The translations under genes were made by a program, and so were the position numbers. DNA of 50,690 nucleotides from Alistipes sp. (GTDB taxonomy: Bacteria; Bacillota; Clostridia; Oscillospirales; Ruminococcaceae). The DNA lies in NCBI GenBank assembly GCA_023667265.1, contig JAMPAJ010000002.1, positions 184,412 to 235,101 of the forward strand. Direction: 5' to 3'. The notes below the pieces were generated by a model, which was not told where the DNA came from, did no database searches, and worked only from the letters and a program-made list of their open reading frames with translations. How positions within the stretch are numbered: the first letter of the stretch is position 1; every line of letters begins with the position of its first letter. Below, in pieces: positions 1 to 50,690 of this stretch.

Positions 1-490
1 TTAAAATCTTCAATCTTCTGTCTGTGGCTCTCTGTCCTGAAAATCCTGCTAAAAACCTTATGTGTCTGCTTCCGCACGCTCTCCACCTGTCTACCTCTCT
101 TAAAATCAACTCGTCTCTCTCGGTCACTCTCAACTGTTCCACCACCTATCTGATATATAATTAAATAATAAAAATAAATAAATAACTCTGTAACTGCGAT
201 GTGTTTCAAATATAATTTATTATATGTATTGCACGAAGTTAGTGTGGGGTCTCGTATGAAATAGGAGACCCCACACTAACATCGGCAATTGAAATTCAGC
301 GCAGTTACGGAGTTTTTATTTATATTCTTATTTTTATGCTGTGTCTTTTGTGATTAGAACACTTTTGTTATGGGGTGGTGGAACAGGTGAACAAGCTTCT
401 TTATACGAATATATTTGAATTAATAACCAAAAATCTGAATAAAAGACAAGCCGTTCCACATATCTATCAAAATAGATAGGAGGGGTTACA
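1..490. repeat. Terminal region of integrated element with nested inverted repeats, no gene seen
   Basis: No convincing coding frame lies here. The stretch contains three nested inverted repeats centred near 259. The outermost is TGTTCCACCACC (135-146) with GGTGGTGGAACA (374-385). Next is an imperfect pair, AACTCTGTAACTGCG (185-199) and CGCAGTTACGGAGTT (300-314). Innermost is a perfect 16-bp stem, 238-253 with 265-280, around an 11-nt loop. It lies upstream of a recombinase, inside what looks like the end of an integrative element. It could be a structured RNA, a recombination or transfer site, or a bidirectional terminator; I cannot tell which. Confidence 0.6.
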
Positions 491-631
491 TTGTCAAGAA
501 AGCAAATTATAAATGGTAAGAATAATTTTATAAGTAAAAACGAAAAGGAACGTACACAAAATTATACTAAAAAGTGGATAACTATTATCAATCAGAACGA
601 AACAAACAGAAGTTTGAAAAAATGCAAATAA
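491..631 (+). CDS. Small basic protein upstream of the recombinase (possible TnpW-like accessory)
   Basis: A 46-codon frame starts at TTG 491, preceded by a strong ribosome binding site (AGGAGGGG, about 480-485). The product is very basic and polar, with many Lys, Asn and Arg, and contains an NEKERTQNYTKKWITIINQ-type stretch. There is no signal peptide or membrane segment. It sits about 90 bp before a large serine recombinase. Elements of the Tn4451/Tn1549 kind often carry a short accessory ORF next to TnpX/TndX, and the WI-x-IINQ stretch recalls those proteins, but this is inference from position and composition. The non-ATG start and small size make the call tentative. Confidence 0.4.
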   Translation: MSRKQIINGKNNFISKNEKERTQNYTKKWITIINQNETNRSLKKCK

Positions 632-719
632 CCTCTTTACAAATCGGTTCAAACGTAGTATTATAATTACATACAAGACCGATTTGTTTTTATCAAATCT
701 GAAAAGAGGAGATGAAGCA

Positions 720-2273
720 ATGAAGGTAGCTATTTATTGCCGTCTTTCCGAGGAGGACAAAAACAAGCTTTCCAAAGAGGACGACAGCGAAAGCATTCAA
801 AACCAAAAATCAATGCTGATTGAATATGCGGTACAAAAGGAGTGGGAGATTTACAATATTTACAGCGATGATGACTACACAGGTTCAGACCGAAACCGAC
901 CTGCGTTTAATCAGCTTTTGAAAGATGCTGAAAATCACAAGTTTGACATTGTGCTTTGTAAGACTCAATCGAGATTTACAAGAGAACTGGAAATTGTTGA
1001 AAAGTACATTCATGGATTATTTCCGATATGGGATATCCGTTTTGTCAGCATCGTAGACAATGCCGACACGGAAAACAAGGGCAACAAAAAAGCTCGTCAG
1101 ATAAACGGACTTATCAATGAATGGTACTTGGAGGATATGTCGGACAACATCAAAAGCGTTCTGACAAACAAGCGTAGAAACGGCGTACATATCGGGGCTT
1201 TTGCACTGTATGGGTACAAAAAAGACCCCAACCAAAAGGGGCATCTTATCATTGATGAAGAAGCCGCACAGGTGGTTCGAGAGGTTTTTACTCTGTTCTC
1301 GCAAGGAATGGGAAAAAGCTCGATTGCAAGGTATCTGAACGAAAAAGGAATACCAAATCCCACGGAGTACAAGCGTTTACATGGACTGCGTTACCAATTG
1401 CCAAAAACCAAACAATGCACCTTATGGAAGTATTTTTCCATTGCGGATATGCTTGTAAATGAAATTTACATTGGTAATATGGTTCAGGGCAAATACGGAA
1501 GCGTTTCATACAAAAGCAAGCAAAACAAGCCCATTCCGAAAGAACAGTGGATAAGAGTTGAGGGAACGCACGAACCGATTATTGATATGGATTTATGGAA
1601 TACGGTTCAACAGATGATCAAGCAAAAAGCAAAGCCGTTTTCTAATGGTGAAATCGGAATTTTTGCCCAAAAGGCAAAATGTATGTACTGCGGTTATGTC
1701 ATGCGCTCGACTAAATCTCATGACAGGCGATATTTAAAATGCGCAACGAAAAATGCCTGCAAGGACGCTTGTATCGGTTCTTTCATTTCAGTTCCCGTTC
1801 TGGAGGAATATGTTTTGTCGGAGTTGAAAAAGCTTTCCGCAAAATATCTTGATATGGACGAACTTGAAAAAAATGTTGTTTTTAATCAGAAGCTTGACGA
1901 GAAAAAACAACAGCTTGAAATTCAGCTCAAAGATTATCAAACTAAAATGATTAACTGTTCAACAGGTATCAAAACGCTGTATCTCGACAAGGTCAAGGGC
2001 ATCATAACCGAAGATGATTTTATTCAGCTTTCGGCTGATTTGCACAAGGACAAAAGCACTTATGATAATTTGATAAGTGAATTATCTTCCCAGATTGCCG
2101 AAATCGAAACAAGACAGACAAATACAACAAGCAATAAGGAACTGTTGGAAGAATACTTATCTTTGGAGCATCTGACACACGATATTGTCAGTCAGTTAAT
2201 TGACTCTATCATCGTCGGAAAACGTGACCCTGAAACGAAGGAAATACCAATTGAAATCAACTGGAAATTTTAA
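720..2273 (+). CDS. Large serine recombinase (TndX/TnpX-like) of an integrative element
   Basis: This 517-residue protein starts at ATG 720, behind GAGGAG; an upstream in-frame TTG at 684 has no comparable site. The N-terminal resolvase domain shows YCRLS, with the nucleophilic Ser near residue 10, and the arginine-rich active-site motif QSRFTRE near residue 90. A recombinase domain follows (GAFALYGYKKD, then SIARYLNEKGI). A zinc-ribbon with Cys pairs (CMYCGY, then CATKNACKDAC) and a C-terminal coiled coil complete the usual large serine integrase layout. Length is close to TndX/TnpX (about 530 aa). The gene reads toward the element edge: its stop codon lies within about 10 bp of the point where a cotJC reading frame resumes, so it very likely integrated and can excise this element. 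Specificity cannot be read from the sequence. Confidence 0.93.
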   Translation: MKVAIYCRLSEEDKNKLSKEDDSESIQNQKSMLIEYAVQKEWEIYNIYSDDDYTGSDRNRPAFNQLLKDAENHKFDIVLCKTQSRFTRELEIVEKYIHGLFPIWDIRFVSIVDNADTENKGNKKARQINGLINEWYLEDMSDNIKSVLTNKRRNGVHIGAFALYGYKKDPNQKGHLIIDEEAAQVVREVFTLFSQGMGKSSIARYLNEKGIPNPTEYKRLHGLRYQLPKTKQCTLWKYFSIADMLVNEIYIGNMVQGKYGSVSYKSKQNKPIPKEQWIRVEGTHEPIIDMDLWNTVQQMIKQKAKPFSNGEIGIFAQKAKCMYCGYVMRSTKSHDRRYLKCATKNACKDACIGSFISVPVLEEYVLSELKKLSAKYLDMDELEKNVVFNQKLDEKKQQLEIQLKDYQTKMINCSTGIKTLYLDKVKGIITEDDFIQLSADLHKDKSTYDNLISELSSQIAEIETRQTNTTSNKELLEEYLSLEHLTHDIVSQLIDSIIVGKRDPETKEIPIEINWKF

Positions 2274-2280
2274 TTGCTTA

Positions 2281-2529
2281 TGGCGGATTGTAGCAGAACA
2301 AAAAGCCCGCACCACCTACGACAATATCCTTCGGCTTGCCGACGATCCGGATGTCCGCGATCCTATCAAGTTCCTCAGACAGCGTGAAATTGTCCATTTT
2401 CAGAGGTTTGGCGAAGCACTGCGTCTTACTCAGGACAGACTTGACGCCAAGAATTTCTATGCCTGCAATCCTTCCTTTGACAAGAATTGCGGTACTGACA
2501 GCAGCGATTGCGGATGCAATAATAATTAA
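2281..2529 (+). pseudogene. cotJC: 3' fragment of cotJC (manganese catalase family), cut by the element
   Basis: The frame encodes about 82 residues reading IVAEQKARTTYDNI, then DDPDVRDPIKFLRQREIVHFQRFGEAL, and ends with a Cys/Asn-rich tail. This matches the C-terminal part of the CotJC/manganese-catalase family; B. subtilis CotJC has closely similar DPDI-x-FLREREIVH-x-QRF text. The Glu/His residues of the di-manganese site in the EREIVH helix are retained. No start codon or N-terminal half (about 130 residues) precedes it. Instead the recombinase gene ends 7 bp upstream of the first recognisable codon, so the element has split cotJC here. The missing half presumably lies at the other end of the element, outside this window. 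Excision could restore the gene. Confidence 0.82.
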
Positions 2530-2532
2530 CAA

Positions 2533-2570
2533 AAAACAGCTCTCTGAAAAAACAGGGAGCTGTTTTAAAT
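2533..2570. terminator. Bidirectional terminator between cotJC remnant and cotH-like gene
   Basis: A 14-bp stem (2533-2546 with 2553-2566, one G-U pair, AAAAAA loop) is flanked by A and T runs on both sides. It lies between two convergent genes, so it can stop transcription from either strand. Confidence 0.85.
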
Positions 2571-4256
2571 TTATTGATGCCAATATTTGTTAAGAAACTC
2601 CACTCTGCTTTCCAACCAGTCTGACAGATACTCAGCCGATTCCTGCTGAGTTTTGCAGGCTTTAGCGGCACTGCAAAGTTCTCCGGCAAAAGCTGATCGG
2701 CTGCCGAGGTTCTGCCATTTGTCGTAGTTTCTTTTGATACCCTCGCTGTACGCTTCGGTCTCTGAGGCGATCAGATCGTATGCACGGCTGAAAACTCCGC
2801 TGTCGTATATTTCTGTCCATTTTTCAGCGATTATCTCCTGATACCAGTCCTCATACATAAGCACGGCGAGCCATGGATTGATAGTCTCGTACGAACCGCC
2901 TCCGTCAGGACCTCCGTTTACATCGGGAACGATATTTGCCGCGTAGAACCCTGTTCCATCTGCACACCGGTCTTTGTTGCCCAAAGCGGAATCAAAGTCC
3001 CAGGGCGCTTCAAACCGCAGCTTTTTACTGCCTGATCCGCCGAAATCCACGTCCATGAAAAAGCTTGACCAGTAAATATCGGCATCGCAGGTCAGCTCGC
3101 TTATGATGTACATATCAGCTAGGGACTGCACATCGACCACAGCCTCCACAGCCTGCTCGGGAGTCAGCTCGTCAGTCTCCGAAATGCTGCTGTACGTCTC
3201 ATCAAAGGCATACGCCTTGTCCTCATAGGCAGCGTAATACATTATATTGTAAACATTATTAACGTAAGATGCGATAAAATCGTGCTGCTCGCCGCTGTAA
3301 ATATCGCTTTTAATGGTAATGCCAACGTCCTCTTTCCAGTCGCCGCCCTCCGGAAGGCAGCTCATAGTCCGATCTCCGCCGCCGTCTCCGTCAAAGGGCA
3401 CGAGAGCTGCATTTCCGGCATAATCTACGTGAAAGGAGTGCTGCTCATCCTCATCGTCAAAATTGCCGTCAAACTCCAGAAAATAGCCAATATCCGGATC
3501 GGTATATCCCTTTTCCGTCTCAGTTATATCTACCCGGTTACTGTTAATCTGCTGGAAGTCGGCAAGAAGATAAATTCCCCAGTAATTGCCGTTTATCTCC
3601 ACCTCCACAAGCCTGGAATCGGCGGCATACAGTCCGTCGCTCTTTAGGATCTCCCGGGAAATCGACAATGCCGTCCGGTTTCTGAGCAGCGAGCCGTCCT
3701 TGTATTCAGCCAGCAGCACCCAATTCCGCACCTGCGCGCCGCCGTTGAGGTCGCCCATACTCTGCTTTTCGTCAAATTTTATGCGCAGCGGCTTCTTATC
3801 ATAGGAGGTCGTCCAGTTTCCGCGGACTTTAGCCTTTCCCGTAACGTTATCCAGCAGCACGCTTCCGTCGCCGTCCAGGAGAGTGAACGTGCATTCCTCG
3901 TAGTACGGCTCGGGCGGCATCTTGTAGCCAGGGGTCCAGGAGGCAATTGACTCCGCAACAGAGCGGTTTACGGTTTTAGTCACAAAATCCATGACATTTT
4001 CATCGTGGCTGACGGTGCTGATCGAGAGCAGGGGAATACCGTCGATCTGCTCCACAGGCTCGGGCGCAGCAGAAAATTCTGTTTCCGGCTCAGTCGGAGC
4101 GGTTTTTTCGGGATCTGTGAAAGCTTCTGCATCAGTCCCGGAGATCTCATCGGCATTGCTGATTTCTTCGGTTTCAACGCCATTTTCCGTCGTTGAACAT
4201 GAACCAAGCATCATCAGGCTCATAATTGCAGCAGATATTTTCAATAATTTTTTCAT
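2571..4256 (-). CDS. CotH kinase family lipoprotein
   Basis: This 561-residue protein has a lipoprotein signal peptide with lipobox LGSC (Cys20), so it should be anchored on the outer face of the membrane. An acidic Thr/Glu/Pro-rich linker follows to about residue 75. The rest is the CotH domain: VRGNWT, KKPLRIKFDEKQ, NWVLLAEYKD, LRNRTALSISREIL, LVEVEINGNYWGIYLL and PWDFDSALGN. CotH proteins are atypical kinases; Bacillus CotH phosphorylates spore coat proteins, while secreted versions are common in cellulosome-forming Ruminococci and are sometimes attached to dockerins. No dockerin is present here, so a cell-surface role is inferred. The gene is convergent with the cotJC remnant and shares its terminator. 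Its own start is ATG with an AAAGGAA ribosome site upstream. Confidence 0.85.
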   Translation of the reverse strand: MKKLLKISAAIMSLMMLGSCSTTENGVETEEISNADEISGTDAEAFTDPEKTAPTEPETEFSAAPEPVEQIDGIPLLSISTVSHDENVMDFVTKTVNRSVAESIASWTPGYKMPPEPYYEECTFTLLDGDGSVLLDNVTGKAKVRGNWTTSYDKKPLRIKFDEKQSMGDLNGGAQVRNWVLLAEYKDGSLLRNRTALSISREILKSDGLYAADSRLVEVEINGNYWGIYLLADFQQINSNRVDITETEKGYTDPDIGYFLEFDGNFDDEDEQHSFHVDYAGNAALVPFDGDGGGDRTMSCLPEGGDWKEDVGITIKSDIYSGEQHDFIASYVNNVYNIMYYAAYEDKAYAFDETYSSISETDELTPEQAVEAVVDVQSLADMYIISELTCDADIYWSSFFMDVDFGGSGSKKLRFEAPWDFDSALGNKDRCADGTGFYAANIVPDVNGGPDGGGSYETINPWLAVLMYEDWYQEIIAEKWTEIYDSGVFSRAYDLIASETEAYSEGIKRNYDKWQNLGSRSAFAGELCSAAKACKTQQESAEYLSDWLESRVEFLNKYWHQ

Positions 4257-4341
4257 ATGATTCCTTTCAGCCTTGATTGTGAGTATTCAACAATTTTATA
4301 CTAAGCTAACTGTATGATATCACCAAATCCGGCTTAACTTA

Positions 4342-4501
4342 TTGACTTTTTATTATTTTTGAGATATAATAAATATATAATTTTTTTATAGCAATGCGGA
4401 CGAAGCTTATTTCGCCTCATTGCAGGAAATGAAAACGTGATATTATAGAAGGCAGTCCCGTAAGCACAGAAAAATACAGCTTATGGGATTGTTTTCATTT
4501 C
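4342..4501 (+). ncRNA. Candidate small structured RNA with its own promoter
   Basis: A strong promoter (TTGACT 4342-4347, 17-bp spacer, TATAAT 4365-4370) has no coding frame behind it. The predicted transcript folds into two elements. The first is a hairpin at 4391-4423 (GCAATG with CATTGC). The second is a longer structure in which GAAATGAAAAC (4426-4436) pairs with GTTTTCATTTC (4491-4501) and encloses the 13-bp hairpin 4453-4465/4479-4491. The 5' side carries a 16-nt bulge. There is no long T run after the last stem. I do not recognise a known RNA family. It could also be a palindromic insertion or a 5' leader for the gene at 4672, although that gene has a closer promoter. Confidence 0.4.
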
Positions 4502-4538
4502 TATACAAATTATAACATCTCAGACAGCCCATGTCAAG

Positions 4539-4567
4539 GTGGGGCGGGGAGCCCCCGCCGGCAATTT
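4539..4567. repeat. GC-rich intergenic hairpin repeat (copy 1)
   Basis: A hairpin GGCGGGG (4543-4549) with CCCCGCC (4553-4559) is followed by GGCAATTT. Its reverse complement resembles 13499-13522 (ATTGCC..G-GGGGGCT-CCCC), suggesting a short repeated intergenic element much richer in GC than its surroundings. Confidence 0.4.
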
Positions 4568-4608
4568 CGCGCTATTAATATTTGCAATCAATATTTTTTC
4601 CGCGTGGG

Positions 4609-4637
4609 TTGCAATTTTGCAGTTTATATGTTATAAT
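4609..4637 (+). promoter_or_regulatory. Promoter of the acyl-AMP ligase fusion gene (shared motif)
   Basis: TTGCAA (4609-4614), a 17-bp spacer and TATAAT (4632-4637) with an extended -10 (TATGT before it). The -35 is preceded by CCGCGTGGG, a flank shared with the promoters at 24206, 25190 and, on the minus strand, 13441. Confidence 0.75.
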
Positions 4638-4671
4638 AGTATAAAATTTATTGATAACCTGGAGAAAAATA

Positions 4672-7275
4672 ATGGAAACCGGATATAAAGAATACAAGGA
4701 TAAAGTTGATAGAGTAATTGCAAAATACCGTAATAAAAATGCGGCGACCTTTATGCGCAGCAGCGGAAGAGAAGAAAAAATCAGCTTCGGCAGGCTGGGA
4801 CGTTTTATAAGCTCGGCAGAAACGAAGCTTCGTATGTATCTCAGACCGGGTGATAGAGCGGCGCTGCTGTCGCCTCTGACGCCGTATTCGGTAATGACAG
4901 CTATTGCTCTTACATATTCCGGCATCACTGTTGTACCTATTGATATTACACTTCCTGCCGAGGAAATAAAACGGCTGATCGGCTTTTCCGATGTCCGTGC
5001 AGTTTTTATAACTGAAAAGCTCTGCGGTTTTCTCGACAGTAAAGCATTTAAGGCTGTTCAATGCTTTAGGCTCGGAAACGGACTTGGTATTGTGCCGTTT
5101 GAAAAAGCTGAGAAAATTTACTCACATGAGCCGACGTCTGACCCTGAAACAGATGTTGCCGCTATAATTTATTCGTCTGGTACCACCGGGCAGATGAAGG
5201 GTGTCAAGGTTACTTACAGATCTATAATTACAGCTCAAAAGGTCGTCCAGCGTCTTATCGGATTTAAAGCAGGTATGAAATATCTTCTTGTGCTTCCGTT
5301 CAATCATATCGCCGGTTTTACAAGTGCGATGACCTATTTTCTTACAGGCTGCGAGATCGGATATATTGAGGATGTAGACGCCTCAAAGCTGCAAAGCGGA
5401 CTGCAAAAATTCCAGCCCCATTATTTTGTTATGATACCAAAGGTCTACGAGGTCATGGAGCAGAAGATCCGCGCCGCTGTACGTGAAAAGGGAAAGCTTG
5501 TCTACGGATTTATCATGTCAATGCTCAGGCTGTCCGGCGTTTTGCGAAAGAATTTCGGTATCAATATAGGAAGAAAGGCGTTTCATGGCATAACGAAGCA
5601 GGTTTTCGGGGAAAACATAGTAGGACTCGGCACTGGCGCATCTCCCTGCAAACCGGAAACTGCCGAGTTTTTTCTGAATCTGGGAATCGTGTGGGCGAAC
5701 TTCTATGCCTCTACCGAAACCAATGTGCCCATAGCTGCAACAGGAATTTATGACCGCTATCCTGCCGATACTGTAGGAAACGTCGGCAGACATCCTGAGA
5801 TAAGAGTGAAGATCAATGCTCCGGATGCGAATGGTATCGGTGAAATAACTGTGAGATCGCAGCTTATGATGAAAGGATATTTCAGGCGTCCAGACCTGAC
5901 CAGAGCTGCATTTGAGAACGGGTATTTCAAAACAGGCGACTACGGATATATTGATAAGGCTGGATATCTTCATATTACCGGAAGGATCAAGGAGAGCATT
6001 GTTTTGCGGAACGGAAAAAAGGTCTCTCCCTCTGACGTGGACGATTATTATCTTGAACGTATTCCGGAACATGATATTGCAAGCCGCGGTATCACTGATG
6101 AAAACAATCAATATGACGAGATACATTTGTTTATTGCAGATGAGGGATTTTCAGCGGCTCAGAGAAAAGCTGTATCCGCAGCTTATCAGAAAGCGTCAAG
6201 GAGCGCGCCTTCTATGTACAAGCTTTCCAGCATCCATTTTATTCCGGAGATACAGCGCACTTCCGTTGGAAAGGTAAAAAGATTCAGCCTGAGCATAGAC
6301 GACGAGATACGCGATGATATTGTCAGGACGGATAATCCTGACTCCGGCAGCAAGACAGGCGTTTCTGAAACGGTTTACAAATGTATCCGCAGTCTGCTTG
6401 ATGCGGAAAATAAGTTTATAATTTCTGACGATATGAGACTCAAGGAGGATCTCGGCATGGAATCCCTTGATGTTTTTGATTTATGTGTATGTCTTGACGA
6501 AAAATACGGTACGGAATTAGAAGCAGCGCTTTATGAAGGGATAAGCGTAGGAGACATTATCCGGCTTACAGAGCAAGGTGCATCCGGCGTCACAACTGTA
6601 AATGACGCTTCGGCGTATCCTCTTTCCAGAACTGAAAAGGATCGCAGAGCGTTCCGGCATTTTATGAAAATTTCCCGTTTTATCTGGGATATAAGAGTCA
6701 GCGGAGGAGAGAATATCTCCAAGGACGAGACTTATATCTTCTGCCCAAATCATCAATGCCACTTTGACGGAATGTGGGTAATAGGCAGTCTTGATGAGAG
6801 AATACGGAACAACATCTGTTCTGTTGCTGCCGACTATCTCTTCGAGCAAAAAATATTCCGCAAGGGAGTAATATTCATGGGCGGTATTCCGGTTCACCGG
6901 ACGGGCAATACTGCTACCGCAATGAAGCGTGCGCAGGAGTGTATCGCAAACGAGGGATATAATTTGCTCATTCATCCCGAGGGTACGCGTACCTCCGACG
7001 GAAGGCTTGGCGAATTTAAACCTGGCGCAGCAAAGCTTGCTATTGATTCGGGAATAAAAATAATTCCCGTGTGTATAGACGGAGCGTTTAATGTATTTCC
7101 AAGACAGAGGGCGCTTCCACGCATATTTGATTTTAAGAACATGAAGAAATATCGGGTCAATATCTGCTTCGGAAAACCGATATCGCCGTCGGGCAAAACA
7201 GAACAGGAAATTACAAATGAGATAAAGCGTAAAATTATTGAAATGAGATCGGAGATCAGAAAGGAAAAGCAATGA
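4672..7275 (+). CDS. Fused AMP-dependent acyl ligase / acyl carrier / PlsC acyltransferase
   Basis: This 867-residue, three-domain protein starts at ATG 4672 (CTGGAG upstream). Residues about 1-540 are an adenylate-forming acyl ligase with the ATP loop YSSGTTGQMKG near 167 and a TGDYGYIDKAGYLHITGR hinge region near 425. Residues about 565-630 are an acyl carrier domain with the phosphopantetheine Ser in LGMESLDVFD (near 598). Residues about 660-867 are a PlsC-type acyltransferase with NHQCHFD (H-x4-D, near 693) and HPEGTR (near 770). The likely chemistry is to activate a fatty acid, load it on the built-in carrier and pass it to a lysophospholipid or glycerol phosphate. E. coli Aas combines the two catalytic activities in the opposite order and without a carrier. 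The stop overlaps the next start (ATGA), so the HAD gene is co-translated. Confidence 0.85.
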   Translation: METGYKEYKDKVDRVIAKYRNKNAATFMRSSGREEKISFGRLGRFISSAETKLRMYLRPGDRAALLSPLTPYSVMTAIALTYSGITVVPIDITLPAEEIKRLIGFSDVRAVFITEKLCGFLDSKAFKAVQCFRLGNGLGIVPFEKAEKIYSHEPTSDPETDVAAIIYSSGTTGQMKGVKVTYRSIITAQKVVQRLIGFKAGMKYLLVLPFNHIAGFTSAMTYFLTGCEIGYIEDVDASKLQSGLQKFQPHYFVMIPKVYEVMEQKIRAAVREKGKLVYGFIMSMLRLSGVLRKNFGINIGRKAFHGITKQVFGENIVGLGTGASPCKPETAEFFLNLGIVWANFYASTETNVPIAATGIYDRYPADTVGNVGRHPEIRVKINAPDANGIGEITVRSQLMMKGYFRRPDLTRAAFENGYFKTGDYGYIDKAGYLHITGRIKESIVLRNGKKVSPSDVDDYYLERIPEHDIASRGITDENNQYDEIHLFIADEGFSAAQRKAVSAAYQKASRSAPSMYKLSSIHFIPEIQRTSVGKVKRFSLSIDDEIRDDIVRTDNPDSGSKTGVSETVYKCIRSLLDAENKFIISDDMRLKEDLGMESLDVFDLCVCLDEKYGTELEAALYEGISVGDIIRLTEQGASGVTTVNDASAYPLSRTEKDRRAFRHFMKISRFIWDIRVSGGENISKDETYIFCPNHQCHFDGMWVIGSLDERIRNNICSVAADYLFEQKIFRKGVIFMGGIPVHRTGNTATAMKRAQECIANEGYNLLIHPEGTRTSDGRLGEFKPGAAKLAIDSGIKIIPVCIDGAFNVFPRQRALPRIFDFKNMKKYRVNICFGKPISPSGKTEQEITNEIKRKIIEMRSEIRKEKQ

Positions 7276-7862
7276 ATATTGGCGTAGACTGCGACGGAGT
7301 TCTTACAGATATGTCGGAATATATATTCCACTACGGAGAAAAATGGTTCAAACGCAAGCCTGTTGACCCGAATGGATGCAGTACAGCGGAAATTTTCGGA
7401 TGCTCGGAAAAAGAGGAGTTTCTTTTCGGCATCAGGTATTTTTTCACATACTGCCGAAAATGGCAGCCACGCAGGGGTGCAGCTGCCGTAATCAGGAAGC
7501 TTGCAAATGAAGGCAACAGCGTATATCAGATCACTGCAAGAAAATTTGTAACGCAAAACGATCCCCTTGGCGCATACAGCCGTCATGTCTATAGAAAATG
7601 GCTGAAGGAGCATCATTTTCATTTCAAGGATATATTCTACTGCTCCGAAAAAACTGCCGTCAGGGACAAGCTCCGGGGCTGCCGGAAATATTCCGTAGAT
7701 ATTATGATCGACGACCGCCCGGATATTGCCCTTTACCTTGCAGATCACGGTATTCATGTTCTTCTGTTTGATACTGCGTACAACAGGGGAGTAGTGCATG
7801 AAAATATTACAAGGGTCATGAACTGGAAGGACGTGTATAAAAAGCTCTCGGGGCTGAGCTGA
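7272..7862 (+). CDS. HAD-superfamily phosphatase, 5'(3')-nucleotidase-like
   Basis: This 196-residue protein begins with the HAD motif I, GVDCDGVLTD, whose two Asp are the nucleophile and the acid. A cap region follows, then motif II (YQITAR) and the acidic motif IV, DIMIDDRPDIALYL. This pattern fits the NT5C/5'(3')-deoxyribonucleotidase-type HAD branch. The start overlaps the stop of the acyl ligase fusion by four bases, so the pair forms an operon. A role in dephosphorylating a lipid or nucleotide linked to that enzyme is possible but unproven. Confidence 0.75.
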   Translation: MNIGVDCDGVLTDMSEYIFHYGEKWFKRKPVDPNGCSTAEIFGCSEKEEFLFGIRYFFTYCRKWQPRRGAAAVIRKLANEGNSVYQITARKFVTQNDPLGAYSRHVYRKWLKEHHFHFKDIFYCSEKTAVRDKLRGCRKYSVDIMIDDRPDIALYLADHGIHVLLFDTAYNRGVVHENITRVMNWKDVYKKLSGLS

Positions 7863-7976
7863 ACAGCAAGGACTTCGTGCGGCGTTGCCTTAGTTATTCA
7901 TATTGCGGATAGAAATTTGTTAAAAACGCACAAAAATGACCTGGAATTTTTTTACTGTAAATTTTTGCATTATTGG

Positions 7977-8005
7977 TTGATTTTATTGCGATCATGATGT
8001 ATAAT
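7977..8005 (+). promoter_or_regulatory. Promoter of dockerin gene 1
   Basis: TTGATT (7977-7982), a 17-bp spacer and TATAAT (8000-8005). It leaves a 5' leader of about 115 nt before the start at 8128, in which I see no clear riboswitch. Confidence 0.65.
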
Positions 8006-8127
8006 AATTATAAGGATAGTTGTATGCTGTTTATCAACTTTCCTTTTATGGTAAGAAGGGATAGACATTTTCATTAACAAATAAGATATTGAAAAAACAT
8101 AAGTTTGATAATATTTTAGGAGGTAAT

Positions 8128-9267
8128 ATGAAAAAATTAAGTCAATTTTTAGCCCTTTCTCTGATCGTTTTCCCCTTGGCAAACGCGACGGTCTCAGCTG
8201 CGTATGATTACAACTGCTATTATTCAGACTATCTTGATGAAACAACATACTCCACCCACAAGGAATCCAAAACAGGCACGCTTTCAAATGCAGACAGCTT
8301 CCTGGATGGCTGCGATGTTTACACAGTCGAAACTGTAGAGGCATATGACTCTTTGCCGATTTTAGAGACGAAGTACGACTACGTTTTAGCGCCCAGCGAC
8401 GTTATCGGAAGCTGGTTTGAGTATCGCTCGGAGTTTGATGATTGTTTCAGCCGCAGCTATGATGTGAAGCTGCCGCTTCATACGGGATATGTTCTCAACG
8501 AAGAGACCTTTGAGCTTGAAGACGGCGTTTTCTACGACATTGACGTTATGTGGAAAACTGTTCCGTATATCAGCATTACGGCTGACACAAAGTCTGCGCC
8601 GCTGTTTGATAATGCACAGCTCAGACAGCTGTTCCCTGATATTAACATCGTAAGTATGGGTACGGATGATGACGGGAACTATATCTCGTATATGTTTGCA
8701 GGCGGCATATACACGGACATAGGCGACTATGAGAGCGATGCTGATACGGTGATCTCTCTTGAGGACGCGAAAAAAATTGCCGGGCTGCGGAACGAGCACG
8801 TCCTTGATATGAGCTACTGCACTTCCTATGAAACACAGCGCATCTCATTGTGCGAGTATCCGACCTACACTGCGGACACTGTAGAATACGCGGCGTCTGT
8901 TTTTGAGGCTTACGGATATGATGTTACAATAGAAAATGGCTGCCAGATCGTTCCTGCCGGACACGTGCCTGCTCTTGAATATTTCGAGATCATTTCTGAA
9001 ATTCAGATGAAGAAAGACGCTATGCCAAATATGCTGATGTATGAACCTGTCAGCTCAGGTCTGGTCAATTCCGTCGGTTTATTGAGCGCACCCCAAGGTG
9101 ATATAAACGGAGACGGAGAGATCGGAATAGCCGATATGGTATTATTGCAAAAATATCTTCTCGGCGGAAAAAGCATCAGTTTATCTGCCGACTTGAATGA
9201 GGACGGTTCAATTGACAGCTATGACATGATATTAATGAGAAAAATGATCGTGAACAAGCTCGGATAA
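8128..9267 (+). CDS. Secreted dockerin protein of unknown catalytic function
   Basis: This 379-residue protein starts at ATG 8128 behind AGGAGG. Residues 1-27 are a Sec signal peptide ending ANATVSA. The middle, about 300 residues rich in Asp, Tyr and Ser, matches no family I recognise. The last 60 residues are a type I dockerin with two calcium-binding F-hand repeats: GDINGDGEIGIADMVLLQKYL and ADLNEDGSIDSYDMILMRKMI. The protein should dock to a cohesin-bearing scaffoldin on the cell surface, as in Ruminococcus cellulosomes. The unknown middle region could be a new carbohydrate-active, protease-related or structural module. It is a single-gene unit followed by a hairpin. Confidence 0.85.
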   Translation: MKKLSQFLALSLIVFPLANATVSAAYDYNCYYSDYLDETTYSTHKESKTGTLSNADSFLDGCDVYTVETVEAYDSLPILETKYDYVLAPSDVIGSWFEYRSEFDDCFSRSYDVKLPLHTGYVLNEETFELEDGVFYDIDVMWKTVPYISITADTKSAPLFDNAQLRQLFPDINIVSMGTDDDGNYISYMFAGGIYTDIGDYESDADTVISLEDAKKIAGLRNEHVLDMSYCTSYETQRISLCEYPTYTADTVEYAASVFEAYGYDVTIENGCQIVPAGHVPALEYFEIISEIQMKKDAMPNMLMYEPVSSGLVNSVGLLSAPQGDINGDGEIGIADMVLLQKYLLGGKSISLSADLNEDGSIDSYDMILMRKMIVNKLG

Positions 9268-9307
9268 CCGTTGTTCAGATTTTGTTTAAGAAAAAAGCTT
9301 ATGATGA

Positions 9308-9340
9308 GACCGCTGGGAGCTTCCGGCGGTCTTGACTTTT
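9308..9340 (+). terminator. Terminator after dockerin gene 1
   Basis: A 9-bp stem, GACCGCTGG (9308-9316) with CCGGCGGTC (9323-9331), loop GAGCTT, followed by TTGACTTTT. The T-rich tail overlaps the -35 of the next promoter. Confidence 0.65.
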
Positions 9341-9360
9341 ACGCCGTAAAGTGATATACT
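9332..9360 (+). promoter_or_regulatory. tyrA promoter
   Basis: TTGACT (9332-9337), a 17-bp spacer and TATACT (9355-9360), about 50 bp before the tyrA start. Confidence 0.7.
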
Positions 9361-9411
9361 GTAGTAGGTAGACAGGCTCTTATGCCATACATTCTGGAAA
9401 GGAAGGTTAAA

Positions 9412-10263
9412 ATGAAGATTTTAGTTGTGGGACTTGGACTTATCGGAGGTTCTATATGTAAGGCGTTGAAGAAATACACCTCGCATTTCGTCGTAGGCTG
9501 TGATCTGAATCACGACATTGAATATTCGGCAATGAGAGATGTTGCCATTGATATTGATTTCAACGGCGATTTCAGCGGATTCGACCTGGTTATCGTTTCG
9601 CTTTTCCCGGACGCGGCGGAAAAATATTTAAATGAGAATATCGGGAAATTCGACAAAACAACATTGATCACCGACGTCTGCGGAATCAAGGGCGATTTTT
9701 CCCGCAGGATAAAGGCTCTTGCCGAGAATAATGGTATGCGTTATCTGGGGATACACCCGATGGCTGGAAAGGAATTCGGCGGATATCACAACAGCAGCGC
9801 TGACCTTTTTCAGCGGGCTAATTTTATTGTCGCGCCATTCGGGGACAGCGCAGAAAACGATATCGAGCTTCTGAAAGGTCTTGCCGCTGAGCTTGGAGCA
9901 GGTAAAATAGTCGTGACCTCGCCCGATAATCACGACAAAATGATCGCCTATACATCGCAGCTCGCACATATTGTTTCGAGTGCGTATGTTAAAAGTCCTG
10001 AGTTGGGACTGGAATGTGGATTCAGCGGAGGAAGCTTCCAGGATATGACAAGGATCGCCACTATGAATGAAAAAATGTGGACTGACCTTTTTATGCAAAA
10101 CAGGGAAAATCTTCTCTTCGAGCTGGACGTTCTCATAAAGAATCTGAAAGAGTACAGCGCAGCTCTTGAAAGCTCCGACAGCGAAAAAATGCAGGAGCTT
10201 ATTGCCGACGGCAGAAAGCTGAAGGAGGAGAATCTCCGGCACCGTCTCGGTCAGCCTAATTAA
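9412..10263 (+). CDS. tyrA: Prephenate dehydrogenase
   Basis: This 283-residue enzyme of tyrosine synthesis oxidises and decarboxylates prephenate to 4-hydroxyphenylpyruvate with NAD(P)+. The dinucleotide fold opens with VVGLGLIGGSICKAL. The family motif GIHPMAGKEFGGYHNSS lies near residue 120 and HDKMIAYTSQLAHIVSSA near residue 180, carrying the expected catalytic and substrate-binding His/Gln/Ser residues. No chorismate mutase or ACT domain is attached, so it is the stand-alone Gram-positive form. The start at ATG 9412 follows AAAGGAAGG; the upstream in-frame ATG at 9382 lacks such a site. The next gene follows after 15 bp and is probably co-transcribed. Confidence 0.88.
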   Translation: MKILVVGLGLIGGSICKALKKYTSHFVVGCDLNHDIEYSAMRDVAIDIDFNGDFSGFDLVIVSLFPDAAEKYLNENIGKFDKTTLITDVCGIKGDFSRRIKALAENNGMRYLGIHPMAGKEFGGYHNSSADLFQRANFIVAPFGDSAENDIELLKGLAAELGAGKIVVTSPDNHDKMIAYTSQLAHIVSSAYVKSPELGLECGFSGGSFQDMTRIATMNEKMWTDLFMQNRENLLFELDVLIKNLKEYSAALESSDSEKMQELIADGRKLKEENLRHRLGQPN

Positions 10264-10278
10264 TAAGGAGCGTTAAAT

Positions 10279-10773
10279 ATGAAAATGAATTCGGATTATG
10301 CAAATAAAACTATCAGTAATCTCCAGTCAGAGATCTCCTCGATCTTGCAGGCGGAGGAAAACGGTAAAACCTACTCCTACAGCGTTTCCGAGAAGCCCGT
10401 TGTGCCGGATTACAGCTTTGCAGATACTCAGGAAAGGCTGGAGGAGCTTCGGCGGAAGATAGCAAGCCTTCGCCATGCAATAAATGTTTTCAATATCACC
10501 ACGAGGATCCGCGATTTTGATATAACGGTCGACGAGGCGCTGGGCAGAATGTCTATGCTTTACAACGACAAAAAGCGTCTCTATGCCATGCTGCAAATTC
10601 CCGAGCAGAACCGCGTCCGCGAGTACGGCAGCCGTGAGGCGGATATTGTAAACCGCAATTTCAATATCGAGGAGGTTCAGGCGGAGTACGACAGAGTCAG
10701 CGACGAGCTGTTAAAAATACAGCAGGCGATCAATGTCGCCAATCTGACTATTGATTTTGAAGTGGATTTTTGA
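10279..10773 (+). CDS. DIP1984-like helical protein
   Basis: This 164-residue, mostly alpha-helical protein has coiled-coil segments (QERLEELRRKIASLRHAINV and EYDRVSDELLKIQQAINVANLT). The layout of leucine-rich helix, N-x-TTRI, EAL-x-R, and a final helix ending in a short beta tail resembles the DIP1984/septicolysin-like family of unknown function. There is no signal peptide. It starts 15 bp after tyrA with AAGGAG and probably shares that transcript. Its function is unknown. Confidence 0.6.
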   Translation: MKMNSDYANKTISNLQSEISSILQAEENGKTYSYSVSEKPVVPDYSFADTQERLEELRRKIASLRHAINVFNITTRIRDFDITVDEALGRMSMLYNDKKRLYAMLQIPEQNRVREYGSREADIVNRNFNIEEVQAEYDRVSDELLKIQQAINVANLTIDFEVDF

Positions 10774-10975
10774 TGCGCCTTTCCGCCGGTCTGATAAATT
10801 GCTATTTAAAGGCTTTCAGGGAAGTTGTCCATGTCAGAGGTTGTTTTGTTGTTTTTTATTTGCCGCAGGGAAGTTGGCAGTTTTTAAGCAGATAATGACT
10901 TCGGTCAACGAGCGATCTATCATATCGGGAAAGCCTGCTCCCGGAGTTCAGGCACGGTTTCGCTCCGGATTTAAG

Positions 10976-11017
10976 AAAAATGCCTGCGGAAAATCCGCAG
11001 GCATTTTTTATTTTTTC
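10976..11017. terminator. Bidirectional terminator
   Basis: A 15-bp perfect stem (10976-10990 with 10994-11008) around AAA, with T runs on the plus side and A runs on the other. It sits between the convergent tyrA unit and the MATE gene, and overlaps the MATE stop codon. The 200 bp before it (10774-10975) hold no gene that I can support. Confidence 0.88.
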
Positions 11018-12390
11018 GTTTCAAATTTTGCCGCAGCAAAATGAATTGTAAACAAAATAAATAAAACAAAATTATGTGCGATCATACATCCCCAGGCTGA
11101 AACAAGTCCTGCTTCAAAAATTCTCGTGCAGATATATGTTCCCACGATACGTATGCACCACATTCCGAGTACGTTATAGATGAAAGGCGCGGCAGTTTTG
11201 CCCATTCCCTGCATCATACCCTCAATTACGATAGGCACTCCGTAAAACGGCTCGGACAGAGCGACCATTCTCAGAACAGTCGTTCCCATGGAGATGACGG
11301 CGGAATCGTTTGTAAATATTTTCATAAGCATTGGTGCGAAACAGAAGAGCAGTCCTCCCGATACTGCCATCATTCCGATTTCAAGGGGAATTATAGCCTT
11401 TGAAAGCCGCTTTATTTTTTTACTGTCACCCTCTCCCCAGGCGTTTCCGGCAAGAGTGGCGGAAGCGGTCTGCATACCGTAACCCGGAATGTAAAATGCC
11501 GATTCTACAGTGTTTGCGATGGTGTGGGCTGCCGTGGAAGCCTCGCCGAGAGAGTTTATCATAGATGCAAAGGCCACATATCCGAGGGACGTTGCAAAGC
11601 GCTGGAGCATATTCGGAAAAGCCACGCGGAAGCATGGTCTGAGAATAGCCATATCCGGCTTCATACGCTGATTTCTTGGAGAGATCGTCTTATGCCGCCA
11701 GAGCGCCGCCGTAATGATTATTCCGCCAACAGTATACGAGACTGCACTTCCGACAGCCGCGCCCTCTATTCCCATATCAGCTCCCAAAAATGTAAATTTA
11801 TTCCCGAAAACTGAAACTGTCCTGGTGGGATAGATAAGCAAAAGGTTCAGGATGATGTTTATGATATTTACTGTAAATCCCACCCACATAGGCGTTTTTG
11901 TATCTCCGGCAGCCCGGAGCAGAGTTCCGAAAATTGTGTTTGCAGTGCGGAAGAGCATGGGCGTGTAAAGGATCAGAAAATACCGTGAGGCGAGTTTCCT
12001 GATACCTGGGTCTACCTGCATCCAAACCGGGATAACGCCGCTGAGAGACAGTGTGACCGCAGTGAACAGCACCCCGGTTATAAGCGATGTCGTAACAGCC
12101 TGAGCAGCGGCTTTTCTTGCTTTTTCCGGTTTTCCAGCTCCGATCGCCTGAGATATTACAGCTAAAAATCCCACGCCGATAGCCGAGATAGTGCTGCTGA
12201 TGAGCCAGTTTACCGTCGTTGTAGCGCCTACCGCAGCCGTAGCGCTTGTTCCAAGCGAACCTACCATTGCCGTGTCGATATACTGAACGGCTGTATGAAG
12301 TATCTGCTCGATCATAGTAGGAAGAGCAAGTGACAGAATAACGGGAAGCATAGCTAAAAAACCGGCAGATCTTCGTTTTTCAGTGAACAT
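11008..12390 (-). CDS. MATE family efflux transporter
   Basis: This 460-residue integral membrane protein has about twelve hydrophobic segments arranged as two similar halves. It shows MATE signatures such as LPTMIEQIL near the N-terminus, YIDTAMVGSLG, and WVGFTVNIINIILNLLLIY in the fourth to fifth segments. MATE proteins export cationic drugs or metabolites in exchange for Na+ or H+; the substrate is unknown. The gene lies 8 bp downstream of the oxidoreductase gene on the same strand, so the two form an operon. This link could mean that the exporter removes a product or substrate of that enzyme. Confidence 0.9.
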   Translation of the reverse strand: MFTEKRRSAGFLAMLPVILSLALPTMIEQILHTAVQYIDTAMVGSLGTSATAAVGATTTVNWLISSTISAIGVGFLAVISQAIGAGKPEKARKAAAQAVTTSLITGVLFTAVTLSLSGVIPVWMQVDPGIRKLASRYFLILYTPMLFRTANTIFGTLLRAAGDTKTPMWVGFTVNIINIILNLLLIYPTRTVSVFGNKFTFLGADMGIEGAAVGSAVSYTVGGIIITAALWRHKTISPRNQRMKPDMAILRPCFRVAFPNMLQRFATSLGYVAFASMINSLGEASTAAHTIANTVESAFYIPGYGMQTASATLAGNAWGEGDSKKIKRLSKAIIPLEIGMMAVSGGLLFCFAPMLMKIFTNDSAVISMGTTVLRMVALSEPFYGVPIVIEGMMQGMGKTAAPFIYNVLGMWCIRIVGTYICTRIFEAGLVSAWGCMIAHNFVLFILFTIHFAAAKFETKK

Positions 12391-12398
12391 AGGTTTTT

Positions 12399-13376
12399 TC
12401 AGCCTCGCTTTTCAAATGGAAATACGACGCCCCAGTCCCGGCGAAGGGTGTCCATAAGCTCCATTATGAAGATAGTTTCCCGGTGGGTCATTTCGATGCA
12501 TTCTGTCTTTCCCTGTGAGACAGCCTTCAAAGCCGTCTCGACCTCGTATTCATATCCGCTTATCTGGGGCGGGGCAGGGTAGTGCGTTCGTCTGCCGTCG
12601 TTCATGATAACGTCGATGCCCTCGCAGTTGTTGATATTGGTGAACTCGATCCTGCCGAGAGAGCCGTAAATAATACCCATGCGGTCGGTTGCGGAAAGGC
12701 AGGTGCTGTGGAGAACGGCGGTCTTGCAGCCATCCATGGTAAGAATGATGCTGTTCTGCAGATCGACACCGTATTCGTTTTTGATACATGATGATTTTAT
12801 ATCCGTAACGTTATGTCCGAGAACGGAAACAGCAAAATTTATGGCATATACGCCCAGATCCAGCAATGCTCCGCCGGCGAGCTCCGGCTTTATAAGCCGT
12901 TCAACGTGGGAAATTGCATATCCTAAATTTGCGGTAAGGGAGTGGATGCTGCCGATCGCGCCCTCGGATATGATCTGGTCAAGTAAGGCTTTCATCGGCA
13001 TAAACCGAGTCCACATAGCCTCTCCGATGAATGACCCTTTTTCCTCAGCATAGCTGATAAGCTCCCTGGCTTCTCTGGCATTTGCGGTAAACGCTTTTTC
13101 ACAAAGCACGTTTCTTCCGGCGCGGAGACAGGTCATGGCGTCGGCGAAGTGGCGTGAATGAGGTGTTGCAATGTAGATCAGGTCAAGCCGATCATCTGCC
13201 GCAAGCTCTTCATACGAACCGTATGCAAAGGGAATATCAAATTCCGAAGCGAATTTTTCGGCATTTTCTTTTGTTCGCGAGCCAACTGCTAAAAGCACTG
13301 CAGTATCGTCCATTCTGGTTATGGTCGCAGCCATTTTCCGTGCGATTTTTCCGGCGCCTAAAATTCCTATATTCAT
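12399..13376 (-). CDS. Gfo/Idh/MocA family oxidoreductase
   Basis: This 325-residue NAD(P)-dependent oxidoreductase begins NIGILGAGKIARKMAATI, a Rossmann fold. It contains the family motif CEKAFTANAREARELI (the EKP-type motif with Ala in place of Pro) near residue 95. Its C-terminal region (LGVYAINFAV near residue 180) is the sugar-binding beta sheet. Similar proteins act on dihydrodiols, inositols or hexoses, so the substrate is open. ATG 13376 is chosen because AGGCGG lies at the right distance; the longer frame would need a TTG. A promoter is visible at 13413-13441. The MATE gene follows in the same transcript. Confidence 0.85.
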   Translation of the reverse strand: MNIGILGAGKIARKMAATITRMDDTAVLLAVGSRTKENAEKFASEFDIPFAYGSYEELAADDRLDLIYIATPHSRHFADAMTCLRAGRNVLCEKAFTANAREARELISYAEEKGSFIGEAMWTRFMPMKALLDQIISEGAIGSIHSLTANLGYAISHVERLIKPELAGGALLDLGVYAINFAVSVLGHNVTDIKSSCIKNEYGVDLQNSIILTMDGCKTAVLHSTCLSATDRMGIIYGSLGRIEFTNINNCEGIDVIMNDGRRTHYPAPPQISGYEYEVETALKAVSQGKTECIEMTHRETIFIMELMDTLRRDWGVVFPFEKRG

Positions 13377-13412
13377 ATTATACAACCGCCTATTTCAAAG
13401 TGATATAAGTTG

Positions 13413-13441
13413 ATTATAGCATATAATTGGCAAAAATGCAA
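13413..13441 (-). promoter_or_regulatory. Promoter of the oxidoreductase-MATE operon (shared motif)
   Basis: On the minus strand TTGCAT (13441-13436), 17 bp, TATAAT (13418-13413), with TATATGC before the -10. CCGCGGCTG precedes the -35. This is a member of the promoter family also seen at 4609, 24206 and 25190. Confidence 0.7.
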
Positions 13442-13498
13442 CAGCCGCGGAGAAAATTTTGTCTGATAGTAAATCAGTGAGGAACGAACGGTCACGTG

Positions 13499-13562
13499 AA
13501 TTGCCCGTGGGGGCTGCCCCACCGCGAGCTTGCCGGCGGAGACTCTCCGCCGTGGGCTCTCC
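13499..13562. repeat. GC-rich intergenic hairpin repeat (copy 2)
   Basis: Two adjoining hairpins: GTGGGG (13507-13512) with CCCCAC (13517-13522), and CGGCGGAG (13534-13541) with CTCCGCCG (13545-13552). The first half resembles the reverse complement of 4539-4567. The rest of the gap from 13377 to 13660 shows no gene. Confidence 0.4.
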
Positions 13563-13669
13563 GTACTGATGTGCATTATAATCATTAGCATTCTTACAAA
13601 TAAGAGATTATATTATACTTATGGCTGCTTCACTGTAATAAAATATTCATATTTGAGTATTATTTTGAA

Positions 13670-13804
13670 TTGACAAAAAGCTGCGGATTTTGTATAATGT
13701 TAACATAACCTGCGGCGGACCTGCACTTCTGCCGCAGTAATAGAAAAATTTGTGTAAGGGACAAATCGGATGAAGCTGTTGCAGTGTTCTGCGGCAGCTT
13801 TTTG
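13670..13804 (+). ncRNA. Candidate small RNA of about 100 nt next to the metal gene block
   Basis: A consensus promoter, TTGACA (13670-13675), 17 bp, TATAAT (13693-13698), predicts a start near 13705. The transcript would form three consecutive hairpins: CTGCGGC/GCCGCAG (13710-13716, 13731-13737), ATTTGT/ACAAAT (13748-13753, 13761-13766) and the terminator-like AAGCTGTTGCAG/CTGCGGCAGCTT (13773-13784, 13789-13800) followed by TTT. No ORF of useful size lies within it. A separate promoter for the downstream gene begins at 13826. It could be a free small RNA or a terminated leader (riboswitch-like) of the metal genes. I recognise no known family. Confidence 0.5.
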
Positions 13805-13825
13805 CGTTTTATGATATACTTGCTG

Positions 13826-13876
13826 TTGACATTTTGAAAAAAATGTGATACAATTTATGTGGTTAGTTATAACTAA
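13826..13876 (+). promoter_or_regulatory. Promoter with palindromic operator for the P-type ATPase operon
   Basis: TTGACA (13826-13831), 17 bp, TACAAT (13849-13854), then the perfect palindrome TTAGTTATAACTAA (13863-13876) overlapping the predicted transcription start. Written as GTTAG-N6-CTAA it matches two sites in front of the DUF3793 gene. The placement suits a repressor; the half-sites recall DtxR/MntR-type metalloregulators, which is inference. Confidence 0.65.
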
Positions 13877-13901
13877 ACGAATAGCAAAGGAGTATTTAAA
13901 A

Positions 13902-14168
13902 ATGAAAAATTTCTGGAAAAACGAAAAGCTTTGGTGCGCAATCGCAGGCGCTGCAACCGTTATCATAGGAAAAAAGGTCCTGACCTCAAAGAAAACCCGT
14001 GAGCTTGCGGTTTCAGGGCTTGCAAAGGGTATGAAGCTGCAAAACGATGCAAAGGAAGCGTTCCAGAATATGAAGGACGAGGCTGCGGATATATGCTATG
14101 ACGCCAAGGCTGAGGCTGGACTGATGGACGATGGCTCTGAGGAAACAGACGAAGTGACCGCAGAATGA
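13902..14168 (+). CDS. Small DUF6110-like protein, partner of the P-type ATPase
   Basis: This 88-residue protein starts at ATG 13902, behind AAAGGAG. A short hydrophobic segment (LWCAIAGAATVIIGKKVL) is followed by a charged helix and an acidic tail (DDGSEETDEVTAE). It resembles the small DUF6110 proteins encoded directly upstream of heavy-metal ATPases in Clostridia. The stop overlaps the ATPase start (ATGA), so the two are translationally coupled. It may be a membrane-associated accessory or metal-sensing partner; the function is not established. Confidence 0.6.
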   Translation: MKNFWKNEKLWCAIAGAATVIIGKKVLTSKKTRELAVSGLAKGMKLQNDAKEAFQNMKDEAADICYDAKAEAGLMDDGSEETDEVTAE

Positions 14169-16258
14169 AATATCAGATCGTCTATGATAAGCCCGGCAGA
14201 ATACGTTTTCGCTGCGGAAGCTGCGCATTTGAAAAATCACTGGAAAACGCTGTTGTAAAGGCAATATCTTCCAATGAATTTGTGACGCGTGCGGAAGCGC
14301 ACAGCGAAAACGGCGGCATTCTGGTTTATTATAAAAACGGACACCGTGATGCGGTAATTAGTGCGGTATCGGCTATCCAGCCGAAAAAACTGATTCCTGT
14401 CGCATCTGATTCCGATATTGAGATAGCGGAGATCGACCGGAAATTCAAGAGCAGTTTAGTGAAGCTTGCCGCGAAGCGCGCTCTTTCAAAAATACTGATC
14501 CCTGTACCGCTTCGCTGTGCTATAACAACAGTGAAAGGACTACGGTATATATTTAATGGTTTGCAGGCGCTTTCGGAGTGTAAGATCAACGTTGATGTGC
14601 TGGATGCAGCGTCTGTTGCGTCGTGTCTGATCCAGAAGAACCATAAGACTGCAGGTTCGATAATGTTTCTGCTGTCAGTATCTTCACTTCTTGAGGATTA
14701 CACCCGTGAGAGAACCCGTGCAGTCCTGACGGATAGCCTTGCGGTGAAAGTAGACAAGGTATGGCTTATAAACGGAGAGACCGACGTTTTGATCCCGATT
14801 TCGGATTTGAAAGTTGGCGATTGTATTCGCGTGCGAACAGGCAGTATGATCCCTGTGGACGGAGAAATTGTTAACGGTGAAGCATACATCAACGAATCCT
14901 CCATGACAGGCGAACCGCTTGCCGTTATGAAATCCTTTGGAGATACGGTTTTTGCCGGAACAGTTGTGGAAGAGGGGACTATCGGAATTTGCGTCCGTGA
15001 GCTTTCCTCCAATACCAAAATCAGCAAAATCATTGATTTAATTGATAATTCCGAGCAGCTAAAAGCAGGCGTGCAGAGCCGCGCTGAGCATCTTGCGGAC
15101 AGTATCGTGCCGTTCAGTTTTCTTGGTTTCGGTTTGACGCTGCTGCTGACAAGAAATGTCACAAAAGCGGTTTCTGTGCTTATGGTGGACTATTCCTGCG
15201 CGATAAAGCTGTCAACGCCGATTGCAGTAATCTCGGCGATACGTGAGGCGGCAGATCATCATATCACCGTCAAAGGCGGAAAATATCTGGAAGAGTTTGC
15301 TCACGCAGATACTGTCGTGTTTGACAAGACCGGAACGCTTACAAAGGCAGAACCCGTTCTGGAAAAAGTAATTCCCTTTGGTACATATACGGAGAATGAG
15401 GTTCTCAGTATCGCAGCTTGTCTTGAAGAGCATTTTCCGCATAGCGTAGCGAGAGCGATCGTAAACGGCGCGGCTGAAAAAGGACTTGACCATGAGGAAG
15501 AGCATACGGAGGTGCATTACATTGTAGCGCACGGAATTGCTACTGATTTTCATGGTAAGCGTGCGATAATCGGCAGCAGACACTTTGTCTCGGAAGACGA
15601 AAATGTTGTTATCACAGACGAGCAGCAGGCAAAAATTGATGAAAAGTCGGGGGCTTGCTCTGTCGTTTACCTTGCGATAGGCGGAGAATTGTCAGGCGCT
15701 CTTTGTATAAGCGATCCGCCGCGTGCAGAGGCTGAAACGGCTGTTGATCTGCTGAAAAAATCGGGAATACGCCACATTGTAATGCTGACGGGGGACAGTC
15801 AGAAAGCTGCCTCGGTAATAGCTGAAAGACTCGGTATTACGGAATGTCATGCCCAGGTGCTTCCCGAAGATAAGCACCGTATGGTTGAAGAAATTAAATC
15901 CCGGGGACACCGCATCATTATGGTCGGAGACGGAATCAACGACGCGCCAGCCTTAGCTGCTGCAAATGTTTCGGTCGCCATGAGCGACGCTTCGGATATT
16001 GCAAGAGAGGTTGCGGATATCACGCTGCGTGGTTCAGATCTGACGGAGCTTGCAGTATTTCGTGAATTGAGCCAGCGGCTGATGTACAGGATAAACCGAA
16101 ATTATCGGTTCATTGTGGGATTTAACTCCGCACTTCTGTTATCGGGCTTGCTGGGAATTATTACACCGTCTCTCTCGGCGCTGCTTCACAATGCGTCTAC
16201 AATGGCTATTTGTGCAAGAAGTATGCTTCCGCTGTTAAATGAAGATGATGAAAAGTAA
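14165..16258 (+). CDS. P1B-type heavy-metal ATPase with unusual YSC transport motif
   Basis: This 697-residue ATPase carries all the catalytic marks: SSMTGEP (actuator, near 247), phosphorylated Asp386 in DKTGTLT, the HP-like EEHFPHS motif, MLTGDSQKA and GDGINDAPALAAA. The N-terminal 70 residues form an HMA-like fold without the usual GMTCxxC metal motif; the CGSC present sits elsewhere. In the metal-binding membrane helix the standard CPC is replaced by YSC (residues 343-345, VDYSCAIKLSTP), so the metal may differ from Cu, Zn or Cd, with Mn or Fe as plausible candidates. The gene lies behind a metalloregulator-like operator with DUF6110, DUF3793 and flavodoxin neighbours. The direction (probably export) and the metal are inferred. 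Confidence 0.85.
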   Translation: MKYQIVYDKPGRIRFRCGSCAFEKSLENAVVKAISSNEFVTRAEAHSENGGILVYYKNGHRDAVISAVSAIQPKKLIPVASDSDIEIAEIDRKFKSSLVKLAAKRALSKILIPVPLRCAITTVKGLRYIFNGLQALSECKINVDVLDAASVASCLIQKNHKTAGSIMFLLSVSSLLEDYTRERTRAVLTDSLAVKVDKVWLINGETDVLIPISDLKVGDCIRVRTGSMIPVDGEIVNGEAYINESSMTGEPLAVMKSFGDTVFAGTVVEEGTIGICVRELSSNTKISKIIDLIDNSEQLKAGVQSRAEHLADSIVPFSFLGFGLTLLLTRNVTKAVSVLMVDYSCAIKLSTPIAVISAIREAADHHITVKGGKYLEEFAHADTVVFDKTGTLTKAEPVLEKVIPFGTYTENEVLSIAACLEEHFPHSVARAIVNGAAEKGLDHEEEHTEVHYIVAHGIATDFHGKRAIIGSRHFVSEDENVVITDEQQAKIDEKSGACSVVYLAIGGELSGALCISDPPRAEAETAVDLLKKSGIRHIVMLTGDSQKAASVIAERLGITECHAQVLPEDKHRMVEEIKSRGHRIIMVGDGINDAPALAAANVSVAMSDASDIAREVADITLRGSDLTELAVFRELSQRLMYRINRNYRFIVGFNSALLLSGLLGIITPSLSALLHNASTMAICARSMLPLLNEDDEK

Positions 16259-16330
16259 TGGTAGTATCAGAACCTGTCTGCATTTTGCAGGCGGGTTTTG
16301 TTTATGCATGAAAAATTTTCAAAAAAATGC

Positions 16331-16440
16331 TTGACAAGTCTTTCAAAATGTGATATACTAATATCATAGTTAGGGGCAACTAACTATACATCGGATTTAA
16401 TTCGATATTTTTTATAGCGTACAGTTAGCTTTATCTAACT
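16331..16440 (+). promoter_or_regulatory. Promoter and two tandem operators for DUF3793-flavodoxin genes
   Basis: TTGACA (16331-16336), 17 bp, TATACT (16354-16359). It is followed by TAGTTAG-GGGCAA-CTAACTA (16367-16386) at the start site and AGTTAG-CTTTAT-CTAACT (16423-16440) downstream. Both share the six-base spacer and half-sites of the operator at 13863, so one regulator probably controls both units. Confidence 0.68.
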
Positions 16441-16467
16441 ATATAATTGGATTTCAGAGGTGAGAAT

Positions 16468-17040
16468 ATGTCAAAAACAGAATACAGAAGCTTTGGAGAA
16501 AAATTGGCAGTATATTCGGCGCCGACGCTTCTTGGTATCAAATGCGGAAGCCTTGTTTCACTTTCTATGTCAGAATTCGATCTGCACTCGCATATCCGAA
16601 TGTTTAACCGCAGGGCTTGCGGCAAATCGTTGAAAATAAAAAAGCTTTATGACCATAATGAACGTTCTCTCCTTTTGATTTACAACGAAAAACTTATGCA
16701 AAAACGTCTTGCAGACGATGATGTAAAAAATCTGCTTTCTGAATTCGGCTACTCAGCTGATTATTCGGCGGAGGAATATCTGGATCACCTCGGTGTCAGA
16801 TTGTCGGAAAATGAAACCTTTCCTCATGAAATAGGGGTCTTTCTTGATTATCCGCTCGAGGATGTAATCGGTTTTATGGAAAATAAGGGCGGAAATTATA
16901 AATTGTGCGGCTGCTGGAAGGTATATGGCAATGAAGAAAAGGCGAAACGCACGTTTACGAATTACGAAAAATGCAAAGAATTTCTTTGCACAAAACTGAA
17001 TCAGGGCGTTGATCTATATCATGCGCTGAAAATATATTAA
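16468..17040 (+). CDS. DUF3793 family protein
   Basis: This 190-residue cytoplasmic protein starts at ATG 16468 behind GAGGTGAG. It shows the layout I associate with DUF3793: APTLLGIKCGSLVSL near the start, a conserved HEIGVFLDYPLEDVIGFMENKG centre and CGCWKVYGNEEKAKRTFTNYEKCKEFL near the end. The family's biochemical role is unknown; it is often found beside flavodoxins and metal or haem uptake genes in gut Clostridia. Here the flavodoxin follows 53 bp downstream with only a small hairpin between. Control by the same operators as the P-type ATPase supports a metal-stress or iron-limitation role. Confidence 0.75.
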   Translation: MSKTEYRSFGEKLAVYSAPTLLGIKCGSLVSLSMSEFDLHSHIRMFNRRACGKSLKIKKLYDHNERSLLLIYNEKLMQKRLADDDVKNLLSEFGYSADYSAEEYLDHLGVRLSENETFPHEIGVFLDYPLEDVIGFMENKGGNYKLCGCWKVYGNEEKAKRTFTNYEKCKEFLCTKLNQGVDLYHALKIY

Positions 17041-17076
17041 AGGCAACACCGCACGATATTTGTGCAATGTTGCCTT
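17040..17076. repeat. Short palindromic element between DUF3793 and flavodoxin genes
   Basis: AAGGCAACA (17040-17048) pairs with TGTTGCCTT (17068-17076), with GCAC/GTGC inside. It is similar in sequence to 28156-28191. Without a T run it probably acts as an mRNA-stabilising or attenuating hairpin rather than a full terminator. Confidence 0.6.
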
Positions 17077-17093
17077 AAAAGGAGTAATATTTT

Positions 17094-17501
17094 ATGAAAA
17101 ATGCAGTAATCTACTGGAGCGGCACCGGCAACACAGAAATGATGGCAAAGGCCATCGCAGAGGGCGCAGGCGCTGACTTGTTCGCTGTTTCCGAGTTCAA
17201 CGGAAATATTGCTGACTATGACAGAATCGCATTCGGCTGTGCAGCAATGGGCGCAGAAGTGCTTGAGGAGGACGAGTTTGAGCCCTTCTTTGCTTCAATC
17301 GAGGGTTCACTTTCCGGGAAAACAGTCGCACTTTTCGGCTCTTACGGCTGGGGAGACGGTGAATGGATGCGCAACTGGGAAGAACGCGTCAAGGCGGACG
17401 GTGCGGTTCTTTTCGGCGATGAGGGTCTTATTGTGAACGAGACTCCCTCCGATGACGACCTTGCGAAATGCAGAGAGCTTGGAGAGAATCTGGCTAAGTA
17501 A
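17094..17501 (+). CDS. Flavodoxin
   Basis: This 135-residue FMN protein has the phosphate-binding loop YWSGTGNTEMMAKAI at the N-terminus, the aromatic loop FGSYGWGDGEWM near residue 80, and an acidic surface typical of electron-transfer flavodoxins. It shuttles low-potential electrons and commonly replaces ferredoxin when iron is scarce, which fits its place in the putative metal-regulated block. ATG 17094 follows AAGGAG. The stop codon overlaps the first base of a MITE at 17501. Confidence 0.9.
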   Translation: MKNAVIYWSGTGNTEMMAKAIAEGAGADLFAVSEFNGNIADYDRIAFGCAAMGAEVLEEDEFEPFFASIEGSLSGKTVALFGSYGWGDGEWMRNWEERVKADGAVLFGDEGLIVNETPSDDDLAKCRELGENLAK

Positions 17502-17725
17502 GAACTTGTTCTCATAGGATATTGCACGCATACTTTCGGCAAATTCTGCCGATTGCCGCGTTGAAAAAGCTCACCATATGTCAGTATGCTTTTGCTTTTT
17601 CGAGTCTCGATTGTCGTTTCGGTCGGCGCTTCCGCTTCGCAGAGGTGTCCACTGGACAACCGCACCCGTGCACTCGTCAGAATTGTGTACGAAATTCCAC
17701 GCACATTCCTATGAGAACAAGTTCT
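17501..17725. mobile_element. MITE-like element, copy 1 (225 bp)
   Basis: The element is bounded by perfect 19-bp terminal inverted repeats, AGAACTTGTTCTCATAGGA (17501-17519) and its complement (17707-17725). It carries no transposase. The interior contains small hairpins (CGGCA-AATTC-TGCCG and GTCC-ACT-GGAC) and closely matches 31962-32178. Open frames inside it are by-products of this conserved sequence. It begins on the last base of the flavodoxin stop codon. Confidence 0.8.
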
Positions 17726-17836
17726 AAATGCGAATACCCTTCTTTTAATGTGACCGCTGTGCATAAAACTGCACAGCGGTTTGTGTTGCCTTTAGTCCGC
17801 TTCTTCCTTTTTACCTGCTGAATTTCAGCGGAAATA

Positions 17837-17865
17837 TTGCTTTTTTTCTATTTATCGTGTATAAT
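17837..17865 (+). promoter_or_regulatory. Promoter of the YunG-NUDIX-UPF0178 cluster
   Basis: TTGCTT (17837-17842), 17 bp, TATAAT (17860-17865), 27 bp before the start at 17893. Confidence 0.65.
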
Positions 17866-17892
17866 GTAATAAAAGTATATGAGGAGGCTTAT

Positions 17893-18324
17893 ATGAAATA
17901 CAATTTTTACGGCTGGGAAACAGCAACGGTTCCACCGATCAGCAATACTTATCCGTCAATCCATTCTCCGAGAGATCTATATGACGCTCTTTCAGAAATA
18001 TGGTGTGCGGAAACCTGTGCTCCGAGAATGAGAGACAAGTGGACTTCCGACAATAAAACGCTCGGACAATGCTCTATAACAGCATTTCTTGCGCAGGATA
18101 TTTTCGGCGGAAAGGTTTATGGCATACTTCGTGACGGCGGAAATTATCATTGTTACAATGTGATCGGAAATTGTGTTTTTGACCTGACAAGCGAGCAGTT
18201 CGGCGATGAAAAGCTTGTATATGAAAATAATCCGGAGCAGTTCAGAAAAATTCATTTTGCAAAAGAGGAAAAACGTATGCGCTACGAATTTCTGAAAAAA
18301 TCACTGTCGAAGTATACAAAATGA
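17893..18324 (+). CDS. YunG family protein
   Basis: This 143-residue protein starts at ATG 17893 behind GAGGAGG. The central block W-x-AETCAPRMRDKWTSDNKTLGQCSITAFLAQDIFGGKVYG followed by HCYNVIGNCVFDLTSEQFG matches the YunG-like family of small cytoplasmic proteins. The conserved Cys, His and Asp (GQCS, HCYN, FDLT) are arranged like a papain-type catalytic triad, so a hydrolase or transglutaminase-like activity is conceivable, but no function is known to me. It overlaps the NUDIX gene by four bases. Confidence 0.65.
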   Translation: MKYNFYGWETATVPPISNTYPSIHSPRDLYDALSEIWCAETCAPRMRDKWTSDNKTLGQCSITAFLAQDIFGGKVYGILRDGGNYHCYNVIGNCVFDLTSEQFGDEKLVYENNPEQFRKIHFAKEEKRMRYEFLKKSLSKYTK

Positions 18325-18845
18325 AAAAACTATTTATAATAGATTTGAAAGACTATGACTCGGAATTAAAGCGATTTAAACGTCCGTCAGCTCGGGCAAT
18401 CATAATAAACGACGGAAAAATTGCAATGGTGTACAGTCAAAAATATGATTATTATAAATTTCCAGGCGGTGGAATTGAAGCAGGAGAAAGCCGTGAAGAA
18501 GCGTTGATTCGTGAGGTTCAGGAGGAAACAGGATTGAGAATTATTCCTGATTCCATTAAAGAATATGGTTCCGTCCTCCGCATACAAAAGAGTACTTACA
18601 ATGATAATGAAATATTTGAGCAGGAAAATTATTATTATCTTTGTAATGCCGAAGATAGTTTAATAACTCAGAATTTAGATGATTATGAAAGCGATGAAGG
18701 ATTTAAATTGGAATTCGTTATGCCGGATTATGCACGAAATGTCAACCGTACACATAATCATAATGGCTACGATAATATTTTAATTGAACGTGAAGCTAAG
18801 GTGTTGGAAATGCTTGAAACGGATATATTGCATGAATTGAAATAA
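18321..18845 (+). CDS. NUDIX hydrolase
   Basis: This 174-residue protein carries a complete Nudix box, GGGIEAGESREEALIREVQEETG, in residues about 51-73, with the REVQEE glutamates that bind the catalytic metal. Nudix enzymes cleave nucleoside diphosphates linked to another moiety, such as oxidised dNTPs, ADP-ribose or nucleotide sugars. The substrate cannot be inferred. The start overlaps the YunG-like gene (ATGA), and the next gene follows 20 bp downstream, making a three-gene operon. Confidence 0.88.
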   Translation: MKKLFIIDLKDYDSELKRFKRPSARAIIINDGKIAMVYSQKYDYYKFPGGGIEAGESREEALIREVQEETGLRIIPDSIKEYGSVLRIQKSTYNDNEIFEQENYYYLCNAEDSLITQNLDDYESDEGFKLEFVMPDYARNVNRTHNHNGYDNILIEREAKVLEMLETDILHELK

Positions 18846-18865
18846 TTTCCAGGAGAACAAGTATT

Positions 18866-19312
18866 ATGAAAATATACATAGATGCAGACGGCTGTCCTGT
18901 CGTTAGAAATACCCTTAAAATTGCAGAAAAATTTGATGTTTCATGCGTTATCATCTGCGATACTGCTCACCGTATTGAGCATGATAATGCTGAAACAATT
19001 GTAGTAGATAAAGGGGCAGACAGTGCGGACTTCCGCCTTGTGAATCTCGTTCAGAAAGGCGATATTGCCATTACGCAGGATTACGGTCTTGCCGCAATGT
19101 GCCTGAGTAAATGTGCAGTCGTTCTCAATCAGGACGGAAAAGAGTACACTGATGAGAATATTTCGGGATTATTGGAGTTTCGTGCTGTTTCAAAGAAAAT
19201 CCGTCAGAGCGTTGGAAGGTTGAAAGGTATGCCGAAACGGACAGCGGAGCAGGATAAGATATTTGAACAAGCATTAAGAGAAATACTCATAAAGAACGAA
19301 GAAACATTATGA
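18866..19312 (+). CDS. UPF0178 (YaiI/YqxD) family protein
   Basis: This 148-residue protein begins MKIYIDADGCPVV and contains VDKGADSADFRLVNLVQKGDIAITQDYGLAAM and RTAEQDKIFEQAL, the signatures of the UPF0178/DUF188 family. The Asp-rich PIN-like fold suggests metal-dependent nuclease ancestry, but the function is not established. It is the last gene of the YunG-NUDIX cluster, with CCAGGAGAA as ribosome site. Confidence 0.88.
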   Translation: MKIYIDADGCPVVRNTLKIAEKFDVSCVIICDTAHRIEHDNAETIVVDKGADSADFRLVNLVQKGDIAITQDYGLAAMCLSKCAVVLNQDGKEYTDENISGLLEFRAVSKKIRQSVGRLKGMPKRTAEQDKIFEQALREILIKNEETL

Positions 19313-19433
19313 TCGTGGAAAAAGGCAGACCTGCTGATATAAGCGGCAGAAATGAAAGATCCTGCTGGAGATGTTTTTAGTCTCGCTTCTATTGTGACAC
19401 TACATTGTTTACAAATTAAAATGCGAAATAGAC

Positions 19434-19462
19434 TTGACAAAATCGGAAAAAAGTGGTATAGT
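19434..19462 (+). promoter_or_regulatory. Promoter of the ACT-hom operon
   Basis: TTGACA (19434-19439), 17 bp, TATAGT (19457-19462), about 60 bp before the ACT gene. No leader peptide or T-box is apparent. Confidence 0.7.
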
Positions 19463-19520
19463 TAATAGGTAGTGTACAATTGTGCGCGAATCACGGACGT
19501 TTTTGAATAGGGTGACAGCT

Positions 19521-19964
19521 ATGGAACAAAAAACACAGCTTATCGTTGTAGACGCAAATATTTTGCCTGATGTCTTTACCAAGGTTCTCGAGGTGAAGAA
19601 GATCATGGCGCGAAAGGACGAGAGAAGTTTCGCATCTGCCTGTAAACGGATCGGGATCTCAAGAAGCGCCTATTATAAGTACAAGGACAGCGTTTTCTCC
19701 TATGAGGAACTGTTCAATAGACGAATTGTGAATCTTTACCTGCTGCTGAACGACAGCCCGGGCGTGCTTTCAAGCGTGCTGGTGCATATACACAGTCTCA
19801 GCGCAAATATTCTGACGGTGAACCAGAGCGTTCCCGTAGACGGCGTTGCAGCGGTGAATATTTCCCTGCGGCTCACATCCGAGTCGTCCGGGGAGCTTGA
19901 TTCCCTTAATTCGATTTCAGCATTAGATGGCGTTCTCGAGCTTAAAATTTTATCGGCGGAGTAA
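19521..19964 (+). CDS. UPF0735 ACT-domain protein (PheB-like)
   Basis: This 147-residue protein has an N-terminal helix-turn-helix-like segment (RDERSFASACKRIGISRSAYYKYKDSVF region, about 30-60). A C-terminal ACT domain follows (LLLNDSPGVLSSVLVHIHSLSANILTVNQ, from about 78). ACT domains bind amino acids to control pathway enzymes. Its position 22 bp before hom, whose product lacks an ACT domain, suggests it supplies the missing threonine-responsive regulation in trans. The start ATG 19521 follows GGGTGA. B. subtilis PheB is a relative near the aromatic pathway gene pheA. Confidence 0.8.
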   Translation: MEQKTQLIVVDANILPDVFTKVLEVKKIMARKDERSFASACKRIGISRSAYYKYKDSVFSYEELFNRRIVNLYLLLNDSPGVLSSVLVHIHSLSANILTVNQSVPVDGVAAVNISLRLTSESSGELDSLNSISALDGVLELKILSAE

Positions 19965-19986
19965 TGCTTGTTATGGAGGTTTTTTT

Positions 19987-21174
19987 ATGTCAGTCAAATT
20001 TGCAGTTTTAGGTTACGGAGTCGTAGGCTCAGGTGTTGTGGAGCTTTTTTATAAGAATAAGAGCAGCATCGAAAAGCGTGCCGGAACAGAAATGGATATA
20101 AAATATATTGTAGATATCCGCGATTTTCCCGATTCTCCCTATGCGGACAGGTTTACCAAGGATTTCAACGACGTTCTCAATGATCCGGAGGTAACTGTCG
20201 TTGCAGAGTGCATGGGCGGAGTTGAGCCGGCGTTTTCATTTCTGAAGGCTGCGCTTGAAAAGGGCAAAAGCGCGGCAACGTCAAACAAGGAGCTTGTAGC
20301 TGAAAAAGGCGATATTCTTCTTGCCGCTGCAAAGGCTAATAACTGTAATTTCTTCTTTGAGGCAAGCGTAGGCGGCGCTATCCCGATCATCCGTCCGCTT
20401 CACCGCTGCCTTGCTGCAAACGACATTGACAAGGTTGCCGGAATCCTCAACGGAACGACAAACTTTATCCTTACGAAGATGTACGCAGAGGGTATGAGCT
20501 TTGAGGACGCATTGAAGCTTGCCCAGGAGCTTGGCTATGCCGAGAAGGATCCTACTGCCGATGTTGAGGGACACGACGCCTGCCGCAAGATCTGTATTAT
20601 TTCCTCGCTTGTTTTCGGCAAGCACGTTTATCCTAAGTCTGTTTATACAAAGGGCATTTCGGAGGTTCAGCTCTGTGATGTTGCCGCTGCCGATATTCTC
20701 GGTCATGGCGTCAAGCTCATTGCTTCTGTGAGAAGGCTGGCTGACGGCAGGATCCTGCCCTGCGTTATGCCTATGCTTGTTCCGCACGACAATGTAATGG
20801 CTGGAGTTAACGATGTTTTCAATGCCGTTATGGTATACGGCGATGGTATCGACCAGGCTATGTTCTACGGCAGAGGCGCTGGAAAGCTTCCTACTGCAAG
20901 CGCGGTTCTCGGCGATGTTATTGAGGCTGCCAAGCACAGCGTAACAGTATTTTCACAGTCCTGGGAGAGCGCTGACGACGACAGCTTCGTAGCTGCTGCG
21001 GACGAGCTCAAAACAAAGTGGTACTTCCGTGTTCCGGCGGAAAATCAGCCTGCTGAGGGTGCATACTGCGACGAAAACGGAGCGTCCTTCATTGGCAGTG
21101 AAATGACATTTGCCGAGGCAAGGGAAAAGGCTGAGCAGCTTTCTGCAACGGCTTGTATTCCTGTACTTGATTAA
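19987..21174 (+). CDS. hom: Homoserine dehydrogenase
   Basis: This 395-residue enzyme reduces aspartate semialdehyde to homoserine, the branch point to threonine and methionine. Motifs seen are the nucleotide-binding VLGYGVVGSGVV, the substrate loop GILNGTTNFILTKM, and KDPTADVEGHDACRKICI with the catalytic Lys/Asp/Glu cluster. Most Gram-positive homologues end in an ACT domain at about 430 residues. This one stops earlier and the ACT protein is encoded separately just upstream. ATG 19987 lies behind GGAGG. The rest of the threonine pathway is not in the window. Confidence 0.93.
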   Translation: MSVKFAVLGYGVVGSGVVELFYKNKSSIEKRAGTEMDIKYIVDIRDFPDSPYADRFTKDFNDVLNDPEVTVVAECMGGVEPAFSFLKAALEKGKSAATSNKELVAEKGDILLAAAKANNCNFFFEASVGGAIPIIRPLHRCLAANDIDKVAGILNGTTNFILTKMYAEGMSFEDALKLAQELGYAEKDPTADVEGHDACRKICIISSLVFGKHVYPKSVYTKGISEVQLCDVAAADILGHGVKLIASVRRLADGRILPCVMPMLVPHDNVMAGVNDVFNAVMVYGDGIDQAMFYGRGAGKLPTASAVLGDVIEAAKHSVTVFSQSWESADDDSFVAAADELKTKWYFRVPAENQPAEGAYCDENGASFIGSEMTFAEAREKAEQLSATACIPVLD

Positions 21175-21277
21175 GACGCGGATATCTCAATTAAATAATA
21201 GAGCGTGTTCACATAAAAATGTAACGTAGGTATTGTTATCATTTATACAAATTGGATTTTATCGGAGGTAGACTGTC

Positions 21278-21586
21278 ATGGCTGATTTTATTACACCGCC
21301 AGATCATATCAATTTTCAGGCTAAAAAATTATTTGATAGCTGCGGTCAGATAGTTGAGGGTTCAATCGCTTATATTTCATTGAATGGCGGCGGTCCGATA
21401 GAACAGCATACACATAATCATAACCATTTATTTGTTGTTGTGCAAGGCGAAGCAAAAATTCTTTTGGACAAAGAAACTGTTATTGTAAAAAAGAATGAGA
21501 GTTTTCTTGTTAATGGAACGATTCCTCACTCTGTATGGAACAACGTAGAAGAAGAGACTATAATGATAGGTATAACCGTTGTTTGA
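21278..21586 (+). CDS. Small single-domain cupin
   Basis: This 102-residue protein has the cupin motif 1, PIEQHTHNHNHLFVVVQGEA, with three or four metal-ligand His, and motif 2, GTIPHSVWN. Stand-alone cupins of this size bind a metal and a small ligand and act as isomerases, dioxygenases or sensors; the role here is unknown. It has a good ribosome site (GGAGGTAGA) and sits alone between hom and a convergent phosphoesterase locus. Confidence 0.85.
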   Translation: MADFITPPDHINFQAKKLFDSCGQIVEGSIAYISLNGGGPIEQHTHNHNHLFVVVQGEAKILLDKETVIVKKNESFLVNGTIPHSVWNNVEEETIMIGITVV

Positions 21587-21679
21587 GGTAATACCGTACC
21601 ATGTTGTAGGACGCGCTTTACGAGGTTCTGACTTAAGATTCAATTTATCTTACTGCCCATTATGTGTCAGAAAATAAGC

Positions 21680-21722
21680 CAAGCCCGAAAGGATTTTCAA
21701 CTTCTTTCGGGCTTGTTTGTAT
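21680..21722. terminator. Bidirectional terminator after the cupin gene
   Basis: A 12-bp stem, CAAGCCCGAAAG (21680-21691) with CTTTCGGGCTTG (21704-21715), followed by TTTGTATTTT. It lies between convergent genes. Confidence 0.8.
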
Positions 21723-21723
21723 T

Positions 21724-23372
21724 TTATTCAATATCAGCCAATGGTATCTGAGTTATATCAAACTCACCGTTTTTTCCAATTGTAATCAGCTCTCCGCCTC
21801 GCTGCGCCGTATCCTTGTCGATTCCCGGCATGGCAAGATAGTCTATGCTCATGCCGTACGTAAGCCGTATTCCCTGGTACTCCACAGAGAGATTATTATA
21901 GTGATCATGACCGCAGAACATCGCTTTTGTGCTGCCGAGGGAGACGGCTGTGTCAAAAAGCTTGCTGGGATAATCGGAGCAGCAGACCTTGTCGATCATC
22001 TTTTCATTGTTTGCTCCGAAGAAATAGGTCACATCTCCGCTGCCCTCCACGTACAGTTCATAAGCTGTGCGGTACTGCTGAAGCGGTATGTGGAAGAATA
22101 TCATAGATTTGACGTCGGGATGATCGCTTTGCAGCATTTTTACCTGTTCGGCGTACCAGTCAACCTGGTCGTCGTGGATATAATCGTACTCGTTTATGCC
22201 CTCGCCTGTGTAATCGTTGGAGTCAATGAGAAATAACGCCTGCCTTACGCTTCCGTCAGAATTTTCAAGCTTTATCATCTGATTGCATCTTCCGGTGATA
22301 TCCGGCGAAATGTAGGGATAAAGCAGATTTTCTGAACTTTTGAAGGAAAGCGATTTATACTGGAGTACATAGACATCCTCCCGAAAACGTCTTATGACCG
22401 AGATCATCAGAACAGCCGCCGCTAATATTACGGCAAGAGGCTTGTTGATATAGAAATTCTGTCTTACAAGAGGTTTCCTTTTATGATAGCTTATTATCAG
22501 CCCCGCAGCGAGAAAAATGGCAGATGCAAAATAAACCGGAATAAATGGATTGAGCATATTGTTCCAGAATAAGATAATGAATAGAACGGAGAGAAGTAGG
22601 AAACCGCTGCATACAGCCGAAAGTCTTGCTGCATAGTTTCTGAGTTCAGAGCTGTGATTTTTTGGCGATATCCCGAGAAGAAAAACATTGTCCAGGAAAT
22701 ATTTTATAACGAAAAATAATCCGAAATTCAGAAATGATATATTCATATTGAGAAGAACCGTCAGCTCGTCATAGTTCATTCCGTCGGTTTTGGCTCGCTC
22801 AAATGTCAGCGAGACGAAATAGATGATGATTCCAAGAAGCAGAAAAATGCTGTTTATAAGACGGACCTTGTGTCTGTCACGGCAGAAGAGAAATCTGTCC
22901 TTTGCTTTTTATCGAGGCAGATATTTTCGTAGCTGTATTTTTTCTGAATTTTTCGAAATGGCAGTAAAAAAATTGTGCCTATCGCCATAAATATTGCCAC
23001 GGAAATTATAGATATCGGAGACTTCATTACGATTCCCTGAAAAGCCGATGTAATAGCCAGAGTGAAATAATTTGCAGTAAGTATGGAGAACATCCGTATT
23101 TTGCGGAAAAGATTTTTAAATTGCCTTATCTTCATTGGTTCGGGACCATCGACCGATTCACTCTCACCGCCAAGACTGTATACGCTGTCGGGGCTTCCGT
23201 AGCGGTTCATAACATATCCCATAGCCTGGATATCTGTCAGACCGTTGTTTTTCTGTTCTGTATATTCTTTTTCGAGAGCGGCAGCTGCTTGATCCTTAAG
23301 CTCCTCATTTTTTCTTGAATAAATTACAGGTTCAAATAATTCTTCAATTAATTCTTCTACTGATTTGAACAA
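21724..23372 (-). pseudogene. HAAS-domain membrane protein fused to a metallophosphoesterase, frameshifted
   Basis: Two minus-strand frames belong to one decayed gene. The 5' part (22854-23372, 172 aa) is a HAAS/DUF1700-type helical domain (EELIEELFEPVIYSRKNEELK to YVMNRYGSPDSVY) with two membrane segments. The 3' part (21724 to about 22900) adds membrane helices and the C-terminal half of a calcineurin-like phosphoesterase: LFLIDSNDYTGEGINEYDYIHDDQVDWY, FFHIPL and FCGHDHYNN. One extra A in the A5 run at 22906-22910 would join ENICLDKK to AKDRFLFCRD and run on through LLLGIIIYFVSLTFE. The phosphoesterase lacks its N-terminal D-x-H, GDxxD and GNHD motifs, so it is probably inactive even if the frame is restored. 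The 5' part has its own GGAGG ribosome site. Confidence 0.65.
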
Positions 23373-23880
23373 ATTAATAGCCTCCTGATATTGCTGAAAT
23401 CAAGAATATTATAGCATATAATTATGCGTTTGATGTTTGCAGCTCACATATCAGCTTCACTGGTGTCTTGATGTAATTTTCCGAGAAAATGACTCAAGAG
23501 CGAAAAAAAGATAATTCTCCGCTGAATCTGAATATTCTCAGGAAAAATGCACCTCCTTTACTTATAACTTGTTCTCATAGGATATTGCACGTGTAAGTAT
23601 GAAAAAGCTGATGTTCAAAGCAGATCTAAATATCGATTGGCTCTCAATATCCTCTTTACTACTCTGAAGTAAATGCGTTTTCCCTGTACTGGCAGCAAAT
23701 ACCTCTTGTTTTTCTCTTTCTATGTTATACTTTTCATATAGTGAGCGAGTTCCTTTCTGTTGGTTTGTTGTGGTAACTTTATTTCAACAGCCTTCGATCA
23801 CTTTTTCTATTACTTTTTATTTTGAGTCTCACTTCTATTTTAATACTACATATATTTTTTTATTTTAACATTTCCATCTC
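23373..23880. other. Gene-poor gap with a MITE fragment
   Basis: No supported gene. A minus-strand -10 (TATAAT read from about 23416) probably serves the HAAS locus. A MITE terminal fragment lies at 23566-23591. The rest (23600-23880) shows interrupted reading frames on the minus strand and no recognisable product. Confidence 0.5.
23566..23591. mobile_element. MITE terminal fragment (copy 3)
   Basis: These 26 bases are identical to 17503-17528 at the left end of MITE copy 1. The sequence then diverges apart from a GAAAAAGCT patch. No opposite terminus is seen, so this is a truncated or eroded copy. Confidence 0.65.
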
Positions 23881-23909
23881 TTGACATATTTGACCATTTA
23901 TGATATAAT
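23881..23909 (+). promoter_or_regulatory. tRNA-Leu promoter
   Basis: Consensus TTGACA (23881-23886), 17 bp, TATAAT (23904-23909), about 38 bp before the tRNA. Confidence 0.8.
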
Positions 23910-23947
23910 ATTATCAGTTGATTTCAGGATAAGTTCTGATATTATAT

Positions 23948-24034
23948 GCCGGTGTGGTGGAATTGGCAGACGCGCGGGACTCAAAATCCCGTTCTGGCAA
24001 CAGAGTGCGGGTTCGACCCCCGCCACCGGCACCA
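23948..24034 (+). tRNA. tRNA-Leu (anticodon CAA)
   Basis: The acceptor stem GCCGGTG (23948-23954) pairs with CACCGGC (24024-24030), followed by discriminator A and an encoded CCA. The anticodon stem CGGGA/TCCCG holds the loop CTCAAAA with anticodon CAA, reading TTG. The T arm GCGGG-TTCGACC-CCCGC and a long variable arm confirm a class II leucine tRNA. Confidence 0.97.
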
Positions 24035-24046
24035 TAACAACAATGT

Positions 24047-24083
24047 AAAATCGGATTTCTTTGGAAGTCCGGTTTTATTTTTT
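24047..24083 (+). terminator. Terminator after tRNA-Leu
   Basis: AAAATCGGATTTC (24047-24059) pairs with GAAGTCCGGTTTT (24064-24076), including two G-U pairs, followed by ATTTTTTA. Confidence 0.85.
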
Positions 24084-24205
24084 ACTTTATATCAGAAGTT
24101 TTCATCTCCTTTCAAGCATTTTGAAAAAATGGCAATAGCGGAGAGTCTCACCGCAGACGAGTTCGCACTATGATAATTTTAAATCAAAATTTATTCCCGC
24201 ATGGG

Positions 24206-24234
24206 TTGCATTTTTCCTGTTTATATGATATAAT
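24206..24234 (+). promoter_or_regulatory. Promoter of the AraC regulator (shared motif)
   Basis: TTGCAT (24206-24211), 17 bp, TATAAT (24229-24234), with CCCGCATGGG before the -35 and TATATGA before the -10. It is a member of the shared promoter family. Confidence 0.72.
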
Positions 24235-24266
24235 AATAAAAGCCATTTTTTGAAGGAGTTTCCCAT

Positions 24267-25139
24267 ATGGAAAATAAAACCAGCCGCGAATCTGCGGTTT
24301 GCAATTCTAAGCGATTGATATGCACGCCGAGTCAAGCTGCCAAAAACGCCTTTTTTTATGTGCAGGAAGCTGGCGTATTTAATAAAAACAATACCGCCGA
24401 CACTCAACGGCATGATCTGGACTCGTTTCTATTTGTAGCTGTAACCGCCGGAAAAGGTGAGCTTACGGTGAACAGCGAGGAGTTTGAACTGTCAAAAGGC
24501 AATTGTTTTCTTATTGATTGCCGCACACCGCATCACTATAAAAGCGATACCGACGATCCATGGGAAATTGTGTGGATCCATTTCAACGGCGCAACATCCA
24601 GACAGTACTACGAAAATTTTATTTCCCAGAGCCGCAATGTATTTTCTCCATCGTCCTTTGAGGACGCTGTTGACGCTATTTCAAAGATAATTTGTTATAA
24701 CGAGCAGAATAACGCTAATGCTGAGGCGTTATCTTCGGCGCAGATAGTCCGACTGCTGACGATCGCACTTACAACTGCGGAAAAGGAACAGGAGACAGAT
24801 TCTGCGCTTGCGAAGAAGATGTCTGCGGTACATGAATACATAGAGGATCATTTTAATGAGGATATTACGCTGGAACGGCTGGCTGCCGAGTTTTACATAA
24901 GCAAATTTTATCTGACGCGCGAGTACAAAAAAATCTACGGAAAGACAATTTTCCAGCATATTATCAACTGTCGCATTAACTACGGAAAAAGGCTTCTTCG
25001 TTTTTCTGACAAATCTGTTGACGAGATCGCACACCTGTGCGGTTTCAATGACCAAAGCTATTTTGTGCGGCAATTCAAGAAGGCGGAAAACATCACTTGC
25101 TTTGCATACAGAAAAATGTGGCGTGAAAATAATCGGTAA
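24267..25139 (+). CDS. AraC family transcriptional regulator
   Basis: This 290-residue regulator has an N-terminal cupin-like sensor (LDSFLFVAVTAGKGELTVN, then FLIDCRTPHHYKS, WEIVWIHFNG; residues about 45-120). The C-terminal pair of helix-turn-helix motifs lies at about 185-285 (ITLERLAAEFYISKFYLTREYKKIYG and SVDEIAHLCGFNDQSYFVRQFKKAENITCFAYRK). Regulators of this layout sense sugars or glycosides and usually activate adjacent catabolic genes, but no such genes are next to it, so the target is unknown. ATG 24267 follows AAGGAG. Confidence 0.9.
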   Translation: MENKTSRESAVCNSKRLICTPSQAAKNAFFYVQEAGVFNKNNTADTQRHDLDSFLFVAVTAGKGELTVNSEEFELSKGNCFLIDCRTPHHYKSDTDDPWEIVWIHFNGATSRQYYENFISQSRNVFSPSSFEDAVDAISKIICYNEQNNANAEALSSAQIVRLLTIALTTAEKEQETDSALAKKMSAVHEYIEDHFNEDITLERLAAEFYISKFYLTREYKKIYGKTIFQHIINCRINYGKRLLRFSDKSVDEIAHLCGFNDQSYFVRQFKKAENITCFAYRKMWRENNR

Positions 25140-25189
25140 ACGTTATTGTTTCCGCCACCGATATTAATAACAAAATATTGCCGCATGGC

Positions 25190-25218
25190 TTGCAATTTTA
25201 CAAATAATATGTTATAAT
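25190..25218 (+). promoter_or_regulatory. Promoter of the YdbC-like gene (shared motif)
   Basis: TTGCAA (25190-25195), 17 bp, TATAAT (25213-25218), with GCCGCATGGC before the -35 and ATATGT before the -10. Confidence 0.72.
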
Positions 25219-25265
25219 TATTAGCGGCAAATCCCTGCTCAAAGGGAAAATGAAAGGAGAAAAAA

Positions 25266-25499
25266 ATGGCTGAGCTTAAATTTGAAATTACTGAGAAAAT
25301 AGGCGTTCTTTCCGAGAATGCAAAGGGTTGGTCAAAGGAACTGAACATGGTTAGCTGGAACGAGCATGAGCCCAAGTACGACATACGCGAGTGGGCGCCT
25401 GATCATTCGAGAATGGGAAAGGGCGTAACGCTGACTGCCGATGAGCTTGCTGCACTTAAGGAAATGCTTAACGGCATCGACCTGGATTCATTTGAATAA
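25266..25499 (+). CDS. YdbC-like PC4-type single-stranded-DNA-binding protein
   Basis: This 77-residue protein, MAELKFEITEKIGVLSENAKGWSKELNMVSWN with PKYDIREWAPDHSRMGKGVTL, matches the YdbC/PC4 family. The family binds single-stranded nucleic acid as a dimer through a curved beta sheet and is related to eukaryotic coactivator PC4. Length and motif are complete. It has a strong ribosome site (AAAGGAG) and is a monocistronic unit with its own terminator. A role in replication, repair or transcription is inferred from the family. Confidence 0.9.
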   Translation: MAELKFEITEKIGVLSENAKGWSKELNMVSWNEHEPKYDIREWAPDHSRMGKGVTLTADELAALKEMLNGIDLDSFE

Positions 25500-25521
25500 T
25501 ACGTCTTATTCCGACTAAAGG

Positions 25522-25551
25522 AAAACCTCCGCCGCAGGGTGGAGGTTTTTG
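25522..25551 (+). terminator. Terminator of the YdbC-like gene
   Basis: AAAACCTCC (25522-25530) pairs with GGAGGTTTT (25541-25549), followed by TGTTGTTTT. Confidence 0.85.
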
Positions 25552-25633
25552 TTGTTTTGCACAATGTGTAATATTCGCACTTGTCTAAATTGACAAATTG
25601 AATTAAAATAATCAATAAATTTGTAAAATACTA

Positions 25634-25662
25634 TTGACTTTTCGCAAAAGATGTGGTATTAT
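25634..25662 (+). promoter_or_regulatory. Promoter of the large candidate RNA
   Basis: TTGACT (25634-25639), 17 bp, TATTAT (25657-25662), placing the start near 25669. An overlapping TATAAT (25662-25667) would give a 22-bp spacer and is less likely. Confidence 0.65.
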
Positions 25663-25668
25663 ATAATC

Positions 25669-26172
25669 AAAGAAAGGGAGTAAACAAGATTTACTCAAAG
25701 CAAAGTTTACTTGGATTGGGATTCGTCTCATTGTAAATTATTCTGAGCGGAAAGGTAAGTGAGTCCGATGGAGTCGAGTACAGAATCACAGCAGATAGCC
25801 GGCGGGCTTTTGCGGTAGTCAGATTTAGATATGGGAATATAGGTCATTATGACTTGTTCCGTTGATTGAAGCGAAAATGTAATTTGATTGCAGAGAGCAT
25901 GCAGCGCTGAGCAGCTTTAGCGATTTCATGACTGCGTTTGATTTGAGATACAGGATTGTCTGAAATTCCGGCATAGGTCTGAAAATAGATCGCACGAATA
26001 AAAATTTATTGTAAAGGTTGAGTCCAATGAGATGATTTGCTGAGAAATGTTCTTTATCTTTTGCAGCCCGGCGGTATCGGATAATTTTAAAAAGAGGTAA
26101 ACTCCGATGAGATAGTTACTCAAAGTCTGAAATTGAATATTGACAGGCTCCGGATATTTTCGGAGCCTTTTT
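25669..26172 (+). ncRNA. Candidate large structured non-coding RNA (about 500 nt)
   Basis: This gene-free unit has a promoter at 25634 and ends in a strong terminator (GGCTCCG 26146-26152, CGGAGCC 26161-26167, TTTTT). Stop codons break all frames and no ribosome site is followed by a useful ORF. A 5' hairpin GAGTAAA/TTTACTC (25678-25684, 25690-25696) is followed by AGTTTAC (25704-25710), which can pair with GTAAACT (26097-26103), closing almost the whole molecule. Local hairpins include GTCAT/ATGAC near 25844-25853 and CGCTGAG/CTTTAGCG near 25905-25922. Three copies of a motif like AAAGGT..GAGTCCGATGAGAT occur at 25751, 26013 and 26091. The size and architecture resemble the ornate large RNA classes (ROOL, GOLLD, OLE), but I cannot assign it to one. 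RNase P, tmRNA and SRP RNA hallmarks are absent. Confidence 0.62.
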
Positions 26173-26530
26173 CATGAGCCAAAGCCCGTAGCTTCAATGA
26201 AACTCCGGGCTTTTAAGTCAAGACCGCATAATGATTTTTTGCGTTTTTTCAAGAAAGCAACGTCCGAACATATCCCGATATGCATTTCAAGCCAAAAAAC
26301 GGCATTTCGTGCCAAATGTGTTGACTTTCCATTTTTTATCAATTATAATAAAAGCAGAGCTATATCCGACGACCTGAGTTCGGAGGTACCGGATTATTTA
26401 TTTTTTAGAAAAACTATTGATGAATATTTCTGGGTATAGCTGTTATCCCAACATGTATCGTACACTTTTTTATAAAAGTGCAGGATAAATATTTTTATGA
26501 TCGGTATAACCGTTCGGAAAGGAATTACAC
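26173..26530 (+). other. Gap holding a hairpin and the promoter/leader of dockerin gene 2
   Basis: AAAGCCCG (26181-26188) with CGGGCTTT (26206-26213) and a T run makes a second terminator-like hairpin. A promoter TTGACT (26321-26326), 17 bp, TATAAT (26344-26349) gives a leader of about 175 nt with a weak stem ATCCG/CGGAT; no known riboswitch is evident. Confidence 0.55.
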
Positions 26531-28107
26531 ATGAAAAAAGTAATTTCAACACTTGCAGCAGCTATGATGGCTGCAACCTCACTTGCTCCTTCTTTATCAT
26601 TAGCAGGCAATGTAAGCGCAGTATACGCGGCAGAGGATCTGGGAGCGCTTGCGTCCTCTCTTGGCGCTGACACTGATTATCTGAACGTTCCTTATATTCA
26701 AGAGAAAACGGTCGGTACTGATGGCAAAAAGGTATATTCAGATAACAGCTACTACATCACGACAATGGAAGTGCTCGCACACAATGGCGAACTGGAGATC
26801 AGCGATTTGCAGGCCGATGCTTCAAGGCTGTCAGATATATCCGACAGTACCGACCTGCGTGAAAGAATGAAAAGTCAGTGCGAAAAGCTCGGTAACAACG
26901 CCATTTACAGCTATACGTTCAAAAATGCTGCTGCCAAGGATAAGATCTCCGCGCTTCTTGCAGCTGCTGAAAAAGCGTATGCGAATGATGAGTATTTTCA
27001 TATTGGCTACAAAGGTCTTGACATTGAATTTGAACCGGATGGATCATCGGAATATGAAACATATTTATCTGGTCATTTCGCAACAGGCATTGGCATAACA
27101 GACGGCTCATGGACTTTCAACGGCAGAACATTCGACAAATGTATTCTTACCCTGGACACTGTAAATACAGCTAACGGAGAAAGCGCCTTTTCAGAAGATA
27201 CCTGTATCTACATAAACTCCGAAACATATGATTATTATATCCCGAAATATTCGGATTCAGCAGCAGGCGATATTCATATAATTGCAATTGACAACGATAC
27301 AATGCTAAACTGTGACACTTCCGATCTGTTTAATATAAGGTGCACCAAGGTGAATACCAGAGCTGATTATACGATAACCTCGGAAAAAACGGTATTGAAA
27401 CGATACGAAACAGCGAAAATGAGTTTCTTGACTATTGTCACAACTCATATAACGGAGATTTCTTTATAAAAGCTGACAGCTTCAAGATTGAATGTGAGAG
27501 CTCCAGCCTTACTGAGATGACGATAACGAACGATGACGTATACGTTGAAACCATGCTCAGCGCAGGCAGAAGCACGTTTTCTTTTGACGGTAAGGCGTAT
27601 CATATCAGCGGAGCGTACAACACGGGATATATTTTCCCTGTCGGAGACGAGGCAAACAACTATTTCTCCTACAAAAACGGCAATGCTGAATACAGCTTCT
27701 ACGGCAGGCTGTTAGACGGTTTTTCCTTTGAGCCTGCCGATAGCAGCTTCGTTATTGACGGAAAGGCAGGCGTTCGTTTCTCCGGCAATTCAGAAACAAT
27801 GGGCAATATTTTCGTCTCTGAAAAAACAGAGGTCAGATACGACGAAGACGGTATTTCAGGTTTTTATCTGGATAAGGACAAGGACGGCGTATTCGAGCAT
27901 AGGGTAGAAACTGGTGATGTAAACTGCGATGGAAAAATTGATGCAAGCGACGCTTCGTTTGTGCTGCAGGCATATTCCTCACTTTCCACAGGCGGAACAA
28001 CATATCTCAATTACAGTCTCGCTGATTGGAACGGCGACGATAAGATAGACGCCTCAGACGCTTCCCTGATTCTCCAGAAGTATGCTGAGCTTTCTACGAC
28101 GAAATAA
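26531..28107 (+). pseudogene. Secreted dockerin protein split by a frameshift
   Basis: Two frames form one gene. 26531-27469 encodes a signal peptide (ending SLAGNVSAVYA) and a Ser/Asp/Tyr-rich domain of unknown fold. 27517-28107 continues with similar beta-rich sequence and ends in a type I dockerin (GDVNCDGKIDASDASFVLQAY and ADWNGDDKIDASDASLILQKY). One extra A in the A6 run at 27384-27389 would join TSEK to NGIETIRNSENEFLDYCHN and run uninterrupted to the dockerin, giving about 524 residues. As written, translation stops after 312 residues and the protein loses its dockerin. A sequencing error, a recent mutation or slippage on the A run are all possible. No catalytic family is recognised. 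Confidence 0.75.
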
Positions 28108-28109
28108 TC

Positions 28110-28155
28110 ACAAGCTGTTAGAACGCTTTATGGGCGTTTTAACAGCTTGTTTTTT
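28110..28155 (+). terminator. Strong terminator after dockerin gene 2
   Basis: A 17-bp stem (28110-28126 with 28134-28150, one G-U pair) followed directly by TTTTTT. Confidence 0.92.
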
Positions 28156-28191
28156 AAGGCAGCACTGCACAAAGATTGTGCGGTGCTGCCC
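28156..28191. repeat. Short palindromic element (copy 2)
   Basis: GGCAGCAC (28158-28165) pairs with GTGCTGCC (28183-28190) around GCAC/GTGC. It resembles 17040-17076 in sequence and layout, and sits just before the convergent recombinase stop. Confidence 0.6.
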
Positions 28192-28200
28192 TAAGCGTAT

Positions 28201-29172
28201 TCACTTTTTATTATCAGATCTCACATCTGCAAGGGGATTTCCCTCAGCCGCGCTGCGCAGACTTTCGCTGTTGATATGCGTATATATCTCTGTCGTCGAA
28301 ACGTGAGCGTGACCCAGAATCTCTTTTAAAGTCAGCATATCGGCGCCGCCGTACTGATACATAAGTGTTGCCGCAGTATGACGCAGCTTATGCGTAGTTA
28401 TGCCTTTGCCGTCCAGACCTGCAGCCTTTAGCGAATTTTCTACGATCTGCTGAACACGCCGTTTTGAAATACGTCTGTTCTGCTTGCTGATGAAAAGAGC
28501 CGGCTCAGCCTTGGCTTTTTCGTTGGCAAGGCGGATCTCCAGATAGCTGACGAGAGCTTCTACGCAGGCAGTATTCAGATAAACCATACGTTCTTTTCTG
28601 CCTTTTCCCATAACCTTCATGTTATATTCTGTAAGGTCGATATCACTGATATTTATGCCCACAAGCTCGCTCAATCTCATACCGCAGTTAAGAAAAAATG
28701 TCAGAATACAGTAATCCCGGACTGAATCACCGGAGTCGGACGATCTCAAAAGCCGCATACTTTCCTCCAGAGAAAGAAATTTCGGCAGCGCAGCTTTGGG
28801 CGAGGGGACTTCAATATCGCGTATAGGATTTTCCTCAAGAATATGAGCTGTTTTCGTCAGATATCCGAAAAAGCTGCGAAGAGACGATACCTTGCGGTAT
28901 CTCGCCCTTTCTGCATTGCTTCTTTCGTCGGCGGTATAAAAAATGAAATTGTAAATATCTGAAAGGGTAATTCTTTTCAGGTCGGCAGCAGTCATGGAGG
29001 AAATATCAGTGCCGTCTATATATCCGTCGGTGTTGAGAATATATTTTAAAAATAGCCGCACATCGAGATAATATTCATTTATCGTCCTTTCCGAAAGCAT
29101 TTTCACGACGCGTATGTGAACCAGATAGTCATTGAGAAACTCGGGATTTTCATTGCTGTTGTAATTCGACAT
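28201..29172 (-). CDS. Tyrosine recombinase, XerC/XerD type
   Basis: This 323-residue recombinase has an N-terminal SAM-like DNA-binding domain (LNDYLVHIRVVKMLSERTINEYYLDVRLFLKYI). The catalytic domain contains all expected residues: Arg in CGMRLSELVGI, Lys in MGKGRKERMVYL, HKLRHT, and the Tyr nucleophile in LGHAHVSTTEIYTHI. The Xer-like length, complete catalytic set and absence of phage neighbours favour a chromosomal role in dimer resolution, acting at a dif site. Its start lies inside the 3' end of the upstream MATE gene (23-bp overlap), so the two are co-transcribed. A role as integrase of a lost element cannot be excluded. Confidence 0.88.
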   Translation of the reverse strand: MSNYNSNENPEFLNDYLVHIRVVKMLSERTINEYYLDVRLFLKYILNTDGYIDGTDISSMTAADLKRITLSDIYNFIFYTADERSNAERARYRKVSSLRSFFGYLTKTAHILEENPIRDIEVPSPKAALPKFLSLEESMRLLRSSDSGDSVRDYCILTFFLNCGMRLSELVGINISDIDLTEYNMKVMGKGRKERMVYLNTACVEALVSYLEIRLANEKAKAEPALFISKQNRRISKRRVQQIVENSLKAAGLDGKGITTHKLRHTAATLMYQYGGADMLTLKEILGHAHVSTTEIYTHINSESLRSAAEGNPLADVRSDNKK

Positions 29173-30523
29173 TATTATTAACAGTCTCCTTCTGAGTTAA
29201 ATTATTGAGCCACAGATATTTCCTGTAGTGCTTATAAACTGCCGGAAGTTTTATTATCTCGTCAATATTTATAATGATATACACGATAGAAACAGGCAGA
29301 TCGAAAAAAAACGAGCAGATTATTCCAATGGGCACTGTAACGCACCACATGGTTATAGTATCACATTTCAAGCCGAATTTCGAGTCGCCGCCGGATGGGA
29401 AAATGCCTGAAATAACAGTCATATTCATAGCCTTGCCGATCACGTAATAGGAACTTACGCAAAGCATCAGCCGCAGATATTTCTGAGCGACAGGCGTAAT
29501 TGTTTTAAACATAGGCACAAACGGGACAACACAGAGAATAATAAGACCTGAGATAATACCAGAGGCAAGAGAAATTCTGCACAGCTTTGAACCATAGCTC
29601 TTCGCCTTGTCAATATTGCCGCGTCCAAGCTCAGCTCCTACCATTATTCCGCTTGCGGTTGCGACGCCCTGGGATATACAGATCGCAAGATTTTTCACTA
29701 TGTTAGCAATAGAGTTTGCAGCGGCAGCGTCGCTTCCGCGATGACCGAGAATAACGCTGTACATCGTAAATCCAAGTCCCCAGCCAAGCAGATCGCCTAA
29801 CAGAGGAAGAGCATATTTTCTGAAATCCCTGCCGAGAACCTTATCGTTATGTAAAAAATATGAGAGCCTTAGCCTTATCTCCTTGTTCCGGAGCATTACG
29901 ATATACGTCCAGATAAGCTCGACAGCCTTTGAGATAACCGTTGCAACAGCAGCTCCGCGGACCTCCATCCTCGGAAATATGCCGACGCCGAAGATGAGCA
30001 GCCAGTTGAATAGAATATTGAGTACGACCGAAATTGAGCTTATGAGCGAGCTTTTTCCGGCATGACCGCAGTTTTTCATTATGCACAGGTATGCCTGGGA
30101 CAGAGCTATCAGCAGATACGACGGCGCAACAGCCTTCAGATATTGAGCGCCGAGCTCCACAAGTGACGCATCGGAGACGAAGCATTTCATCAACAGCTCG
30201 GGAAAGAAGAAGGCACAGATCGAGAAGGGGAGTGCAGAAATGATCAACATTTTCAATCCTATTCCAAGAACCTTTTCAACAGATTCTGCGTCCTCTATAC
30301 CCCAGTACTGAGCCGCCAGAATGGATACGCCTCCGGTAATGGCAAATGTGAAAAGTCCGTAGACGAATTGGACTTGTCCTGCGAGAGAGACTGCCGAAAG
30401 CGAATCCTGGTTGAGGAAACCCATCATCACCGCATCGGTAAAGCTTACAAGGGCAAGCATAAGCTGCTGCAAAGAAATTGGCAGAACGAGCCTCAGCAGC
30501 TTTTTTCTGAATTCATTTTTCAT
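29150..30523 (-). CDS. MATE family efflux transporter
   Basis: This 457-residue protein has twelve predicted membrane segments. It shows LPISLQQLMLALVSFTDAVMMGFL in helix 1-2, AAQYWG, and SSISVVLNILFNWLLIFG in the middle of the N-terminal half. The start is ATG 30523, behind AAGGAG; the longer frame has no such site. The 3' end overlaps the Xer-type gene and another MATE gene lies 94 bp upstream, so this may be a three-gene unit. The substrate is unknown. Confidence 0.9.
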   Translation of the reverse strand: MKNEFRKKLLRLVLPISLQQLMLALVSFTDAVMMGFLNQDSLSAVSLAGQVQFVYGLFTFAITGGVSILAAQYWGIEDAESVEKVLGIGLKMLIISALPFSICAFFFPELLMKCFVSDASLVELGAQYLKAVAPSYLLIALSQAYLCIMKNCGHAGKSSLISSISVVLNILFNWLLIFGVGIFPRMEVRGAAVATVISKAVELIWTYIVMLRNKEIRLRLSYFLHNDKVLGRDFRKYALPLLGDLLGWGLGFTMYSVILGHRGSDAAAANSIANIVKNLAICISQGVATASGIMVGAELGRGNIDKAKSYGSKLCRISLASGIISGLIILCVVPFVPMFKTITPVAQKYLRLMLCVSSYYVIGKAMNMTVISGIFPSGGDSKFGLKCDTITMWCVTVPIGIICSFFFDLPVSIVYIIINIDEIIKLPAVYKHYRKYLWLNNLTQKETVNNNVELQQQ

Positions 30524-30617
30524 ATTCAAACTCCTTAAAATTACGCGAACGATGCCTAAACGTTCGGTTTTCACAGATTATTATGTCATTACACATTGCA
30601 GCCCACGCGGTATTACC

Positions 30618-31949
30618 TTAACATTTCCGCTTACGAAAATATCTGAATGCAGCAAAACACATAATGATTTGCAGAACGGTCGAACATGGCGTAGAAAGTC
30701 CGATGAGGAACAGCGAACCGTTTCCGAAATGCTGCATAAGAAATGCAACGGGGATCCTCACGCAGAAAGCGCCGCAGATACCTTGAAGCATAACGAATTT
30801 AGTTTTTTCGATTCCGTTATAATAGCCGATAAAGCAGAACAGAAAGCAGGTCAGCAGGCAGTCGATGGCATATGCTTTCAGATAGCTCCAGGCATCGGCA
30901 ACGGCGGCAGCGTCCTTTGAGAATATGCCAGCCAGCAGATCGCCGTGGAAGAATGTCAGCAGGAACATAACAACACCGAATGCAAATGATACGGCAATAC
31001 CGCTCTTTAACGCTTTTTCCGCACGATCAGGCTTGCCTGCTCCAATATTCTGAGCAACGAAAGAAGACATCGACTGCATGAAAGCGCTGGGAACGAGCAT
31101 GATGAATGCGCAAACCTTTTCGGCAACGCCAATTCCTGCTGACGCCGTCAGACCGAGCTGATTAACAATGGCGAGCAAAACAAGAAATGATATTCCTACC
31201 AGAAAATCCTGCAAAGCAATTGGCGTTCCGATCCGGAAAATAGCGGCGGCAAATTTTTTCTTAAGTTTCAGATCTGATCGGTGAAACCGGAACGGAAGCT
31301 CCGCCTTTCGTATAATAAAAAGCGATATTATAACGCTGATAAGCTGTGCAATTACAGTTGCCCACGCTGCGCCTGGAGCGCCGAGATCAAGCACGGCTAC
31401 AAAGAACAGGTCGCCGAGAATGTTAAAAATGCAGGCGATTCCTACTGCGATCAGCGGAGTCCTGGAGTCGCCAAGTCCCCGGAAAATGCTGCCAAGCAGA
31501 TTATACGCGGTAATTACAAGAAAGCCTCCGCCGCATATCCTTATATAATTTACAGTAATGTCAAACGCTTCGTCAGGGGCTTGCATTACTTTGGCAAGAG
31601 GGCCGGCGAACAGGATGCTTACTGCAGTGAAAACAGATCCAACTATTACAAATATCAGAAGTCCGGCGCCGATAGTCCTGGCTGCGTCGTCAGGCTTTTT
31701 TTGCCCGATTTTCTGCCCTACGGCAACGGTAATTCCCATTGCGAAGCTGACAATAAGATTTGTGAGAGTAAGTATTATCTGAGAACCGGTAGAAACGCCT
31801 GAAACGTCTGCATTTGTGCTGAATCGTCCCACAACCAGAAGATCTACCGCTCCGTACATCGCCTGTAGGAACATGGCGAAAAGCACAGGAAGCATAAATT
31901 TCAGAAGCTGCGGTAAGATCGCTCCTTTTGTAAAATCATTGTTTTTCAT
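30618..31949 (-). CDS. MATE family efflux transporter behind a MITE
   Basis: This 443-residue MATE protein has LPVLFAMFLQAMYGAVDLLVVGRF near the N-terminus, VGQKIGQ, and AVGIACIFNILGDLFFVAVL in the fourth to fifth segments. It closely resembles the DinF/NorM-type Na+ or H+ antiporters of Firmicutes. The start is ATG 31949 behind GGAGGT. The end of MITE copy 2 lies only 13 bp upstream of the start, so the native promoter is either inside or beyond the element. This insertion may have changed expression of this gene and, through readthrough, of the following MATE and Xer genes. Confidence 0.9.
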   Translation of the reverse strand: MKNNDFTKGAILPQLLKFMLPVLFAMFLQAMYGAVDLLVVGRFSTNADVSGVSTGSQIILTLTNLIVSFAMGITVAVGQKIGQKKPDDAARTIGAGLLIFVIVGSVFTAVSILFAGPLAKVMQAPDEAFDITVNYIRICGGGFLVITAYNLLGSIFRGLGDSRTPLIAVGIACIFNILGDLFFVAVLDLGAPGAAWATVIAQLISVIISLFIIRKAELPFRFHRSDLKLKKKFAAAIFRIGTPIALQDFLVGISFLVLLAIVNQLGLTASAGIGVAEKVCAFIMLVPSAFMQSMSSFVAQNIGAGKPDRAEKALKSGIAVSFAFGVVMFLLTFFHGDLLAGIFSKDAAAVADAWSYLKAYAIDCLLTCFLFCFIGYYNGIEKTKFVMLQGICGAFCVRIPVAFLMQHFGNGSLFLIGLSTPCSTVLQIIMCFAAFRYFRKRKC

Positions 31950-31961
31950 ATGTACCTCCAG

Positions 31962-32178
31962 CTGTGTTCATAGGATAAGCTGCACGTATTTTCGGCAAAT
32001 TCTGCCGATTGCTGCGTTGAAAATCCTTGCCATACATCAAGTATGCCTGCAGATTTTCGAGTCTCGACTGTCGTCTCGGTCGGTGCTTCTGCTTCGCAGA
32101 GGTGTCCACTGGACACCCGCACCCTTACACTCGGCAAAATTATGCTCGAAAGTACGCACCTCTTCCCTATGAACACAG
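31962..32178. mobile_element. MITE-like element, copy 2 (217 bp)
   Basis: Terminal inverted repeats CTGTGTTCATAGG (31962-31974) and CCTATGAACACAG (32166-32178) bound an interior very similar to copy 1, including CGGCA-AATTC-TGCCG and a hairpin GGTGTCC-ACT-GGACACC. It contains no transposase. It sits immediately upstream of the MATE gene's ribosome binding site. Confidence 0.78.
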
Positions 32179-32183
32179 ACTCT

Positions 32184-32230
32184 AAAAACTGGATAAAACA
32201 GCAGACATATCAGACTGCGGTCTTATCCAG
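32184..32230 (-). terminator. Terminator of the LbH acyltransferase-like gene
   Basis: Read on the minus strand, CTGGATAA (32230-32223) pairs with TTATCCAG (32196-32189), with GCAG/CTGC inside and a run of five T after it. Confidence 0.78.
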
Positions 32231-32345
32231 CAATAATATTATAGATAATCTCTGAAAACCTCTTCTTACAAAAATCAGTTATGCACGGCATTTGCTTCAA
32301 TTCTTCATGGTACGTAAACGCAAATGACGCGGAGACAAGTTCCGA

Positions 32346-33011
32346 TCATTTCTTCGTAACAATAACGCCGCCTGTTTTCCATATAGAATTTTCAGGCACA
32401 ACGCCTCTCACGCAGCTTGTGGGATAGATATTAGACGATCTGCCGATTACAGTACCGGGATTCAGTACACTGTTGCAGCCAACCTCAACATTATCGCCCA
32501 GCATTGCGCCGATCTTCTTCATACCTGTCTCTATTTTCTCCTCACCGGATCTTATGACGACGTTTGTCTTGTCTGATTTTACATTCGACGTTATAGAACC
32601 GGCTCCCATATGCGATTTGTAGCCAAGAATACTGTCTCCCACGTAGTTGTAGTGGGGAGTCTGGACATTGTCAAAGAGAATGACGTTTTTCAGCTCAACG
32701 GAATTTCCTACAACGCAGCCGCTGCCGACAAGTGCGCTTCCTCTTATGAAAGCGCAGTGGCGAACCTCTGTATTTGCACCAATTATGCACGGCGAGCCAA
32801 GATATGCGCTCGGGAAGACCTTAGCGGTTTTATGTACCCATACATTTTCCGCCGGATTGCTGAATTCCTCCGGGTCAAGGGTTTTTCCGAGGGCGACGAT
32901 GAAATCACTGAGTCCCTTCAGCGCCTCCCAGGGATATGTGAAGCCGTTGAGATAATCCTTCGCCATTGTGTGATTGAGGTCGTAAAGCTCGCAGATCTTT
33001 ATATTATTCAT
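32346..33011 (-). CDS. Left-handed beta-helix (hexapeptide) transferase-like protein
   Basis: This 221-residue protein has imperfect hexapeptide repeats from about residue 55 to 200 (VWVHKTAKVFPSAYLGSPCIIGANTEVRHC, then SALVGSGCVVGNSVELKNVILFDNV, then IGAMLGDNVEVGCNSVLNPGTVIG), which form a left-handed beta-helix. The arrangement resembles the C-terminal acetyltransferase half of GlmU or sugar nucleotidyltransferases without the nucleotidyl domain. Such proteins are usually annotated as UDP-GlcNAc pyrophosphorylase-related. A role as acyl- or acetyltransferase in nucleotide-sugar metabolism is likely but unproven. ATG is behind GGAGG, with a good minus-strand promoter at 33098-33126. Confidence 0.8.
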   Translation of the reverse strand: MNNIKICELYDLNHTMAKDYLNGFTYPWEALKGLSDFIVALGKTLDPEEFSNPAENVWVHKTAKVFPSAYLGSPCIIGANTEVRHCAFIRGSALVGSGCVVGNSVELKNVILFDNVQTPHYNYVGDSILGYKSHMGAGSITSNVKSDKTNVVIRSGEEKIETGMKKIGAMLGDNVEVGCNSVLNPGTVIGRSSNIYPTSCVRGVVPENSIWKTGGVIVTKK

Positions 33012-33097
33012 AAGTTCCTCCGTTTAATACCTTGTGAGCGTAGGTTCTGAAATCGTGACAAATTAAAGCGGCAATAGCTGCCTTCTCTATAACACAT

Positions 33098-33126
33098 ATT
33101 ATACCACCTTTCATTAATAATGTCAA
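33098..33126 (-). promoter_or_regulatory. Promoter of the LbH gene
   Basis: On the minus strand TTGACA (33126-33121), 17 bp, TATAAT (33103-33098). Confidence 0.75.
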
Positions 33127-33192
33127 GTAATGTCAAGCATATTATTCGTCTCAAGAAAAAATTCCGGAGCAGCAACAATTATTCTCATGCCC

Positions 33193-33221
33193 TTGACAAG
33201 TATTCTCAAAAGTGATATAAT
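33193..33221 (+). promoter_or_regulatory. Promoter of the thiamine operon
   Basis: TTGACA (33193-33198), 17 bp, TATAAT (33216-33221), directly upstream of the TPP riboswitch. Confidence 0.85.
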
Positions 33222-33233
33222 GAGAGATGTAAA

Positions 33234-33316
33234 ACAGGGGAGCTTATGAGATCAGCTGAGAGGAAGGTGAAACCTTCGACCCTTTACCTGATGCGGGTAA
33301 TGCCGCCGTAGGAAGT
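33234..33316 (+). ncRNA. TPP riboswitch aptamer (THI element)
   Basis: The conserved elements appear in order: GGGGAGC, GCTGAGAGG (33255-33263), a short variable stem, ACCCTTTACCTGATGCGGGT (33279-33298) and AATGCCGCCGTAGGAAG. These are the thi-box signatures that bind the pyrimidine and pyrophosphate of thiamine pyrophosphate. It precedes thiW and a terminator, so TPP should shut off the thi operon. Confidence 0.95.
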
Positions 33317-33330
33317 CATATGGCTTTTGT

Positions 33331-33362
33331 CGGAGATACTCACATGGATATCTCCGTTTTTT
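33331..33362 (+). terminator. Riboswitch expression-platform terminator
   Basis: CGGAGATA (33331-33338) pairs with TATCTCCG (33349-33356), followed by TTTTTT. It lies between the aptamer and the thiW start, which indicates transcriptional attenuation. Confidence 0.88.
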
Positions 33363-33382
33363 GTGAAGCGAGGATTCGTAAA

Positions 33383-34114
33383 ATGAAACAACGATCTAAT
33401 ATTATAAGGCTTATACTGATGGCGATGATGATCGCTCTCGGCGTAGTTATTTCGCCGATACTTCGTGTTGAGGGAATGTGTCCCATGGCGCATTTTATTA
33501 ATGTGACCTGCGCCGTACTGCTTGGTCCCTGGGAGGCGTTTATATGCGCGGTCATAATCGGCATCCTGCGTATGCTGATCATGGGAATCCCGCCGCTTGC
33601 CCTTACCGGAGCAATTTTCGGGGCATTTTTTTCAGGTCTGCTATATCGCCTTTCAAAGGGAAAACTTCTTGCCGCTGTACTGGGCGAGGTTTTCGGCACG
33701 GGGATCGTAGGTGCAATTATTTCCTACCCGGTGATGACGTTTATCTGGGGTCGGGGCGGTCTGACGTGGTTCTTCTATGTGCCGAGCTTCATTGCCGGAA
33801 CGCTTATAGGCGGAAGCATTGCGTTTGCATTTCTGCGTAAGCTTGCACAAAACGGGCAGTTGGAGCGTTTCCAGAGCCGTCTTGGCTCAAAGGCGTATGC
33901 GAGCCGCTCAACTCTTGTGGGAAACGGGATCGCCATTGCTTCAATAGGAGTTATCGGCTACGTTGTTATAAACATAGTCTGCGGAATGTTCAAGCTTGAA
34001 TCGGCAGCCCTGACCTACATTTCCCGTGGCATCCTCCTGGCGTTTATTCTGATCGCTCTTGTGTATCTGGGAATAAAAAAATTCAGACGTTCAGCTGAAA
34101 ATGCCGATTTATGA
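33383..34114 (+). CDS. thiW: ThiW, thiazole transporter S component (ECF-type)
   Basis: This 243-residue membrane protein begins KQRSNIIRLILMAMMIALGVVISPILRVEGMCPMAHFINV and has about six hydrophobic segments. The GMCPMAHF-NV and IGILRMLIMGIPPLALTGAIFGAFFSGLLYR blocks are typical of ThiW. It is thought to bring the thiazole precursor hydroxyethylthiazole into the cell with an ECF energising module (not in this window). The start at ATG 33383 is preferred over ATG 33320 because the latter lies upstream of the riboswitch terminator. The next gene, thiM, phosphorylates the imported thiazole, and the frames almost abut. Confidence 0.88.
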   Translation: MKQRSNIIRLILMAMMIALGVVISPILRVEGMCPMAHFINVTCAVLLGPWEAFICAVIIGILRMLIMGIPPLALTGAIFGAFFSGLLYRLSKGKLLAAVLGEVFGTGIVGAIISYPVMTFIWGRGGLTWFFYVPSFIAGTLIGGSIAFAFLRKLAQNGQLERFQSRLGSKAYASRSTLVGNGIAIASIGVIGYVVINIVCGMFKLESAALTYISRGILLAFILIALVYLGIKKFRRSAENADL

Positions 34115-34131
34115 TAACTGGAGAGTGGAAA

Positions 34132-34938
34132 ATGTACCGTCAATTGAAAGAAAAAATTTATCTGGAATTTAAACGCGATTCCGGAAACCTGATACATAGC
34201 ATAACAAATCCCATTTCCATCAATCTCTGCGCAAACGGTATACTTGCTCTCGGCTGCCAGCCCATAATGGTCGAGCATCCGGCGGAGACGGAATATATAA
34301 CCGGAATTTCCGCCGCTCTGCTGCTTAATCTTGGAAATATAACTGACGCAAGAGTAGAATCAGTCCAGCTTTCTGCCGAGACTGCAGGAGCTCTGGGAAA
34401 GCCGTTTGTTCTGGACGCAGTCGGAGTCGGCTGTTCTGAGCTTCGCCGCAGTCTGACTATGAAGCTGCTGAACGGCTCTGCGCCCACCGTTCTGAAGGGA
34501 AATTATGCTGAAATATTTTCTCTTTGCAACAATGAATATCATTCAAAGGGCGTAGACGGTGACAGCAAGCTTACCGTTGAAACTATAATTGACTGTGCAA
34601 AGCAGCTTGCCGGTCAATACGGCTGCGTTGTGCTTGCAAGCGGAGAAACCGATATTATCTCAGATATCGGCAAAACAGCTCTTGTCGGAAACGGAACACC
34701 GATGCTGGGAAGGATAACCGGCACGGGATGCCTTTTGGGAGCAATAACAGCTGTTATGCTGTCATACGGAGGCGACGCTTTTGAGGCGGCAGTGCGTGCC
34801 TGCGCAGTTCTCGGCGCTGCGGCTGAGTCCGTTGCTCCCGGTACGCTCTGCGGAACCTTTCAGCTCAGATTGCTGGACGAGCTTTCTGTCATTTCAGCAG
34901 ATAAGATCAAAGAAAAAATGCGATTGGAGGTAATATAA
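34132..34938 (+). CDS. thiM: Hydroxyethylthiazole kinase
   Basis: This 268-residue ATP-dependent kinase phosphorylates 4-methyl-5-(2-hydroxyethyl)thiazole. Family motifs seen: VHSITNPI-type ITNPISINLCANGILALG near the start, MVEHPAE, VLDAVGVG, LKGNYAEI and the GITGTGCLLGA-type loop (RITGTGCLLGAITA) with the catalytic Cys. ATG 34132 lies behind GGAGAG. Its stop overlaps the thiE start by one base. With ThiW this provides thiazole salvage rather than de novo thiazole synthesis; no thiG/thiH/thiS is present in the window. Confidence 0.94.
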   Translation: MYRQLKEKIYLEFKRDSGNLIHSITNPISINLCANGILALGCQPIMVEHPAETEYITGISAALLLNLGNITDARVESVQLSAETAGALGKPFVLDAVGVGCSELRRSLTMKLLNGSAPTVLKGNYAEIFSLCNNEYHSKGVDGDSKLTVETIIDCAKQLAGQYGCVVLASGETDIISDIGKTALVGNGTPMLGRITGTGCLLGAITAVMLSYGGDAFEAAVRACAVLGAAAESVAPGTLCGTFQLRLLDELSVISADKIKEKMRLEVI

Positions 34939-35567
34939 TGCTCAATACTTCTTTATATCTTGTAACTGACAGCACCGGACTTGAAGAGGATATTTTCCTC
35001 GGAAAGGTGGAAGCTGCCCTTAAAAACGGAGTTACTCTTTTGCAGCTTCGTGAAAAGGAAAAAACAACAAGAGAATATATGGCTCTTGCTGAAAAGGTTC
35101 ACGAAATTTCACGTAAATACAGTGTTCCGCTTCTTATCGACGACAGGATCGACGTTGCAATGGCGATCGGGGCAGAGGGAGTACACCTCGGGCAGTCTGA
35201 TATGCCCATAGGCATTGCCCGTAAGATCATGGGCAGCGGCTATATAATAGGTGCAACTGCCAAAACTGTCCCACAGGCGCTGGAGGCGTATAACAGCGGC
35301 GCGGATTATCTCGGCGTTGGCGCGATCTACCCGACAACGACCAAAGTAAAGACCGTGCTCACGTCTGTGGATACCTTGCAGGACATTTGCGATGCTGTGC
35401 CGATCCCGGTAAACGCTATCGGCGGTCTTAACCGGGAAAATATTGATATTCTCCAGGGGAAGACGATAAGCGGCATCTGCGTAGTTTCTGCCATAATGAA
35501 GGCAGAGGACAGCGGACTTGCTGCGAGTGAGCTGAGGCAGGCAATGCAGGAAAAGCTGCATATTTAG
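34938..35567 (+). CDS. thiE: Thiamine phosphate synthase
   Basis: This 209-residue TIM-barrel enzyme couples HMP pyrophosphate and thiazole phosphate to thiamine phosphate. Motifs are LYLVTDS, TLLQLREK, LLIDDRIDVAMAIGAEGVHLGQSDMP, LGVGAIYPTTTK and VNAIGGL. All expected pyrophosphate- and Mg-binding residues (Arg of QLRE, Asp of IDDR, Lys of TTTK) are present. It is translationally coupled to thiM. A small hairpin and about 160 bp separate it from thiD, but the same strand and function support one operon. Confidence 0.95.
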   Translation: MLNTSLYLVTDSTGLEEDIFLGKVEAALKNGVTLLQLREKEKTTREYMALAEKVHEISRKYSVPLLIDDRIDVAMAIGAEGVHLGQSDMPIGIARKIMGSGYIIGATAKTVPQALEAYNSGADYLGVGAIYPTTTKVKTVLTSVDTLQDICDAVPIPVNAIGGLNRENIDILQGKTISGICVVSAIMKAEDSGLAASELRQAMQEKLHI

Positions 35568-35576
35568 TTACAATAT

Positions 35577-35607
35577 TTAAGGCGGCGCAATATGCGATGC
35601 GCCTTAA
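35577..35607 (+). promoter_or_regulatory. Intercistronic hairpin between thiE and thiD
   Basis: TTAAGGCG (35577-35584) pairs with CGCCTTAA (35600-35607). There is no T run on the plus strand, so it is likely a partial terminator or mRNA-processing hairpin. It resembles the AAGGC palindromes at 17040 and 28156. Confidence 0.5.
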
Positions 35608-35727
35608 AAAAGCGATATATCGGGGACACCACCTTATACCGCTTGATAAAACTTTGCTGTAGGCAATACCGGACAAGGTCGTCAGACGTGCTTTGCGCGG
35701 TGTTGACTGTAGAACAGGAGGAATCTG

Positions 35728-36531
35728 ATGAAGCTAAAAACAGCAATGACCGTTGCAGGAAGCGATTGCAGCGGAGGTGCCGGAATCCAGGCAGATCTCA
35801 AGACAATGACAATGAACGGCGTATATGCCATGAGCGCAATAACAGCACTGACTGCGCAGAATACCATGGGTGTGCGGAGCATATCCGAAGTTACGCCGGA
35901 ATTTTTGTCAGACCAGCTTGAGATGATATTTGAGGACATTTTTCCGGATGCAGTGAAAATCGGAATGGTATTGTCCGCTCCGCTGATCGAGGTCATAGCG
36001 GAAAAGCTCAGGATGTACGGCGCAAAAAACATAGTTGCCGACCCGGTAATGGTATCCACAAGCGGCTCGGCGCTGATAAAAAACGAAGCAGTCCGGACGC
36101 TCGGGGAAAAGCTGCTTCCAATTTGTACCCTTACCACGCCGAATATCCCCGAGGCGGAAATATTGTCAGGTACGACAATAAAAAATGAGGAAGATATGGA
36201 GTCCGCAGCACGGATAATACATGAGAAATTCGGCTGCGCAGTTCTTATCAAGGGCGGACATTCTGTCTGCGATGCCGACGATCTGCTTTATGAAAGCGAC
36301 GGTTTTACGTGGTTCAGGAGAAAACGCATTGACAACCCGAATACCCACGGAACAGGCTGTACGCTTTCAAGCGCTATTGCCGCTGACCTTGCAAAAGGCT
36401 GGACACTAAAGGAATCTGTACGGCTCGCAAAGGAGTATATCTCCCAGTGCCTCTCTGCTCAGCTTGACCTGGGCAGCGGCTCTGGACCTATGGATCACGC
36501 ATGGAAAATAAATGGAGGAAAAATGTCATGA
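35728..36531 (+). CDS. thiD: HMP / HMP-phosphate kinase
   Basis: This 267-residue ribokinase-like enzyme phosphorylates hydroxymethylpyrimidine twice to give HMP-PP. Motifs seen: [20 protein letters not shown] at the N-terminus, [22 protein letters not shown], and [15 protein letters not shown] with the catalytic Asp/Cys-region anion hole. The Cys is present in the GTGCTLS motif. ATG 35728 follows AGGAGG. Its stop codon overlaps the thiC start (ATGA), so the two are tightly coupled. Confidence 0.95.
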
Positions 36532-37835
36532 ATTACACAACACAAATGGATGCCGCAAGAAAGGGCATCGTAACACCTGAGATAAAAACGGTTGCCGAAA
36601 AGGAGCATATGCCGGTTGAGAAGCTCATGCAGCTTGTAGCGGAGGGAAAGGTCGCCATATGCGCGAACAAGCATCATAAGTCCCTTGATCCGGAAGGCGT
36701 GGGAAGTATGCTCAGAACAAAAATCAACGTAAATTTAGGCGTTTCACGCGACTGCAAGGACTACAATATCGAAATGCAGAAGGTGATGAAGGCAGTTGAG
36801 CTTGGCGCGGAAGCTATCATGGATCTTTCAAGCCACGGCGACACTCAGCCCTTCCGCCGCAAGCTGACATCTGAATGTCCTGCAATGATAGGCACAGTTC
36901 CGGTATACGACAGCGTAATTCACTATCAGCGCGATCTTGCAACTCTGACTGCCCAGGATTTCATTGACGTTGTAAGAATGCACGCTGAAGACGGCGTGGA
37001 TTTCGTTACGCTTCACTGCGGCATCACCAGAAAAACGATCGAGCAGATCCGCAGGCATAAGCGTAAGATGAATATTGTAAGCCGCGGCGGAAGTCTTGTT
37101 TTTGCCTGGATGAGCATGACCGGAAATGAGAATCCGTTCTATGAGCACTACGATGAGATTCTTGATATATGCGAGGAGCACGACGTAACGATTTCACTTG
37201 GAGACGCCTGCCGTCCGGGTTGTCTTGCTGATGCTACAGACGTTTGCCAGATCGAAGAGCTTGTCCGTCTGGGCGAGCTGACAAAGAGAGCCTGGGCGCA
37301 TAATGTTCAGGTCATGGTTGAAGGACCCGGACACGTTCCGCTGGATCAGGTTGCTGCAAATATGAAGGTTCAGCAGACTATCTGCATGGGCGCACCTTTC
37401 TACGTTCTCGGACCTCTTGTAACAGATATTGCGCCGGGCTACGACCATATCACTTCTGCTATCGGCGGCGCTGTTGCCGCTATGAACGGAGCAGCGTTCC
37501 TATGCTATGTTACGCCGGCTGAGCATCTTGCTCTTCCGAATGTTGACGATGTTAAGCAGGGAATCATAGCGTCTAAAATTGCGGCTCACGCTGCCGACAT
37601 TGCTAAAGGTATTCCGAATGCCCGTGATATAGATGACAGAATGGCTGATGCGCGCCGGGAGCTTGACTGGGATAAGCAGTTTGAATGTGCTCTTGACCCT
37701 GAGACAGCCAAAGCGATACGCGACAGCCGCAAGCCGGAGGACGATCACAGCGACACTTGCAGTATGTGCGGAAAATTCTGCGCTGTAAGAAGCATGAATA
37801 AAGCGCTGGCAGGGGAGTATATCGACATTTTATAA
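36528..37835 (+). CDS. thiC: Phosphomethylpyrimidine synthase
   Basis: This 435-residue radical-SAM-like enzyme rearranges aminoimidazole ribotide to HMP phosphate, the first committed step of pyrimidine-moiety synthesis. Seen are [49 protein letters not shown] and the C-terminal iron-sulphur motif CSMCGKFC (C-x2-C-x3-C as read). The N-terminal extension of plant and proteobacterial ThiC is missing, as in other anaerobes. It is the last gene of the operon, followed by a strong terminator. With no thiG-type genes beside it, the cell combines de novo HMP with salvaged thiazole. Confidence 0.95.
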
Positions 37836-37841
37836 AAAGAC

Positions 37842-37873
37842 ATCAGGAGCTGTTTGATCAGCTCCTGATTTTT
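37842..37873 (+). terminator. Terminator of the thi operon
   Basis: ATCAGGAGCTG (37842-37852) pairs with CAGCTCCTGAT (37859-37869), then TTTTT. Confidence 0.92.
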
Positions 37874-37879
37874 CACAAA

Positions 37880-37910
37880 TTAAAACGGTGCAGGAACTTA
37901 TCCTGCACCG
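37880..37910 (-). terminator. pnp terminator (minus strand)
   Basis: CGGTGCAGGA (37886-37895) pairs with TCCTGCACCG (37901-37910). On the minus strand it is followed by TTTTAATTT. Confidence 0.88.
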
Positions 37911-37921
37911 AAATTTTTATA

Positions 37922-40036
37922 TCAGCCTTTTCTCTTAGCTTCGATCTCGGCAAGAGCGTCCTTTCTTGAAAGGTTGATCCTACCCTGTCTGTCGATCTCG
38001 TTTACCTTAACAACGATCTCGTCGCCGATGGAAACAACATCTTCAACTTTCTCAACTCTCGACTTATCGAGCTTTGATATGTGAACCAGACCGTCCATAC
38101 CGGGAACGATCTCAACGAAAGCGCCGAATTCCATGATACGTACAACCTTACCGCGATAAATTGCGCCAACCTCCGGACCGTTTGCGATAGTGTCAACGAT
38201 CTGGAGCGCTTTCTTGGCGTCAGCAGCATCAACGCCGCTGATGAAAACATTTCCCTCGTCGTTGATGTCGATTTTTACGTTGCAGTCGGCAGATATCTTC
38301 TGGATAACCTTTCCGCCTGAACCGATGACCTCGCGAATCTTCTCAACAGGAACCTTTGTCTGGAGCATCTTGGGAGCGTACTCGCCGACGGTATCTCTGG
38401 GAGCTGGGATAGCCTTGAGCATGATCTCGTCAAGAATGTAGATACGAGCCTTGCGTGTTTTCTCAAATGCTTCCTTGATGATCGCGGGAGTAAGACCATC
38501 GACCTTGATGTCGACCTGAATAGCCGTGATACCCTTGTGAGTACCGCCAACCTTGAAATCCATATCGCCGAAGAAATCCTCGAGACCCTGTATGTCGACC
38601 ATTGTCATGAAGTCGTCGCTGTCAGGAAGCGTAATAAGTCCGCATGAAATACCTGCAACAGGCGCCTTGATCGGAACGCCGGCATCCATGAGGGCAAGCG
38701 TAGAGCCGCAAATAGAGCCCTGGGATGTTGAGCCGTTGGAGGAAAGAACCTCAGAAACAAGTCTCAGTGCATAGGGGAATTCCTCAACAGGCGGAATTAC
38801 AGGAGCAAGAGCTCTCTCAGCCAGTGCGCCGTGACCGATCTCACGTCTTCCGGGACCTCTGCTGGGCTTTGTCTCGCCAACGGAGTAGCTGGGGAAGTTG
38901 TACTGGTGCATATATCTCTTGGTGTCCTCCTCATCAAGACCGTCGATACGCTGAGCATCGCTTACAGGGCCGAGAGTTGCTATAGTGAGTACCTGAGTCT
39001 GACCTCTTGTGAAGAGACCCGAACCGTGTACACGGGGAAGAACGCCTGCCTCTGCGGCAAGAGGACGGATCTCGTCGATACCGCGTCCGTCAACGCGCTT
39101 GCCCTCGTAGAGCCATGTACGAACTATTTTCTTCTGGAGCTTGTAGATGCACTCGTCGATCATCGCGATCTGCTCGGGATAAACCTCGTCAAATTTAGCG
39201 TGAATATCGTCAACGATAGGAGCAAGTCTTGCATCGCGGACAGTCTTGTCGTTTGTATCGAGAGCGACCTTTACGCGGTCGGCAGCAAAAGCTTCGATAG
39301 CATCGAACATATCGTGGTCAACTTCCATGGACTCGAACTTGAACTTGGGCTTTCCGATCTCCTTGCGGATACCGTCAATGAAAGCTACCATTTTCTTGAT
39401 CTCTTCGTGACCGGCAAGAATACATTCAAGCATTTTATCCTCAGGAACTTCATTTGCGCCAGCCTCGATCATGACGATCTTCTCAGCTGAACCTGCAACT
39501 GTAAGGTTAAGGTCGGTCTTAGCTCTCTGCTCCAGTGTAGGATTAAGAACGATCTCTCCGTCAACAAGACCTACATTGATGCTTGCGACCGGGCCATTCC
39601 AGGGGATATCAGAAATAGAAATTGCGATAGAAGCCGCGATCATACCTGTGATCTCAGGCGAATTATCAGGCTCAACAGCGAGAACAGTCATAACAACTGA
39701 AACGTCGTTGCGCATATCCTTTGGAAAAAGGGGACGGATAGGTCTGTCGACGCAGCGCGACGTAAGAATAGCCTTTTCGCTGGGCTTGCCCTCTCTCTTT
39801 GTGAATGAGCCGGGGATCTTTCCTACGGAATAAAGACGCTCCTCGAAATCGACGGAAAGCGGAAAGAAATCAACGCCCTCTCTGGGTTTTGCGGAAGCTG
39901 TAACGTTAGCCATTACAACTGTTTCGCCGTACCTTACCCAGCATGAGCCGTTGGAAAGACCGCAGGTCTTGCCTGTTTCAACAACAACAGGTCTGCCGGC
40001 ATATGTGGTTTCAAATTTTCTGTAATTTTCAAACAT
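37922..40036 (-). CDS. pnp: Polyribonucleotide nucleotidyltransferase (PNPase)
   Basis: This 704-residue enzyme degrades RNA by phosphorolysis from the 3' end. It has two RNase PH domains (first about 1-220; second about 310-540 with FTRGQTQVL, GSTSQGSICGSTLALMDAGVPI), a KH domain (GSGGKVIQKISADCNVKIDI, near 565) and an S1 domain (GAIYRGKVVRIMEFGAFVEIVPGMDGLVHISKL, near 630). Length is normal. It is downstream of rpsO on the same strand, the classical rpsO-pnp order. A large hairpin in its leader (40066-40123) sits next to the ribosome site and may mediate self-regulation. Confidence 0.97.
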   Translation of the reverse strand: MFENYRKFETTYAGRPVVVETGKTCGLSNGSCWVRYGETVVMANVTASAKPREGVDFFPLSVDFEERLYSVGKIPGSFTKREGKPSEKAILTSRCVDRPIRPLFPKDMRNDVSVVMTVLAVEPDNSPEITGMIAASIAISISDIPWNGPVASINVGLVDGEIVLNPTLEQRAKTDLNLTVAGSAEKIVMIEAGANEVPEDKMLECILAGHEEIKKMVAFIDGIRKEIGKPKFKFESMEVDHDMFDAIEAFAADRVKVALDTNDKTVRDARLAPIVDDIHAKFDEVYPEQIAMIDECIYKLQKKIVRTWLYEGKRVDGRGIDEIRPLAAEAGVLPRVHGSGLFTRGQTQVLTIATLGPVSDAQRIDGLDEEDTKRYMHQYNFPSYSVGETKPSRGPGRREIGHGALAERALAPVIPPVEEFPYALRLVSEVLSSNGSTSQGSICGSTLALMDAGVPIKAPVAGISCGLITLPDSDDFMTMVDIQGLEDFFGDMDFKVGGTHKGITAIQVDIKVDGLTPAIIKEAFEKTRKARIYILDEIMLKAIPAPRDTVGEYAPKMLQTKVPVEKIREVIGSGGKVIQKISADCNVKIDINDEGNVFISGVDAADAKKALQIVDTIANGPEVGAIYRGKVVRIMEFGAFVEIVPGMDGLVHISKLDKSRVEKVEDVVSIGDEIVVKVNEIDRQGRINLSRKDALAEIEAKRKG

Positions 40037-40065
40037 GATTTCTGCCTCCTGACAAATTTTGCAGC

Positions 40066-40123
40066 GGCTTTAGCAATAAACTCAGCGTACACGAAGCATA
40101 CGTTCAGTTTAATGCTAAAAGCC
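40066..40123 (-). promoter_or_regulatory. Leader hairpin upstream of pnp
   Basis: Forward-strand arms GGCTTTAGCAATAAACT (40066-40082) and AGTTTAATGCTAAAAGCC (40106-40123) form a long imperfect stem about 30 bp from the pnp start codon. In E. coli a hairpin at this place is cut by RNase III and controls pnp expression. An equivalent role is inferred only from position and length. Confidence 0.5.
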
Positions 40124-40181
40124 TTGACTGCCATACTGATGATTAATTTAATTCCGCCTGATGCGGTGTCGCCAATGCTTT

Positions 40182-40211
40182 AAAGGCAGAAGGGCACACC
40201 CCTCTGCCTTT
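40182..40211 (-). terminator. rpsO terminator (minus strand)
   Basis: AAAGGCAGA (40182-40190) pairs with TCTGCCTTT (40203-40211), with an extra GGG/CCC inside. It lies just after the rpsO stop and should limit but need not fully block readthrough to pnp. Confidence 0.7.
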
Positions 40212-40219
40212 GCAAACGA

Positions 40220-40486
40220 TTACTTACGGAGACCGAGCTTCTCTACGATAGCGCGGTATCTCTCGATGTTCTTCTTCTTGAGATAGCCGAGAAGGTTACG
40301 TCTGTGACCAACCATCTTGAGAAGACCTCTTCTGGAGTGATGGTCATTCTTGTGGATCTTCAGGTGAGCGTTCAGGTCGTTGATTCTTCTTGTAAGAATA
40401 GCGATCTGAACCTCAGGAGAGCCTGTGTCGTTTGCGCTTGTTCTGTTAGCCTCGATAACGGCTGTTTTTTCTTCTTTCAGTAACAT
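40220..40486 (-). CDS. rpsO: 30S ribosomal protein S15
   Basis: This 88-residue S15 shows the invariant [15 protein letters not shown] and [22 protein letters not shown] motifs that contact 16S rRNA at the three-way junction. The start is ATG 40486 behind GAGGTG. A longer frame from a GTG would add three residues but lacks support. The gene has a promoter at 40598-40626 and a leader of about 105 nt, which could host S15 autoregulation as known in other bacteria. Confidence 0.97.
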
Positions 40487-40597
40487 TGAAAGCACCTCAT
40501 ATAAATATATTCCGCTGACTTAGAAAGGGGTGCAGAAGCGTCATAATGAACATTTCTGTTATGAGGTCAAGCCCGATTCCAAGTACACGGTGATACT

Positions 40598-40626
40598 ATT
40601 ATACCACATTATTTTCCACTTGTAAA
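40598..40626 (-). promoter_or_regulatory. rpsO promoter
   Basis: On the minus strand TTTACA (40626-40621), 17 bp, TATAAT (40603-40598). Confidence 0.75.
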
Positions 40627-40718
40627 GTCTTTTCGCAAATTTTTTTCAAGATCCAGGAGAAAATTTTATTTATGTATTTTATATTAAAAAGATAATATAA
40701 AAAATCAATTAAAGTATA

Positions 40719-40747
40719 TTGACGTTGGGAAAGAAATATTATATAAT
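40719..40747 (+). promoter_or_regulatory. rpe promoter
   Basis: TTGACG (40719-40724), 17 bp, TATAAT (40742-40747), 33 bp before the rpe start. Probably drives rpe and the Rnf-like genes. Confidence 0.72.
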
Positions 40748-40780
40748 AGTATTGTATGAAATATAGGAAGTGATATAAAT

Positions 40781-41428
40781 ATGAAAAATTATGTATCGGC
40801 ATCAATTCTCAGCGCGGATATGCTTAATCTCGAAAGAGAAATAAGAAGGCTCGAGGAATCAGGAGTGGATATGCTCCACTTCGACGTTATGGACGGAGTA
40901 TTTGTTAATAATATTACCTACGGACTCCCTGTGCTCCAGCAGGTACGCAAGGCGACCGGCATGACCCTTGACGTGCATCTTATGATAACAGATCCGCTGA
41001 AATACGTAAAGAATTTTGCTGATTTCGGCGCTGACATCATTACTTTTCACACTGAGAGCGAAAGCGACCCGATGGAAACTGTAAAGGCTGTCAAAGCATG
41101 CGGAGTAAAGGCTGCCGCCGCTGTAAAGCCTGGCACGCCCGCCGAGGCAGTCTATGATCTGCTTCCGGAGCTCGATATGGTTCTCGTCATGACGGTAGAA
41201 CCGGGATTTGGCGGACAGAGCTTCATCGAAAGCACGGTGGAAAAGATATCTGCTGTCCGCAGCCGTATCGACAGCCTCGGACTTGGCTGCGACATCCAGG
41301 TGGACGGAGGTATCAACTACGAGACCGCTCCTGTTGTACGCAACGCCGGGGCAAATGTTCTCGTATCGGGAAGCTGTCTGTTCAGGGCGGACGATCTCGC
41401 GGCGGCTGTAAGGAGAATAAAGGGATAA
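40781..41428 (+). CDS. rpe: Ribulose-phosphate 3-epimerase
   Basis: This 215-residue TIM-barrel enzyme interconverts ribulose 5-phosphate and xylulose 5-phosphate. Signatures: SASILSADMLNLE, HFDVMDGVFVNNITYG, LDVHLMI, MTVEPGFGGQSFI and IQVDGGIN with the catalytic Asp pair and metal His residues. The ribosome site AGGAAGTGA precedes ATG 40781. The Rnf-like gene starts 1 bp after its stop, so rpe appears to head the same transcript. Confidence 0.95.
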   Translation: MKNYVSASILSADMLNLEREIRRLEESGVDMLHFDVMDGVFVNNITYGLPVLQQVRKATGMTLDVHLMITDPLKYVKNFADFGADIITFHTESESDPMETVKAVKACGVKAAAAVKPGTPAEAVYDLLPELDMVLVMTVEPGFGGQSFIESTVEKISAVRSRIDSLGLGCDIQVDGGINYETAPVVRNAGANVLVSGSCLFRADDLAAAVRRIKG

Positions 41429-41429
41429 G

Positions 41430-42425
41430 ATGCGGAGAAAAATAAGATCACAGCGTTTTATCTGCCTTGACATACTTCTTACGCTTCTTACGCTGTCTCT
41501 CATGGAATACTTTTACTATGGACTGCGGGCAGTTGTATTAAACTGCGTATGCGTCGCTGCGTCGGTTATTGCCGAGCTTATTTCGCTTCGACTCATGAAG
41601 AGAAAGTTTACAGCTGACGACCTGACCTGCGTTACGGACGCGCTTATTTTCGCACTGATGCTTCCGGCTGTTTTCGATATGAAAATGGCAGCCATAGCCT
41701 GCGTATTTGCGGTAACGGCGGCAAAGAATCTCTTCGGAGGACGAAAAAATATGATGTTTTCTCCGGCTGCTGCGGCTTACGTTTTTGTTCTTGCCTCCTG
41801 GAAGAACAGCGTACTGATGTTCACAGAACCCCATGTCCGCACCGGAATATTCGATAAGGCCGAAAATCTTGTCAGCTCGGTAAGTCACAGCTTTAACGTT
41901 ACCGGACGAATGAGCGTATCAGATTTTGAGCTGCTCATGGGAAATGTCCCCGGATCTGCCGGATCTGTCAGCATACTGCTCCTGACGGTTGCCGCGGCAG
42001 TTCTGATTTTCCGCCGCGATATATCCGCTGGAGCATTTATCGGCACGATAACTGGAACTGCTCTTCTTGCCTGCTTTGTGCCAATGGCAAGCAGCATAGG
42101 AATGTCCGTGAAATACACTCTTTCCACGAATATGGTGCTGTTCGCGGCAATTTATATTGTCTCCGACAGGCGTATCGCTCCCAAAAGGAATTACTACGCC
42201 TTCTTCTATGGATTATTTGTGGCTGTTTTCTCCTACATCCTCGTACTCACCACAGCAAAGGAAAATGCTGTGATAATTGCTTCGGTAATTTTCACTCCCG
42301 CTGCTCTTGGACTGCGCAATCTGGAAAACAAGATCGAAAAAATCAGGGAGGAAGAAATTTCTTCAGCAGAGAAAACGGCTGAGATTCCGGCAGAAACGTC
42401 AGAGGAGGCGATCGCCGATGAGTAA
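41430..42425 (+). CDS. RnfD/NqrB-like membrane subunit lacking the flavin motif
   Basis: This 331-residue protein has about nine hydrophobic segments and a charged Glu/Ala tail. FSPAAAAYVFVLASW matches the FNPA region of RnfD/NqrB, and GSAGSVSILLLTVAAAVLIFRRDIS matches the GSIGE-type helix that follows the flavin site in true RnfD. The SGAT-type motif whose Thr binds FMN is not found; the corresponding stretch reads VSSVSHSFNVTG. Length is close to RnfD (about 320-350). It overlaps the next gene by 8 bp. In true Rnf this subunit carries FMN and part of the Na+ or H+ path; without FMN it cannot be assumed to carry electrons. Confidence 0.72.
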   Translation: MRRKIRSQRFICLDILLTLLTLSLMEYFYYGLRAVVLNCVCVAASVIAELISLRLMKRKFTADDLTCVTDALIFALMLPAVFDMKMAAIACVFAVTAAKNLFGGRKNMMFSPAAAAYVFVLASWKNSVLMFTEPHVRTGIFDKAENLVSSVSHSFNVTGRMSVSDFELLMGNVPGSAGSVSILLLTVAAAVLIFRRDISAGAFIGTITGTALLACFVPMASSIGMSVKYTLSTNMVLFAAIYIVSDRRIAPKRNYYAFFYGLFVAVFSYILVLTTAKENAVIIASVIFTPAALGLRNLENKIEKIREEEISSAEKTAEIPAETSEEAIADE

Positions 42426-43053
42426 AAGGATCTCTGTTTTCGACGGACTTCTGAGAGATAATACCGTTCTGTCATCTCTTATGGTAATATCGCCGATCAT
42501 AGTCTGCGGCGATACTGTAATGAACGGAATAGCCCTGATCTACGCCTTTTCCGTCATTACATTCCTGTCGGTTCTCATCGGCTCGTTTGTACCGAAGAGA
42601 CTGCCATATGCAGTGAAGATCATAATCTATGCTCTGATCTCTTCAGCCGTATTCATTCCCACGAAAATGGCTGCGGAGGAGTTCTTTCCGGATGTAATAC
42701 CGAGAATAGGAAATTATTTCATGCTGGTGGCTGTCAATTCCATTATTACCGTCAGGTCGGAGGCTTTCTTCTATCGCATGAAACGCGGCAGAATGATGCT
42801 CTCCCTGTTATTCTATATCCTGGGATTTGACGCGGTCATGCTGGTTATCTCACTTATCCGTGAGATAATGGCATACGGAACAGTCTGCGGAAGAGTTATG
42901 GACGCTGATATTCTCATCAGCGGCATGGGTATGCCTTTCGGCGGATTTATCCTTCTGGGCATAATGTGCGGAATTTATCGGAAGCTCCGGTCTGTATTCA
43001 GCCGTGAGGACGTTAAGAGCGACGGAGGTGACGAGAATGTTTCTGATAGCTGA
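42418..43053 (+). CDS. RnfE/NqrD-like membrane subunit with Cys ligands replaced
   Basis: This 211-residue six-helix protein aligns with RnfE: LLRDNTVLSSLMVISPIIVCGDT matches L-x-NN-x-LVQLLGLCPLLAVT, and VAVNSIITVRSEAFF matches VTNCIVVGRAEAFA. In Rnf/Nqr the Cys in LGLCP and the Cys in TNC hold an intramembrane 2Fe-2S centre between the A and E subunits. Both are Ser here (ISP and VNS). ATG 42418 lies behind GAGGAGG and overlaps the end of the D-like gene; its 3' end overlaps the A-like gene by 17 bp. The fold seems kept while the redox site is gone. Confidence 0.78.
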   Translation: MSKRISVFDGLLRDNTVLSSLMVISPIIVCGDTVMNGIALIYAFSVITFLSVLIGSFVPKRLPYAVKIIIYALISSAVFIPTKMAAEEFFPDVIPRIGNYFMLVAVNSIITVRSEAFFYRMKRGRMMLSLLFYILGFDAVMLVISLIREIMAYGTVCGRVMDADILISGMGMPFGGFILLGIMCGIYRKLRSVFSREDVKSDGGDENVSDS

Positions 43054-43609
43054 GCTTGTAGTGCTTCTTGCAACAAACCTCATCCTGAGTCAGGCGCTGG
43101 GAACCAGTACTCTTTTCATTGCAGCCGGAAGCCGGAAAAATCTTCTCTGGATAGCAATAACAATAACTGTATTCACAACAGTTGGTTCGGCAGCGGCGTA
43201 TTTTATCGAGCTGCTTCTGCCCGACCAATACAATGATTTCCGGCTTCTTCTCTACACGTCAGCAGTCGGTATCCTATATGTACTTTTGCTGACCGTCCTG
43301 TACTTTGCTGACAGGGCAGGCTTCGGCACGACAAGAAAATATGTCCATCTTTCGGCATTCAACTGTGCTGTAATGGGAGCTCTTTTCGCTGTTTCCGACA
43401 GGCTTTCCGTTCATCCGACGCTTAATACGGCAGGCAGCTTTATGATAGCGGGCGCAGAGGCTGGAACCGGATTTATTCTTGCTGCGTTTATCCTGTCCGC
43501 CGCGTACCGCAGACTTAATTCTGCTGACGTTCCGGCTTCGTTCAGAGGATTTCCGGCAATGCTTGTTTACCTTGGCATTATTTCAATGGCTGTATACGCC
43601 TTGGTATAA
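43037..43609 (+). CDS. RnfA/NqrE-like membrane subunit with one of two Cys ligands lost
   Basis: This 190-residue six-helix protein aligns with RnfA over its length: LATNLILSQALGTSTLF matches LVNNFVLVKFLGLCPFM, HLSAFNCAVMGALFA matches PLITTNCAVLGVALL, and ADVPASFRGFPAMLVYLGIISMAVYAL matches the ADVPAPFRG C-terminus. The first Cys (LGLCP) is lost (LGTST) while the second (FNCA) remains, so a four-Cys 2Fe-2S centre with the E-like partner cannot form. ATG 43037 follows GGAGGTGA. A MITE-end remnant (AACAAGTTCT) follows its stop codon. No RnfB, C or G gene is nearby. Confidence 0.82.
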   Translation: MFLIAELVVLLATNLILSQALGTSTLFIAAGSRKNLLWIAITITVFTTVGSAAAYFIELLLPDQYNDFRLLLYTSAVGILYVLLLTVLYFADRAGFGTTRKYVHLSAFNCAVMGALFAVSDRLSVHPTLNTAGSFMIAGAEAGTGFILAAFILSAAYRRLNSADVPASFRGFPAMLVYLGIISMAVYALV

Positions 43610-43620
43610 GAACAAGTTCT
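43609..43620. mobile_element. Possible MITE terminal remnant
   Basis: GAACAAGTTCT matches the right terminus of MITE copy 1 (17715-17725) and, like it, directly abuts a stop codon. The match is only 11-12 bp and self-symmetric, so chance is possible. Confidence 0.35.
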
Positions 43621-43659
43621 AAGATTCTACATCAAATGCTCAATTTCGGGAGATAATTA

Positions 43660-44853
43660 ATGAAACGCAAACACAAGGGAAGGAAAATCTACAAAACCAA
43701 AGAAAAAAACTACTACGGAAAAAGTCCCTTCGGAAAATTTATGTCCGCGGTCCTGACCGTGCTCCTCATAGGCGGAATAGGCTTTATAGGCTACAGCGCC
43801 GCCGAGCCCATTATAAACTATACTCAGCATAAGGGCGACAAGGCGGAGGAAGAAACTACCGCAGCTGAAGCAGCTTCAACTGACGAAGTATCGCAGCAGG
43901 ATCCGGGAGAAGCCCGGTCGCCCGGGGCGGATACGGAGATCGTCGCTGCCGGAGCTGCGCTGAAAACATCAGATCTGCAAAGCTCTGAGACTCTGCAAGC
44001 GGCTATCAGCGCGCTGCCGAACGACATGAATATCAGCTATATCGAGATACCTCTCAAGTCCAACGACGGTTTTTTGTGGTACGCCAGCTCGGTATACGAC
44101 GCACAGGCAGCAGGAGCAGTCCGCGGAACCATGAGTCTTGACGAAATAATTTCAATAGTTGAAAATAACGGCTATAAGGCAGCTGCCGCTATAAGCGCCT
44201 TTGAGGACAGCTGTTTTCCTGCACTTTATTATGATGCAGGCTATCTTACTTATGCTGACGGGGCGCAGTGGATCGACAACGATGCGGAAGCAGGAGGAAA
44301 GCCCTGGATGTCGCCATATTCGCAGAAGGCGCTGGACTACCTTTCGGAAATAACCGAGGAGATATCCTCATCGGGATTTGATATGGTGATTTTCTCGGAG
44401 CTCGTTTTTCCGCCCTTTCGCCAGAGCGACCTGGAGCTGCTTGGCGAACGTTACGGCAAGAGCGACCGCTGTATGGCGCTGACCTCTGCGGCTAATCTGA
44501 TGTACGACAAGGCAATGTCAAACGGAGCGACCGTGCAGGTGGAGATATCGGCGGCGGACGTTCTGAGCGGCAGGGGAGACGTGCTCCAGCCAATGCTGCT
44601 TTCAGCTGCAAATGTTATTCTCCGGATAGATACGGATGAACTCGGCAGAGGGGTAAGCGACGCTACCTCGCTGTATGAGTTTACCGGAAGTCCGGGAGAT
44701 ACTGCGCTTAAATGTATAACATTGACGGCGGATAAGCTGTCGGAATTTAATGTAAGCATCCGCCTGACAGGCTCGTCGCTCACAGCCGCTCAGATTGTCG
44801 ATGCAAGGGAGAAAATTGCGGAATACAGCTATGATTCGTTTATAATTGGCTGA
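43660..44853 (+). CDS. Membrane-anchored DUF4015-like putative glycoside hydrolase
   Basis: This 397-residue protein has a basic N-terminus, one membrane helix (FMSAVLTVLLIGGIGFIGYSA, about 28-48), an acidic linker and an extracellular domain from about 95. That domain has alternating helix/strand blocks: LDEIISIVENNGYKAAAAISAFEDSCFPALYYDAGYL, WIDNDAEAGGKPWMSPYSQKALDYLSEITEEISSSGFDMVIFSELVFPPF. This is the pattern of DUF4015-type TIM-barrel putative glycoside hydrolases (GFDEI..D..RFP region). Active-site acids cannot be fixed from one sequence. It lies 50 bp after the Rnf-like trio and 23 bp before hprK. It may be a surface glycan or peptidoglycan-acting enzyme. Confidence 0.65.
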   Translation: MKRKHKGRKIYKTKEKNYYGKSPFGKFMSAVLTVLLIGGIGFIGYSAAEPIINYTQHKGDKAEEETTAAEAASTDEVSQQDPGEARSPGADTEIVAAGAALKTSDLQSSETLQAAISALPNDMNISYIEIPLKSNDGFLWYASSVYDAQAAGAVRGTMSLDEIISIVENNGYKAAAAISAFEDSCFPALYYDAGYLTYADGAQWIDNDAEAGGKPWMSPYSQKALDYLSEITEEISSSGFDMVIFSELVFPPFRQSDLELLGERYGKSDRCMALTSAANLMYDKAMSNGATVQVEISAADVLSGRGDVLQPMLLSAANVILRIDTDELGRGVSDATSLYEFTGSPGDTALKCITLTADKLSEFNVSIRLTGSSLTAAQIVDAREKIAEYSYDSFIIG

Positions 44854-44876
44854 TTCCGGGAATAAGGAGAATATTT

Positions 44877-45836
44877 ATGGCAGAAAATTTTAAGGTTTCA
44901 CTGCAAAGGATAATTGATGAATTCAAGCTCGAGGTCATCAATATCCCAAAGGATGCAGATGAATTGATGATTGATCAGACAGAGGTGAACAGACCGGGGC
45001 TGCAGCTCATGGGCTTCTATGAGTACTTTAATCCGGAGCGTATCCAGATCATCGGAAAAATGGAGTTCGCCTATCTTTCTACGATCGACGAGCAGACGAG
45101 GCGCGAGCGTTTGCAGCTTCTGTTTTCACAGCGGCTTCCCGCGCTGATAATCGCCCGTGAGCTTCCGTATTTTTCAGAGATGCTGGAGCTTGCGAAGGAG
45201 TACGAGGTGCCGCTGCTGAGAAGCAAGGAGAGCACATCTAACTTTATGTCCGGACTCATTGCGTTCCTCAATCTTAACCTTGCTCCGAGAGTGACTCGGC
45301 ACGGCGTTCTCATTGAGATCTACGGCGAAGGCGTATTTATTACCGGAGAAAGCGGCGTAGGCAAGAGCGAAACAGCTATCGAGCTTGTAAAGAGAGGACA
45401 TCGTCTTGTGGCTGACGACGCTGTCGAGATAAGAAAGGTATCGAATATCAGCCTGGTCGGAAGCTCTCCGGATAATATCCGTCACTTCCTGGAGCTGCGG
45501 GGCATCGGTATCATCAACGCACGCCGGCTCTTCGGTATCGGCGCCGTTAAGATGACCGAGAAGCTTGACCTTGTTGTCGAGCTGGAGCAGTGGGATCCCG
45601 AGAAGATCTACGACAGAATGGGCGTAGATACCGAGTATGTAAGCCTGCTTGGAGTAAAAGTTCCCTCTCTGACGATCCCGGTAAAGCCCGGCAGAAACCT
45701 TGCCGTTATTCTTGAGGTTGCCGCTATGAACAACAGACAGAAGAAAATGGGATACAACGCCGCGGCTGAGCTGCTTCACAGACTTGGTATGGATTCTGAC
45801 CCGAAGGAAACGGTCAGAAATTACGAAAACTTCTGA
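44877..45836 (+). CDS. hprK: HPr kinase/phosphorylase
   Basis: This 319-residue bifunctional enzyme phosphorylates and dephosphorylates Ser46 of HPr, controlling carbon catabolite repression in Firmicutes. The Walker A motif GESGVGKSETAIEL lies near residue 156, followed by HRLVADDAVEI, and the family signature LELRGIGIINARRLFGIGAV near 203. Length is normal. It leads the hprK-murB-rapZ-whiA set, each gene separated by 15-60 bp. Confidence 0.96.
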   Translation: MAENFKVSLQRIIDEFKLEVINIPKDADELMIDQTEVNRPGLQLMGFYEYFNPERIQIIGKMEFAYLSTIDEQTRRERLQLLFSQRLPALIIARELPYFSEMLELAKEYEVPLLRSKESTSNFMSGLIAFLNLNLAPRVTRHGVLIEIYGEGVFITGESGVGKSETAIELVKRGHRLVADDAVEIRKVSNISLVGSSPDNIRHFLELRGIGIINARRLFGIGAVKMTEKLDLVVELEQWDPEKIYDRMGVDTEYVSLLGVKVPSLTIPVKPGRNLAVILEVAAMNNRQKKMGYNAAAELLHRLGMDSDPKETVRNYENF

Positions 45837-45852
45837 TTGAACAGGTGAATTA

Positions 45853-46758
45853 ATGAATTATTTGGACGAATTGGCAGAAAAGTGCCGTATCTCAGGATGT
45901 GAATTAAAGACGGGCTGTGATCTCAGCACGTACACCACGTTTAAGATCGGCGGAAGATGTACGGCTGTTGTGGAGCTCAACAGCTCTGCGACTGCCGCAG
46001 ATATTATAAAATGGCTGAATGAGCGCGGCGTAAAATTTGCGGTTCTGGGCAAGGGCAGCAATATTATCGCGTCGGATGATGGCTTCGACGGAGTTATACT
46101 CCATTTCGGCAGTGATTTTTCGGAGATAAGCGTGGATGGCTGCACTATTACGGCACAGGCAGGAGCAAGTCTGAGTGCAGTCTGCCGTGCAGCTCAGGAG
46201 AACGGTCTGACCGGAATGGAAAGTCTTTTCGGGATCCCCGGAACTGTAGGCGGCGGACTTTATATGAACGCCGGAGCATATGGAACCGAGATGAAGGATG
46301 TTGTAGCTTCTGCGGAATATTTAGACCAGGATGGAGCTCCGGGAACAATGACGCTTCCGGAAATGGAGCTTTCATACAGGCACAGCGCCTTTTCAGAGAA
46401 TAAATGCGTCGTGACCTCGGTGACTTTTTCACTGGAAAAAGGAGACGTAGGCGAAATAAAAGCCGCAATGACCGAGTGCATGAAGAAACGAAGCTCAAAG
46501 CAGCCGCTGGAATATCCGAGTGCCGGAAGTACGTTCAAGCGTCCGGAGGGCAGCTATGCCTCGCTTCTTATCGAGCAATGCGGATTGAAGGGCTATACCG
46601 TCGGCGGCGCACAGGTCAGTGAAAAGCACAGCGGATTTGTAATTAATATCGGCGGAGCTTCGGCGGCAGATGTTTTAAGGCTATGCAGCGATGTGAAAAA
46701 TATTGTAAGAGAAAAGACGGGATATACTCTCGAGCTTGAACCGATTATTTTGGAATAA
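45853..46758 (+). CDS. murB: UDP-N-acetylenolpyruvoylglucosamine reductase
   Basis: This 301-residue FAD enzyme makes UDP-N-acetylmuramate for peptidoglycan. Motifs are TTFKIGGR, VLGKGSNII, GIPGTVGGGLYMNAGAYG, SYRHSAFSE and YPSAGSTFKRPEG, with the catalytic Ser in AGSTFK and Glu near the C-terminus. The type II (Gram-positive) MurB length fits. The ribosome site is AGGTGA. It lies in the usual hprK-murB-rapZ neighbourhood of Firmicutes. Confidence 0.96.
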   Translation: MNYLDELAEKCRISGCELKTGCDLSTYTTFKIGGRCTAVVELNSSATAADIIKWLNERGVKFAVLGKGSNIIASDDGFDGVILHFGSDFSEISVDGCTITAQAGASLSAVCRAAQENGLTGMESLFGIPGTVGGGLYMNAGAYGTEMKDVVASAEYLDQDGAPGTMTLPEMELSYRHSAFSENKCVVTSVTFSLEKGDVGEIKAAMTECMKKRSSKQPLEYPSAGSTFKRPEGSYASLLIEQCGLKGYTVGGAQVSEKHSGFVINIGGASAADVLRLCSDVKNIVREKTGYTLELEPIILE

Positions 46759-46779
46759 GAACAGAACGGAGTAATAAAT

Positions 46780-47655
46780 ATGAAGCTTTTGATCGTTACC
46801 GGTATGTCCGGTTCGGGAAAATCCAGTATTATGGACGTAATGGAGGATATAGGCTATTACTGCATCGACAACATTCCGCCGAAGCTTATTTCTCAGTTTG
46901 TGGATCTTTGCAGAAAATCAGAGACAGGAATTGACAAGATAGCGGTAGCTGTTGACATACGCACCGGAGATATGTTCACGGAGATCTTCCGTGCCTGGCA
47001 GACTCTTAAATCCGAGAGCGATGTTGAGGTCAAGGTTCTCTTTGCCGAGGCGAATGATGAAGTTCTCATCAAACGCTACAAGGAGACAAGACGCAGACAT
47101 CCACTTGATGACAAGTTCAACGGCAATATGCACGAAGCTATCATGTATGAGAGAATGCAGCTTTCACAGCTTCGGGAGATCGCGGACTATTTTATCGAAA
47201 CATCCCAATATTCCGCTGCGCAGCTGAAGGAGCAGGTAAAGGGACTTTTCTTGGATAACAACTCTGATTCGCTGTCTATAAAGATCATGTCCTTTGGCTT
47301 TAAGTACGGCGTGTCTACAGAGGCTGATCTGGTTTTTGACGTGAGATGCCTGCCGAATCCCTATTATATCGAGGAGCTCAGAAATCATACCGGACTTGAA
47401 GAATGCGTCCGTGAGTATGTCATGCTTTCGGAGCAGTCACAGGAGCTGTTTGCGCGGCTTTCAGAGCTGATCGAGTTTCTCATTCCGCTGTACATACGGG
47501 AGGGCAAGAGCCAGCTTGTCATTGCTTTCGGCTGTACCGGCGGAAAGCATCGCTCCATTACCTTTGCAGAGCTTATGGCTGATTACCTGACCGAGAGTAA
47601 TTACAGAGTACAGAAATATCACAGGGATATTACGAAGGATAAAAAGCTTGGTTAA
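46780..47655 (+). CDS. rapZ: RNase adapter protein RapZ / nucleotide-binding protein
   Basis: This 291-residue P-loop protein opens with LLIVTGMSGSGKSSIMDVMEDIGYYCIDNIPPKL. A family-typical C-terminal half follows (FGFKYGVSTEADLVFDVRCLPNPYYIEELRNHTG and FGCTGGKHRSITFAE). In E. coli RapZ guides RNase E to a glucosamine-6-phosphate regulatory RNA and binds GlcN6P; Firmicutes YvcJ is its homologue. It usually lies in rapZ-yvcK-whiA order; yvcK is absent here between rapZ and whiA. Confidence 0.93.
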   Translation: MKLLIVTGMSGSGKSSIMDVMEDIGYYCIDNIPPKLISQFVDLCRKSETGIDKIAVAVDIRTGDMFTEIFRAWQTLKSESDVEVKVLFAEANDEVLIKRYKETRRRHPLDDKFNGNMHEAIMYERMQLSQLREIADYFIETSQYSAAQLKEQVKGLFLDNNSDSLSIKIMSFGFKYGVSTEADLVFDVRCLPNPYYIEELRNHTGLEECVREYVMLSEQSQELFARLSELIEFLIPLYIREGKSQLVIAFGCTGGKHRSITFAELMADYLTESNYRVQKYHRDITKDKKLG

Positions 47656-47663
47656 CTTATCAG

Positions 47664-47689
47664 AGTCCGCATACCTAAGTATGCGGACT
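47664..47689 (+). promoter_or_regulatory. Hairpin between rapZ and whiA
   Basis: AGTCCGCATAC (47664-47674) pairs with GTATGCGGACT (47679-47689), loop CTAA, without a T run. It lies 26 bp before whiA, so it is probably an mRNA-processing or stabilising hairpin. Confidence 0.55.
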
Positions 47690-47714
47690 GCTGTTCCTCT
47701 GGAGGAGTGAGAAA

Positions 47715-48626
47715 ATGTCGTTTTCCGATGATGTACGCAGTGAGATCTGCAATAATATAACTGATAAGGATAAACGCTTCGCGTGTCTTTATGGTATGCT
47801 GCTGTTCAGCCGCGTGCTAAGCGAGGAGCGGATCTGCTTTCAAAGCAAAAGCAGAATAGCCGCTGACGCTTTCGGAGAGCTGTTCGGCAGAGTTTTCCGC
47901 ACTGAGCTTCGGTTCAAGGAGTCCCAGGGAAAAAACGGCAGGATAATGTATATCTACGACATAACCGAAAAAGAGCTTATTGAGCAGGTTTTTCAGCGTT
48001 ACCATTTCAGCGGTACAGCCCGGAGCATTGATGAGGATATTATATCCACCGGAAGTCTCGGCGTTTTTGCCGCAGGCGTATTTCTTGCTTCGGGAAGCGT
48101 GAATAATCCTGAAAAAGAATATCACCTGGAGTTTACAGCGCCGGAGGAATCCCTGGCGGCGGAGCTTATCGCTCTTTTAGGCGACATCGGAGTTACGGCA
48201 GGTCGTGCCGTCCGCAGAGGGCAGATCGTAGTTTATATTAAGGGCAGTGAATCCATTGAAGATACGCTTACCTTTATAGGTGCGCAGCAGTGTACGCTTG
48301 AGCTGATGAATGTGAAGATATATAAGGACGTCCGCAATAAGGCTAATCGCATTGCAAACTGCGACAACGCCAACATAAATAAGACGGTCGATGCCGCAAT
48401 GAAGCAGGTCAGCGATATAAAGCTTATAGCCGAAACAGAGGGTCTTGACAGCCTTTCCGATGAGCTTAGGGAGGTTGCAGAGCTGCGCCTTGAAAATGTG
48501 GGGATGAGCCTGAGCGATATAGGCGAGAGTCTTTCTGTGCCCATAAGTCGCTCGGGAGTTAACCACAGATTTAAAAAGCTGGCTAAAATTGCCGAAGCTA
48601 TCAGAAAAACAGGAGCTGAAAAATGA
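47715..48626 (+). CDS. whiA: Sporulation/division transcription regulator WhiA
   Basis: This 303-residue protein has the N-terminal LAGLIDADG-like fold (GVFAAGVFLASGSVNNPEKEYHLEF, FIGAQQCTLELMNVKIYKDVRNKANR) and a C-terminal helix-turn-helix (LENVGMSLSDIGESLSVPISRSGVNHRFKKL). WhiA is an essential-for-sporulation factor in Streptomyces and affects cell division and chromosome segregation in Bacillus. It starts behind GGAGGAG and overlaps dnaE by four bases (ATGA), suggesting co-expression. Confidence 0.94.
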   Translation: MSFSDDVRSEICNNITDKDKRFACLYGMLLFSRVLSEERICFQSKSRIAADAFGELFGRVFRTELRFKESQGKNGRIMYIYDITEKELIEQVFQRYHFSGTARSIDEDIISTGSLGVFAAGVFLASGSVNNPEKEYHLEFTAPEESLAAELIALLGDIGVTAGRAVRRGQIVVYIKGSESIEDTLTFIGAQQCTLELMNVKIYKDVRNKANRIANCDNANINKTVDAAMKQVSDIKLIAETEGLDSLSDELREVAELRLENVGMSLSDIGESLSVPISRSGVNHRFKKLAKIAEAIRKTGAEK

Positions 48627-50636
48627 AAAACGATGATTTTGTTCATCTTCATGTGCATACGGAGTACAGCCTGCTTGATGGCGCCTGTCGGATAAACCGG
48701 CTTATGGAGCACGTTCGGGAGCTGGGACAGACTGCGGTCGCCATAACGGATCACGGAAATATGTACGGCGTACCGGAGTTTTTCCGTGCCGCAGAAAAAG
48801 CTGGTATCAAACCAATAATCGGCTGCGAGGTATACGTCGCTCCGAGAAAGAGAACAGACAGAGAGCCTGGATTGGACGGCAGACCTTATCATCTTATACT
48901 CCTGTGCGAGAGAAGCGAGGGCTACAGCAATCTCGTAAAGCTCGTTTCCGCTGGAAATATCGAGGGATTTTATAACAAGCCCAGAGTTGACATGGAGCTG
49001 CTGAGAAAATATCACGGAGGACTCATTTGTCTTTCAGCCTGCCTTGCCGGAGAGGTACAGAGGCTTCTTTCTGACGGCAGATACGAGGACGCAAAGAGTA
49101 AAGCGCTTGAGTATCGCGATATATTCGGCGAAGAAAATTACTTTCTTGAGATCCAGGATCATGGGATTCGTGAGGAGAAGCTGAATCTGCCGAAGCTGTA
49201 CCGCCTTTCCCAGGAGACCGGAATACCTCTTGCCGCAACAAACGATTGCCACTATATAAATAAGGAAGATGCGGAAATGCAGAACGTGCTTCTCTGCATA
49301 CAGACCGCTACTGTCCTTGGTCAGCCAAACGGCATGAGCTTTGAGACGGACGAGTTTTATCTCCGCTCATCAGAGGAAATGGCTGAGCTTTTCAAGGGGC
49401 ATGAGGAAGCGCTGATGAATACTTCTCTTATAGCTAAACGGTGCAATGTGAAGATGAATTTCGACAGCACGGTGAAGATACCGGAATTTGAAAAAGACAT
49501 CGGCAGGGACAACAGCCGTTATCTCCGGGATCTGAGCTACAGCGGTCTGTATCGGCTATATGGTAGGAATGTCGGGAAAAATGTTGTGGACAGGCTTGAA
49601 TATGAGCTGAGAATAATCGACGAAAAGCATTTCACAGACTATTTTCTCATCGTCTGGGATTTCATCCGTTACGCACGTGAACACAACGTTCCCGTAGGAC
49701 CGGGAAGAGGCTCCGGAGCAGGAAGTCTCTGCGCCTACTGCATCGGCATAACCGGAATTGACCCGATAAAATATAATCTCATGTTCGAGCGCTTTCTCAA
49801 TCCCGAACGTGTGAGTATGCCTGATTTTGACGTGGATTTCTGTATCGAGGGAAGGCAGTCTGTCAAGGATTATGTGGTGCGGAAGTACGGCGAAGACAAG
49901 GTCTCGGAAATAATAGCCTTCGATACTCTGAAAGCAAAGGCGGCGGTACGTGACATTGCCCGTGTGCTGGGACTTCCCTACAGTCTTGGAGACAAAATAG
50001 CAAAGCAGATAGATCCGCGTATGAAGCTTGCCGATTCTCTTAGTGAAAGCAAGGAGCTTTCGTCAATGTATTCTGCCGATAAATCCGTAAAAAGGCTTAT
50101 TGACCTTGCCATGAAGCTTGAGGGTATGCCGCGTCACACGTCAACTCATGCGGCAGGTGTCGTCATATCGGCCGTTCCCATTGACGAGCTTGTGCCTCTG
50201 CAAAAAAACGACAACACCATAGTTACGCAGTATACTATGACTCATCTTGAATCCCTCGGATTGCTTAAAATGGATTTTCTCGGGCTGAGGAATCTTACAG
50301 TCATCAGAGACGCGGTAAATGAGATCCGAAAAACAGAGCCGGATTTTGATATAAGCAGAATCCCGGTAGATGACAGCAAGGTTTTTGAGATGCTGGCAAA
50401 AGGCGATACGTCCGGCGTTTTCCAGTTTGAAAGCGCCGGAATGACTAAGCAGCTCATAGATCTTGTTCCAGAACGGCTGGAGGATCTGATCGTTATAATT
50501 TCCCTTTACCGCCCCGGACCGATGAAGTCGATACCGACCTATATCAGGAACAAGCATGAACCGGAGAAGATCACGTATCTTCATCCTCTTCTCCGGGAGA
50601 TCCTGGAGGACACCTACGGCGTTATGGTCTATCAGG
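48623..50636 (+). CDS. dnaE: DNA polymerase III alpha subunit (5' exon, interrupted)
   Basis: The frame encodes 671 codons plus one base of the alpha subunit of about 1,150 residues. The PHP domain opens with HLHVHTEYSLLDGACR; the polymerase shows GPGRGSGAGSLCAY, the catalytic Asp pair in PDFDVDF, RHTSTHAAGVVIS and FQFESAGM. In other bacteria the text continues YGVMVYQEQVM. Here YGVMVYQ is followed after one base by GTGCGACTCG, and translation would end six codons later. This is best explained by a group II intron inserted in phase 1 of the codon after Gln, so splicing could restore the reading frame. The start overlaps whiA. Confidence 0.93.
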
Positions 50637-50690
50637 GTGCGACTCGTTCCTAGTTTAAATAAACAAAAACTAGGCACACTTACAAGTAAG
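50637..50690 (+). mobile_element. 5' end of a group II intron (truncated by window end)
   Basis: The sequence starts GTGCGACTCG, matching the group II intron 5' consensus GUGYG. A stem CCTAGTTT/AAACTAGG (about 50649-50675) follows and could be part of domain I. It directly interrupts a highly conserved dnaE site. Group II introns are often multicopy, which would also explain the end of the contig here. The rest, including any reverse transcriptase ORF, is outside the window. Confidence 0.72.

Follow-up and report, generated by a model that had tools for sequence, protein, structure and literature searches.

Genes at the locus and their surroundings

The window (the whole stretch of DNA analysed, 50,690 nucleotides) contains at positions 41430-43609 three overlapping genes with homology to RnfD, RnfE and RnfA, here termed D', E' and A' (Table 1). 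For E' and A' the ATG starts were used, the mechanical ORFs beginning farther upstream (42307 and 43004); with these starts, D'/E' and E'/A' overlap by 8 and 17 bases. The matches to PF03116 and PF02508 together with the overlaps confirm the three adjacent Rnf-like genes of the original prediction; RnfA, RnfD and RnfE, the membrane subunits, each have a homologue in the trio. The NCBIfam subunit cut-offs were far from reached (rnfD 87.8 of 207 bits, rnfE 62.6 of 213, rnfA 37.8 of 229). NQR2_RnfD_RnfE was the sole Pfam match on D', with no NqrF-like NAD domain, and the predicted fold of D' and A' is Rnf-like in models of only moderate confidence (pLDDT 67). The trio is an ancient paralogue of Rnf's membrane core.

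Table 1. Features at and around the trio, with positions in the window.
Feature	Positions	Strand	Description
Promoter-like site TTGACG-17-TATAAT	40719..40747	+	upstream of rpe; consensus scan, 11/12 matches
rpe	40781..41428	+	ribulose-phosphate 3-epimerase; PF00834, E 7.5e-72
D'	41430..42425	+	331 aa; PF03116, E 1.2e-39; RnfD/NqrB homologue
E'	42418..43053	+	211 aa; PF02508, E 3.5e-24; RnfE/NqrD homologue
A'	43037..43609	+	190 aa; PF02508, E 9.9e-15; RnfA/NqrE homologue
DUF4015 protein	43660..44853	+	PF13200, E 1.1e-13; hydrophobic segment near N-terminus

The promoter-like site, one of 13 found in the stretch versus 6.7 expected, is a plausible predicted start of an rpe-D'-E'-A' transcript. 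The order rpe-D'-E'-A' is syntenic in 28/28 close relatives, with rpe upstream of D' in all of them, and in the window the gap between rpe and D' is a single base. A conserved partner had been suspected in the neighbourhood, and the DUF4015 gene indeed adjoins A' within 67 bases in 27 of the 28 close relatives, the 28th locus ending at a contig edge. The window copy is the only DUF4015 match in the genome and fits the profile in part only. Of the wider family loci, 20 in number, 14 contain DUF4015; loci L070, L076, L078 and L082 hold the trio or part of it without DUF4015, and DUF4015-like genes follow canonical rnf in 4 of the 10 canonical loci opened. As a hint only on DUF4015 as an enzyme, the alignment shows variation at the acidic residue that precedes the conserved FP. 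The gene murB is found near the trio in the window, as it is in most close relatives. Next to the trio, the window has no rnfB, rnfC or rnfG, as had been noticed from the sequence, and the proposed check for a separate complete cluster yielded rnfCDGEAB elsewhere in the same genome (Ruminococcus).

Cofactor ligands and ion-path residues

In E', Ser25 and Ser108 stand where RnfE has Cys25 and Cys108; in A', Ser24 replaces Cys25, and Cys113 is retained as Cys110. Of the four Cys ligands of the membrane 2Fe-2S cluster in Rnf, the window therefore holds one, the other three being Ser. A' further carries H104, F108 and L85 in place of the canonical P, T and E. On direct reading, the [ST]GAT motif of the covalent FMN-Thr of RnfD is found nowhere in the window D'; the TGAT of the genome's own canonical RnfD aligned to SSVS, in a gappy stretch in which the placement of SSVS differs between alignments. 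The loss of the three cluster Cys and of the FMN motif had been noticed from the sequence. The three Ser and the fourth-site Cys are invariant in 23/23 sequences, the alignment covering the window together with 22 of the 28 close relatives; this is more than chance and bears out the notion of a conserved membrane module without its electron-transfer ligands. A shift of the ligands to other positions was considered for C30 of E', five residues past S25; it is invariant in the 23 close sequences and not conserved across the family, so a moved E' ligand is not supported.

In the wider alignments, every ligand is carried by 11/11 canonical rows. Among all paralog rows, Cys occupies the two cluster sites of E' in 2/84 (L087 and L088 only, at the first site) and 0/84, and those of A' in 0/81 and 58/81; the column of the FMN Thr contains Thr in 3 of 82 D' rows, none in a G-A-T context. 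Rows L034, L041, L043, L049 and L058 were removed as duplicates before the count. Rows from loci without an RnfC-like gene (C', see below) were taken from f1 and also from f21 and f22 where these lack C'; they are far from independent, since 29 of them come from the window plus the 28 close relatives. At the first E' site, 33 of 72 C'-less rows have Ser and 33 have Ala, so the polar pocket is not retained everywhere. Regarding the riboflavin site of RnfD (N123, D249), the window D' keeps the Asp as D246 and has S111 in place of the Asn. D246 is invariant in 22/22 aligned sequences, the window among them, and both riboflavin ligands are retained in the D' of three genomes of 0.7-0.9 Mb. As the Asp is present in 54/70 C'-less D', these proteins may still bind flavin.

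The proposal that the trio kept a Na+/H+-coupled scaffold stands in part. The fold is retained, as is the R67(K)/E115 pair of RnfE (K67/E115 in E'), but the equivalents of NqrE-E95, NqrD-D133 and RnfA T110/T111 are Leu, Ser and Ala/Phe in the window; one of the comparisons behind this used close relatives thinned as in the trees. The NqrE-E95 equivalent is Leu in 61/70 C'-less A', and that of NqrD-D133 is Ser in 30/72 and still Asp in 25/72 C'-less E'.

Relatives, distribution and selection

Thirty paralog loci were opened, and 12 of them encode C'; the stated lack of RnfC thus holds for the window but not for the whole group. RnfB- or RnfG-like genes were found in none of the 30 loci at 25 bits with single-sequence profiles, where a diverged RnfG could escape, as the RnfG profile missed one of the ten canonical loci (L101). 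All seven C' aligned (of the 12) have both 4Fe-4S motifs and a changed FMN/NADH loop, and the three C' scanned did not reach the Complex1_51K cut-off, which one of them missed narrowly (30.5 of 31.2 bits). C'-bearing D' carry the riboflavin Asn (N123) in 12/12 and the Asp (D249) in 11/12 cases and mostly retain the arm plugging into RnfC, which is absent in 69/70 C'-less D'. The window lineage has neither C' nor this N-terminal docking arm, and its riboflavin Asn is Ser.

All trees were 'quick' trees, omitting 19 of the 28 close relatives for D and 23 for E and A. The D tree separates 63 D' from 11 canonical RnfD and contains one change of the C' label, with a support of 83 for the C'-bearing and 53 for the C'-less group; the label changes four times in the E tree and two to three times in the A tree, with long branches. 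In a joint E+A tree, the canonical groups had supports of 86 (E) and 38 (A). The D' of L075 scored best with the profile of the window genome's canonical RnfD (134 bits); it was filed as D' because E', A' and rpe are present at its locus and because it groups with L072 in the tree.

By hand count, the paralog occurs in about 105 of 148 family genomes, and it was also found in two other families of the order; the copy would predate the parting of these families, with transfer between them possible. G113, of the same genus, has neither paralog nor canonical copy. The broad profile A4 matched in 212/247 and 212/293 genomes, but its score cannot separate paralog from canonical, as canonical RnfE reaches about 150 bits. 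Twenty regions picked near the top of the A4 lists and opened were 10 paralog and 10 canonical, and all three loci opened outside the order were canonical, wider taxa being hardly sampled. In the genomes of 0.7-0.9 Mb, D' and E' are unlinked in two and A' was found in none of the three, which fits poorly with an obligate trio.

Most family genomes with the paralog also hold a strong canonical pair. In six genomes, paralog genes are present and no canonical RnfC, RnfD or RnfE/A was found; four of these are 94-97% complete (G087, G055, G136, G072), and in the other two the absence is weaker at 88-89% completeness (G035, G065). G018, with canonical RnfC and RnfD on one contig and RnfD at the contig end, is not among the six, and G145 (RnfC at 497 bits, no canonical D or E/A found) was left out. 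The RnfB model was a weak witness: of 11 genomes, only G000 and G016 gave a score above its cut-off, and G018 did not.

For the trio versus the near relative L006, dN/dS was about 0.07-0.12; for E' and A', YN00 gave 0.142 and 0.107. The estimates are sound against L006 only, farther pairs being partly saturated (A' versus L015 up to 0.22, YN00). As judged from these substitution rates, selection on the trio is purifying, and together with the synteny this argues against decay.

Interpretation and alternatives

Our leading, if tentative, explanation is that of an ancient Rnf paralogue whose electron wire across the membrane was lost, as was RnfC in the window's lineage; it would now be a membrane complex without redox function, perhaps serving as a transporter or channel. 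D', E' and A' would still assemble in the membrane as RnfA, RnfE and RnfD do; the assembly would carry no electron across, so that its work would most likely be redox-independent. Small solutes or cations would pass via an alternating-access-like A'/E' pair and/or an Amt/urea-transporter-like D'. The rebuilt cluster pocket (A' Ser24 and Cys110, E' Ser25 and Ser108, with A' His104 close) would be a putative binding site, and the DUF4015 protein a would-be outside partner. A more speculative extension, possible yet doubtful, is that an Rnf-type redox pump was turned early in one Clostridia order into a non-redox transporter or channel, with the cofactor losses laid out in living species: from full Rnf through C'D'E'A', with Fe-S and riboflavin sites on the cytoplasmic side only, to D'E'A' without a certain cofactor. 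The observations behind the original prediction are borne out and its interpretation is partly supported.

It is unlikely that the paralogs are still redox-active over a shortened route, between the 4Fe-4S clusters of C' and the riboflavin of D' on the cytoplasmic side, the window D' using its flavin with another soluble partner, or Ser and Cys an unusual cluster. The motifs of the seven aligned C' and the riboflavin ligands of C'-bearing D' agree with such a route, as does the electron passage from riboflavin to an RnfC cluster over 11.7 Å in C. tetanomorphum Rnf (PMC9588780), and so do the invariant D246 and the paired ligands of the 0.7-0.9 Mb genomes. However, no acceptor is visible, the FMN/NADH loop is changed in the seven C' and three fall under the Complex1_51K cut-off, and in the window C' and the docking arm are missing, as is the riboflavin Asn, whose replacement by Ala at the same site in A. 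woodii Rnf ended growth and activity (PMC11889175). We deem it distinctly unlikely that D'E'A' transport nothing and mainly give the DUF4015 protein a platform in the membrane for a role in the cell envelope. The adjacency of DUF4015 in close relatives and its frequency in wider loci, its homologues behind canonical rnf and the nearby murB favour this, as against the four loci where DUF4015 is missing and the partial profile match of the window copy.

The trio might also supply alternative or regulatory subunits that exchange with those of the cell's canonical Rnf, or helpers in its assembly. The complete rnfCDGEAB of the genome could provide C, G and B, and the canonical pair accompanies the paralog in most family genomes, but the window D' lacks the arm by which RnfD anchors RnfC (PMC9588780), a mixed complex without 2Fe-2S ligands could presumably not pass electrons, and the paralog occurs in six genomes, four of them 94-97% complete, in which canonical Rnf was not found. 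The latter makes the assembly-factor role raised in the original prediction unlikely, and exchange and assembly taken together are improbable. Decay of a functionless duplicate is hardly credible as an explanation of the trio: ligands, C' and the riboflavin Asn are lost to varying degrees, and in reduced genomes some of the genes lie apart or are absent, but dN/dS is about 0.1, the new residues are invariant in close relatives, synteny is complete among these, and most family genomes retain the paralog.

Compared to the Rnf complex, the trio is alike in sequence, length and gene order of RnfD/E/A, in the predicted fold of D' and A' and, in some relatives, in having an RnfC-like gene; it differs in the lost 2Fe-2S ligands of E' (both) and A' (one of two), the missing FMN Thr motif of D', the absence of RnfB and RnfG nearby, the altered FMN/NADH loop of C' and the loss of the arm where C' is gone. 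Na+-NQR has likewise been proposed to stem from a duplicated rnf operon, with rnfB lost and a new role adopted (PMC4014512), but it kept the membrane 2Fe-2S cluster and flavins and gained NqrF (PMC12174285), whereas the trio, without most cluster ligands and the FMN Thr motif, has no intact chain of this kind, and a new electron-entry gene was not seen beside it. The NQR/RNF-like flavinylated systems, in which an NqrB/RnfD domain is fused to an NqrF-like NAD domain within flavinylation gene clusters (PMC8238504), share with the trio the use of Rnf-derived membrane proteins outside full Rnf complexes; D' has neither NAD domain nor FMN Thr motif. In the literature searched, with most subscription papers outside its scope, no description of ligand loss in an Rnf paralogue was found.

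By homology alone, the trio would be labelled rnfD, rnfE and rnfA. Faecalibacterium is placed in the same order as the source organism. F. duncaniae A2-165 has an rnfDEA operon (CG447_09840-830) beside a separate rnfCDGEAB, counted as an energy-conserving NADH:ferredoxin oxidoreductase in the one paper among those searched to use the term 'rnfDEA' (PMC10781979); judged by gene content and order, it is very probably the same thing as the trio. If the ligand loss is taken at face value, the presence of rnfDEA says nothing on Rnf activity. The trio is also a natural experiment on scaffold versus wire parts of Rnf, a point under dispute because Na+ passage has been assigned to RnfD/NqrB as well as to RnfA-E (PMC12174285, PMC11889175), and since the losses are graded, natural variants could be purified to test both questions. 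The likeness of D' to Amt/Rh channels and urea transporters is one of fold only: at sequence level D' does not belong to them, with identities of 7-14%, while RnfD/NqrB rows score 22-25.

Assignment of the trio and its cofactor positions

In the window, rpe is followed by the paralogs of RnfD, RnfE and RnfA (D', E' and A'; together, the trio), a DUF4015 gene and hprK. The NCBIfam models ranking highest were RnfD for D', RsxE for E' (RnfE second) and RnfA for A', all far below their cut-offs, and in a sequence search of solved structures Rnf and NQR subunits headed the list for each protein.

Features of the window (positions in nt)
Feature	Position	Placement	Pfam match
Serine recombinase (Resolvase and Recombinase domains)	684-2270	near left end	
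Dockerin-bearing protein	8089-9264		
D'	41430-42425	starts one base after rpe	NQR2_RnfD_RnfE, E 1.2e-39
E'	42418-43053	overlaps D'	Rnf-Nqr, E 3.5e-24
A'	43037-43609	overlaps E'	Rnf-Nqr, E 9.9e-15
DUF4015 gene	43660-44853	after A'	

In A. woodii Rnf (PMC11889175), the membrane 2Fe-2S cluster is held by RnfA C25/C113 and RnfE C25/C108, while RnfD carries FMN on T156 and binds riboflavin through N123 and D249. The corresponding cluster positions are S24 and C110 in A' and S25 and S108 in E', unvaried in all 23 sequences compared (the window plus 22 of its 28 near relatives); D' lacks the [ST]GAT motif and has S111 and D246 at the riboflavin positions.

The original prediction had called for a check of whether the genome (2.57 Mb, 96% complete) holds a separate complete rnf cluster, and what reads as a complete rnfCDGEAB was found on another contig, with Cys and TGAT motifs intact. 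It accounts for two of the four PF02508 matches (217 and 196 bits; E'/A' pair, 86 and 54.5 bits). Family models likewise recognise its C, D and B, and G was assigned from SGAT and position alone. BLASTP identity to these canonical copies is 28% for D', 25% for E' and 24% for A'.

Conservation and spread

Searching GTDB species genomes at the protein level, a method that reaches close relatives only, yielded 28 loci (titles: Ruminococcus 26, Oscillospiraceae 1, Clostridia 1). The order rpe-D'-E'-A' is kept in all of them, and the DUF4015 gene, put forward earlier as a possible conserved partner, adjoins the trio in 27, the remaining locus ending at a contig end. Against locus L006, dN/dS (NG86) is 0.073 for D', 0.116 for E' and 0.076 for A'.

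By hand tally, 13 of the 148 genomes of the family are without a PF02508 match; 4 have a single match, 27 a pair (strong in 23, weak in 4) and 104 at least three. An E' profile (A1, 1e-6) matched in 115 genomes, canonical rnfE included; among the matches listed, with places compared by hand with PF02508, about 106 genomes have one away from canonical rnfE. Twenty family regions with such a match, picked for spread, not randomly, were opened: 17 of them showed rpe and 14 showed DUF4015, E' stood without D' and A' in L066 (6039-6653) and L079 (6021-6632), and without A' in L076. Twenty further regions from order- and class-level lists comprised 10 canonical rnf and 10 paralog loci, nine from family f22 and one from f21. 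In G113, of the window's own genus, neither paralog nor canonical copy was found, so the trio is dispensable.

INDEPENDENCE from Rnf, paralog genes occur in six genomes without detected canonical RnfC, RnfD or RnfE/A, none of which has RnfB over cut-off. G065 and G035 (88% and 89% complete) carry D', E' and A', with His at the riboflavin Asn position. G087 (94%) has D', E', an RnfC-like gene (C') and a second weak Rnf-Nqr match, its place not listed. G055, G136 and G072 (0.7-0.9 Mb, 94-97% complete; loci L066, L079 and L124-L126) each have D' and one Rnf-Nqr match, A' not being found, with D' and E' on different contigs in G055 and G136. Riboflavin Asn and Asp are intact in D' of these three and of G087.

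RnfC-like genes and the docking arm

In the INTERMEDIATE form, C' precedes D'; it is present in 7/20 family loci and 5/10 order-level paralog loci, adjoining rpe wherever the latter is in view. Both 4Fe-4S motifs are present in all seven C' aligned. Where the genome's own RnfC has the FMN/NADH loop, rich in Gly (GLGGAGFPT), five of these C' have ERDG and two ESDG or ETDG. The canonical RnfC matches RnfC_N and Complex1_51K; none of three C' scanned matched the former or reached the cut-off of the latter (best 30.5 of 31.2 bits). No RnfB- or RnfG-like match was found in 30 paralog loci, the single-sequence RnfG profile having missed one of 10 canonical loci. Separate from canonical RnfC and C', RnfC-like genes of 180-230 bits were seen in G076, G118, G051 and G098, which we presume may be PduS-like.

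In C. tetanomorphum, the N-terminal arm of RnfD is sunk in RnfC, and riboflavin hands electrons to an RnfC cluster (PMC9588780). The proline-His/aromatic arm motif before the first helix occurs in 11/11 canonical RnfD, 10/12 D' with C' and 1/70 without, this one (L075) looking like chance. Across these three groups, the riboflavin site retains its Asn in 11/11, 12/12 and 25/70 and its Asp in 11/11, 11/12 and 54/70, respectively. By these alignment counts, the docking arm is lost or kept along with RnfC, and the riboflavin Asn follows them less strictly, the covariation counting few events since the C'-bearing rows form a single group in the D tree (SH-aLRT 83).

Ion path and proposed role

Mutation of RnfE R67 or E115 is reported to impair growth of A. 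woodii (PMC11889175), and in NQR, NqrE E95 pairs with NqrD R71, its mutation abolishing Na+ pumping (PMC10643135). R67 is R/K in 71/72 C'-less and 9/12 C'-bearing rows, and E115 is kept in 60/72 and 3/12. Other ion-path residues are lost in C'-less rows: the position corresponding to NqrE E95, placed by counting residues in the structure-search alignment, is Leu in 61/70 A'; RnfA T110 is Ala in 55/70 and T111 Phe in 58/70; the NqrD-D133 equivalent is Ser in 30/72 and Asp in 25/72. Newly conserved in C'-less rows of the family are A' S24 (35/41), Y81 (37/41), H104 (36/41) and F108 (36/41), and E' S108 (36/43). From these residues we read the A' and E' pocket as probably rebuilt, not simply emptied.

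The trio's ancestry, its loss of ligands and its independence of Rnf are, taken jointly, very probable. Going by established Rnf chemistry, no Rnf-like electron crossing would be expected without the membrane cluster, RnfG and an FMN-bearing RnfD. The remaining parts, which are under selection, would be a pair of the alternating-access type and a fold resembling a channel, for which reason passage of a solute or cation is favoured as the trio's work. The main rival, a shortened redox role of the complex, fits the C'-bearing relatives best; the window's lineage is C'-less. The full statement, that no electrons cross and the trio passes a solute or cation, is tentative, somewhat short of an even chance.

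The rnfDEA gene set itself is already known: PMC10781979 ascribes to F. duncaniae a putative rnfDEA operon as well as a putative rnfCDGEAB operon and takes each to encode NADH:ferredoxin oxidoreductase. Our literature search found no text noting absent ligands in an Rnf paralogue. NQR, described in PMC4014512 as an rnf duplicate that changed role, resembles the trio in this respect; unlike NQR, the trio drops most of the redox chain.

The window DUF4015 protein matches 178/313 profile positions (51 bits), and copies in the C'-bearing genomes G098 and G003 match the full profile (160-170 bits); the acidic residue ahead of the conserved FP motif varies in the alignment. DUF4015-like genes also follow canonical rnf in 4/10 canonical loci opened (L098, L099, L100, L102; 35-77 bits with a profile built for this analysis), hinting at an old DUF4015-Rnf link. 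Elsewhere in the window, the dockerin-bearing protein fits a cellulosome-forming Ruminococcus.
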